From positions 1 to 49,426 of the forward strand of contig JAOUIL010000017.1 of assembly GCA_029883975.1 (NCBI GenBank): a stretch of 49,426 nt of DNA. Reading direction: 5' to 3'. The number at the start of each line of letters is the position of its first letter. Within the stretch, counting starts at the first letter, position 1. This stretch comes from Betaproteobacteria bacterium. GTDB lineage: Bacteria > Pseudomonadota > Gammaproteobacteria > Burkholderiales > SG8-39. This document shows positions 1 to 49,426 of the stretch, one piece after another. The notes under the pieces were generated by a model. The model did no database searches and was not told where the DNA came from. It saw only the letters and a program-made list of their open reading frames with translations. The position numbers were made by a program, and so were the translations under genes.

Positions 1-562
1 GCACCGCGGGCAGCAGCGCCTCGAGGTCGGGAATGTCGTGCACCGGCGTGGGCGGGCCGAGGACCAGGCGCCCGTGCAGCCCGTTCGCGGCGGTGCAGTC
101 GGGCAGCTTCAGCTTCCAGTCGGGATGGAAGCACTGCACGATCTCGATCGAATGCGCCACCCATTCGATGGCCGCGAGGATGGCATGCGGGTCGTGCGAG
201 CGCGGAGGCGGGGCACGCAGGCCGAAGCAGATCTCCGGCTCGATGCGCGGCTGCGCCAGGCCTTCGAGCGGCACCTCGGCGCGCCCGTCCCTGGCGTGCA
301 GCACGGTCTGGTCGTAGACGAAGCCCCAGATCGGCTGGTGCACGCCGTAACGCGGCCAGATCGTGCGGTTGGTGAATCCGATCTTGCGGCCGAGCGGCTT
401 CCAGCCGATCGTCAGCCGGTGCTCGTGCAGCCGGCGCATGGCGCGGTAGCCCATCTCGGCGTCGAGCTTGCGGAAGCGCGCGCTGAAGGGCGCAGCCGTG
501 TGGCCGCTCGCCGCCAGCTCGATCAGCTCCTCCGAGACCTTCTTCACGGTGCGTTCCGGCAT
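1..562 (-). CDS. 2-keto-4-pentenoate hydratase / FAA-hydrolase family protein (3' end outside window)
   Basis: The reading frame is open from an ATG at 562 down to the window edge (187 codons), so the C-terminus is missing. The product looks like the MhpD-type hydratases, which add water to 2-hydroxy-alkadienoates during meta-cleavage catabolism. The N-terminal helical part (about 1-50) is followed by KIGFTN (about 60-65) and by PRIEPEICF (about 105-113), where the family's conserved metal-binding glutamates lie. It is transcribed away from nfeD. No Shine-Dalgarno is visible before the ATG; a TAGAAT box sits 7 nt upstream, which suggests a leaderless message. The substrate is unknown and other FAA-hydrolase activities are possible. 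Confidence 0.75.
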   Translation of the reverse strand, partial: MPERTVKKVSEELIELAASGHTAAPFSARFRKLDAEMGYRAMRRLHEHRLTIGWKPLGRKIGFTNRTIWPRYGVHQPIWGFVYDQTVLHARDGRAEVPLEGLAQPRIEPEICFGLRAPPPRSHDPHAILAAIEWVAHSIEIVQCFHPDWKLKLPDCTAANGLHGRLVLGPPTPVHDIPDLEALLPAV

Positions 563-569
563 GGGGAAA

Positions 570-575
570 ATTCTA
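570..575 (-). promoter_or_regulatory. -10-like box (TAGAAT) for the hydratase gene
   Basis: On the minus strand TAGAAT lies 7 nt before the ATG at 562. If it is a -10 element, transcription would begin within a base or two of the start codon. No convincing -35 hexamer is visible. Confidence 0.35.
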
Positions 576-626
576 CCCTCGCGGGCCGGTTGCACCCCGG
601 CGTTTCGCGTGCCACATTACCGCGCC

Positions 627-1052
627 ATGGACGCGTACCTCCTCTGGCTGCTCGGCGGCCTCGCGCTGGTGATCGTCGAGCTGCTCACCGGGACGTTTTA
701 TCTGCTGGTCCTCGGCGCCGCGGCGTTCGCCGCCGGCGCCGCCGCCTGGCTGGGCGGCGGCTTCCCGGCGCAGGCGATCACCGCCGCGGTGATCGCGTTC
801 GTCGGCGCGTATTTCGTCCATGCCTACCGCGCGCGCAACCTCGCCCGGCAGATGCCGTCCATCGACGCCGGGCAGCCGGCGAGCTTCGAGCACTGGGTGG
901 ACGAGGGGGCGCGGCTCGCCCGCGTGCGCTACCGCGGCGCGAGCTGGGACGCGCGGCTGGAGGACGCCGCCGCGCCGCAGCCGGGCGCGATGCTGTACGT
1001 GCTCGCCACCGAGGGCAACCGGCTCAGGGTCAGCGCCAAGCCGCCGGCCTGA
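627..1052 (+). CDS. NfeD-family membrane protein
   Basis: A 141-aa protein with hydrophobic segments filling roughly residues 4-65 and a soluble C-terminal part of about 75 residues of the size of the NfeD OB-fold domain. Short NfeD proteins partner membrane-anchored SPFH proteins, and the next gene, 26 bp downstream on the same strand, is exactly such a protein. That pairing is the main support for the call and suggests a role in membrane microdomain organisation or protein quality control. The ATG at 627 starts right at the first membrane segment; an in-frame start further upstream would overlap the divergent hydratase gene and add a non-membrane extension, so I did not use it. Confidence 0.85.
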   Translation: MDAYLLWLLGGLALVIVELLTGTFYLLVLGAAAFAAGAAAWLGGGFPAQAITAAVIAFVGAYFVHAYRARNLARQMPSIDAGQPASFEHWVDEGARLARVRYRGASWDARLEDAAAPQPGAMLYVLATEGNRLRVSAKPPA

Positions 1053-1078
1053 GGGCGGCGTGTCACAGGAGGAGAGGA

Positions 1079-2080
1079 ATGCTCACCAAGATGATCGTCG
1101 CCGCGGTGCTCGCGGTCGCCACCGGCATCCTGACCCGGCAGCCGAGCTACGCGGTCTATGTCTTCCTCATCGCCGCCGCGGTCGCCTTCGTGCTGGAAGG
1201 CGTGCGCGTCGTGCCGCAGCAGAGCGTGTTCGTGGTCGAGCGCTTCGGCCGCTTTCATGCGGCGCTCGAGCCCGGCCTGAATTTCATCGTCCCGGTGTTC
1301 GACCGCGTCGCCTACCGCCATTCGCTGAAGGAGGTGCCGCTCGACGTGCCCGAGCAGGTGTGTATCACCAAGGACAACACGCAGCTCGGCGTGGACGGCA
1401 TCCTGTACTTCCAGGTCACCGACCCGCGCCTCGCCTCTTACGGCTCGTCCAACTACATCGCGGCGATCTCGCAGCTCGCGCAGACCACCTTGCGGAGCGA
1501 GATCGGCAAGATGGAGCTCGACAAGACCTTCGAGTCGCGCGAGGAGATCAACAAGCAGATCGTCAGCGTGCTGGACGAGGCCGGGCGCAGCTGGGGCATC
1601 AAGGTGCTGCGCTACGAGATCAAGAGCCTCACGCCGCCCGAGGCGATCCTGCGCTCGATGCAGCAGCAGATCACCGCCGAGCGCGAGAAGCGCGCGCTGA
1701 TCGCCAAGTCCGAGGGCGAGCGCCAGCAGGAGATCAACGTCGCCGACGGCGAGAAGCAGGCCGCGGTGCTGCGCTCCGAGGGCGAGAAGCAGGCGGCCAT
1801 CAACCGCGCGCAGGGCGAGGCGACTGCGCTGCGCGTGATCGCCGAGGCCAACGCGGCGGCGGTGCGCGCGGTGGGCGAGGCCATGTCGGAGAAGGGCGGC
1901 ATGGACGCGGCCAACCTCAAGGTGGCGCAGGAGTACGTGGCGGCGTTCTCCGAGCTCGCCAAGCAGTCCAACACGGTGATCGTGCCCGCCAACGCGGCCG
2001 ACGTCGCGTCGCTCATCACCACGGCGATGACCGTGCTCGACAAGACGCGTCAGACCCAGGCCGCGGCGAAAGGAGCCTGA
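1079..2080 (+). CDS. SPFH/band-7 protein (stomatin / paraslipin / QmcA-like)
   Basis: A 333-aa protein with an N-terminal membrane anchor (about residues 1-40), then the motif VPQQSVFVVERFGRF that opens the SPFH domain (about 45-220), and a long charged, alanine/glutamate-rich coiled coil (about 200-290) with repeated EGE and EKQAA units. Proteins of this type oligomerise into membrane scaffolds and often act with NfeD, the gene just upstream. The ATG at 1079 has a strong ribosome-binding site (AGGAGGAGAGG). The gene ends one base before the next start codon, so it belongs to an operon running to 2710. Length fits the paraslipin group (300-340 aa). Confidence 0.92.
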   Translation: MLTKMIVAAVLAVATGILTRQPSYAVYVFLIAAAVAFVLEGVRVVPQQSVFVVERFGRFHAALEPGLNFIVPVFDRVAYRHSLKEVPLDVPEQVCITKDNTQLGVDGILYFQVTDPRLASYGSSNYIAAISQLAQTTLRSEIGKMELDKTFESREEINKQIVSVLDEAGRSWGIKVLRYEIKSLTPPEAILRSMQQQITAEREKRALIAKSEGERQQEINVADGEKQAAVLRSEGEKQAAINRAQGEATALRVIAEANAAAVRAVGEAMSEKGGMDAANLKVAQEYVAAFSELAKQSNTVIVPANAADVASLITTAMTVLDKTRQTQAAAKGA

Positions 2081-2081
2081 A

Positions 2082-2477
2082 ATGCCGGTGCAGCGGATGG
2101 ACCACTTCAACATCCTGACCGACGACCTGCCGGCGACGCTTTCGTTCTACGAGGAGCACCTGAACCTCAAGCCCGGTGCGCGCCCGCCCTTCAGCTTCCC
2201 GGGCGCCTGGCTCTACGCCGACGGCGGCAAGGGCAAGGACCCGATCCTGCACGTGGTGGCCGGGCGGCCCAAGTCCCAGTTGGTGAAGGGCGTGATCGAC
2301 CACATGGCGTTCTTCGGCAGCGACCTCCCGGCGACGGTGGCCAGGCTCAAGGCGAAAGGCATCGCCTACGAGCTGCGCAGGCTCCCCGAGTACGGCACCT
2401 GGCAGCTGTTCTTCTTCGATCCGAACGGCGCCAAAGTCGAGATCGACTTCGACAAGTCGGAGCCCGCGCCGGCTTGA
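2082..2477 (+). CDS. VOC-superfamily protein (glyoxalase/bleomycin-resistance fold)
   Basis: A 131-aa single-domain protein starting MPVQRMDHFNILTDD, the typical first strand of the vicinal oxygen chelate fold with a metal-binding His at position 8. A second segment, VIDHMAFFGSDL, matches the start of the second beta-alpha-beta-beta-beta module, and FFDPNGAKVEIDF supplies the C-terminal Glu expected to bind metal. Family members include glyoxalase I, dioxygenases and fosfomycin or bleomycin resistance proteins; the sequence alone does not decide which. An AAAGGAGCC ribosome-binding site precedes the ATG, which lies one base after the SPFH stop codon. Confidence 0.85.
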   Translation: MPVQRMDHFNILTDDLPATLSFYEEHLNLKPGARPPFSFPGAWLYADGGKGKDPILHVVAGRPKSQLVKGVIDHMAFFGSDLPATVARLKAKGIAYELRRLPEYGTWQLFFFDPNGAKVEIDFDKSEPAPA

Positions 2478-2710
2478 ACTTGCTCCAGCGCATCATCGGG
2501 GCCGTTATCGGTCTCGCGCTGTTCGTCCTCGCGCTCGTCTTCGCGTCCGTGATCCTCGCAGTCGCCGGCGCGATCGCGCTGGTGATCGGCGCCTGGCTGT
2601 GGTGGCGCACGCGCAACCTGCCGCGGCCGCGCCCCGGCGGCGGCACGGTGATCGAGGGCGAGTACCGCGTCGAGCGCGAGACGCGGCGCATCGACGACGA
2701 CGTGCGCTAG
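2474..2710 (+). CDS. Small membrane protein, function unknown
   Basis: A 78-aa protein with two adjacent hydrophobic stretches (about residues 7-45), then a basic, proline/arginine-rich turn and a charged tail ending RRIDDDVR. The TTG start at 2474 overlaps the stop of the VOC gene (TTGA), a common arrangement for translational coupling; a second TTG lies two codons later. The gene overlaps the end of the convergent TRAP permease gene by 4 bp. Codon use matches its neighbours, so it looks genuine, but I do not recognise a named family. Confidence 0.7.
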   Translation: MNLLQRIIGAVIGLALFVLALVFASVILAVAGAIALVIGAWLWWRTRNLPRPRPGGGTVIEGEYRVERETRRIDDDVR

Positions 2711-4620
2711 GGGCGCGCGGCGCTCTCGGCGACGCGGCGCAGGCCGATCAGCTGCGTCACGGCAACGACGGCGAGCAGTCCCAGCCCCGCGATGTCGGTG
2801 TAGAGGCCCGGCTTGATCAGGCACAGCGCGCCGACGACGAGCATCGCGCGCTGCCACATCGAGGCGAGCGAGAGAAACCAGCCGAACAGTCCGCCGGCGA
2901 GCATGATGACCCCGACCGAGGCCGACCCCACGGCCCACAGCACCCAGAGCCAGTCGGTCGCCCAGTCCTTGACGATGAGCAGCAGCCGCGGCTCGTAGAC
3001 GAACATGAACGGCACGATGTAGGCGGGCGCCGCGGCGCGCATGGCGGCGAAGCCCGACTGCCACATGTTGGCCTTCGCCAGTCCGGCGGCGGCGAAGATG
3101 GCGAGCGCCACCGGCGGCGTGATGGCCGACAGGATGGCGAAGTAGAACGCGAACATGTGCGCCGCCGGCGTGATCGACTTGGCGTCGAAGCCGATGTGCA
3201 CGCCGAGCTTCACTGCCGCGGGCACGAGCAGCGCCACCATCATGATGTAGGCAGGCGTGGTCGGCATGCCCATGCCGAGCACGATGCCCGCCATGGCGGT
3301 GAGGATGAGCGCGAGGATCAGCTGGTCCTGGGCGAGGGCCACCACCAGCTGCGTGAAGACGATGCCCAGGCCCGTGATGGTCACGCAGGCGATCACGATG
3401 CCCGCGCACGCGCAGGCCATGGCGACCGCGAGCGCGTTGCGCGCGCCTTCGTCGAGCGCCTCGAGCACCGTTTTCCAGCGGATACCGGCGCGCGTCGCGG
3501 CGCGCGACAGCGCGATCGGCAGGCAGGAGAGCGCCGCCACCAGCGCGCACAGCGGCGCCGAGTAGCCCAGGATCAGCCCGAACAGCACGATGAGGATGGG
3601 AATGAACAGGTGGCCCCGCGCCAGGATCACCGCGGAGAATCGCGGCAGCTCGGAGGCCGGCACGCCGGCGAGCTTGTAGCGCTTGGCCTCGAAGTGCACG
3701 GCGAAGAACACCGCCAGGTAGTAGAGGAATGCCGGCACCAGCGCCCACATGGCGACCTGTGCGTAGGGCACCGCGAGGAACTCGGCCATGACAAAGGCCG
3801 CGGCGCCCATGATGGGCGGCATCAACTGCCCGCCCGTGGAGGCGACCGCTTCGACCGCCGCGGCGAACGGCGGCCGGAAGCCGGTGCGCTTCATGAGCGG
3901 GATGGTGATCGGGCCGTCCACCATCACGTTCGCCACCGCGCTGCCCGAGACGGTGCCGAACAGGCTCGAGCTCACCACCGCCACCTTGCCCGGCCCGCCC
4001 GCGTAGCGCCCGGTGATCGACAGCGCGAAATCCATGAACAGCTGCCCGGTGCCGCTTTTTTCCATGAACGCGCCGAACAGCACGAACAGCATGACGTAGG
4101 ACGCAGAGACACCGAGCGTCTGGCCGAAGATGCCCTCGGTGGACAGGTACACCTGCTCCATCAGCACCGGGAGCTTGACCTGCGTGTTGAGCGCATAGGC
4201 GAGGAAACAGATCGCCGTGAGCGGCAACGCCCAGCCGATGACGCGCCGCGTGCCCTCCAGCACGACGATCACCGACACCACCGCCCAGAACTTGTCGGCA
4301 AAGGTCAGGTCGTCGATGTAGATGATGCGGTTGGTGTAGTACTCGTAGTGAAAGAAGATGTGCAGCACGAGGCCCAGGCCGGCCAGCAGGAACGCGGCGT
4401 CGAGCGCGCGCCAGGCGAGAGCACCTTCGCGCCGGAACGGGTAGAGCAGGAAGACCAGCGTCGTGGCGAACATCAGGTGCGTGCCGCGGAAGATGAGCGC
4501 CTCCGGCGGCCCGAAGGCCGCGACGTACATGTGGTAGAGCGACATCGTCACGGCGATGGCGAGCGCCATCCAGCGCAGCACCGTCGCGGCGGGCGTGGTG
4601 GCCGCGTTCTCGTCGCTCAT
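2707..4620 (-). CDS. TRAP transporter permease, fused 4TM/12TM (DctQ-DctM fusion, TAXI type)
   Basis: A 637-aa, very hydrophobic protein with many membrane segments. It is the fused small-plus-large permease typical of TAXI-TRAP systems, which use a sodium gradient and a periplasmic binding protein to import organic acids. Around residue 450 it has the conserved DctM segment GMGMPTTPAYIMM, and earlier GSAVANVMVDG and a glycine-rich QLMPPIMGAAAF segment typical of the large subunit. The binding protein is encoded just upstream on the same strand, with a stem-loop between the two genes. The substrate cannot be read from the sequence. The stop overlaps the convergent small membrane protein gene by 4 bp. 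Confidence 0.93.
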   Translation of the reverse strand: MSDENAATTPAATVLRWMALAIAVTMSLYHMYVAAFGPPEALIFRGTHLMFATTLVFLLYPFRREGALAWRALDAAFLLAGLGLVLHIFFHYEYYTNRIIYIDDLTFADKFWAVVSVIVVLEGTRRVIGWALPLTAICFLAYALNTQVKLPVLMEQVYLSTEGIFGQTLGVSASYVMLFVLFGAFMEKSGTGQLFMDFALSITGRYAGGPGKVAVVSSSLFGTVSGSAVANVMVDGPITIPLMKRTGFRPPFAAAVEAVASTGGQLMPPIMGAAAFVMAEFLAVPYAQVAMWALVPAFLYYLAVFFAVHFEAKRYKLAGVPASELPRFSAVILARGHLFIPILIVLFGLILGYSAPLCALVAALSCLPIALSRAATRAGIRWKTVLEALDEGARNALAVAMACACAGIVIACVTITGLGIVFTQLVVALAQDQLILALILTAMAGIVLGMGMPTTPAYIMMVALLVPAAVKLGVHIGFDAKSITPAAHMFAFYFAILSAITPPVALAIFAAAGLAKANMWQSGFAAMRAAAPAYIVPFMFVYEPRLLLIVKDWATDWLWVLWAVGSASVGVIMLAGGLFGWFLSLASMWQRAMLVVGALCLIKPGLYTDIAGLGLLAVVAVTQLIGLRRVAESAARP

Positions 4621-4639
4621 CGGTCCCCCTCGATGTGAA

Positions 4640-4665
4640 AACGGGGCGGCAGGCGCCGCCCCGTT
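4640..4665 (-). terminator. GC-rich stem-loop between the TAXI and permease genes
   Basis: A perfect 11-bp inverted repeat (AACGGGGCGGC and its complement) surrounds a 4-nt loop. Read in the direction of transcription the stem is followed by TTTT, so it resembles an intrinsic terminator. It lies after the binding-protein gene and before the permease gene, where a partial terminator or mRNA-stabilising hairpin would give more binding protein than permease. Confidence 0.65.
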
Positions 4666-4686
4666 CCGCTCGGGCCCCTGCGGGCC

Positions 4687-5628
4687 TTACATCGCGCCGA
4701 CTTCCTTGTAGTACTTGGCGGCGCCCTTGTGGAACGGCACGCCGATGTCGAGCGCCATGTCCTTGGGCGTCGAGCCGGCGATGGCCTTGACCACCGCCGC
4801 CATGTCGCCGACGTTCTCGGCCATGGTCTTGGTCATCTTGTAGACCACGTCCTCGGGCAGGTTACAGGCGACGACCACGTGCGTCGAATAGCCGATCACC
4901 GGCACGTCCTTGTCCTGCTTCGGGTAGGTGCCGGCCTTGATGATCAGCTTGTTGTGGCCCGGGTTCATCTTCTTCACTTCGTTGAAGGTCTTGTCGTCCA
5001 CCGGCACGAGCCTGACGTCGCGTGCGCTGGCGAGGTCCATCACCGCGGAGGCGGGCGCCGTGGTGCCGAGCGTGAACACCTGCGCGTGGCCGTCCTTCAT
5101 CATCGCCACCGCGTCGTTGTAGCCCGCCTGGAAATTGGCCTTGGCGAGCGACTGGTAGGTCATGCCGTTGATCTTCAGCACCTGCTCGGTGAGCAACTCG
5201 CCCGTGTTGCCCTTGGGCTGCGTCACCAGCGTCTTGCCCTTCAGGTCGGCGAGCGAATTCACGCCCGCATCCACCGAGGCCACCACCTGGAAGTACTGCG
5301 GGTAGAGGTTGGCGAGCTGGCAGACGTTGGTGACTTTCTTCGGATAGGGCTTCTCGCCCTGGACGCCGAGCACGGCGGTGTTCGAGTTCGACAGGCCGAT
5401 GTGCGCCTTGCCCTCGTCCACGCCGCGGACGTTGGCGATGCCCGCGCCGGGCGTTTGCGTGATCTTCAGGCCCGGGATGCTTTTCTCCCACATGCCCTTC
5501 AGCGCGCCGCCGAGCGGGATCCACGAGCCGCCCTGCGGGCCGGTCATGAACGTGACTTCCTGGGCCGCCGCGGGCGCGGCGAATACGGCGCCCGCCGCAA
5601 GGGCGAGCAGTGACATCTTGATCCTCAT
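4687..5628 (-). CDS. TAXI-family TRAP transporter solute-binding protein
   Basis: A 313-aa protein with a Sec signal peptide (about residues 1-22, ending APAAAQE), followed by TFMTGPQGGSWIPLGGAL, the characteristic opening of TAXI binding proteins with its glycine-rich substrate loop. The rest fits a periplasmic two-lobe binding protein that hands an organic acid or amino acid to the permease encoded downstream. A strong ribosome-binding site (GAGGAGGAG) precedes the ATG at 5628. A TATCAT box on the minus strand at 5674-5679 could be its -10 element. The 107-bp gap up to the ChaN-like gene holds nothing else I can name. Confidence 0.93.
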   Translation of the reverse strand: MRIKMSLLALAAGAVFAAPAAAQEVTFMTGPQGGSWIPLGGALKGMWEKSIPGLKITQTPGAGIANVRGVDEGKAHIGLSNSNTAVLGVQGEKPYPKKVTNVCQLANLYPQYFQVVASVDAGVNSLADLKGKTLVTQPKGNTGELLTEQVLKINGMTYQSLAKANFQAGYNDAVAMMKDGHAQVFTLGTTAPASAVMDLASARDVRLVPVDDKTFNEVKKMNPGHNKLIIKAGTYPKQDKDVPVIGYSTHVVVACNLPEDVVYKMTKTMAENVGDMAAVVKAIAGSTPKDMALDIGVPFHKGAAKYYKEVGAM

Positions 5629-5735
5629 GGACTCCTCCTCGTGAAACGACGTTGATTTCCGAATCGCCGGGGGATGATAGCGCGACTGCGCGCAGCGGAG
5701 TGCTGCGTTGCAGCAGGCAAATCGGCTTTCCGCCG

Positions 5736-6593
5736 TCAGCGCAGGCGCAGTCCCGCGCAGGGATCCTTGCGTGCCGCCCGCGCCGTGAACCAGGCGTAGT
5801 CGTAGCTCGCGACGCCGGCATAGTCCTGCGGCGCGCGCTGCTCGTCGTCCACCTCGACGAAGGCAACGCTCAGAACCCGCGCCGCCGCAGGCAGGTAGAG
5901 AGGCACGCCGCGGTCGCGACGCGCATGGCCGCTGCCCGTGATCAGCACGGCGGCGGGATGGGCGGCGAGCGCGCGCGCCAGCGCCGCATCCCGCGCGCGC
6001 TGCGCCTCGACCATTCCCTCGAGGCGCTCGGGCCGCTGCCCGCAGTGGCCCTCGACGATGTCGCGCTCCAGCGCGGCGCGGACCGGGGCGTCGGGCGCCG
6101 CGAGGCCCGAGCGCGCCGGGTCGCGCACGATGGCGCGCGCCTCGGCGCGCGACAGGTTCGCCGCGACGATCGGCAGCCCGTGCTCGAGCGCGAGCGTCAC
6201 CAGCGGCGCGTAGTCGGGCCAGCGCCAGGCGTCACGGTCGAGCTTGCCCGCGGCGGCGACGGACTCGGCATCGCGTCCCGGGGCGGCCTGCGCGCGGGCG
6301 AGCGCCGCCTGGTGCTCGCGGTCGAACTGCTCGAAGGCGAGCGCGGGCCGCGCGCCGCGCGCGAGCATGCCTTCCACGATCTCGCGCTGCAGGCGGTGGT
6401 GCCCGGCGTTGTCGTGGCGCTCGCCGAGGAGCACGTAGGGCGTGGCGGCGGCTTCGTCGAGGAGCGCCGCGCGCCCGACGAACGCGGCGCTGCGCGCGTC
6501 ATAGATCCGCCCCTCGAGCGGATGCGGGGGCGTCGCGCAGGCGACGAGGGCGAGGGGCGCGCAAACGCGCGCCGCGGCGAGCAGCCATGACAT
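5736..6593 (-). CDS. ChaN-like lipoprotein (haem-binding uptake, Tiki superfamily)
   Basis: A 285-aa protein with a lipoprotein signal ending in the lipobox LVAC (Cys19). It carries GERHDNAGHH at about 57-66 and a late SGHARRDRG segment, hallmarks of the ChaN/Tiki fold (EreA-like). ChaN of Campylobacter is an iron-regulated haem-binding lipoprotein; that known role fits the location here, downstream of a hemP remnant and a palindrome resembling a Fur box on the same strand. The gap to the upstream 80-aa gene is 36 bp, so they may form one operon, but a TAGAAT box 8 nt before the ATG could also give a separate leaderless transcript. A protease or other hydrolase role is an alternative. Confidence 0.8.
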   Translation of the reverse strand: MSWLLAAARVCAPLALVACATPPHPLEGRIYDARSAAFVGRAALLDEAAATPYVLLGERHDNAGHHRLQREIVEGMLARGARPALAFEQFDREHQAALARAQAAPGRDAESVAAAGKLDRDAWRWPDYAPLVTLALEHGLPIVAANLSRAEARAIVRDPARSGLAAPDAPVRAALERDIVEGHCGQRPERLEGMVEAQRARDAALARALAAHPAAVLITGSGHARRDRGVPLYLPAAARVLSVAFVEVDDEQRAPQDYAGVASYDYAWFTARAARKDPCAGLRLR

Positions 6594-6601
6594 TGCGACC
6601 G

Positions 6602-6607
6602 ATTCTA
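6602..6607 (-). promoter_or_regulatory. -10-like box (TAGAAT) before the ChaN-like gene
   Basis: Minus-strand TAGAAT ends 8 nt before the ATG at 6593. No Shine-Dalgarno lies in between, so a leaderless transcript is plausible. The -35 position shows only a poor match. Confidence 0.35.
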
Positions 6608-6629
6608 AGCGTGCACGCGTGTTGCGCGA

Positions 6630-6872
6630 TCAATGGACGGGGCCCGCACCGCTGCTGGTGCCGATCGCCGATTCGCCCCAGGCGCCGTGCAGGCTCGCAC
6701 AGACGTCGCGCACCACGGCGGGCGCGTCCGGGTGCAGCGCGAGGCACTGCATGTGCCGCGACACGCACACGGCGAGCTTGGGGCAGCCCGTGCGCGCGTA
6801 GTGGGTCATCAGGTACAGCAGCGCCGCCATGACCGTCTCGGCGCGGGTGGCATCGGGTTCGGGTTGTCGCAT
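6630..6872 (-). CDS. 80-aa protein of unknown function in a probable iron-regulated operon
   Basis: A short, probably soluble and helical protein with five cysteines and several histidines, including GCPKLAVCVSRHMQCLALHP in the middle. The ATG at 6872 has a good ribosome-binding site (GAGGAG, about 9 nt upstream). The gene sits between the hemP remnant and the ChaN-like lipoprotein gene, all on the minus strand downstream of a palindrome I read as a Fur box, so a link to iron or haem is suggested by context only. I do not recognise a named domain. Codon use fits the neighbours. Confidence 0.65.
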   Translation of the reverse strand: MRQPEPDATRAETVMAALLYLMTHYARTGCPKLAVCVSRHMQCLALHPDAPAVVRDVCASLHGAWGESAIGTSSGAGPVH

Positions 6873-6927
6873 GTCAGCGAGCTCCTCGCTCCTGGAAGGA
6901 ATTGCGCTGGCGGGCAGTGAATCGCCG

Positions 6928-7089
6928 CTACGCGGTGAGTATCAGCCTTCCGTTCTGTGTCAGCGCGCAGGCGGTACTCGCGGCCGTTGCGCACGATCAC
7001 CAGTTCCTTGCTCAGCCCCAGCAGGCTCTCGCTCGTGACTCGGCGAGGCGACGGCGGGACTTGAGAAGTTCAGGGAAGGCGGCCTTCAT
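6928..7089 (-). pseudogene. hemP: hemP (haemin uptake protein), frameshifted remnant
   Basis: HemP is a very small protein found at the head of haem-uptake operons. On the minus strand one frame, open from 7069, encodes LLGLSKELVIVRNGREYRLR; the expected ending, LTQNGRLILTA and a TAG stop at 6928, is in another frame. Removing a single G at about 6964 would join them into the classic HemP pattern (LVI-x-NG-x-YRLRLT-x-NG-x-LILT). The N-terminal side is also disturbed: the only ATG near the promoter (7089) is in a third frame, and the HemP frame has a TGA at 7070-7072. I read this as a decayed gene; base errors in the assembly could imitate it. An alternative is a short GTG-started product from 7000, which would lose the conserved tail. 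Confidence 0.7.
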
Positions 7090-7118
7090 TAATGCGAACG
7101 ATAATTGTTCGCATTAAT
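7088..7118. promoter_or_regulatory. Perfect 31-bp palindrome, probable Fur box
   Basis: Two 12-bp arms (ATTAATGCGAAC and its exact complement) flank GATAATT. The core resembles the AATGCGAAY-type Fur boxes of betaproteobacteria and contains the GATAAT hexamer of the Fur consensus. It overlaps the predicted -10 element of the hemP promoter, the expected place for a repressor site. Confidence 0.75.
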
Positions 7119-7126
7119 TGTGTCAA
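7098..7126 (-). promoter_or_regulatory. Sigma-70-type promoter for the hemP/ChaN unit
   Basis: On the minus strand a perfect -35 hexamer TTGACA (7126-7121) is separated by 17 nt from TATCGT (7103-7098). The -10 box lies inside the palindrome, so a bound repressor would block transcription of the hemP remnant, the 80-aa gene and possibly the ChaN-like gene. Confidence 0.65.
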
Positions 7127-7185
7127 CAGAGGGATGAAACGTCGGTTAGCCAGATTATCGTAAGTGGATACTAACTAATGTGGGC

Positions 7186-8124
7186 TCAGACGACCCGCGT
7201 CAGCAGCGGCTTGCCCGCGAAATGGGCAAGCAGGTTGTCCACCTGCAGGTTGCCCATCGCGGTGCGTGTCTCCTCGGTCGCGCTGCCCACATGCGGCAGC
7301 AGCACCGCGTTCTCCAGCGCGAAGAACGCCGGCGGCACGCGCGGCTCGTCGGCAAAGACGTCCAGGCCGGCGCCGGCGATCTTCTTCTCCTGCAGGTACC
7401 GGAGTAGCACGGGCTCGTCGACCACCGAGCCGCGCGCGATGTTGACCAGGTAGCCCTGCGGCCCCAGCGCATCCAGCACCCTGGCGTTCACCAGCTTGTC
7501 GGTGGCCGCGCCGCCGGGAGTGACGACCATGAGGACGTCGGAATTCTTCGCCAGCGCCGCCGGGTCCGCATCATACGGATAGGCGACGTCCTTCCTGTTG
7601 CGGTTGTGGTAGCGGATCTTCATGCCGAAGGCCTGCGCGCGCTTCGCGATCGCCTCCCCGATGCGCCCCAGTCCGAGGATGCCCATGGTCTTGCCGCCCA
7701 GCGACGTCGTGAGCGGATAGCCGCCCTTGGCCGCCCAGTGCCCGGCGCGCAGGTAGACCTCGGCCTGCGGGAAGCGGCGCATCACGTTGACGGTGAGCGC
7801 CATGGCGGTGTCGGCCACGCAGTCGTTCAGCACGTCGGGCGTATTGGTGACGATGATGTTGCGCTTCTTCGCCGCCTCGAGGTCGATGGCGTCCACGCCG
7901 ACACCGAAATTGGAGATGATCTCGAGCTTCGGCAGCGCGTCCATCAGCGCCGCATCCGCGCCGGCCGGCCCGAACGTGGCGAGCCCCTTCGTCGTCGCCG
8001 CGTGCTCCTTCAGGAACGCGGCACGATCCTTGGCCTCGTACACGCGGTGGCACTGGAACTCGCGCTCCAGCCGCTCCTGCGTGGGCGCGAAAAGCCTGGT
8101 GGTCAGGATGATCTCTGGTTTCAT
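7186..8124 (-). CDS. D-2-hydroxyacid dehydrogenase (glyoxylate/hydroxypyruvate reductase-like)
   Basis: A 312-aa NAD(P)-dependent dehydrogenase. Visible features are the dinucleotide-binding motif GILGLGRIGEAIAKRA in the middle, the catalytic Arg in NIARGSVVDE, and the catalytic His in LLPHVGSATEETR near the end. The family reduces 2-oxoacids such as glyoxylate or hydroxypyruvate to D-2-hydroxyacids, or the reverse. The start ATG at 8124 overlaps the stop codon of the aldolase gene (ATGA), so both are likely co-translated; an aldolase that releases a 2-oxoacid followed by a reductase for it makes metabolic sense. The exact substrate is not determined. Confidence 0.92.
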   Translation of the reverse strand: MKPEIILTTRLFAPTQERLEREFQCHRVYEAKDRAAFLKEHAATTKGLATFGPAGADAALMDALPKLEIISNFGVGVDAIDLEAAKKRNIIVTNTPDVLNDCVADTAMALTVNVMRRFPQAEVYLRAGHWAAKGGYPLTTSLGGKTMGILGLGRIGEAIAKRAQAFGMKIRYHNRNRKDVAYPYDADPAALAKNSDVLMVVTPGGAATDKLVNARVLDALGPQGYLVNIARGSVVDEPVLLRYLQEKKIAGAGLDVFADEPRVPPAFFALENAVLLPHVGSATEETRTAMGNLQVDNLLAHFAGKPLLTRVV

Positions 8125-8885
8125 GGCTTGAACCTGGCGAGGAGATTCTCGGCGCCGCGCGCGAGCAGCCCCACGTCGGCGCCCACGGCGACGAACTGCG
8201 CGCCCGCGGCGAGCATGCGCTTGGCGTCGGCTTCGACGGGGGAAAGATAGCCGGGCGCCTTGCCCGCCTTGCGGATGCGGCGCATGGCGTCCTCGATGAG
8301 CGGCAAGATCGCCGGGTTGGCGGTCTCCCCGGGGTAGCCCATCGAGGCGTGCAGGTCCGCCGGGCCGATGAACACGCCGTCCACGCCCTCGACCGCGCAG
8401 ACCGCCTCGAGCTGATCGAGCGCGCTCTTGGTTTCCACCTGCACCAGCAGGCAGATTTCCTCGTGCGCGCGCTTGGCGTAATCCTTGATGCGGCCGAAAC
8501 GCGTCGCGCGCGTGGTGCCGGCGACGCCGCGCACCCCAGCGGGCGGGTAGCGCGTGTTCGCCACCGCGGCCTTCGCTTCCGCCGCGTTCTGCACGTAGGG
8601 AACGAGCAGCGACTGGGCGCCGGCATCGAGCACGCGCTTGATGGTCACCATGTCGTTCCAGGGCACCCGCACGATGGGCGTCGTCGGGTAGGGCGCCGCC
8701 GCCTGCAGCTGGGCGAGCAGGCTTTCCAGGTCGTTCGGCGAGTGCTCCATGTCGAGCAGGATCCAGTCGTAGCCGGCGCCGGAGATCACCTCGACCGTGT
8801 AGCTCGACGAAAGGCTCGACCACAGGCCGATCTGCGACTTGCCTTCGCGCAGCGCGCGCTTGAATGCGTTCTTCGGCAGTTCCAT
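8121..8885 (-). CDS. HpcH/HpaI-family aldolase
   Basis: A 254-aa TIM-barrel class II aldolase. It begins MELPKNAFKRALREGKSQIGLWS, the standard opening, and shows LLDMEHSPND near residue 45, the metal-binding VQVETKSALDQLE in the middle and GVFIGPADLHASMGYPG after it. Relatives cleave 4-hydroxy-2-oxo-heptanedioate or 2-dehydro-3-deoxy-glucarate to pyruvate or tartronate semialdehyde plus an aldehyde. It is the first gene of a two-gene operon with the 2-hydroxyacid dehydrogenase. The 174 bp between it and the divergent SRPBCC gene hold a TAGAAT box on the minus strand (about 50 nt upstream) as a possible -10. Confidence 0.92.
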   Translation of the reverse strand: MELPKNAFKRALREGKSQIGLWSSLSSSYTVEVISGAGYDWILLDMEHSPNDLESLLAQLQAAAPYPTTPIVRVPWNDMVTIKRVLDAGAQSLLVPYVQNAAEAKAAVANTRYPPAGVRGVAGTTRATRFGRIKDYAKRAHEEICLLVQVETKSALDQLEAVCAVEGVDGVFIGPADLHASMGYPGETANPAILPLIEDAMRRIRKAGKAPGYLSPVEADAKRMLAAGAQFVAVGADVGLLARGAENLLARFKP

Positions 8886-9046
8886 GGAAGAAGGAGGGGG
8901 GCTACGGGTGGCGGAGCGGCGATTCTACCCCGGGCAAGTGGCCCTCCGCGGCCATCCAGGCGGCGCAGTCCCATGCCGGACGCGGAGAGCAAGCGCCCGA
9001 GGAATACTGCGTCGCGGCGCAGCGTTTGCGGGATGTCCGGGACTGC

Positions 9047-9052
9047 TACAGT
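9047..9052 (+). promoter_or_regulatory. -10-like box (TACAGT) before the SRPBCC gene
   Basis: TACAGT ends 7 nt before the ATG at 9060. No Shine-Dalgarno is present, which fits a leaderless transcript. A weak TTTGCG lies 16 nt upstream as a possible -35. Confidence 0.35.
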
Positions 9053-9059
9053 GCGCCGC

Positions 9060-9608
9060 ATGAACCTGCTGGCAAATGCGCTGCTCGCTTGGGCCATAGC
9101 CTCGCCTGCCGCGCCGAATCTGTCCGTGGAAACGACGCGCCACGGCCCCGCCGTGGAAGTGCGCGCCTACGCGCTGGTCGAAGCGCTGCACGCGACGGTC
9201 TGGGGGACGGTGACGGACTACGATCGGCTCGCGCAGTTCGTGCCCGGGATGCGCAGCAGCCGCGTCGTCGCCCAGCGCAACGGCGACCTGGTGGTCGAGC
9301 AGCACGGCGAGACGCGCTTCCTGTTCTTCCATCATCCGGTCGACGTCACGCTGCTGGCCACCGCGCGGCCGCCGGACGCGGTCGAGGTGCACCTGCTGAG
9401 TGGCAACCTGAAGCGGCTGGACGGCGTCTATCGTCTGGAGTCGGCGGGCCCAGGCCGGATCGCCCTGCGCTGGACCGGACTGATCGAGCCCGACAACTTG
9501 CCGCCCCTGCTCGGCGAGCTGGTGATGCGCGCTACCATCGAAGCGCAGTTCACGGGCATGGTGCGGGAAATCGAGCGCCGCGAGGCGCTCCGGGGCAAGG
9601 CGCGTTGA
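9060..9608 (+). CDS. SRPBCC (START-like) family protein with signal peptide
   Basis: A 182-aa protein. The first 20 residues look like an export signal (MNLLANALLAWAIASPAAPN). The rest has the features of the SRPBCC helix-grip fold: VWGTVTDYDRLAQFVPGM near residues 40-57, where START-like polyketide cyclase and coenzyme Q-binding proteins have the same phrase, and a long C-terminal amphipathic helix. Such proteins bind lipids or other hydrophobic ligands in a deep pocket; being exported, it may act on or near the envelope. It is followed immediately, with a TTGA overlap, by a lipoprotein gene, so the two may work together. Confidence 0.75.
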   Translation: MNLLANALLAWAIASPAAPNLSVETTRHGPAVEVRAYALVEALHATVWGTVTDYDRLAQFVPGMRSSRVVAQRNGDLVVEQHGETRFLFFHHPVDVTLLATARPPDAVEVHLLSGNLKRLDGVYRLESAGPGRIALRWTGLIEPDNLPPLLGELVMRATIEAQFTGMVREIERREALRGKAR

Positions 9609-11029
9609 ACGTCTTCCGGCTGGCGTGTCTGGCGCCGTTGCTGGTCGCCGCCTGCGCCACCCGGCCGCCCGTGCCCGCCGGCCTTCAGGACTGCGCGCAG
9701 TGGTACGAGGATCTCGATGCGCGCGTGGCCGCGCAGGGCGTGCGCGATGCGCAGGCACGCCCGGTCGAGGGTTTTCCGTACCTGCGCGTGAACCGGCTGC
9801 TCGCGGCGCTGCGCGACGAGGCCGCCGCAGATGTACGCAAGCGCGATGCACTGGTGGTGCGCATGCAATCGCTCGATGCCGCGGCGCGCGGCGTCGAACT
9901 GGCGAATCTCGGCGCAGCCCTGGACGAGGCGCGGGCGCGCGACTGCGGTGACCGGCTGCGGGTGGCGCACCTCGAGGACGCGGAGGCTGCCGCGCGGCTG
10001 CTGGAGCGCGCGACCGTGCCGGACGACTATTCCAGCGTCTCCCGGTTCTTCGGCCTTTACGCCCTCACCAAGTACCCGTTCTTCTCCGGCGTCAGCCAGT
10101 ATCAGGCGGACGTGCGCGCGTCGTTCGCAGCAGGCCTCGCCGGCAGGCCCGCGCGCCGCTACGCGCCGCCCGCGGCGCCGCCGTTTGCGCGCTCCGCGCA
10201 GGCCGAGGCGCTCGCGCGCGGCGCGGCCGATCCGCTCGGCATTCCCGAGCCGCAGGGTGAGACGCTCGAGCGCCTGTTCGCCGCGCATGCGCCGGTGTTC
10301 GAGGTCGAGCAGACCGGCGAGTTCGATTTTCCGGGGGCGCTGCATTGGCCGCGTAGCGCGTCCATGCCAGCGGTCGACCCGTCGGACGTGGCGGTGTACC
10401 GCATGGCCTCGTGGACGCGCTACCGCGGCCGCGTGCTGCTGCAGCTCGTGTACACGATCTGGTTCGCCGAGCGCCCGCCGGCCTCGTCCCCCGACCTGCT
10501 CGCCGGCAAGCTGGACGGCGTGACCTGGCGCGTGACGCTCGCGCCGGACGGCGAGCCGCTGGTCTACGACACGATGCACCCCTGCGGCTGCTATCACATG
10601 TTCTTCCCCACGCCGCGCGCGCAGCCGGTGGAGGCGCCCGAAGCCGTGCTCGAGTGGATGTTCTCGCCGCAGCCGCTGCGGCGCGTAGCCGAGGGCGAGC
10701 GGCCCGTGCTGCGCATCGCGACGCGCACGCACTACGTCGAGCGCGTGACGCTGGTGCGCGACGTCGGCGCTGGCGCGCGCTACGCGCTGCGGCCCTACGA
10801 CGAGCTGCGCTCGCTGCCGCGCCCCGAGGGCGGCCGCGCGAGCGCCTTCGGGCAGGACGGACTCGTCGCCGGCACCGAGCGGGCCGAGCGCTGGCTCTTC
10901 TGGCCGATGGGCATCGACTCGGCGGGCGCGATGCGCCAGTGGGGCCGGCATGCCACCGCGTTCGTCGGCAGGCGCCACTTCGACGACGCCGACCTGCTGG
11001 AAAAGCGCTTTGTCCTGCAGCTGCCCTGA
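9605..11029 (+). CDS. Putative lipoprotein of unknown function (474 aa)
   Basis: The protein begins with a short basic and hydrophobic signal and the lipobox-like LVAAC with Cys at position 17, so it is probably lipid-anchored in the envelope. I do not recognise a domain in the remaining 455 residues. Visible landmarks are a tryptophan-rich stretch around YRMASWTRYRGRVLLQLVY, the phrase HPCGCYHMFFPT in the middle, and an ending rich in charged residues. The TTG start overlaps the stop of the SRPBCC gene and no better start fits the signal peptide. Codon use is normal. It converges on the AlkB-like gene with an 8-bp gap. Confidence 0.75.
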   Translation: MNVFRLACLAPLLVAACATRPPVPAGLQDCAQWYEDLDARVAAQGVRDAQARPVEGFPYLRVNRLLAALRDEAAADVRKRDALVVRMQSLDAAARGVELANLGAALDEARARDCGDRLRVAHLEDAEAAARLLERATVPDDYSSVSRFFGLYALTKYPFFSGVSQYQADVRASFAAGLAGRPARRYAPPAAPPFARSAQAEALARGAADPLGIPEPQGETLERLFAAHAPVFEVEQTGEFDFPGALHWPRSASMPAVDPSDVAVYRMASWTRYRGRVLLQLVYTIWFAERPPASSPDLLAGKLDGVTWRVTLAPDGEPLVYDTMHPCGCYHMFFPTPRAQPVEAPEAVLEWMFSPQPLRRVAEGERPVLRIATRTHYVERVTLVRDVGAGARYALRPYDELRSLPRPEGGRASAFGQDGLVAGTERAERWLFWPMGIDSAGAMRQWGRHATAFVGRRHFDDADLLEKRFVLQLP

Positions 11030-11037
11030 GCGGCCGA

Positions 11038-12039
11038 CTACTCGCCCTTGAACGGCACGCGCGGGTTCATGACCGCGAACCACAGCGGCGGCAGGAAGGC
11101 GAGCGGCACCATGCCGGGGTAGCCCATCGGCAGCCTCGGGCTCTCGGGCTGCGGTTGCAGCGCGGCATAGGGCCGCATCGGGTTGAGATGATGATCGGCG
11201 TGGCGTTGCAGGTGCACGAGAAAGCTGTTGCTGAGCCAGTGGTACGCGTCCCAGGAGTGTTGCGCGGCGGGCCGCTCGTAGCGGCCGTCGGGGAGCTTCT
11301 CGCGCCGCAACCCGTAGTGCTCGATGTAGTTCACCGCCTCGAGCAGCGTCACCGCCATCGCGCTCTGGCCGAAGAAGAAGGCGACGGCGAGCGGGCCGAA
11401 GGCGGCGCCGAGCGCGGCGGCGGCGGCGAAGGTCGCCGCCCACGACCAGGCTACCTCGCGCCGATCGAGCTGCCATGCGTGCGCGAGCGAGCCGATCAGC
11501 GTCCTCGGCAGGAAGGCCCAGAACGCTTCACCGTAGCGCGCGCTCGCCGGGTCCTCGGGTGTCGCCACGCGCACGTGGTGGCCGCGGTTGTGCTCCAGCG
11601 TGAAATGGCCGTAGCTCACGGTGACGAGCAGCACGCGCGACAGCAGCCGGTCGAGCGCCGAGCGCTTGTGGCCCAGCTCATGCGCGATGGTGATGCCCGC
11701 CCCGCCCGTCGCGAGGCCCACCGAGAGCGTGAAGAGCGCTGCATCGAACCCGGTCACGCCCCCCGTGCCGACGAGCCAGGCACCCCAGCCGATCACGCCC
11801 AGTTGCAGCGGGACCCAGGCCTGCAGGACCAGGCGGAAGAAGGGGCTGCGCTCAAGCCGCTGCATTTCCTCTGGCGTCCCGGGATGCGCGCTGCGGCCGA
11901 TGAGGAAGTCCAGCGCCGGCACGACGACCCAGAACACGAAGAACGCGTGCCAGTACTGGCCGAGCGCGTGTCCCGCGACCGGCGCGGCGGCCGTGGTGAG
12001 CGCGAGGAGGAAGCGGCTGTCCTTCAGCGCGTTGCGCAT
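11038..12039 (-). CDS. AlkB-like membrane di-iron alkane/aryl monooxygenase
   Basis: A 333-aa membrane protein with all the histidine motifs of integral-membrane alkane hydroxylases: HELGH at 120-124, HNRGHH at 150-155 and HADHH at 280-284, plus the NYIEHYG signature at 237-243 that separates AlkB/XylM-type enzymes from fatty-acid desaturases. Four to six membrane segments lie around these. It should hydroxylate a terminal or benzylic carbon using electrons from a rubredoxin, but no rubredoxin or reductase gene is nearby. It is slightly shorter than classical AlkB (about 400 aa). It follows the dehydratase gene by 5 bp on the same strand. Confidence 0.9.
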   Translation of the reverse strand: MRNALKDSRFLLALTTAAAPVAGHALGQYWHAFFVFWVVVPALDFLIGRSAHPGTPEEMQRLERSPFFRLVLQAWVPLQLGVIGWGAWLVGTGGVTGFDAALFTLSVGLATGGAGITIAHELGHKRSALDRLLSRVLLVTVSYGHFTLEHNRGHHVRVATPEDPASARYGEAFWAFLPRTLIGSLAHAWQLDRREVAWSWAATFAAAAALGAAFGPLAVAFFFGQSAMAVTLLEAVNYIEHYGLRREKLPDGRYERPAAQHSWDAYHWLSNSFLVHLQRHADHHLNPMRPYAALQPQPESPRLPMGYPGMVPLAFLPPLWFAVMNPRVPFKGE

Positions 12040-12044
12040 CGCTG

Positions 12045-13769
12045 CTAGTGGATCTCGGGCTCCGCGGTCGGTGCCGTGCCTTCGAGGAAGTCGAAGTCGC
12101 AGCCTTCGTTCGCCTGCTTCACGTGGCGCGAGAAGATGGCGCCGTAGCTGCGCTCGTATTTCGGCGGCGGCCGCTGCCAGGCGGCCTTGCGCCTCGCGAG
12201 CTCCTCGTCGCCGACCTTCAGGTTGAGGAGCTTCCTCTCGACGTCGAGCTCGATCGGGTCGCCGTTGCGCACGAAGGCGAGCGGCCCGCCGACGTAGGCT
12301 TCGGGCGCCACGTGCAGGATGCAGGTGCCGTAGCTCGTGCCGCTCATGCGCCCGTCCGAGAGGCGCACCATGTCCTTCACGCCCTGCCGCACGAGCTTCT
12401 GCGGGATGGGAAGCATGCCCCACTCGGGAAAGCCGGGGCCGCCGAGCGGCCCGGCGTTCTTCAGCACCAGCACGCAAGAAGCGTCGACGTCGAGGTCGTC
12501 CCGGTCAATCCGCGCCGCCATGTCGTTGTAGTCCTCGAACACCACGGCGCGGCCGGTGTGCTTCATGAGCGCGGGCGTCGCCGCGCTCGCCTTGATCACC
12601 GCGCCGTCGGGCGCGAGCGAGCCGCGCAGCATGCCGATGCCGCCCGCGGCGAGCAGCGCCTTGTCGCGCGGCAGGATGACGTCCGGGTTCCACACCTTCG
12701 CGCCTTCGATGTTCTCGCCGAGCGTGCGGCCGTTCACCGTCCTCGCCGAGAGATCCAGCAGGTCGCGCAGCTGCCAGAGGAGCGCGCGCAGCCCCCCGGC
12801 GTAGTAGAAATCCTCCATCAGGTACTGCTTGCCCGACGGGCGCACGTTCGCGATCACGGGGGTCATCGCGGATATTTCGTTGTAGCGCTCGAGCGGAAAC
12901 GGCAGCCCCGCGCGCCCCGCCATGGCGACCAGGTGCACGATCGCGTTGGTCGAGCCACCCATCGCCATCAGCGTGGTGATCGCGTTGTCGAACGAGCCGC
13001 GCGTGAGGAAATCTCTCGGCTTGAGATCCTCCCACACCATCTCGACGATGCGCTTGCCCGTGAGCGTCGCCATGCGCGCGTGATTCGAGTCCGGCGCGGG
13101 AATCGAGGAGTAGCCCGGCAGCGTGAAGCCGAGCGCCTCGGCGAGCGACATCATGGTCGCCGCGGTGCCCATCGTCATGCAGGTGCCGGGCGAGCGCGCG
13201 ATCGAGTCCTCGATCTCCCGCCAGTCCTTCTCGGTGATGCGCCCGGCGCGCAGCTCGTCCCAGTACTTCCAGGTGTCCGAGCCCGAGCCGAGCGTCTGGT
13301 CGCGCCAGTGGCTGTTCAGCATCGGCCCGGCGGGCAGGTAGATCGCCGGCAGGTTCATGCTGGTCGCGCCCATGACGAGCGCGGGCGTGGTCTTGTCGCA
13401 GCCGCCCATCAGCACGCAGCCGTCCAACGGGTAGGAGCGCAGCAGCTCCTCGGTCTCCATGGCGAGGAAGTTGCGGTACAGCATCGTGGTGGGCTTCTGC
13501 ATGGTCTCGGCGAGCGCCATCGCCGGCATCTCCAGCGGAAAGCCGCCCGCCTGCCAGACGCCGCGCTTCACTTCCTCGGCGCGCTGCCGGAAGTGGGTGT
13601 GGCAATGGTTGATGTCCGACCAGGTATTGATGATGGCGATCACGGGCTTGCCGGCGTAGTCCGACCGGTCGAAGCCCATCTGCGCGGTACGCGAGCGGTG
13701 GCCGAACGAGCGCAGGTCCTTGACGCCGTACCAGCGGTGCGAGCGCAATTCTTCCGGGCGCTTCTTCAT
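12045..13769 (-). CDS. IlvD/Edd-family dehydratase (sugar-acid dehydratase type)
   Basis: A 574-aa enzyme of the dihydroxy-acid/phosphogluconate dehydratase family. The three iron-sulfur cysteines are visible in [23 protein letters not shown] and [14 protein letters not shown], and the active-site serine in [11 protein letters not shown]. The [10 protein letters not shown] form resembles the pentonate/aldonate dehydratases (for example L-arabinonate dehydratase) more than branched-chain amino acid IlvD, so a sugar-acid or hydroxy-acid substrate is likely. The ATG at 13769 has no Shine-Dalgarno, but a TACAAT box lies 6 nt upstream, consistent with a leaderless message. Confidence 0.88.
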
Positions 13770-13815
13770 GGCGCGATTGTATATACTCCGCGCCGGAGGG
13801 GAGCCATGAAGAAAC
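13760..13815. promoter_or_regulatory. Divergent promoter region with inverted repeat over both start codons
   Basis: The 36 bp between two divergent genes contain TATATACT/AGTATATA. Read leftwards it gives TACAAT (13781-13776), 6 nt before the dehydratase ATG; read rightwards it gives TATACT before the M24 gene, which also has a ribosome-binding site (GGAGGGGAG). The start regions form an inverted repeat (13760-13772 and 13803-13815, 12 of 13 bases), because both proteins begin with MKK. Confidence 0.45.
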
Positions 13816-15107
13816 GGCGCGCGGAACCGAGGATCGTCCGCCCGGACGACATCGACCCGCAGCATGACTGGCGGCGCCCGTTGCAGGCCCCGGGGCACAC
13901 GCAGGTCGATTTCGAGGAGCGCATCAATTTCCGCCGGCTGCACGAGTACCGGCTCGCGCGCACGCGCGCGGCGCTCGCGGGCTCGGGCTTGGGCGCGCTG
14001 CTCAGTTTCGACCAGCACAACATCCGTTACACGACGAGCACGGTGATCGGCGAGTGGGCGCGCGACAAGCTGACGCGCTATTCGCTGCTCACCGGCAACG
14101 GCGACCCCTACATCTGGGACTTCGGCTCGGCCGCGCGCCACCACAAGCTGCACGCGCCCTGGCTCGCGCAGGACCACTGCCGCGCCGGGCTGCTCGGCAT
14201 GCGCGGCGCGGTGGGCGCGGACACGACGCTGTTTCGCGACGCGGCGAAGGAAATCAAGGCGATCCTGGTGGAGGAGGGCGTGGCGAAGATGCCGCTCGGC
14301 GTGGACGTGGTCGAGCCGCCGATGCTGTTTGCGCTGCAGAAGGAAGGCATCGAGGTGCGCGACGGCCAGCAGGTGATGCTGCAGGCGCGCGAAGTGAAGA
14401 ACGTCGACGAGCTGACGCTGCTCAACATGGCGGCGGCGATGGTGGACGGCGTCTACCAGGACATCGCCGAGGCGCTCAAGCCCGGCGTGCAGGAGTCGCA
14501 GATCGTCGCGCTCGCCACCAAGCGCCTATACGAGATGGGCTCGGACTGCGTCGAGGCGATCAACTCCATTTCCGGCGAGCGCTGCTCGCCGCACCCGCAC
14601 AACTTCACCGACCGCCTCATCCGCCCCGGCGACCAGGCGTTCTTCGACGTCATCCAGTCGTTCATGGGCTACCGCACCTGCTACTACCGCACGTTCAACG
14701 TAGGGCGCGCGACCGGCCCGCAGCGCACGGCCTACCGCAAGGCGCGCGAGTGGATGGACCGCGTGATCGACCTGCTCAAGCCCGGCATGAGCACCGACAA
14801 GGTGGCCGCCGCGCTGCCGAAGGCGCAGCAGGCCGGATTCGCCAACGAGATGGACGCGTTCGGCCTCAATTTCTGCCATGGCCTGGGCCTCGGCCTGCAC
14901 GAGCGGCCGCTGATCTCGCGTCTCAACTCGTTCCGCGAGCCGATCGAGCTGAAGCCGGGCATGGTGTTCGCCGTGGAGACGTATTGCCCGGCCACCGATG
15001 GCATCTCGGCGGCGCGCATCGAGGAGGAGGTGATCCTCACCGACAAGGGCGCGAAGATCATCTCGCTCTATCCCGCCGAGGAGCTGCCGATTGCCAACCC
15101 CTACTAG
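13806..15107 (+). CDS. M24 (Xaa-Pro peptidase/creatinase fold) family protein
   Basis: A 433-aa protein with a creatinase-like N-terminal domain ([14 protein letters not shown]) and a C-terminal pita-bread domain. Four of the five canonical metal ligands are visible: Asp281 (FFDVIQ), His358 ([10 protein letters not shown]), Glu391 (AVETYC) and Glu406 (ARIEEEV). The second Asp, expected 11 residues after Asp281 in the SD-x-TRTF position, is Cys292 (TCYYRTF). It may therefore bind one metal or act as a non-peptidase hydrolase or lyase, as creatinase and DddP do in this fold. It heads an operon with a beta-hydroxyacid dehydrogenase and a TctC binding protein, which suggests small-molecule catabolism rather than peptide turnover. 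Confidence 0.88.
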
Positions 15108-16011
15108 GCCGACGATCGGCTGGATCGGCGCCGGGCGCATGGGCTACGAGATGGCCGCGCGCCTGGCGAAGGGCGGCGCCGACGTGCTGGTGTGGAACCG
15201 CACGCGCGCCAAGGCCGAGCCGCTCGCGCAATACGGCGCGAAGGTGGCCTCGGCGCTGCCCGAGCTCGCGGCGCGCGACATCGTGTTCTGCATGGTCGCG
15301 GCCTGGAAGGACGTGCAGCAGGTGATCGGTGAGCTGCTTTCGGGCAAGGCGCAGCCGCGCATGGTGATCGAGTGCTCGTCGATCTCGCTCGAAGGCTCCG
15401 CGGAGCTGCGCGCGCTGCTCGCCCGGCGCGGCATCGCATACTTGGCGGCGCCCGTGTCCGGCAACGCCAAGGTGATCAAGGCGGGCAAGCTGACGTTCGT
15501 CTGCTCCGGGCCGCGCGCGTCGTTCGACGAGGCGCTGCCGTATCTGAAGATGATCGGCCCGTCGGCGAGCTACGTGGGCGAGGCCGAGCTGGCGCGCATC
15601 GTCAAGATCTGCCACAACGTGTTCCTCGGCGTGGTCGCGCAGTCGCTCGCCGAGGTCACGGTGCTGGCGCAGAAGGCCGGCGTGCCGCGGCACGCGTTCC
15701 TCGAGTTCCTCAACCAGAGCGTGATGGGCTCGATGTTCACGCGCTACAAGACGCCGGCGTTCGTCAACCTCGACTTCAAGGTGACCTTCACCCCGGAGCT
15801 GCTGAGGAAGGACCTGGATCTCGGCCTGGACGCGGGCCGCCGCTTCGAAGTGCCGATGCCGCTGGCGTCGGCCACGCGCGACCTCATTCAGTCTATGATG
15901 GGGCGCGGCATGAGGGAGGAGGATTTCGCCACGCTGCTCCTGCAGCAGGCCGAGGCCTCCGGCTTGCAACTACAACCTGAAAACGTGGAGGTCAAAGATG
16001 GTCTTTCGTAA
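15091..16011 (+). CDS. NAD(P)-dependent beta-hydroxyacid dehydrogenase (3-hydroxyisobutyrate dehydrogenase family)
   Basis: A 306-aa Rossmann enzyme. IGWIGAGRMGYEMAARL near the start binds the dinucleotide, APVSGNAKVIKAGKLTFVCSG is the substrate-binding region and KICHNVFLG holds the catalytic lysine (about residue 172). Family members oxidise 3-hydroxyisobutyrate, tartronate semialdehyde and similar acids. The only sensible start is TTG at 15091, which overlaps the end of the M24 gene by 17 bp and has GAGGAG a few bases upstream; the glycine motif would be lost with any later ATG. It overlaps the TctC gene by 14 bp, so the three genes form one unit. Confidence 0.88.
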   Translation: MPTPTRPTIGWIGAGRMGYEMAARLAKGGADVLVWNRTRAKAEPLAQYGAKVASALPELAARDIVFCMVAAWKDVQQVIGELLSGKAQPRMVIECSSISLEGSAELRALLARRGIAYLAAPVSGNAKVIKAGKLTFVCSGPRASFDEALPYLKMIGPSASYVGEAELARIVKICHNVFLGVVAQSLAEVTVLAQKAGVPRHAFLEFLNQSVMGSMFTRYKTPAFVNLDFKVTFTPELLRKDLDLGLDAGRRFEVPMPLASATRDLIQSMMGRGMREEDFATLLLQQAEASGLQLQPENVEVKDGLS

Positions 16012-16957
16012 GCTGTTGATCGCTGCGCTCGCGCTGGCCGTCGCGCCGGCCTACGCGCAGAGTTTTCCGACCAAGGCGGTGCGCGCCATCATCTCGTTCA
16101 CGCCCGGAAGCTCGACGGACATCGTCGGGCGCATCGTCATGGCCAAGGTTTCCGAGTACTGGGGCCAGCCGGTGGTGGCCGAGAACCGCGCCGGCGCGGG
16201 CGGCTCGATCGGCTCGAACGTGGTCGCGCAGGCGGCGCCTGACGGCTACACCCTGCTGATCAATTCCTCGGCGCACGCCGTCAACCCGGCGATCTACGCG
16301 AAGCTGCCGTACGACACGCTCAAGTCGTTCGTCGACGTCGTGCCGCTCACCTCGCAGCCCAACGTGCTGACGGTGGGTGTCAACTCCCCCCACAAGACCG
16401 TGATGGACCTGGTGAACTACGCCAAGGCGAACCCCGGCAAGATCAACTTCGGCCACGCGGGCATCGGCAGCGGCACGCACCTCAACACCGAACGCTTCCT
16501 GGCCGCGGCCGACGTCACGGTGACGCAGGTGCCGTTCAAGGGCACGCCCGAGGTGATCGCCAACATCCTGAGCGGCTCGGTGGACTGCTACTGGGCGCCG
16601 ATCTCGGCCGCGCTGTCCAACGTGAAGAGCGGCAAGCTGCGTCCGCTGGCGGTGAGCACACCCAAGCGCAACCCGCAGATGCCGGACGTGCCGACCACGG
16701 GGGAGGCGGGCGTGAAGGGCGCCGACTCGCCGCTGTGGTTCGGGGTGTGGGCGCCCGCGGGCACGCCGACCGAGGTCGTGGCGAAGGTCAACGCCGACGT
16801 GCGCAAGGCGCTCGCCGATCCGGGCGTGAAGGAAAAGCTCGCCAACCTCGGCAACGACGGCATGGACATGTCGCCGCAGCAGTTCGCGCAGTTCGTGCGC
16901 GAGGAGATCGAAACCTACGGCCGCGTGGTGCGCAACGCGGGCATCAAGCCGCAGTAG
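15998..16957 (+). CDS. Bug/TctC-family tripartite tricarboxylate transporter binding protein
   Basis: A 319-aa periplasmic binding protein with a signal peptide (residues 1 to about 21, ending APAYAQS), then FPTKAVRAIISFTPGSSTD and the phrase VVAENRAGAGGSIGSN, both typical of the Bug family that is greatly expanded in Burkholderiales. The ligand is usually a carboxylate or an aromatic acid. No TctA/TctB permease genes are nearby, so this is an orphan binding protein that must use a permease elsewhere or act as a sensor. A GTGGAGG ribosome-binding site precedes the ATG. It converges on the CoA-transferase genes with a 14-bp overlap. Confidence 0.93.
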   Translation: MVFRKLLIAALALAVAPAYAQSFPTKAVRAIISFTPGSSTDIVGRIVMAKVSEYWGQPVVAENRAGAGGSIGSNVVAQAAPDGYTLLINSSAHAVNPAIYAKLPYDTLKSFVDVVPLTSQPNVLTVGVNSPHKTVMDLVNYAKANPGKINFGHAGIGSGTHLNTERFLAAADVTVTQVPFKGTPEVIANILSGSVDCYWAPISAALSNVKSGKLRPLAVSTPKRNPQMPDVPTTGEAGVKGADSPLWFGVWAPAGTPTEVVAKVNADVRKALADPGVKEKLANLGNDGMDMSPQQFAQFVREEIETYGRVVRNAGIKPQ

Positions 16958-17594
16958 CAAGCCGCTTCAGAGGGACTCCCGTGAGACGCTGCAACTCGTC
17001 GAACGGGAGCTCCCCGACGATCTCGACGACGTGCAGGCCGTCGGCCTTCACGTCGATCACGGCAAGGTCGGTGTAGATGCGGTTCACGCAGCGCGCGCCG
17101 GTGAGCGGATAGCTGCAGCGCTCGACGACCTTCGACTGCCCGTCCTTGGTGAGGTGCTCCATCATCACCAGCACGTTCTTCGCGCCGACCGCGAGGTCCA
17201 TCGCGCCGCCTACCGCGGGAATCGCGTCGGGCGCGCCGGTGTGCCAGTTGGCGAGGTCGCCGTGCACCGAGACCTGGAACGCGCCGAGCACGCAGTAGTC
17301 CAGGTGCCGGCCGCGGATCATGCCGAACGAGTCGGCGTGGTGGAAGAACGAGCCGCCCTTCAGCAGCGTCACCGGCTCCTTGCCGGCGTTGATCAGATCC
17401 TCGTCCTCGGCGCCGGGCGCGGGCCGCGGGCCGATGCCGAGCACGCCGTTCTCGCTGTGCAGGACGATCTCGCGGTCCTTCGGCAGGTAGTCCGCGACCA
17501 GCGTCGGCAGCCCGATGCCGAGGTTGACGTAGGCGCCGTCGGGGATGTCGCGCGCCAGGCGCGCGGCGATCTGCTTGCGGTCGAGCTTCTTCAT
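16944..17594 (-). CDS. 3-oxoacid CoA-transferase, subunit B
   Basis: A 216-aa beta subunit of a family I CoA-transferase. The start region AYVNLGIGLPTLVADYLP leads to the catalytic glutamate in HSENGVLGIGP (Glu48). Later GAFQVSVHGDLANW and GGAMDLAVGAKNVLVMMEH are conserved in succinyl-CoA:3-ketoacid CoA-transferases. With the alpha subunit encoded just upstream it moves CoA between succinyl-CoA or acetyl-CoA and a 3-oxoacid. The start overlaps the alpha-subunit stop (ATGA), so translation is coupled. Substrate preference (3-oxoadipate or acetoacetate) is not decided by the sequence. Confidence 0.93.
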   Translation of the reverse strand: MKKLDRKQIAARLARDIPDGAYVNLGIGLPTLVADYLPKDREIVLHSENGVLGIGPRPAPGAEDEDLINAGKEPVTLLKGGSFFHHADSFGMIRGRHLDYCVLGAFQVSVHGDLANWHTGAPDAIPAVGGAMDLAVGAKNVLVMMEHLTKDGQSKVVERCSYPLTGARCVNRIYTDLAVIDVKADGLHVVEIVGELPFDELQRLTGVPLKRLATAA

Positions 17595-18271
17595 GCGGCT
17601 CTCCTCAGCGGCGCGATGCGCACGATGCGTTGCACGAAGATGCCGGGCGTGACGACGATCTCCGGGTCGAGTTCGCCGAGCGCCACGGTCTCGCGCACCT
17701 GCGCCACGGTGATCTTCGCCGCCGCCGCCATGATCGGCCCGAAATTGCGCGCGGTCATGCGGTAGGTGAGGTTGCCCCAGCGGTCGGCGCGGTCGGCCTT
17801 GATGAGCGCGTAGTCGGCATGGATCGGGGACTCGAGCACGTAGTCGCGCCCGCCGATGCGCCGCGTTTCCTTGCCCTCGGCGAGCCTGGTGCCGAACGCG
17901 GTCGGCGTGTAGAAGGCGCCAATGCCCGCGCCGGCGGCGCGGATGCGCTCGGCGAGCGTGCCCTGCGGTACGAGCTCGAGCGCGAGCTCGCCCGCGCGGT
18001 AGGCCTTGTCGAAGTGCCAGGAGTCGGTCTGGCGCGGGAACGAGCAGATGATCTTCCTCACGCGCCTGGCGCCGATCAGCGCCGCGAGCCCGGCATCGGC
18101 ATTGCCGGCGTTGTTGTTCACCACCGTCAGCTGCTTCGCGCCCTGGGCGATCAGCGCGTCGATCAGCTCGGCCGGCATGCCGGCGTTGCCGAAGCCGCCG
18201 ATCATTACGGTCGCGCCGTCGGGGAGATCGGCGAGCGCTGCGGCGGCGGAATCGATGAACTTGTCGATCAT
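17591..18271 (-). CDS. 3-oxoacid CoA-transferase, subunit A
   Basis: A 226-aa alpha subunit of a family I CoA-transferase, with the conserved glycine loop VMIGGFGNAGMPAELIDAL near residue 25 and GTLAERIRAAGAGIGAFYTP in the middle, both standard for this subunit. It forms a heterotetramer with the B subunit encoded immediately downstream. The start at 18271 is the first ATG before the conserved IDKFIDS helix. A perfect TATAAT -10 box lies about 25 bp upstream at 18301-18296, shared with the divergent dehydrogenase gene. Confidence 0.93.
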   Translation of the reverse strand: MIDKFIDSAAAALADLPDGATVMIGGFGNAGMPAELIDALIAQGAKQLTVVNNNAGNADAGLAALIGARRVRKIICSFPRQTDSWHFDKAYRAGELALELVPQGTLAERIRAAGAGIGAFYTPTAFGTRLAEGKETRRIGGRDYVLESPIHADYALIKADRADRWGNLTYRMTARNFGPIMAAAAKITVAQVRETVALGELDPEIVVTPGIFVQRIVRIAPLRRAA

Positions 18272-18295
18272 GGCGGGCGTGGGCGGGTCCGAGCC

Positions 18296-18303
18296 ATTAT
18301 AAA
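18296..18303. promoter_or_regulatory. Shared divergent -10 region (ATTATAAA)
   Basis: Leftwards the sequence reads TATAAT, a perfect -10 for the CoA-transferase genes; rightwards it reads TATAAA, 10 nt before the ATG of the Ldh2-family gene. No clear -35 box is seen at ideal spacing on either side. Confidence 0.5.
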
Positions 18304-18313
18304 CTCCGCCCCC

Positions 18314-19393
18314 ATGTCCACCCCCCAAGTCTTCCAGCCAGGTCCGCTCGAGCGCGCGATCGAAGCGATCGTCGCCGCGGGCGGCAGCGACGCGCGCGAG
18401 GCGAAGCTGGTCGCCGAGAACCTCGTCACCGCCAACCTCACCGGCCACGACTCGCATGGCATCGGCATGATCCCGCGCTACGTGGACTCGCTCAAAGAGG
18501 GGGGGCTGAAGCCCAACCGCCACCCGGCAGTGAAGTTCGATGGCGGCGCGCTCGTCGCGCTCGACGGGCAGGCCGGATACGGCCAGGTGATCGGGCTGGA
18601 AGCGACCGATATCGCGATCGCGCGCGCGCAGCAGCACGGCGTGTGCGTGATGGCGCTCGCCAACTCGCACCACCTGTGCCGCATCGGCCAGTGGGCCGAG
18701 CAGGCGGTGGCGCTGGGCCTGGTGTCCATCAGCTTCGTCAACGTCATCTCGCGCGCGATCGTCGCGCCCTTCGGCGGCAGCGACGCGCGCTTCGGCACCA
18801 ATCCCTGCACGATCGGCATCCCGCTCCCCGGCCAGCCGCCCTTCATCCTCGACATGGCGACGAGCGGCGTGGCGCAGGGCAAGATGCGCGTCGCGCACAA
18901 CAAGGGCGAGAAGGTCGCGCCGGGCCTGCTGATCGACGACCAGGGGCGCCCGACGCTCGATCCGCGCTTCGTGGTGGTCGAGCCCTTCGGCGCGCTCACG
19001 ACCTTCGGGCTGCACAAGGGCTACGGCCTTGCCGTGGTGTGCGAGCTGCTCGGGGGCGCGCTTACCGGCGGCGGTACATGGCACACCGAGGACCGCTCCA
19101 AGAAGCGCGTGCTGAACGGCATGCTTTCGATCCTCATCGACCCGAAGCGCCTCGGGACGGCGGTGACCTTCGAGCGCGAGGCGCGCGAGTTCATCGCCTG
19201 GGTGAAGCAGTCGCCGCCTGCGCCGGGCGTCGACCGCGTGCGCATCGCGGGCGATCCGGAGCGCGAGACGCGCGCCAGGCGCGAGCGGGACGGCATTGCG
19301 GTTGACGGGAACACCTGGCTCGAGATCCATGCGGCGGGTGCGAAAGTCGGCGTCGCCGCGGAAACCATCGACCGGCTGGCGCGCGGCGGATAG
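18314..19393 (+). CDS. Malate/L-lactate dehydrogenase (Ldh2/MDH2) family oxidoreductase
   Basis: A 359-aa NAD(P)-dependent oxidoreductase of the YlbC/YiaK/Ldh2 group, which is unrelated to classical lactate dehydrogenase. It shows GHDSHGIGMIPRYV (about 45-58), with the family's catalytic histidine region, and NSHHLCRIGQWAE further on, followed by SFVNVISRAIVAPFGG and FGTNPCTIGIPLPG. Members oxidise malate, lactate, ureidoglycolate, sulfolactate or 2,3-diketogulonate. The ATG at 18314 has no Shine-Dalgarno, and a TATAAA box sits 10 nt upstream, so the message may be nearly leaderless. It is divergent from the CoA-transferase genes. Confidence 0.9.
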   Translation: MSTPQVFQPGPLERAIEAIVAAGGSDAREAKLVAENLVTANLTGHDSHGIGMIPRYVDSLKEGGLKPNRHPAVKFDGGALVALDGQAGYGQVIGLEATDIAIARAQQHGVCVMALANSHHLCRIGQWAEQAVALGLVSISFVNVISRAIVAPFGGSDARFGTNPCTIGIPLPGQPPFILDMATSGVAQGKMRVAHNKGEKVAPGLLIDDQGRPTLDPRFVVVEPFGALTTFGLHKGYGLAVVCELLGGALTGGGTWHTEDRSKKRVLNGMLSILIDPKRLGTAVTFEREAREFIAWVKQSPPAPGVDRVRIAGDPERETRARRERDGIAVDGNTWLEIHAAGAKVGVAAETIDRLARGG

Positions 19394-19431
19394 GGTGTCG
19401 CCCGGCGGCGACCCTCGGCCCCTCTGTTCTG

Positions 19432-19477
19432 AGATATCACTTTCAATAGGTTTTATAACCTATTGAAATAGATATCT
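19432..19477. repeat. Long AT-rich palindrome upstream of mraZ
   Basis: Two perfect 12-bp arms (TTTCAATAGGTT and its complement) flank TTAT; after a 2-bp mismatch on each side the pairing continues with 7-bp arms (AGATATC/GATATCT). The whole structure is 46 bp of very AT-rich DNA in a GC-rich setting, between the Ldh2-family gene and the mraZ promoter. It could be an operator for an unidentified regulator or a cruciform-forming element. It lacks the GC-rich stem of an intrinsic terminator. The rest of the 250-bp gap (19394-19643) holds the mraZ promoter and leader. Confidence 0.7.
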
Positions 19478-19541
19478 ATTTAAATCCAAGAATCTTCCTC
19501 TCAAAACATCGCTAAGTCTTTGTCAGGCCTGAATATTTGGC

Positions 19542-19570
19542 TTGACCTCGCCTCGCCTTTCTCCTAGAGT
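19542..19570 (+). promoter_or_regulatory. Promoter of the dcw (division and cell wall) cluster
   Basis: TTGACC (19542-19547) and TAGAGT (19565-19570) are separated by exactly 17 nt, a good sigma-70-type match, about 75 bp before the mraZ start. Transcription should begin near 19577 and run into the cluster. Confidence 0.7.
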
Positions 19571-19605
19571 GGGAAAAGGTAGAAAAAAGTGGCGGACAAG
19601 GGGGG
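19569..19605 (+). promoter_or_regulatory. Possible MraZ-binding repeats
   Basis: MraZ represses its own operon by binding direct GTGGGR repeats with 5-nt spacers just after the promoter. Here GTGGGA (19569), GTGGCG (19589) and GGGGGG (19600) lie at the right place; only the last two have the standard 11-bp step, so the match is imperfect. Confidence 0.4.
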
Positions 19606-19643
19606 CGCACGCCCAGCCCGATCCGCCGTGGAGAAAACGGGGC

Positions 19644-20093
19644 ATGGGTGGAACGTTTCACGGCGCGGCGGTGGTCACGCTGGACGCGAAGGGGCGCCTG
19701 GCCGTGCCCACGCGCCACCGCGAAGCGCTGCTCGGCGGCGCGAAGCACGTCGTGCTCACCGCGCACCCCGAGGGCTGCGTGCTCATCTATCCGCCGGCCG
19801 CCTGGGAGCCGGTGCGCGCGCGCGCCGAGACTTTCCCGAGCTTTCACCCGCAGGCGAGCTGGTGGAAGCGGCTGCTGCTTGGCTTCGAGGAGCACGTCGT
19901 GCCCGACGGCTCGGGCCGCCTGCTCGTCTCCGGCGCGCTGCGCCAGCACGCGCAGCTCGCGCGCGACGCCATGCTCGTCGGGCAGGGCGGCTACTTCGAG
20001 CTGTGGGACTCCGGCCTTTGGAACGCGAAGCTCCAGCAGGCGCTTGCCGGACCGGCGAGCCCGCCTGCCGGCATGGAGGATTTCTCCCTGTGA
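19644..20093 (+). CDS. mraZ: Transcriptional regulator MraZ
   Basis: A 149-aa protein with two AbrB-like (SpoVT-type) DNA-binding repeats. The first starts GTFHGAAVVTLDAKGRLAVPTRHR, the classic LDAKGR signature; the second is EEHVVPDGSGRLLVSGALR, here with DGSGR in place of the usual D-x-x-GR. MraZ binds repeats in its own promoter region and represses the division and cell wall cluster. Length is close to the E. coli protein (152 aa). The ATG at 19644 follows a modest GGAG about 10 nt upstream. It is the first gene of the cluster, 6 bp before rsmH. Confidence 0.95.
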   Translation: MGGTFHGAAVVTLDAKGRLAVPTRHREALLGGAKHVVLTAHPEGCVLIYPPAAWEPVRARAETFPSFHPQASWWKRLLLGFEEHVVPDGSGRLLVSGALRQHAQLARDAMLVGQGGYFELWDSGLWNAKLQQALAGPASPPAGMEDFSL

Positions 20094-20099
20094 GCGCCG

Positions 20100-21083
20100 A
20101 TGAGCGCGCGCACTGCCATGCACCGCGCCGTCCTGGCCGCCGAGGCGATCGCAGCGCTCTCGATCCGGCCGGAGGGTACGTATGTCGACGGCACCTTCGG
20201 TCGCGGCGGGCACAGCCGGCTGATCCTCGAGCGCCTGGGGCCGCGCGGGCGGCTCATCGCGCTCGACCGCGACCCGCAAGCCGTGGCAGCGGCGCGCGAG
20301 ATCGCGGATGCGCGCTTTTCCATCACGCATGCGCCTTTCAGCAGGCTGTCGGCGGTGCTCGACGCGCAGGCCGTGACGCTCGTGCAGGGAATGCTGTTCG
20401 ACCTGGGCGTGTCTTCGCCGCAGCTGGACGATGCGCAGCGCGGCTTCTCCTTCCGCGGCGAAGGCCCGCTCGATATGCGCATGGACCCTTCGCAGGGGAC
20501 GAGCGCCGCCGACTGGCTGGCGAGCGCACAAGAAAACCAGATCAGAGAGGTCATCGGGGGGTATGGGGAAGAACGGTTTGCTAAACAGATTGCAGCGGCG
20601 ATTGTTGCTGCTCGCCGGGTCGCGCCCATCCGCACGACCCGCCAACTTGCCGATCTCGTGGGTGCGGCGGTCCGCACACGGGAGCCGGGCCAGGATCCGG
20701 CGACGCGCACCTTTCAAGCTCTACGGATTCTCGTCAATCGGGAGCTTGAGGAAGTGTCGCTGATGCTGCCGCAGGCGATCGAGCGCCTCGCCCCCGGGGG
20801 GCGGCTGGCGGTGATCGCCTTCCACTCGCTGGAGGACCGCCTGGTGAAGCGCTCCCTGCAGGCCTGCGCGCGCCCGGCGCTGCCACGGGATTTGCCGCTG
20901 CGCGCCAGCGAGTTGCCACAAGCGCTGCTCAGAATGGTCGGCAAGCCGGTCCGCCCCGCGAGCGCCGAGACCGCGGCCAACCCGCGCGCGCGCAGCGCTG
21001 TGCTGCGTGTCGCCGAGCGCACCGACGCCCCCTTTGACCCGACCTTGATCCACCGAATCGAGCCCGACGCGTGGCGCCCCTGA
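20100..21083 (+). CDS. rsmH: 16S rRNA (cytosine(1402)-N(4))-methyltransferase RsmH
   Basis: A 327-aa SAM-dependent methyltransferase that modifies C1402 of 16S rRNA. The SAM site is at [16 protein letters not shown], followed by [10 protein letters not shown] and the conserved [20 protein letters not shown] and DMRMDP segments; [12 protein letters not shown] lies near the end. Length and motifs are complete, so it should be active. One stretch, about 20528-20755 (residues 144-219), uses many A/T-ending codons (28 of 74 by hand count), unlike the rest of the gene. The last residues (EPDAWRP) lie in a 77-bp sequence that is repeated directly downstream. Confidence 0.96.
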
Positions 21084-21211
21084 ACCGCCTCCTCCTCCTG
21101 GTTCACGCCGTCCGCGCGCTCGGGCTCGTCACCCTCGAGCCCGACACGTGGCGAAGCTGAACCTCCTCCTCCTCCTGGTTCTCGTCGTCTGCGCGCTCGG
21201 GCTCGTCACTT
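21058..21211 (+). repeat. 77-bp imperfect tandem duplication over the rsmH/ftsL junction
   Basis: Copy 1 (21058-21134) and copy 2 (21135-21211) align without gaps, with 10 mismatches in 77 bases by hand count. Each copy holds an rsmH-like tail (EPD-x-W) followed by an ftsL-like start (GTGGCG). Real rsmH ends in copy 1; real ftsL begins in copy 2. Confidence 0.9.
21071..21160 (+). other. 29-codon chimeric mini-ORF created by the duplication
   Basis: From the GTG in copy 1 the frame reads [20 protein letters not shown], matching the start of FtsL, and then runs into copy 2 as TLEPDTWRS and stop, matching the end of RsmH. Its start overlaps the rsmH stop and its stop overlaps the true ftsL start, so ribosomes could pass through it to reach ftsL. 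Whether it is translated is unknown. Confidence 0.5.
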
Positions 21212-21420
21212 CGCAGCACAAGGCGCGCAAGCTGTTCTCCGAGCTGGAACGCGCCGAGGCGCGCGCGCGGGAGCTGGACGTCGAGTACGGCAAGCTGCAG
21301 CTCGAGGCGAGCACCTGGGGCCTGCACGCGCGCGTCGAGCGCGTCGCCACCGGCACGCTCGGCATGCGCGCACCCGACGCGCGCCGCGTGCGCGTGGTCA
21401 ACCTGGCCGAGGGCCGATGA
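21148..21420 (+). CDS. ftsL: Cell division protein FtsL
   Basis: A 90-aa bitopic membrane protein: short cytoplasmic N-terminus (MAKLN), one membrane segment (about residues 5-24) and a periplasmic coiled coil rich in Ala, Glu, Arg and Leu (about 28-65). FtsL joins FtsB and FtsQ and activates FtsWI septal peptidoglycan synthesis. The start is GTG at 21148, inside the second copy of the duplicated junction; no ATG is available before the membrane segment. Its stop overlaps the ftsI ATG (ATGA). Length is normal for betaproteobacteria. Confidence 0.92.
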   Translation: MAKLNLLLLLVLVVCALGLVTSQHKARKLFSELERAEARARELDVEYGKLQLEASTWGLHARVERVATGTLGMRAPDARRVRVVNLAEGR

Positions 21421-23141
21421 GCGCGGCGGCGCCGGCGCTGGTGCGCCTGCCGGTCTGGCGTGCGCGTTTCGTGCTCGCGGGATTCTTCGCGGCCTTCGCC
21501 GTCATCGCCGGGCGCTCGCTCTACCTGCAGGCCATGCATACCGACTTCCTGCAGGAAAAGGGCGAGGCGCGCTACAGCCGCGTGCTCACGGTGCCGGCCA
21601 CGCGCGGCCGCATCCTCGATCGCAACGGCGAGGCGCTCGCCGTCTCGACGCCGGTGCAATCCGTGTGGGCGATTCCCGGCGACGTGAGCGCCTCGCCGGC
21701 GCAACTGCGCCGCCTGGCGTCGCTGCTCGGCGCCGACGCGGGCGAGTTGCGCCGCAAGCTGGGCGACGCGTCGCGCGACTTCGTCTACCTGAAGCGCCAG
21801 ATCGCGCCCGAGACTGCCGAGCGCGTCGCGCAACTCGGGCTGGAAGGCATCTACCAGCATCCCGAGTACCGGCGCTACTACCCCGGGGGCGAAGTCACGG
21901 CGCACGTGGTCGGCTTCACGGGCGTGGACGAGGCGGGTCAGGAAGGCATGGAGCTCGCGTTCGAGGCGAGCTTGGGGGGTGTCCCGGGCAGCCGGCGCGT
22001 CATCAAGGACCGCCGCGGGCGCGTGGTCGAGGACATCGAGTCGATCCGCGCCGCGCAGGACGGCCGCGACCTCACGCTGTCGATCGACGGCAAGATCCAG
22101 AGCCTCGCCTACGCTGCGCTGAAGGAGGCGGTGCTCGCCCACCGCGCGACGGCGGGCGCGCTGGTGGCGCTCGACGTGCAGACCGGCGAGGTGCTGGCGC
22201 TCGCCAACGTCCCCTCGTTCAATCCCAACAATCGGGCGCGCCTCTCGGGCGCGCAGATCAGGAACCGCGCGCTCACCGACGTGTTCGAACCGGGCTCGAC
22301 GCTCAAGCCCTTCACCGTGGCGCTGGCGCTCGAGTCGGACCGCCTGTCGCCGGCGACGCGCGTGCAGATCGGCAATGGCGGCCTGCGCGTCGCGCAGCAC
22401 GTCATCCATGACCCGCACCCGGAGTCCGTGCTCACGGTCGCGCAGGTGATCCAGAAGTCCTCCAACGTCGGCGCCGCGCGCATCGCGCTCGCTCTCGGCC
22501 GCGAGGACATGTGGCGCCTGTTCCAGCGCGCCGGCTTCGGCGCCCCGCCACAGCTCGGCTTCCCCGGCGAGGCGGCGGGCAGGCTGCGCCCGGCCGCGAC
22601 CTGGCGTCCGATCGAGCAGGCGACCATGGCCTACGGGCACGGGATCTCGGTGAGCCTGATGCAGCTGGCGCGTGCCTACACCATGTTCGCGCGCGACGGC
22701 GAGCTCGTGCCGGTGACGCTGCAGAAATCGCCGCTGCCGGCGCCCGGCACGCGCGTGCTCTCGGCGCAGACGGCGCGCGAGATGCGCGCCATGCTCGAGC
22801 TCGCCGTGCAGCCCGGCGGCACCGCGCCGCGCGCGCGCATCATGGGCTGGCGCGTGGCGGGCAAGACCGGCACCGCGCACAAGCAGGAGAACGGCGGCTA
22901 CGCCGCCGACAGGTACATCGCCTCCTTCGTCGGCCTGGCGCCGGTGAGCGCGCCGCGCATCGTAGTGGCGGTCATGATCGACGAGCCGGCCGGCGGCCAG
23001 TACTACGGCGGCGTGGTCGCGGCGCCGGTGTTCGCGCAGGTGGCGCGCGGCGCGCTGCGAGCGCTCGGCGTGCCCTACGACGCCCCGCTCGAGCCGCTGC
23101 CGCTGCCGGGCGCGCACGAGGAAGCGCGGGAAAGCACGTGA
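21417..23141 (+). CDS. ftsI: Peptidoglycan D,D-transpeptidase FtsI (PBP3)
   Basis: A 574-aa class B penicillin-binding protein with one N-terminal membrane anchor (about residues 15-37), a pedestal domain starting RGRILDRNGEALAVST, and the transpeptidase domain. The three active-site motifs are present: STLKPF with the nucleophilic serine, SSN in IQKSSNVGAA, and KTGTA in VAGKTGTAHK. It crosslinks septal peptidoglycan together with FtsW. It is directly followed by murE with a 7-bp gap. Confidence 0.97.
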   Translation: MSAAAPALVRLPVWRARFVLAGFFAAFAVIAGRSLYLQAMHTDFLQEKGEARYSRVLTVPATRGRILDRNGEALAVSTPVQSVWAIPGDVSASPAQLRRLASLLGADAGELRRKLGDASRDFVYLKRQIAPETAERVAQLGLEGIYQHPEYRRYYPGGEVTAHVVGFTGVDEAGQEGMELAFEASLGGVPGSRRVIKDRRGRVVEDIESIRAAQDGRDLTLSIDGKIQSLAYAALKEAVLAHRATAGALVALDVQTGEVLALANVPSFNPNNRARLSGAQIRNRALTDVFEPGSTLKPFTVALALESDRLSPATRVQIGNGGLRVAQHVIHDPHPESVLTVAQVIQKSSNVGAARIALALGREDMWRLFQRAGFGAPPQLGFPGEAAGRLRPAATWRPIEQATMAYGHGISVSLMQLARAYTMFARDGELVPVTLQKSPLPAPGTRVLSAQTAREMRAMLELAVQPGGTAPRARIMGWRVAGKTGTAHKQENGGYAADRYIASFVGLAPVSAPRIVVAVMIDEPAGGQYYGGVVAAPVFAQVARGALRALGVPYDAPLEPLPLPGAHEEAREST

Positions 23142-23148
23142 TGCGCGC

Positions 23149-24600
23149 ATGGACCTGTTCGCACAGCTTGCGCGCCAGGGGGCGATGATCGCGCGGCTCT
23201 GCGCCGACAGCCGCCGCGCGGGCCCGGGAGTGGCGTTCTTTGCCTGGCCCGGGGAGCGCGCGGACGGCCGCGGCTACATCGCCGAGGCCATCGGCCGCGG
23301 CACTGCCGCCGTGGTCTGGGAGGCCGAGGGCTTCGCCTGGCGACCCGAGTGGCGCGTGCCGAACGCGGCCGTCGCCGGGTTGCGGCGGCAGGCGGGCGCG
23401 CTCGCGCATGCCTTCTACGGCCAGCCCTCGGAAGCGCTCTGGACCTGCGGCGTCACGGGCACCAACGGCAAGACGACCTGCTCGCAATGGATCGCCGCGG
23501 CGCTCGGCGGCGCGGGCAGGAAATGCGGCGTGATCGGCACGCTGGGCGCGGGATTTCCAGGGGCGCTCGAGGACGCCGGGCACACCACGCCCGATGTGCT
23601 CGAGCTTCACCGCCTGCTCGCGGATTTCCGGGGCGCGGGCGCCGGCGCGGTGGCCCTAGAGGTCTCCTCGCACGCGCTCGTGCAGGGGCGCGTCGACGGC
23701 GTCGCCTTCGACTGCGCGCTGTTCACCAACCTCACGCACGATCACCTCGACTACCACGGCACGATGCACGCCTACGGCGAGGCCAAGGCGCGGCTATTCG
23801 ACGGTGCAGGCCTCGAGTGCGCGGTGCTCAACCTCGATGACGCCTTCGGCGTGCAGCTCGCCGCGCGCCTCGCGGCGCGCGGCGTGCGCACCATCGGCTA
23901 TCGCCTGACGCCGGGGAACGCGCCGGGCGAGCATCTCGTCGCCTCGCGCATCGTCGGGCGCAGGGTGACGATCGACTCGAGCTGGGGCACGGCAGAGGCG
24001 ACGGTGCCGGCGCTCGGCACCTACAACGTCGCCAACGCGCTCGGCGTCGCCGGCGCGCTGGTGGCGAGCGGCATGGCGTTCCCGGACGCGGTGCGTGCGC
24101 TGGAGCGGCTGCCCGAAGTGCCGGGGCGCATGCAGCGCCTCGGCGGCGAGCGCGCGCCCCTCGTGGTGATCGACTACGCGCACAGCCCGGACGCACTGGA
24201 GAACGTGCTGCGCGCGCTGCGGCCGGAAGCCGACGCGCGTAGCGGCGCGCTCGCGGTCGTGTTCGGCGCGGGCGGCGACCGGGATCGGGCCAAGCGCGCG
24301 CCGATGGGCAGGATCGCCGCGCGCCTCGCGGACCGGGTGGTGCTCACGTCCGACAATCCGCGCAGCGAAGATCCGCTGGCCATCCTGCGCGAGATCGCCG
24401 GCGGCATCGAGGGCCCCTGCGAGCAGGAGGCCGATCGGGCACGCGCGATCCAGGCTGCCGTCGCCGCCGCGCAGGATGTAGATGTTGTGCTGATCGCCGG
24501 CAAGGGTCACGAAGACACGCAGGAGGTCGCCGGCCGCCGGCTGCCGTTCTCGGACGCCGAGGTGGCGCGCGCCGCGCTCGCGCGACGGGGGAAGCGATGA
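23149..24600 (+). CDS. murE: UDP-MurNAc-tripeptide synthetase MurE (meso-DAP adding)
   Basis: A 483-aa Mur ligase that adds meso-diaminopimelate to UDP-MurNAc-L-Ala-D-Glu in the cytoplasm. The ATP site is GTNGKTT (about 104-110), with LEVSSHAL and FTNLTHDHLDYHGTM further on. The DNPR motif (about 402-405) in LTSDNPRSEDP is the known signature for DAP rather than lysine selection. The ATG at 23149 is the start nearest to the ftsI stop. The stop overlaps the murF start, so the two are coupled. Confidence 0.97.
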   Translation: MDLFAQLARQGAMIARLCADSRRAGPGVAFFAWPGERADGRGYIAEAIGRGTAAVVWEAEGFAWRPEWRVPNAAVAGLRRQAGALAHAFYGQPSEALWTCGVTGTNGKTTCSQWIAAALGGAGRKCGVIGTLGAGFPGALEDAGHTTPDVLELHRLLADFRGAGAGAVALEVSSHALVQGRVDGVAFDCALFTNLTHDHLDYHGTMHAYGEAKARLFDGAGLECAVLNLDDAFGVQLAARLAARGVRTIGYRLTPGNAPGEHLVASRIVGRRVTIDSSWGTAEATVPALGTYNVANALGVAGALVASGMAFPDAVRALERLPEVPGRMQRLGGERAPLVVIDYAHSPDALENVLRALRPEADARSGALAVVFGAGGDRDRAKRAPMGRIAARLADRVVLTSDNPRSEDPLAILREIAGGIEGPCEQEADRARAIQAAVAAAQDVDVVLIAGKGHEDTQEVAGRRLPFSDAEVARAALARRGKR

Positions 24601-25949
24601 TGAGCCTCGCCGAAGCCGCCGCCGCGATGCAGGGCCGATTCGCCGGCGCCGACGCGCGCTTCGCCGGCGTCTCGACAGACTCGCGCGGCATTGGCGCGGG
24701 CGAGCTGTTCGTCGCCATCCGCGGCGAGCGCTTCGACGGGCACGACTTCCTCGCCATGGCGAAAGAGCGGGGCGCCGCCGGCGCGCTGGTCGACGCGCGG
24801 CACGCGCAGGCAGCGCCGCTGCCGGTGATCGTCGTGGACGACACGCGCCTCGGGCTGGGTCGGCTCGGCCGGCACTGGCGCGCGCGATTCTCTCCGGTGG
24901 CGATCGCCATCGCGGGCGCGAACGGCAAGACCACGACCAAGGAAATGCTCGCCGCGATCCTGCGCGCGCATGCGGGCGAGGCGTCGGTGCTCGCCACGAA
25001 GGGCAACCTGAATACCGACATCGGCGTGCCGATGACGCTGCTCGGCCTGCGCGCCGCGCATCGCTACTGCGCCATCGAGCTCGGCATGAACCACCCGGGC
25101 GAGATCGCCTGGCTCGCCGGGATCGCGCAGCCGACCATCGCGGTGGTGACCAATGCGCAGCGCGAGCACATGGAGTTCATGAAGAGCGTCGCGGCGAGCG
25201 CTGAGGAGAACGCCGAAGCGCTGCGCGCGTTGCCGCCCGACGGTACCGCGGTGCTCAATGCCGACGACGAGCACGCTGCGATCTTCGCCACGGCGGCCGG
25301 CGCGCGGCGCACCGTGACGTTCGGCCTGTCGCCGCGCGCGGACGTCAGCGGCGGCTACGCGCTGAAGCCGCTCTCGAGCGAGCTGGTGCTGCGCACGCCG
25401 AGCGGCGAGGCGCACATCACGCTCGCCATCCCGGGCCTGCACAACGTGCGCAACGCAGTCGCCGCCGCCGCCTGCGCGCACGCCGCCGGCGTGCCGGCCG
25501 AGGCGATCGAGCGGGGGCTCGCGGCATTCCGGCCCTATACGGGGCGCATGCAGGCCAAGCGCACGCGGGCCGGGGCCACGCTGATCGACGACAGCTACAA
25601 CGCCAACCCCGACTCGGTGCGCGCCGCGATCGACGTGCTCGCCGGCTGCCCGCGCCCGACGGTGCTGGTGCTCGGCGACATGGGAGAGGTCGGCGAGCAG
25701 GGGCCGGCGTTCCACCGGGAGGTGGGCGCCTACGCGCGCGAGCGCGGCATCGGCGCGCTGCTCGCGCTGGGCGAAGCGAGCCGCGAGGCGGTCGCCGCTT
25801 TCGGCGGCGGCGGCCGGCATTTCGAGTCGCCGCAGGCGCTGGCCGCGGCGCTGCCCGCGGCCGGCACGGTCCTCGTGAAGGGCTCGCGCTTCATGCGCAT
25901 GGAACGCGTGGTGGCCGCGCTCACCGGCGACGCGCAGGAGGTGCACTGA
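24597..25949 (+). CDS. murF: UDP-MurNAc-tripeptide-D-Ala-D-Ala ligase MurF
   Basis: A 450-aa Mur ligase that adds D-Ala-D-Ala to the UDP-MurNAc-tripeptide, completing the soluble precursor. The N-terminal domain includes [20 protein letters not shown], typical of MurF/MurE, and the ATP loop is [11 protein letters not shown] (about 107-117). Later LGMNHPGEI and [11 protein letters not shown] are conserved in MurF. The gene starts inside the murE stop (ATGATGA) and ends sharing one base with the mraY ATG (TGATG). Confidence 0.97.
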
Positions 25950-27040
25950 TGCTGCTCGACCTCGCCCAGTGGCTGGCGCGCGACGTGCGCCTGTTCAACG
26001 TCTTCAACTACATCACGCTGCGCGCGGTGCTCGCCTGCCTGACGGCGCTCGCCATCTCGCTGATCCTCGGGCCGTACGTGATCCGCAAGCTGACCGCGTA
26101 CAAGATCGGCCAGTCGGTGCGCGAGGAGGGCCCGCGCACGCATCTCACCAAGGCGGGCACGCCGACCATGGGCGGCGCGCTGATCCTGCTGTCCATCGGC
26201 ATCACGACGCTCCTGTGGGGCGACCTGCAGAACCGCTATCTGTGGGTGGTGCTGCTGGTGACGCTGGGCTTCGGCACGATCGGCTGGATCGACGACTACC
26301 GCAAGGTCGTGCACCGCAATCCGAAGGGCCTCTCGGCGCGCGCCAAGCTCTTCTGGCAGTCGGCGATCGGCCTCGCCGCGGCCGCCTACCTCGCGAGCAT
26401 CGCGCAGCAGCACCCGGCGCTGAACGAGCTGATCGTGCCGTTCTTCAAGTTCGTCGCCTATCCGCTCGGCCCGATCGGCTTCATCATCCTGACCTATTTC
26501 GTCATCGTCGGCACGTCCAACGCCGTCAATCTCACCGACGGACTGGACGGCCTGGCGATCATGCCGACCGTGATGATCGGCAGCGGCCTGGGCATCTTTG
26601 CCTACGTCGCGGGCCACAGCGTGTTCAGCAAATACCTGGGCCTGCCCTACATCGCCGGCGCGAGCGAGCTCACCGTGTTCTGCGGCGCGCTCGCCGGTGC
26701 GGGCCTCGGCTTCCTCTGGTTCAACGCCTACCCGGCGGAAGTGTTCATGGGCGACGTGGGCGCGCTCGCGCTCGGCGCGGCGCTCGGCACCATCGCGGTG
26801 ATCGTGCGGCAGGAAATCGTGCTGTTCATCATGGGTGGCGTGTTCGTCGTCGAGACGCTGTCGGTGATGCTGCAGGTTGCGTACTTCAAGGCGAGCGGCG
26901 GGCGCCGCATCTTCCGCATGGCGCCGCTGCATCACCACTACGAGCTGGAGGGCTGGAAGGAATCGCAGGTGGTGGTGCGCTTCTGGATCATCACCATGAT
27001 GCTGGTGCTGTTCGGCCTTTCGACGCTGAAGCTGCGGTGA
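25949..27040 (+). CDS. mraY: Phospho-MurNAc-pentapeptide translocase MraY
   Basis: A 363-aa membrane enzyme with about ten transmembrane helices that moves phospho-MurNAc-pentapeptide to undecaprenyl phosphate, forming lipid I. Conserved catalytic segments are GTPTMGG, the aspartate pair region [18 protein letters not shown] (about 195-203) and [11 protein letters not shown], and [14 protein letters not shown] near the C-terminus carries the HHH motif. Length matches the family (about 360 aa). Confidence 0.98.
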
Positions 27041-27042
27041 CC

Positions 27043-28434
27043 ATGACGATGCGCGAGCCCCTGTTCAACCTGCTGCCGCGGCCCGAGCCGATGTCGCTCT
27101 CCGGACGGCGCGTGCTGATCCTTGGCCTGGGCGACACCGGACTGTCGGTGGCGCGCTGGGTCGAGCGCCAGGGCGGCCGCGCGCGCGTCGCGGACTCGCG
27201 CACGGCGCCGCCGCGCACAGCGGACTTCCGCGGCGAGCTGCACGCCGGGCCCTTTTCGCCCCGGCTGCTGGCGGACGTGGATCTGCTGTGCATCAGCCCG
27301 GGCCTGTCGCTCGAGGAGCCGGTCGTGCGCGCGGCGCTCGAGCGCGGCATCCCGGTGCTCGGCGACATCGAGCTCTTCGCCTGGCACGTGCGCGCGCACA
27401 ACGGCACGCGCGTGCTCGCCATCACCGGCACCAATGGCAAGACCACCGTCACCGCGCTGACCGGCCACCTGTTGCGCGGCGCCGGCCTCGATGTCGAAGT
27501 GGCCGGCAACATCGGCCCGCCCGTGCTGCAGGCGCTTGCGGCGCGCGCTACGCCGCCCGCGGCCTGGGTGCTCGAGCTCTCCAGCTATCAGCTCGAGACC
27601 GCCTGGTCGCTCGAGCCCGAGGCCGCCGCGCTGCTCAACGTGAGCGAGGACCACCTCGACCGCTACGCCGGCATCGACGAGTACGCGGCCGCCAAGGCGC
27701 GCATCTTCCTCGGCCAGGGCGTCCAGGTGCTCAATCGCGACAACTGGCGCTCACTCGGCATGGGCCAGCCCAACCGCCGTCGCCTCACCTTCGGCCTCGA
27801 TGCGCCGGCGTCGGAGGAGGACTTCGGTCTGGTGAACGGCGTGCTTCACGAGGGCTCGCATGGCTTCGCGCGCGCCGCAGAGCTGCCGATCCACGGCGCG
27901 CACAACGTGTCCAACGCGCTCGCCGCCTGCGCGCTGGCGCGCACGCTCGGGGTCTCGCGCGACGCGCTGGCCGCGGGACTGGCGACGTTCCGTGGCCTGC
28001 CGCACCGCCTGCAGCAGGTGGCGCTGCGCCGCGGCGTCGTCTGGTACGACGATTCCAAGGGCACGAACGTCGGTGCGGTGCTCGCGGCGCTGCGCGGCCT
28101 GGGACGGCCATCGATCCTGATCGCCGGCGGCGACGGGAAGGGGCAGGACTTCGCGCCGCTCGCGCCGGCGGTGGCCGCGCACGCGCGCGCGGTGCTGCTC
28201 ATCGGCCGCGACGCGCCGCTGCTGGAGCGCGCGCTCTCGGCGGGAGGCGTGCCCGCTTCGATCCCGGTGGAGCGCTGCACTTCGCTCGAGCAGGCCGTGG
28301 TGCGCGCCGCGGCGCTGGCGCTGGAAGGCGACGCGGTGCTGCTGTCGCCGGCCTGCGCGAGCTTCGACATGTTCCGCGACTACCGCCATCGCGGCGAGGC
28401 GTTCGCCGCTGCGGTGCGCGCGCTCGGGAGCTGA
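27043..28434 (+). CDS. murD: UDP-MurNAc-L-alanine:D-glutamate ligase MurD
   Basis: A 463-aa Mur ligase. The N-terminal UDP-binding segment is [16 protein letters not shown], the ATP loop is GTNGKTT (about 129-135), and ELSSYQLET and [10 protein letters not shown] are typical MurD motifs; DDSKGTN lies in the C-terminal half. I used ATG 27043, 2 bp after the mraY stop; GTG 27037 (overlapping it), ATG 27049 and ATG 27091 are in-frame alternatives, the last being closest to the length of E. coli MurD. It is followed by ftsW with a one-base gap. Confidence 0.95.
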
Positions 28435-28435
28435 G

Positions 28436-29599
28436 GTGGGCGCAACCTACGTATTCGCCAAGGATGCGGCCGAGCCGGAGTATGACCGCTCGCTCGCCTG
28501 GGCGGGGCTGCTGCTCATGGCGATTGGCGTCGTGATGGTCTATTCGGCGTCCATCGCCACCGCCGAGGCGAGCCGCTACACCGGCGCGAACGCGGCCTAC
28601 TTCCTGCTGCGCCACGCGCTGTTCCTCGGCGGCGCGCTCGCCACCGCGCTCGTCGTGTTCCTGCTGCCCGTGCGCTTCTGGCAGAAGGCGGCGCCGCTCG
28701 GCTTCCTCGCCTGCCTGGCGCTGCTCGTGCTGGTGCTCGTGCCCGGCATCGGCCGCGAAGTGAACGGCGCGCGGCGCTGGCTCGATCTGGGCGCTTTCAC
28801 GCTGCAGCCTTCGGAGCTCGTCAAGCTCGCCGTGGTGCTCTACGCGGCCGACTACACCGTGCGCAAGCACGCGGTGCTGAAGAGCTTCCGCCGCGGCCTG
28901 CTGCCGATGCTGGCGGTGATGATGTTCGTGTCCTGGCTGTTGCTGCGCGAGCCCGACTTCGGCGCGCTGGTGGTGATCGCCGTGACGACGTTCGGCATCC
29001 TGTTCCTCGGTGGCATGAACGGCCGGCACTTCACCGCGCTGGTGGCCATGCTCGGCATCGGCTTCGCGCTGCTGGTGCTCACCTCCGAGTACCGCATGCA
29101 GCGCATCTTCGGCTTCATGGATCCGTGGACCGATCCCTTCGGCCGCGGCTACCAGCTGTCGCACGCGCTGATCGCCTTCGGCCGCGGCGAGTTCCTCGGC
29201 GTCGGCCTGGGCGCGAGCGTGGAGAAGCTCTTCTACCTGCCCGAGGCGCACACCGATTTCCTGCTCGCGGTGATCGCCGAGGAGCTGGGCTTCATCGGCG
29301 TGGCGGCGGTGATCGCGCTGTTCGCCTGGGTCGTGCTGCGCGCCTTCGCCATCGGCCGCCAGGCGGCGTTGCGCGATCGGCACTTCGCCGCGCTCGCCGC
29401 GCAGGGCCTGGGCATCTGGCTCGGCTTCCAGGCGCTCATCAACATGGGCGTGAACATGGGCCTGCTGCCCACCAAGGGGCTGACGCTGCCGCTCATGAGT
29501 TTCGGCGGCACCGGGCTGATCGCCAACAGCGTCGCGCTCGCGCTGCTGCTGCGCATCGACTGGGAGAACCGGCAGCTGGCGCGGGGGTTGCACGCGTGA
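28436..29599 (+). CDS. ftsW: Septal peptidoglycan polymerase FtsW (SEDS family)
   Basis: A 387-aa polytopic protein with about ten membrane helices. It is the glycosyltransferase partner of FtsI at the septum. Family motifs include [58 protein letters not shown] (the periplasmic loop with the conserved E-x-HTDF) and [11 protein letters not shown] near the end. Start is GTG at 28436 with GGGAG just upstream; it overlaps nothing. Its stop overlaps the murG GTG start. Confidence 0.97.
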
Positions 29600-30644
29600 G
29601 GACCGCGCTCATCATGGCGGGCGGGACCGGCGGGCACGTATTCCCGGGCCTCGCCGTGGCCGAGGAGCTGCGCGCGGCCGGCTGGGAGGTCGTGTGGATG
29701 GGCGCCCGATCGGGCATGGAGGCGCGCCTGGTGCCGGCGCGCGGCTACCGCATGGCGTGGATCCGCGCTGCCGCCCTGCGGGGCAAGGGTGTGATCGCGG
29801 CGCTGCTGCTGCCGCTCAACCTGCTGGTCGGCTTCGCGCAGGCGGCGCGCGCCATCTTCGCGTTGCGCCCGGACGTCGTGCTCGGCATGGGCGGCTACGT
29901 CGCCTTTCCCGGCGGCATGATGGCTTCGCTCCTCGCGCGGCCGCTCGCGGTGCACGAGCAGAACGCGATCGCGGGCCTCACCAATCGCGTGCTGGCCAAG
30001 GTCGCCGACAAGGCGATGACGGCATTTCCCGATGCGCTGCGCGGCGCAGAATGGACAGGCAATCCGGTGCGTGGCGAGATCGCCGCGCTGGCGCCGCCGG
30101 AAGCGCGCGCCGCGGGACGCGAGGGGCCGTTGCGCCTGCTGGTCGTCGGCGGCAGCCTCGGCGCACAGGCGCTGAACGAGTGCGTGCCGAAGGCGCTCGC
30201 GCTGCTCGAGCCGCGGCCGCGCGTCGTGCACCAGGCGGGCGAGCGGCACCTGGAGGCGCTGCGCGCCAACTATCGCGCCGCGGGTGTCGAGGGTGAGCTG
30301 GTGCCGTTCATCGACGACATGGCGCGCCGCTACGCCGAAGCGGACCTGGTGGTCTGCCGCGCGGGCGCGATCACGGTGGCGGAGCTCTCGGCGGGGGGCG
30401 TGGCGAGCGTCCTCGTGCCGTTTCCCCATGCGGTGGACGACCACCAGACGGCGAACGCGCGGTTCCTCGCCGATCAGGGCGCAGCGATCCTGCTGCCGCA
30501 GGCCGCGCTCGGCCCGGAGTCGCTCGCCGCAATCTTGCGCACTCTCGACCGGCCGCGCCTGCTCGACATGGCACGCAAGGCGCGCGCGCTCGGCAAGCCC
30601 GGGGCGGCGAAGCTGGTCGCCGCGCGCTGCATGGAGCTCGCCGG

Positions 30645-30648
<4 letters not shown>
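29596..30648 (+). CDS. murG: UDP-GlcNAc:lipid I N-acetylglucosaminyltransferase MurG
   Basis: A 350-aa GT-B glycosyltransferase that makes lipid II at the inner membrane. The first glycine loop is [16 protein letters not shown], followed by [29 protein letters not shown] and [14 protein letters not shown] are MurG signatures, and the UDP-GlcNAc site includes [13 protein letters not shown] and the late [11 protein letters not shown]. Start is GTG at 29596, overlapping the ftsW stop (GTGA). The stop overlaps the murC start (ATGA). Confidence 0.97.
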
Positions 30649-34546
<3,898 letters not shown>

Positions 34547-34549
34547 GCG

Positions 34550-35779
34550 ATGGCGCGCGAAACCAAGAACCTCGTCGTGGCCCTGGACATCGGCACCTCC
34601 AAGGTGGCCGCGCTGGTGGCCGAGCTGCGGCCCGACGGAACGATCGACATCCTCGGCATGGGCGCGCACGAGTCCAAGGGCCTGAAGAAGGGCGTGGTCG
34701 TCAACATCGAGTCCACGGTCAACGCGGTGCAGCGCGCGCTGGAGGAAGCCGAGCTGATGGCGGACTGCAAGATCGCGTCCGCGTTCACCGGCATCGCCGG
34801 CAGCCACATCAAGAGCTTCAACTCGACTGGCATGGTGGCGATCAAGGATCGCGAGGTCGGACCGCTCGATGTCGAACGGGCCATCGAGACCGCGAAGGCG
34901 GTCAACATTCCCACCGACCAGCAGATCCTGCACGTGCTGCGCCAGGAGTTCATCATCGACGGGCAGGAAGACGTGCGCGAGCCGATCGGCATGTCCGGCG
35001 TGCGCCTCGAGGTCAAGGTGCACATCGTCACTGGCGCGGTGTCCGCGGCGCAGAACATCGTCAAGTGCGTGCGCCGCTGCGGCCTGGAGGTGAACGACCT
35101 GATCCTGCAGCCGCTTGCCTCGGCGCGCGCCGTGCTGTCGGAGGACGAGAAGGACCTGGGCGTGTGCCTGGTGGACATCGGCGGCGGCACGAGCGACGTC
35201 GCGGTGTTCACGCACGGCGCCATCCGCCATACCGCGGTCATCCCCATCGCCGGCGACCAGATCACCAACGACATCGCCATGGCGCTGCGCACGCCGACCG
35301 CGGAGGCGGAGCTGATCAAGGTGCGCCACGGCGTGGCGCTGCGCCAGCTTGCCGATCCCAACGAGATGATCGAAGTGCCGGGCATCGGCGACCGCGGGCC
35401 GCGCGCGATGTCGCGCCAGACGCTCGCCGAGGTGATCGAGCCGCGCGTCGAGGAGCTGTTCTCGCTGGTGCAGCAGGTGCTGCGCGAGTCCGGTTTCGAG
35501 GAGCTGCTGTCCTCGGGCGTCGTGCTGACCGGGGGCAGCTCGGTGATGCAGGGCATGGTCGAGCTCGGCGAGGAGATCTTCCACATGCCCGTGCGCGTAG
35601 GCGTGCCCAAGTACGCGGGCGGTCTCGCCGACGTGGTGCGCAATCCGCGCCACGCCACGGCGGTGGGGCTGCTGCTCGAGGGCGTGCAGCAGGTCCGGCA
35701 GGGGCAGTTGTCGCGGCAGGACGGCTCGATGCGCGCCGTGCTGGCGCGCATGCGGGAGTGGTTCCAGCGCAATTTCTGA
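34550..35779 (+). CDS. ftsA: Cell division protein FtsA
   Basis: A 409-aa actin-like ATPase that tethers FtsZ to the membrane and activates the divisome. Visible motifs are VALDIGTSKVAALVAEL (phosphate 1), VDIGGGTSDVAVFTHGAI (phosphate 2), VVLTGGSSVMQGM (adenosine site) and the C-terminal amphipathic membrane-targeting helix around MREWFQRNF. Length and motifs are standard. It is followed by ftsZ after 29 bp that hold a strong ribosome-binding site. Confidence 0.97.
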   Translation: MARETKNLVVALDIGTSKVAALVAELRPDGTIDILGMGAHESKGLKKGVVVNIESTVNAVQRALEEAELMADCKIASAFTGIAGSHIKSFNSTGMVAIKDREVGPLDVERAIETAKAVNIPTDQQILHVLRQEFIIDGQEDVREPIGMSGVRLEVKVHIVTGAVSAAQNIVKCVRRCGLEVNDLILQPLASARAVLSEDEKDLGVCLVDIGGGTSDVAVFTHGAIRHTAVIPIAGDQITNDIAMALRTPTAEAELIKVRHGVALRQLADPNEMIEVPGIGDRGPRAMSRQTLAEVIEPRVEELFSLVQQVLRESGFEELLSSGVVLTGGSSVMQGMVELGEEIFHMPVRVGVPKYAGGLADVVRNPRHATAVGLLLEGVQQVRQGQLSRQDGSMRAVLARMREWFQRNF

Positions 35780-35808
35780 CGTCGTTCCAACCGGCAAGGA
35801 GGAAACAC

Positions 35809-36975
35809 ATGTTCGAGATCGTGGATAGTCAGGCGGCGGGACCGATCATCAAGGTGATCGGCGTGGGTGGGGCCGGCGGCAACGCCGTGAACCACATGAT
35901 CGAGCACGGCGTCGACGGCGTGGAGTTCATCGCCGTCAATACAGACGCGCAGGTGCTCTCGCGCAACAGGGCGCGCAACCAGATCCAGCTCGGCTCGAGC
36001 GGCCTGGGCTCGGGGGCGAAGCCCGAGGAGGCGCGTGCGGTGGCCATCGCGGAGCGCGAGCGCATCGAGGAGGCGCTCGCCGGAGCGCACATGGCGTTCA
36101 TCACCGCGGGCATGGGCGGGGGCACCGGCACCGGCGCCGGTCCCGTGATCGCCGAGGTGGCGCGCACACTCGGCATCCTCACCGTGGCGGTGGTCACCAA
36201 ACCCTTCTCCTTCGAAGGATCCAAGCGCATGAAGATCGCCGAACAGGGGCTGGCGGAGCTCGCGCCGCACGTCGATTCGCTCATCGTCATCCTCAACGAC
36301 AAGCTGGAAGAGGTGCTGGGAGAGGACGTGACGCAGGAAGAGGCGTTCCGCGCTGCCGACGATGTGCTGAACGACGCGGTCGCCGGCATCGCCGAGATCA
36401 TCAACCAACCGGGCCTGGTCAACGTCGACTTCCAGGACGTGCGCACGGTGATGTGCGAGCAGGGCATGGCGATGATGGGCTCGGCGAGCGCCGCGGGACT
36501 GGACCGGGCGCGCATCGCCGCGGAGCAGGCGATCGCCTGCCCGCTGCTCGAGGGCGTGAACCTCGCCGGCGCGCGCGGCGTGCTCGTCAATATCAGCGCT
36601 TCGCGCTCGAGCCTGAAGCTGCGCGAGACCAAGGAGGTCATGAACACCATCCGCGCCTTTGCCGCGGAGGACGCGACCATCATCTACGGCGGGGTCTACG
36701 ACGATGCGCTGAGCGACGACCTGCGCGTGACGGTCGTGGCCACCGGACTGGGCGCTCCCATCGTGGCGCGCCAGGGCAAGCCGCAGCTGGTGATCTCGCA
36801 GAAGACCGGCACGGACGATCAGCCGCTCGCCCCGGCGGGCGCAGTCGACTATCAGCAGCTCGACGCCGTGCCCGCCGTGATCCGGCGCAACCGCGCGTCG
36901 ACAGTCGAGGCGCTGCAGCAAAGCGGCGTAGACAAGTACGATATCCCGGCGTTCCTGCGCAAGCAGGCGGACTGA
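35809..36975 (+). CDS. ftsZ: Cell division GTPase FtsZ
   Basis: A 388-aa tubulin-like GTPase that polymerises into the Z ring. The GTP-binding parts are VIGVGGAGGNAVNHM, the tubulin signature GGGTGTGAGP and, in the T7 loop, NVDFQDVR. The C-terminal conserved peptide DIPAFLRKQAD binds FtsA and ZipA-like partners. The ATG has a strong AAGGAGG ribosome-binding site, stronger than most in the cluster, as expected for an abundant protein. The downstream 101-bp gap holds a hairpin and a -10-like box for lpxC. Confidence 0.98.
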   Translation: MFEIVDSQAAGPIIKVIGVGGAGGNAVNHMIEHGVDGVEFIAVNTDAQVLSRNRARNQIQLGSSGLGSGAKPEEARAVAIAERERIEEALAGAHMAFITAGMGGGTGTGAGPVIAEVARTLGILTVAVVTKPFSFEGSKRMKIAEQGLAELAPHVDSLIVILNDKLEEVLGEDVTQEEAFRAADDVLNDAVAGIAEIINQPGLVNVDFQDVRTVMCEQGMAMMGSASAAGLDRARIAAEQAIACPLLEGVNLAGARGVLVNISASRSSLKLRETKEVMNTIRAFAAEDATIIYGGVYDDALSDDLRVTVVATGLGAPIVARQGKPQLVISQKTGTDDQPLAPAGAVDYQQLDAVPAVIRRNRASTVEALQQSGVDKYDIPAFLRKQAD

Positions 36976-36999
36976 GCGTCGGGCAGCGCGCAGCGGGGT

Positions 37000-37027
37000 C
37001 GCCCTCCATCCTCCTTGCCGGAGGGCG
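37000..37027 (+). terminator. Possible stem-loop terminator after ftsZ
   Basis: An 8-bp inverted repeat (CGCCCTCC and its complement) with a 12-nt loop lies 25 bp after the ftsZ stop. There is no U-tract, so it is a weak candidate that might lower readthrough into lpxC. Confidence 0.3.
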
Positions 37028-37046
37028 CTCCGCCGTGCGCGTCTGC

Positions 37047-37052
37047 TAGAAT
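37047..37052 (+). promoter_or_regulatory. -10-like box (TAGAAT) before lpxC
   Basis: TAGAAT lies 24 nt before the lpxC ATG. No -35 hexamer at proper spacing is seen. A separate lpxC promoter is common in related cluster arrangements. Confidence 0.4.
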
Positions 37053-37076
37053 TGCCGTCTGCTCAAGAAGTTAGGC

Positions 37077-37991
37077 ATGGTCAAGCAACGCACGCTCAAG
37101 TCCCTGGTCCGCGCACAAGGCGTGGGCCTGCATACCGGCCAGAAGGTCAGCATCGCGCTGCGACCGGCGCAGCCCGATACCGGCATCGTCTTTCGCCGCG
37201 TCGATCTCGCCTCGCCGGTCGATATCCCGGCGCGCGCCGATCTGGTCGGCGAAACGCGCCTGTCGTCCTGCCTCGTGCACCAGGACGCCAAGGTGTACAC
37301 GGTGGAGCATCTGATGTCCGCGCTGGCGGGATTGGGCGTGGACAACGCCTACGTGGATCTCGATGGTCCGGAAGTGCCGATCATGGACGGCAGCGCGGCG
37401 CCGTTCGTGCTGCTCCTGCAGCAGGCCGGCCTCGAAGAGCAGCCGGCGCCGAAGCGCTTCCTGCGCGTCATGCGCCTGGTGGAAGTGCGCGACGGCGACA
37501 AGTGGGCGCGGCTCGAGCCCTACGAGGGGCTGCGGCTGCAGTTCTCCATCGACTTCAAGCATCCGGTCATCGACCGGACGCGCCAATCCGTCAGTGTGGA
37601 CTTCGCCAGCACCTCGTACCTGAAGGAGATCGCGCGCGCTCGCACATTCGGCTTCATGCACGAGGTGGAGCGCCTGCGCGAAGACGGGCTGGCGCTCGGC
37701 GGTGGGCTGGACAATGCGCTGGTGCTGGACGAGTTTCGCCTGCTGAACGCGGACGGCTTGCGCTTCGCCGACGAGTTCATCCGCCACAAGCTGCTCGATG
37801 CGATCGGCGACCTGTACCTTCTCGGGCGGCCCTTGCTGGGCGCCTTCACGGCCCACAAGTCGGGCCACGCGCTCAACAACCAATTATTGCGCGCGCTGGT
37901 GTCCGACACGAGCGCCTGGGAGATGGCGAGCTTCGAGCACGCGGCGCAAGCGCCGGCCGGCATCGCCGGCCTTGTGCGCCTGCCGACCTAG
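37077..37991 (+). CDS. lpxC: UDP-3-O-acyl-N-acetylglucosamine deacetylase LpxC
   Basis: A 304-aa zinc deacetylase that commits UDP-GlcNAc to lipid A synthesis. Zinc ligands are in [12 protein letters not shown] (His near 78) and in the [17 protein letters not shown] segment (His and Asp near 237-241); the catalytic His lies in [10 protein letters not shown] (about 264). Start [19 protein letters not shown] is the usual opening. It presence marks a Gram-negative outer membrane. The next small gene begins directly after its stop. Confidence 0.97.
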
Positions 37992-38177
37992 GTGCTGCTG
38001 GCGCGCGTCGTCGGCCTGCTGGCGGCGATCGCGCTCGGAGGCCTTGTCCTCACGTACGTCCTGACGGGCGAGCGCAAGTACTTGCGCTACGCCTGGCACG
38101 TCTTCAGGGCCGCCCTGTTCCTCGCTTTGCTGGTCCTCCTGCTGATCTTCGGGGAGCGGCTTGTGAACGATTTTTAG
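37992..38177 (+). CDS. Small two-helix membrane protein downstream of lpxC
   Basis: A 61-aa protein with two hydrophobic segments (about residues 2-25 and 37-54) separated by a basic loop, ERKYLRYAWHVFR. The GTG start comes immediately after the lpxC stop codon, suggesting coupled translation. Small genes of this kind after lpxC are familiar from betaproteobacteria, but no function is known to me. Its last 74 bp overlap the end of the convergent DUF721 gene. Confidence 0.65.
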   Translation: MLLARVVGLLAAIALGGLVLTYVLTGERKYLRYAWHVFRAALFLALLVLLLIFGERLVNDF

Positions 38178-38610
38178 GGCGCCCCCGGCCCAGCAGGCGG
38201 CCGAGCGCCTCGCGGGCAGGCGAATCGGCCGGTAACCGCTCGTAAAGTGCTGATAATTCAGCCTTTCCTCCATCGGAAAGCAGGGCCTGCTTCGCTGCGG
38301 GCTGTGCCGACGCCTGTGACCGAGTTGGTTGCACCCTCACGGAAACTGAATTAACCTTCGACCCCTGTTGTAACAAGAACTTACGCAAACTCTCGGCGAC
38401 GAGTTTGAGCTTTGCCGCCGCCGCGGAATTGGCCGCAAGAAGCGCGAGTTCGCCGTCCTTCAGGTTCGCGGCCCGCAGTTGCTGCGCCAGAGCGGGCGGA
38501 AGAAAGCTGGCGCAGGATCGGGTGAGCGTACGGATGTCCCGGGTCCTCGCGACGAGGGATTCCAGGGCCCGGTCGGCGATCAGGAATTGATCGGCTTTGG
38601 CTGGGTGCAA
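38104..38610 (-). CDS. DUF721 / DciA-family protein
   Basis: A 168-aa protein whose first 110 residues fit the DUF721 domain: LESLVARTRDIRTLTRSCAS, LPPALAQQLRAANLKDGELA and LLAANSAAAAKLKLVAESL are the usual pattern. DciA of this family loads the replicative helicase DnaB in bacteria lacking DnaC; the family assignment is firmer than the role. The remaining 55 residues are a basic, disordered-looking tail. Start is TTG at 38610, without a clear ribosome-binding site; GTG or ATG alternatives would cut into the domain. It is divergent from the M23 peptidase gene (29 bp apart). Confidence 0.8.
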   Translation of the reverse strand: MHPAKADQFLIADRALESLVARTRDIRTLTRSCASFLPPALAQQLRAANLKDGELALLAANSAAAAKLKLVAESLRKFLLQQGSKVNSVSVRVQPTRSQASAQPAAKQALLSDGGKAELSALYERLPADSPAREALGRLLGRGRPKNRSQAAPRRSAGGPAKRGTGRP

Positions 38611-38639
38611 GAAGGGGATCGGAGAAAAGGGAGCTGCAG

Positions 38640-39590
38640 TTGCAGATTATCGTCATCCCGAATCGTCTGGCCAAGGCCAGGACGCTGAACGTGTCGACGC
38701 GGCACCTGCTCGCGTCGCTGTTCGGCGCGCTGGTGCTGCTGCTTGGCATGACGGCAGGCCTGTACTGGGTGACGTTCCGCTTCGCGGCCGACATCAAGGT
38801 GCCGCTGGTGCAGGAGCTGGTGCTCTCCGCGCAACAGGGCGAAGCCGAGCGCGCGCGGCAGTTCGTGCAGCAGAACCTGAATGCCATGGCGGTCAAGCTG
38901 GGCGAGATGCAAGCGCAGCTCGCGCGCCTCGACGCCCTGGGCGACCGTCTGTCCACGCTGGCGGGCATCCGCCCGCAGGAGTTCCGCTTCTCCGAGTCGC
39001 CTGGGCTGGGCGGCGCGCAGCCGACGGCCCTGCCGCCGCAGAATCTGTCGCTTGCCGAGTTCGGCGAGAAGCTCTACGCGGTCTCGCGCCACATGGAGAA
39101 CCGGACCGACATGCTGGGCGTGCTCGAGGCGCAGCTCTTCGAGCAGGCGGTGAAGAAGAAGCTCATCCCGACCATGATGCCGGTGAACGCGCCGTTCAAC
39201 GCGTCGGGCTTCGGCATGCGCATCGACCCGTTCACCGGCATGCAGGCCATGCACGAGGGCATCGACTTCCTCGCCGATCTCGGCTCGCCAATCCGCGCGG
39301 CCGCCGGCGGCGTGGTGATCTTCGCGGGTTTCCACCCCCAGTACGGCAACGTGGTGGACATCGATCACGGCAACGACCTCGTCACGCGCTATGCGCACGC
39401 CTCGAGGCTGCACGTGCGCGAGGGCGACGTGGTGCAGCGGGGTCGCCACATCGCGGACGTCGGATCGACCGGCCGCTCCACCGGCCCGCACCTGCACTTC
39501 GAGGTGCGCTTCAAGGGCGCGGCGCAGAATCCTGCGCGCTTCGTCCTCGGCTCGCCGGCGACGCAGCAGACCGCCCGCGCCGGCCGCTAG
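38640..39590 (+). CDS. M23-family peptidase (LytM/peptidoglycan endopeptidase type)
   Basis: A 316-aa envelope protein with one N-terminal membrane segment (about residues 22-45), a coiled-coil stretch (about 60-110) and a C-terminal M23 domain. The zinc and active-site motifs are complete: MHEGIDF (H-x3-D, about 204-210) and GPHLHFEV (H-x-H, about 283-290). It should cleave peptidoglycan crosslinks or regulate amidases. Start is TTG at 38640 with AAGGGAG about 6 nt upstream; no ATG precedes the membrane segment. Its position before secA is conserved in betaproteobacteria. Confidence 0.93.
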   Translation: MQIIVIPNRLAKARTLNVSTRHLLASLFGALVLLLGMTAGLYWVTFRFAADIKVPLVQELVLSAQQGEAERARQFVQQNLNAMAVKLGEMQAQLARLDALGDRLSTLAGIRPQEFRFSESPGLGGAQPTALPPQNLSLAEFGEKLYAVSRHMENRTDMLGVLEAQLFEQAVKKKLIPTMMPVNAPFNASGFGMRIDPFTGMQAMHEGIDFLADLGSPIRAAAGGVVIFAGFHPQYGNVVDIDHGNDLVTRYAHASRLHVREGDVVQRGRHIADVGSTGRSTGPHLHFEVRFKGAAQNPARFVLGSPATQQTARAGR

Positions 39591-39626
39591 CTTCGCGTCT
39601 TCGCCGGGGCGTCCGCGTCGGCGTGC

Positions 39627-39632
39627 TAAAAT
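39627..39632 (+). promoter_or_regulatory. -10-like box (TAAAAT) before secA
   Basis: TAAAAT lies 55 nt before the secA ATG in the 97-bp gap after the peptidase gene. No good -35 hexamer is visible. Confidence 0.35.
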
Positions 39633-39687
39633 TCTGAGTTTCAAGGGTATTTCCGCGCGTCCGTCGCCCGGGCGGCGACACCGCTAG

Positions 39688-42435
<2,748 letters not shown>

Positions 42436-42439
42436 GTCC

Positions 42440-43651
42440 ATGGCGGTGAACCTGCCGGCGCCCGATCCGGCGCAGCTCTCTCCGGTGCGCGGCGTCGAGC
42501 TGGGCGTCGCCAGGGCGGGTATCCGCAAGCCGGACCGCCGCGACCTGGTCGTCATTCGAGTCGCGGCCGGCACCGCCGTCGCCGGTGTATTCACGCGCAA
42601 TCTCTTCTGTGCCGCTCCGGTCGTGCTGGCGCGGGCACACATGCGCAAACGCGTCCGCGGGCTGGTTGTAAATACCGGCAACGCCAACGCCGGAACGGGG
42701 CGCGACGGCCTCAAGCGCGCGCGCCTCGTGTGCGCAGCCGCGGCCCGGGGCCTCGGCTGTCAGGCGAACCAGGTGTTGCCCTTTTCCACGGGCGTCATCA
42801 TGGAGCCGTTGCCGGTCGAGCGCATCGTCAGCGGCCTGCCAGCCGCGCTGCAGGATCTCCGACCGGACAACTGGGCGGCCGCGGCCGAAGGCATCATGAC
42901 GACCGACACGGTGCCGAAGGCGGTGTCGCGCCGGGTGAACCTGAGCACGGGGACGGCGACTGTCACCGGCATCGCCAAGGGCTCGGGCATGATCCGGCCG
43001 GACATGGCGACGATGCTCGGGTTCGTCGCCACGGACGCCAAGGTCGCGTTGCCGATGCTCCAGCGCATGACGCGGCAAGCCGCGGAAGTGTCGTTCAACG
43101 CCATCACGGTCGATGGGGACACGTCGACGAATGACGCCTTCCTGTGCCTCGCGACCGGAAAAGGCCCGGTCGCGAGATCGGGAAAAGACCTCGACCTGCT
43201 GCGCACCGCGATCACCGAGGTGGCGCAGACGCTCGCCCAGGCCATCGTGCGCGACGGTGAAGGTGCGACGAAGTTCGTCACCGTGCGCGTCGAGGGTGGG
43301 CGCAATGCCGCCGAATGCCGCAAGATCGCCTATGCCATAGCGCATTCGCCGCTCGTCAAGACCGCGTTCTTCGCCGGCGATCCCAACCTGGGCCGTATCC
43401 TGGCAGCGATCGGCAACGCCGGCGTGCCCGGCCTCGACACCGCGAAGGTGGATCTCTACATTGACGCAGTGCGCGTCGCGCGCGGCGGCGGGCGCGATCC
43501 CGACTACCGCGAGGAGGCGGGTGTTGCGGCGATGCGCAAGCCGGAATTCGCCGTGCGCGTCCTGCTGCGCCGCGGCCGCGCCGCGGCGAAGGTCTGGACC
43601 TGCGATCTCTCCTATGACTATGTGAAGATCAACGCGGACTACCGATCGTGA
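42440..43651 (+). CDS. argJ: Glutamate N-acetyltransferase / amino-acid acetyltransferase ArgJ
   Basis: A 403-aa proenzyme of arginine synthesis that recycles the acetyl group from N-acetylornithine to glutamate. It is cleaved by itself before the threonine of the ATMLGF motif (Thr191), giving alpha and beta chains that form the active enzyme. [19 protein letters not shown] opens the protein and [15 protein letters not shown] precedes the cleavage site. Position after secA is normal for betaproteobacteria. The stop overlaps the GTG start of the ATPase gene. Confidence 0.96.
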
Positions 43652-44508
43652 GCGAGGACCTGAAGACCCTGCTGCAGAGGCTCGAGCAACTGCTGCCTCC
43701 CGCGCCGCCGCCGACCGACTGGAATGCGAGCATCGCCTTTCGCTGGCGCAAGACCGCGGGCCTCAATGCGCGCGGTTGGCTGCAGCCGGTGCGCCACGTG
43801 CATCGCATGCGCCTCTCCGACCTGCAGGGGATCGGCCCGCAGATCGCCAGCGTGGAGCAGAACACGCGGCAGTTCCTGGAAGGCCGGCCGGCCAACAACG
43901 TGCTGCTCACCGGCGCGCGCGGCACCGGCAAGTCTTCCATCGTCAAGGGCCTGCTCAACAAGTTCCACAAGCAGGGGCTGCGGCTCGTCGAAGTGGAAAA
44001 GAACGACCTGATCGACCTGCCCGCGATCACCGACCTGGTCGCAGGGCGGCCGGAGCGCTTTCTCGTGTTCTGCGACGACCTGACGTTCCACGGCGCCGAG
44101 GACGGATACATCGCGCTCAAGGTCGCGCTCGACGGCTCGATCTCGACGACCTCCGAGAACGTCCTGATCTACGCGACGTCAAATCGCCGGCACCTGATGC
44201 CGGAATACATGCAGGAAAACCTCGAGACCCGCTACGTCGGCGAGGAGATCCACCCCGGTGAGACCGTGGAGGAGAAGATTTCCCTGTCCGAGCGCTTTGG
44301 CTTGTGGGTGTCGTTCTATCCCTTTGATCAGGACGAGTACCTGGAGATCGTGGCGCACTGGCTGAAGACGCTCGGCTGCGGCCCCCGGGAGGCAGATGCG
44401 GCGCGCGAGCAGGCTTTGCAATGGTCCCTGCAACGCGGTTCGCGCAGCGGCCGGGTCGCGTATCAGTTCGCCCGCGACTGGGCCGGCAAGCACGCCAAGA
44501 AGAAGTAG
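43648..44508 (+). CDS. DUF815-family AAA-type ATPase
   Basis: A 286-aa ATPase. Walker A is [15 protein letters not shown] (about 89-103) and Walker B is [10 protein letters not shown]; the phrase [14 protein letters not shown] follows, the typical sensor-1 region of DUF815 proteins. Function is unknown in general; its conserved place between argJ and the Nudix gene is a hallmark of betaproteobacteria. GTG at 43648 overlaps the argJ stop. Confidence 0.9.
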
Positions 44509-44509
44509 C

Positions 44510-45436
44510 GTGGCGCTCGAGGTGGCTGCGGCAGTGATTCAGCGCGCCGACGGCGCGTTTCTCCTCGCACGGCGACCGGCCGGGAAGGTTTACGCCGGAT
44601 ACTGGGAGTTCCCCGGCGGAAAAATCGAGCCCGGTGAGCCTGCCGAGCGGGCCGTGGCGCGCGAACTGCGCGAGGAGCTCGGCATCGAGCCCGAGAGCGC
44701 ATATCCCTGGCTGACGCGCGAGTACGTCTATCCGCACGCCGCGGTGCGGTTGCATTTCTTTCGCGTGACTTCCTGGCGCGGCGCGCCGCATCCGCACGAA
44801 GGCCAGGAAATCGCCTGGCAGCGGCACGGCGAGCCGCTTGTTGCGCCGATGCTGCCGGCCAACGCGCCGGTGCTCGCGGCGCTGGCGCTGCCGCACGAGT
44901 ACGCGGTGACCGACGCCACGCGGCTCGGCGTGGCGCGCATGCTGCAGATGATCCGGCGACGCCTGGCGGAAGGGCTGCGCCTGATTCAGGTACGCGACCG
45001 GAGCCTCGTGGGCCGCGACGCGTTTGTCCAGGACGTCGTCGCGCTGGCGCGCCCCTATGGCGCGAAAGTCCTGGTGAGCGGCGGACACCGGCTGGGGGAC
45101 GGCGCGCACTACACCGCAGCGCAGCTGGGAACGCTGGCCAAGCGTCCGCACGAGGGTCTCGTTGCAGCTTCGTGTCACGACGCTGGGGAACTGGCGCGCG
45201 CAGCGGACCTTGGGCTGGACTTTGCGGCGCTCGGCCCGGTCAAGCCGACGGCCACGCACCCGGACGCTGCGCCCTTGGGTTGGGAGCGGTTTGCCGAGCT
45301 GGTGCGCGGCGCAACAATCCCGGTCTTCGCCATCGGTGGACTGTCGCCCTCCGATATGGAAAGCGCGTGGCGCGCAGGCGCCCATGGTCTGGCGATGGTC
45401 CGCGGCTCGTGGGGCGAAATGCGGAACGTCGTTTGA
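44510..45436 (+). CDS. Nudix hydrolase-thiamine phosphate synthase-like (MutT-TenI) fusion
   Basis: A 308-aa fusion protein. Residues about 1-130 are a MutT-type Nudix domain with a complete Nudix box (Gly37 to Ile59, with REL-x-EELG). It would hydrolyse oxidised dGTP (8-oxo-dGTP) as MutT does. Residues about 135-308 resemble the TIM barrel of thiamine monophosphate synthase/TenI: RLIQVRDRS, ASCHDAGELARA, FAALGPVKPTATHP and VFAIGGLSPSDME. The two domains together are known from beta- and gammaproteobacteria. GTG at 44510 comes one base after the previous stop and removes a non-homologous extension. Confidence 0.9.
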   Translation: MALEVAAAVIQRADGAFLLARRPAGKVYAGYWEFPGGKIEPGEPAERAVARELREELGIEPESAYPWLTREYVYPHAAVRLHFFRVTSWRGAPHPHEGQEIAWQRHGEPLVAPMLPANAPVLAALALPHEYAVTDATRLGVARMLQMIRRRLAEGLRLIQVRDRSLVGRDAFVQDVVALARPYGAKVLVSGGHRLGDGAHYTAAQLGTLAKRPHEGLVAASCHDAGELARAADLGLDFAALGPVKPTATHPDAAPLGWERFAELVRGATIPVFAIGGLSPSDMESAWRAGAHGLAMVRGSWGEMRNVV

Positions 45437-45562
45437 CCGGCCGCACCCCCGCATTTACATTTCCTCACATCGGGGGCTGCAGGCTATTGCGTCATAAGAC
45501 CGATGCATGGAGCGAGCGACGCAGCCGTGCTCCTGAAGTAACCTGACGCGAGGCGGACAACC

Positions 45563-45574
45563 GCTGACATTGGC
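45563..45574 (+). promoter_or_regulatory. GCTGACATTGGC motif, copy 1 (before cheW)
   Basis: One of three near-identical 12-mers in the gaps around the chemotaxis genes. CTGACA could be a -35-like hexamer, but TACAGT lies 20 nt later, too far for a standard promoter. Confidence 0.35.
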
Positions 45575-45636
45575 CGTTGCGCGTCGGCGTACAGTCCCGA
45601 GTGGAGAATAACGAAGGGAGCGAAGACAGCGTCGCC

Positions 45637-46110
45637 ATGGAAAACGCGCTAGCAATGGAGCAGGCAGGCGCCCAGGAATTCCTGACTTTTCGCCTGGGCG
45701 GCGAGGAGTACGCGATCGAGATCCTCAAGGTGCGGGAGATCCGCAGCTGGGAGGCGCCCACGGCGATCGTCAATGCGCCCGAGTACATCAAGGGCGTGAT
45801 CAACTTGCGCGGCACGATCGTGCCGATCGTCGATCTGCGCGTTAAGTTCAAGGGCGAGGCGAAGTACGACGAATTCACGGTGGTGATCATCCTGAGCGTG
45901 TCCGACCGGGTGCTGGGGATCGTGGTGGACGCGGTGTCCGACGTGATGACGCTGTCGCCCGAGCAGATCCGCCCGGCGCCGCCGCTGGGCGGGGAGGCGG
46001 ACACGCAGTTCATTACTGCGCTGGGGACGGTCGGCGCGCGCATGCTGATCGTGACCGACATCGAGCGCCTGCTCGGGGCTCGCGACCTGCAGTTCATGCA
46101 CGCTCACTGA
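45637..46110 (+). CDS. cheW: Chemotaxis coupling protein CheW
   Basis: A 157-aa CheW-type SH3-like protein that links chemoreceptors to the kinase Che[21 protein letters not shown] opens the fold, [14 protein letters not shown] is the signature in the centre, and [12 protein letters not shown] follows. The start is uncertain: ATG 45637 is my choice; GTG 45601 and ATG 45655 are in frame, and a GGGAG lies too far from all of them. The 200-bp gap upstream holds a short GC-rich inverted repeat (45444-45480) after the Nudix gene and the first GCTGACATT motif. The chemoreceptor gene follows after 17 bp. Confidence 0.93.
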
Positions 46111-46127
46111 GGGACGGGAGGGCACTC

Positions 46128-47900
46128 ATGCGATTCGCCAATCTGAAGGTCGCCACCCGGCTCGCGCTGGGCTTCTCCATCGTGGTGCTCGGGGCGCTCG
46201 TCCTGGCTGCCGCCGGCTGGTACGGCATCCAGCGGCAGTCCGAGGTCACCTCGGTGGCGCTCGACCGCGACATGGAGTTCGCCCGCTCGGTGGCCAAGAT
46301 GCGCACCAGCGTGCAGATGATGCGGCGCTTCGAGAAGGAAATGTTGCTTGGCGTCGGCAATCCGGAGGCCCTGCAGGAGGCGCGCAAGAACCATGGCACG
46401 AGCCGCGGGGACATCGACGAGCTGCTCGCGACTACTCATATCAATGCGACGTCGGACGAGGAGCGCGACCGCCTGGACCAGCTGGCGTCCATGCTGCAGA
46501 ACTACGACGGCGGCATCGAGACCGTGTACGCGCTGATCACGCAGAACATCCTCACCACGCCCGAGCAGGCGCACAAGAAGGTCGAGGAGTTCAACAGCGT
46601 GATCCGCGAGACGGAAACGGTCATGGACAGCTTGTACGCGGGGGCCAACAAGCGCATCGAGTCGGTCAAGCCGGAGCTCGCCCGGATCCAGAACGAGGTG
46701 GTGCTCACCCTGCTGATCGTCGCGGCGGCGGTGCTGGCGAGCGCGCTGGTGGTGAGCGTGCTCACGTCGCGCTCGATCGCCGGTCCCGTCGCCATGGCGG
46801 TACGTGTCGCGGAGTCGCTGGCCAAGGGCGACCTCGCCGTGAGGGTCGAGCCGCGCTCCAAAGACGAGATCGGGCGCCTGATGTTCGCGCTGCGCGACAC
46901 GGTGCGCCAGTTGGCGACGATCGTCGGACGCATCAAGACCTCGAGCGACATGGTGGCCACGGCCTCGCGCGAGATCGCTCAGGCCAATACCGACTTGTCG
47001 GCGCGTACCGAGCGCCAGGCGAGCGCGCTGGAGGAGACATCCTCCTCTATGGAGGAGATGACGGCGACAGTCGGGCAGAACGCGCAGAATGCGGAGAAGG
47101 CGAACGAGCTCGCCGCCCAGGCCTCGAGCGTGGCCACCCGCGGTGGCGACGTCGTGCGCGCCGCGGTGAGCACGATGAACGGCATCACCGAGTCCTCGAG
47201 GAAGATCGCCGACATCACGAGCGTGATCGACGGCATCGCATTCCAGACCAACATCCTGGCGCTCAATGCTGCGGTCGAGGCGGCGCGCGCGGGCGAGCAG
47301 GGACGGGGCTTCGCCGTGGTGGCCTCTGAAGTCAGGAGTCTCGCGCAGCGCTCCGCGGCGGCTGCCAAGGAGATCAAGCAGCTGATCAACGAGTCGGTGT
47401 CCAAGGTGGACGCCGGCTCGCGCCAGGTGAACGACGCCGGGCGCACGATGGACGAGATTGTCGACTCGGTCTCCAAGGTGAGCAGCCTCATCGCCGAGAT
47501 CACGGCAGCGAGCCGAGAGCAGGCCCAGGGCATCGCGCAGGTGAGCGAGACGGTGACGCAGCTGGAGAAGGTGACTCAGCAGAATGCCGCCATGGTGGAG
47601 GAAGCGAGCGCCGCCGCTGGCAGCCTCGAGGACCAGTCCAGGTCGCTGGGCGACGCGGTGTCCGCATTCCGCCTCGCGAGCGATGCGCAAACCGGTGCAA
47701 CGCATCGCCCTGCGGCGGAGCCCGCGCAGGGCCAGCCGCAAGCGCCGGCGCTTGCGCGCGACGACGCGGCGGGCAAGGCCCGTGCAGGCGAAGCGCAGCG
47801 GCGCCTGGAGGCCGCCCGAGCGGCCCTGCAGGCGCCTGCGCCCAAGGCGTCCAAGCGGCGTGGCGACGGCGAAACCGAAGAAGAGTGGCGCGAAATCTAG
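46128..47900 (+). CDS. Methyl-accepting chemotaxis protein
   Basis: A 590-aa membrane chemoreceptor: first membrane segment about 10-31, periplasmic four-helix sensor about 32-187, second segment about 188-212, HAMP domain about 213-265 and a long cytoplasmic signalling coil. The CheA/CheW-contact tip [17 protein letters not shown] (from about 368) is intact. The tail is an alanine/proline/arginine-rich linker ending EEEWREI, which may be a variant of the CheR-docking pentapeptide. A GGGAGG ribosome-binding site precedes the ATG. It lies between cheW and cheR, so they likely form one signalling unit; no cheA is in the window. The ligand is unknown. Confidence 0.95.
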
Positions 47901-47959
47901 GCGCCCGGAGAGATTCCCCGAAGGTCCCGCTGCAAGTTCTTTGCCCCGCATGAACAGTT

Positions 47960-47971
47960 GCTGACATTCGC
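47960..47971 (+). promoter_or_regulatory. GCTGACATTCGC motif, copy 2 (before cheR)
   Basis: It differs from the other two copies by one base and lies in the 139-bp gap between the chemoreceptor gene and the cheR remnant. Confidence 0.35.
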
Positions 47972-48039
47972 GGTGCCCCTACGCCCGAAGATGCACGGCC
48001 CGCAGACAAGACGGGTGCGATGCAGCGGAAGGGGCGAGG

Positions 48040-48105
48040 ATGACTGCGAATGAGGCGCTGAACGATTCGAATTTCACGAAGCCGGCAATTGCAGGTCCCG
48101 CGTGA
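48040..48105 (+). pseudogene. Possible remnant of the CheR N-terminus (21-codon ORF)
   Basis: An ATG with a good ribosome-binding site (GGGGCGAGG) starts a 21-codon frame, MTANEALNDSNF..., ending in TGA that overlaps the GTG start of cheR (GTGA). CheR proteins often begin with a similar L-x-D-x-x-F phrase before the CheR N-domain. I infer that about 65-70 codons were deleted with a frame change, leaving this piece; it may now serve only as a translational leader. Confidence 0.4.
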
Positions 48106-48713
48106 ACGCGCTGGCGACCCGCGTGACCGGATTTTTCCGTGAGGAGCACGATTTCGCCCAACTGACCGAGCGCGTGCGCGCGATGCCGAGGCGCGCAACG
48201 CCGGTGAAGTTGTGGAGCTGCGCTTGCTCGACGGGCGAGGAGCCCTACTCGGCCGCCATGGTGTTGCGCGAGGTGGGCTGTGCGGGCGAGATCCTTGCCA
48301 CGGACGCCGAACCCGAGGCCCTCGCCGCCGCGCGGCGCGGCATCTACGCGCTGGAGGCGGCGGAGAAGCTGGGCGAGGAGCGGCTGCGCAGGCACTTTTT
48401 CATGCGCGGTGAGCGCGAGGGTGGGGCCGCCGCGCTCGTGCGCACCGAGTTGCGTGCCATGGTGCGGTTCGAGCAGCGCAACCTGCTGGACCCGGATTGG
48501 CGGCCGGTCGAGCGCTTCGACTTCGTCTTCTGCCGGAACGTGATGATCTACTTCGATCGCGCGGGCCAGCGCAGGCTGCTCGACCGTCTCGCCGCGGTCA
48601 TCGCGCCCGACGGCTTGCTGTTCCTCGGCCACGCTGAAGCCAGCGCGCTGGGGCACCCAAGTTTTGTGCCCTGCGGCAAGACCGCCTACCTGCGCTGCGG
48701 CCCCGATCCCTAG
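48102..48713 (+). CDS. cheR: CheR-type protein-glutamate methyltransferase lacking the N-terminal domain
   Basis: A 203-aa protein with the complete SAM-dependent catalytic domain of CheR: LWSCACSTGEEPYSAAM binds SAM, FDFVFCRNVMIYFD is the second signature and GLLFLGHAEA the third. CheR adds methyl groups to glutamates of chemoreceptors. It begins NALATRVTGFFREEHDF, which corresponds to about residue 80 of the usual 270-290-aa CheR, so the N-terminal helical domain that contacts the receptor methylation region is missing. GTG 48102 overlaps the stop of a short upstream ORF. It may be inactive, or act with reduced specificity. Confidence 0.8.
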   Translation: MNALATRVTGFFREEHDFAQLTERVRAMPRRATPVKLWSCACSTGEEPYSAAMVLREVGCAGEILATDAEPEALAAARRGIYALEAAEKLGEERLRRHFFMRGEREGGAAALVRTELRAMVRFEQRNLLDPDWRPVERFDFVFCRNVMIYFDRAGQRRLLDRLAAVIAPDGLLFLGHAEASALGHPSFVPCGKTAYLRCGPDP

Positions 48714-48745
48714 GCGGGGCGCTTCCGTTCCTGCCATCGCCAGCG

Positions 48746-48757
48746 GCTGACATTGGC
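48746..48757 (+). promoter_or_regulatory. GCTGACATTGGC motif, copy 3 (after cheR)
   Basis: Identical to copy 1. It lies in the 113-bp gap between cheR and the convergent response-regulator gene, and overlaps an inverted repeat at 48751-48782. Confidence 0.35.
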
Positions 48758-48782
48758 TGACGCTTGGCGGGCTGAGCCAATG
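48751..48782. repeat. Inverted repeat between cheR and the response regulator
   Basis: Two 8-bp arms (CATTGGCT and its complement) are separated by 16 nt, between convergent genes. It may be an operator or a weak bidirectional terminator; no U-tract is present. Confidence 0.4.
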
Positions 48783-48826
48783 AGACCATGAAGGCCCCTA
48801 TGGGCCGCCCCGTGCCGAGGACCGGA

Positions 48827-49099
48827 TCAGCGCGCGCGCTTCGCTTGTCGCCGACGCGGTGCGGCGGCCTTCTTCTTCTCCGCAGGCGCTGCGCCCAGCT
48901 TCTCCAGCCGGTAGCCATGCTGGTACACCGCGCTCAGGCGCCAGCCGTTCTCCGGGTACAAGCCCAGCTTGCTACGCAACTGGCTGGCGTGGGTGTCGAC
49001 CGTTCGCGTGCTGACGTCGGCGCTGATGCCCCAGACCGTGTCGAGCAGGTAGGAGCGCGACAGCAGACGCCCGATGTTGCGGAAGAGCAGCGCGGCCAT
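48827..49099 (-). CDS. OmpR-type response regulator, C-terminal DNA-binding part (after an in-frame amber stop)
   Basis: A 90-aa product with most of an OmpR/PhoB winged helix: MAALLFRNIGRLLSRSYLLD, then VDTHASQLRSKLG, the recognition-helix region, and YQHGYRLEKL, the wing, followed by a basic lysine/alanine/arginine tail. It continues in the same frame as the upstream receiver fragment, separated only by a TAG codon and three codons. The normal text at the join is LT-x-x-EFE; here it reads LTQ-stop-EFE. AGGAG created at the TAG lies 6 nt before ATG 49099, so this domain could be made on its own. The first strands of the wing domain are on the upstream part. Confidence 0.75.
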   Translation of the reverse strand: MAALLFRNIGRLLSRSYLLDTVWGISADVSTRTVDTHASQLRSKLGLYPENGWRLSAVYQHGYRLEKLGAAPAEKKKAAAPRRRQAKRAR

Positions 49100-49108
49100 T
49101 TCGAACTC

Positions 49109-49426
49109 CTATTGCGTCAGCTCGACCATGGCGCCGTCGCGCATGAGCGTGCGACCCTGGGTGTCGATCGAAAAATCGCCGGCTTCGATAGGGGCCTCGG
49201 CGTCGCGCGCCAGAACGCGGGCGCGACGCAAGAGCGCGTCCACGCGCGCGAGGAACTCCAGGCGCCGCAAAGGCTTGGTCAGGTAGTCGTCGGCGCCGCA
49301 CTTCAGCGCGTGCACGATGTCCTCCTCGCGGTCGCGGCCAGTGGTGAACAGCACGGGCAGCGGATCGCGCACGTGGTCGCGGATCGCCTGCAGCACCTCT
49401 TCGCCGCTCACGTCGGGCACGCGCCA
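49109..49426 (-). CDS. OmpR-type response regulator, receiver part (5' end outside window, ends at amber stop)
   Basis: The frame is open from the window edge and ends at TAG 49111-49109. It holds the second half of a receiver domain: VPDVSGEEVL just after where the phosphorylated Asp should be (outside the window), LFTTGRD with the switch threonine and DDYLTKP with the conserved lysine, then a linker and the first strands of an OmpR-type DNA-binding domain (FSIDTQGRTLMRDGAMVELTQ region, broken by the stop). The other half of the DNA-binding domain continues in frame downstream. As it stands it would make a receiver with a truncated output domain. Confidence 0.8.
   Translation of the reverse strand, partial: WRVPDVSGEEVLQAIRDHVRDPLPVLFTTGRDREEDIVHALKCGADDYLTKPLRRLEFLARVDALLRRARVLARDAEAPIEAGDFSIDTQGRTLMRDGAMVELTQ

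Follow-up and report, generated by a model that had tools for sequence, protein, structure and literature searches.

A conserved hairpin predicted across the ftsL start is tandemly duplicated in one betaproteobacterial lineage, where a hybrid open reading frame may serve as a translation relay

How is a cell division gene translated when the gene junction at which it starts has been doubled? The question is raised by a 49,426-nt stretch from the genome of an uncultured Betaproteobacteria bacterium (contig JAOUIL010000017.1; the window hereafter), in which the gene order is mraZ, rsmH, ftsL, ftsI and a 77-bp unit carrying the end of rsmH and the start of ftsL is present twice (Table 1). ftsL is essential in model bacteria. 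The answer that we favour, at a probability of roughly 0.52, is that a conserved hairpin at the junction gates the translation of ftsL, and that in the lineage of the window's genome (G000) this hairpin was tandemly duplicated with a hybrid ORF between the two genes acting as a relay.

Table 1. Coordinates of the genes, repeat copies and predicted hairpins at the duplicated junction
Feature	Position in the window	Strand	Evidence or property
rsmH (mraW), 16S rRNA m4C1402 methyltransferase	20100..21083	+	TIGR00006 E 4.9e-105, PF01795; last codons within copy 1
ftsL, cell division protein, GTG start	21148..21420	+	TIGR02209 E 9.2e-25, PF04999
ftsI (PBP3), overlapping the ftsL end	21417..23141	+	PF00905, PF03717
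Copy 1 of the 77-nt unit: live rsmH end, dead ftsL start	21058..21134	+	
Copy 2 of the 77-nt unit: dead rsmH tail, live ftsL start	21135..21211	+	
Hybrid ORF, 29 codons, FtsL-like start and RsmH-like end; proposed translation relay	21071..21160	+	13-nt overlaps, computed need for a relay
Hairpin of copy 1, arms A1 and B1, GTG 21071 in the stem	21059..21128	+	-40.7 kcal/mol; model R1 72.4 bits
Hairpin of copy 2, arms A2 and B2, ftsL GTG 21148 in the stem	21136..21205	+	-34.6 kcal/mol; model R1 99.5 bits
Compact inter-copy hairpin B1-A2, 9 bp, 7-nt loop	21120..21144	+	minimum-energy fold of 21040-21230, z -5.15

Alignment of the two copies revealed that they are ungapped and identical at 67 of 77 positions; the last two columns differ, so that the matching part is 75 nt long (67/75). 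No other tandem row in the window came close: TRF scored this array at 248 and each of the remaining four at 67 or less. A tandem duplication had been claimed in an earlier, sequence-only reading of this DNA, and the claim is borne out, as is its assignment of the true rsmH end to copy 1 and of the true ftsL start to copy 2, which agrees with the TIGR00006 and TIGR02209 matches. The same reading described a hybrid frame that starts like FtsL and ends like RsmH and that overlaps both genes at their bare stop and start points; the composition of the frame was correct, but the overlap is 13 nt with rsmH and 13 nt with ftsL. Its further guess that the arrangement adjusts ftsL translation was reasonable for one based on reading frames alone, and a use of the hybrid frame and the duplication for this purpose is plausible. 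It overlooked that the duplicated stretch makes up a conserved predicted hairpin whose stem holds the start codon of ftsL.

The named relatives closest in RsmH are mostly metagenome-assembled genomes titled Betaproteobacteria or Burkholderiales bacterium. A BLAST search with the junction DNA gave a match in 58 of 61 genomes, the window's own included. The two match pieces overlapped by 76 nt in each of the same-genus relatives G001, G002 and G003, which therefore carry one unit each, 76 nt long as against 77 nt in the window. Direct reading of 18 relatives indicated one rsmH/ftsL junction in all 18 and a 13-nt overlap of the two genes in 17, the exception being locus L014 of G015, in which the genes do not overlap. 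No direct repeat of at least 25 nt was found at the junction of the seven relatives checked for it, and G000 alone among 98 family genomes had two places above 50 bits for the unit's covariance model (41 best candidates scored per genome). The comparison of the junction across related genomes, which had been suggested as a check, thus showed a single unit in relatives and a doubling confined to the G000 lineage. The idea that relatives might hold an unrelated spacer of equal length fails for those of the same genus, as their genes overlap without a spacer. The 77-bp duplication is very probably real and lineage-specific.

Comparison of each copy with the G003 unit over 76 nt revealed seven differences in copy 1, all at unit positions 20-56 and including three adjacent ones within the last two rsmH codons, where the last residue has turned from S to P. 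Copy 2 showed two differences, one in the dead rsmH tail and one, synonymous, at its end. Substitutions accordingly fell mostly at dead sites (8/70 dead versus 1/82 live, Fisher p 0.009, with the adjacent triple counted as dead; 6/68 versus 1/82, p 0.034, with the triple taken as one event). Read as an FtsL start, copy 1 carries L to R, L to H and C to R changes in the membrane segment, plus K to P, and none of the other 26 FtsL starts of the genera that carry the hairpin shares them. The array could in principle be an assembly artefact, an end-to-end fusion of contigs from two strains that both had a normal junction, and the draft genome does consist of 175 contigs. Such a chimera needs a working junction in each copy, yet the FtsL start of copy 1 has broken membrane residues, and the two copies, with 10 sites differing, offer no exact 77-mer to link them; on these two grounds we judged a chimeric assembly very unlikely. 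The substitution pattern fits a true duplication, not very recent, and not a strain chimera.

The divergence between the copies at dead sites ranged from 0.083 (5/64 sites) to 0.130 (8/67 sites; JC), and the four-fold divergence between G000 and G003 was 0.354 over rsmH and ftsI, or about 0.18 per lineage. The former lies below the latter, so the duplication is younger than the G000/G003 split without being a fresh polymorphism, which upholds the view of the sequence-only reading that it is not recent. If dead sites are taken as neutral, the duplication falls on the G000 branch, around its middle or earlier.

Folding of the unit indicated that the whole of it forms one predicted RNA hairpin. 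Arm A, CGAGCCCGACGC, lies in the rsmH tail and pairs with a stretch of ftsL codons 13-20 that ends in TCGGGCTCG; the predicted stem holds the ftsL GTG and the next codon, and there are an inner GAACC/GGTTC stem and a pyrimidine loop. The loop TCCTCCTCCTCCT (window 21164-21176), which we take to resemble an anti-Shine-Dalgarno sequence, has third positions conserved as strongly as the stem in the window and in relatives. The hairpin of copy 2 is weakened by a G-to-A change (-34.6 versus -40.0 kcal/mol in the G003 unit), and the compact B1-A2 hairpin was created by the duplication. The hairpin of copy 1 was matched in stability by 6.6, 7.3 and 3.4% of random substitution placements, figures suggestive of selection retaining it.

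The conservation of the hairpin was analysed in a family set of 98 genomes, 83 of which gave a match to RsmH; 80 junctions were fetched and all 80 were scored. The hairpin genera are g1, g2, g4, g7, g16 and g24 (27 aligned genomes), and the other genera comprise 53 genomes. A fold across the ftsL start was predicted in 26 of the 27 hairpin-genus genomes, and the mean fold z was -3.45 over all 27 versus +0.20 in the 53 others. A Shine-Dalgarno-like motif at the ftsL start, by a crude four-base test, was found in none of the 27 versus 23 of the 53. When ftsL was recoded synonymously, leaving its protein and the DNA upstream unchanged, the mean z was -2.24 in the hairpin genera versus +0.05 in the others (Mann-Whitney 9e-11, a value that ignores shared ancestry); none of 150 recodings was as stable in 7 of the 27 genomes, and some were in the remainder. 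Between genera, four-fold identity in the hairpin group reached 0.869 in ftsL codons 2-21 versus 0.635 in codons 22-85, and 0.916 in the loop region of codons 2-11, while the control genera g14, g15, g17 and g21 gave 0.537 and 0.539 for the two segments. The rsmH tail just upstream was variable and arm A had few varying columns in an alignment anchored on arm A. In the alignment of 26 sequences, pairing was preserved in 99.0% of 598 cells, with six one-sided, pair-keeping types of change and none of 23 pairs changed on both sides, so that the structure rests on energy and conservation.

The one genome of the 27 predicted to be without the hairpin is G101 (L146, G101:C79), with z +0.42 and no Shine-Dalgarno-like motif; its start region, read apart from the rsmH frame, still looks like a 13-nt overlap. 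The overlap is likewise kept without a hairpin in G017 (g15), G019 (g17) and G023 (g21), where the hairpin is therefore dispensable. Among the 53 genomes of other genera, G015 (genus g13; L154, G015:C362) has a different inverted repeat of about 35 nt across its ftsL start (z -6.99). This repeat is apparently independent, and its arm resembles part of the ftsL coding sequence in inverted form; the ftsL ATG starts 117 nt past the rsmH stop there, which makes direct reinitiation unlikely as its role.

Model R1 found one place of at least 98 bits in 28 of the 98 family genomes, 26 of which had trained the model; the two added were G100 and G028, the latter from a seventh genus, g26. Second places reached 72.4 bits in G000 and at most 27 bits in the others of these 28. 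A mobile or repeated hairpin was considered and is unlikely, there being one place per genome except in G000 (41 best candidates per genome, strict filters). Among 300 genomes of the order (13 candidates scored per genome), 26 matched at E 0.01 or better, seven of them in the hairpin's family, and the best match outside the family scored 32.5 bits. Among 80 loci of RsmH relatives, the ftsL start could be scored in 77 and had z below -3 in seven; all seven appear to belong to family genomes already counted and add nothing independent. In a short two-gene tree the grouping of the hairpin genera was poorly supported (0.26 at their most recent common ancestor), with g17 (two genomes) and g18 (one) falling inside.

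A structure so conserved could act on the mRNA itself, as an RNase III structure, as a block to exonucleases, or as the source of a stable RNA cut out of the message, of which the ftsL decRNA of E. coli is an example. The excerpted text of PMC6156199 places E. coli decRNAs in the same operon, from mraZ, ftsL, ftsI and murE, and the loop is conserved like the stem (0.916 in codons 2-11), which gating alone does not need; gating alone is thus insufficient to explain the loop, which points to a further or different role. In each of the six genera, however, the start codon of ftsL lies within the stem, and a search of 20500-21700 against Rfam gave no family match up to E 1. We consider an mRNA role in place of gating improbable.

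Accessibility of the ftsL start was computed from fold energies as the cost of freeing positions -12 to +15. With nothing bound, the mean cost was 24.2 kcal/mol in the hairpin genera versus 14.5 in the others, and 300 random window positions gave 16.9 kcal/mol (sd 4.2); the hairpin-genus mean alone stands out from these, the 18.7 of G003 being within their range. A ribosome placed at the rsmH stop lowered the computed cost in G003 from 18.7 to 2.1 kcal/mol. In the window the computed cost was 15.5 kcal/mol unbound; it rose to 28.0 when a ribosome was placed at the rsmH stop and fell to 2.3 when one was placed at the hybrid stop. Two results weigh against the gate. The window's own ftsL start had only z -2.22 over the stretch from -30 to +75, which takes in sequence of copy 1, and its stability was equalled by 94 of 150 synonymous recodings. 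Strong folds also occur elsewhere and are not rare, with z below -3 in 7 of 470 window tiles, one of them at the junction.

Other structured or repeated segments were noted in the window. Upstream of mraZ, an AT-rich palindrome in a GC-rich stretch (19432-19477; arms of 7 and 12 bp, 4-nt loop; z -5.64 as RNA) could be a terminator or an operator, and TGGGA, TAGAA and TGGCG occur at 10-nt spacing at 19570-19594 and resemble MraZ boxes. The segments 46516-46620 (z -4.7) and 47356-47460 (z -4.1) are strongly folded, and both lie inside an ORF (46128-47900) whose product looks like a methyl-accepting chemotaxis protein.

The folds and accessibilities suggest how the ancestral junction would work. 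Arm A is in the rsmH tail and arm B in ftsL codons 13-20, so that the GTG is buried in the stem; as it also lacks a Shine-Dalgarno motif, initiation there by free 30S subunits would be poor. A ribosome terminating at the rsmH TGA, which ends 13 nt into ftsL, would hold the stem open and could reinitiate at the GTG. The hairpin thus probably lets FtsL be made only by ribosomes that are just finishing rsmH.

Following the duplication, 64 nt of folded RNA separate the rsmH stop from the true ftsL start, a gap that in the absence of the hybrid ORF is probably too far for reinitiation; in reporters of native E. coli gene pairs, reinitiation was almost lost at +38 nt, according to the excerpts of PMC10666635. 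This loss, together with the computed freeing of the ftsL start by a ribosome at the hybrid stop and not by one at the rsmH stop, leads to the relay model. A ribosome leaving rsmH would reinitiate at the GTG at 21071, read the 29 hybrid codons, stop at 21160 and reinitiate at the ftsL GTG at 21148. The copy 2 TGA follows the copy 1 GTG at a distance of 77 + 10 = 87 nt, or 29 codons. It is in frame only for unit lengths of 2 modulo 3, and the one extra base of the 77-nt unit over the 76 nt of the same-genus relatives thus matters for the relay to end at the right stop. The hybrid peptide would be a by-product with a decayed membrane segment. The relay also predicts a lower yield of FtsL per RsmH, perhaps partly offset by the weaker hairpin of copy 2. 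Blocking, coupling, relay and this likely lower yield are what we infer; the sequences themselves show the duplication, its restriction to one lineage, the placement of the substitutions and, in prediction, a conserved hairpin that buries the start. A stronger version, in which an undescribed, family-specific RNA gate is doubled in series by a selfish-looking relay minigene so that FtsL output goes approximately as the square of reinitiation efficiency, seems doubtful to us.

The duplication may also simply be tolerated, ftsL initiating well enough alone or through unfolding of the RNA, with an incidental hybrid ORF and drifting copies. Drift predicts the concentration of substitutions in the dead halves, the doubling occurs in only one of the 98 family genomes (G000), and the loss of hydropathy in the hybrid membrane segment, which has a probability of 0.0015 under uniform mutation, is unremarkable (0.21) once the T changes are taken as given. 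Phage f1 VII/IX is still coupled at +62 nt while its hairpin is partly covered, and by this example from the excerpted PMC12548453 unfolding of the RNA could replace a relay. The same excerpts state that longer overlaps couple less well, a 13-nt overlap not being the best spacing, and that structure just after the stop was correlated with lower coupling in one screen. Against neutrality, ftsL of the window has no Shine-Dalgarno-like motif and its modelled start stays folded when the rsmH stop is occupied by a ribosome, and the essentiality of ftsL means that some route to its start must persist. We regard neutral tolerance as less likely than the gate and relay.

If the gate and relay are true, a conserved RNA gate acts on a core cell-division gene outside model bacteria, ftsL output is tied to the translation of a ribosome-modifying enzyme, and a duplicated junction gives a working relay only at a length of 2 modulo 3. 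The locus is a natural experiment in which a stop/start cassette was doubled without loss of the downstream gene, and it provides a testable rule, unit length modulo 3 and presence of a relay ORF, for other duplicated gene junctions.

Among the papers listed by a literature search, none had a title or abstract opening on an ftsL start hairpin. Three known systems resemble the junction in part. Termination-reinitiation at short overlaps, where the stop of one gene lies just past the start of the next (excerpts of PMC10666635), is similar in layout, but the overlap here is 13 nt instead of the common 1, 4 or 8 and the stop/start cassette is duplicated. The decRNAs of the enterobacterial mraZ-rsmH-ftsL-ftsI-murE operon are likewise structured coding RNAs, ftsL included, and the enterobacterial ftsI decRNA is conserved at synonymous sites in the part of PMC6156199 that describes it, as are ftsL codons 2-21 here; in contrast, the structure described here, a predicted fold likened to them by description, spans the rsmH/ftsL junction and the start codon. 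Closest are the hairpin-silenced, translationally coupled genes, an established class exemplified in the excerpts of PMC12548453 by phage f1 VII/IX and MS2 coat/lysis, with close or overlapping genes, a folded downstream start and no evident independent ribosome site. Unlike these, the ftsL hairpin belongs to a core division gene, is conserved in several genera within a single family and has its arm B inside the downstream coding sequence, and the window carries two putative gates in series with a 29-codon relay ORF; the conserved start hairpin doubled with its relay would thus be a new form of hairpin-gated translational coupling.
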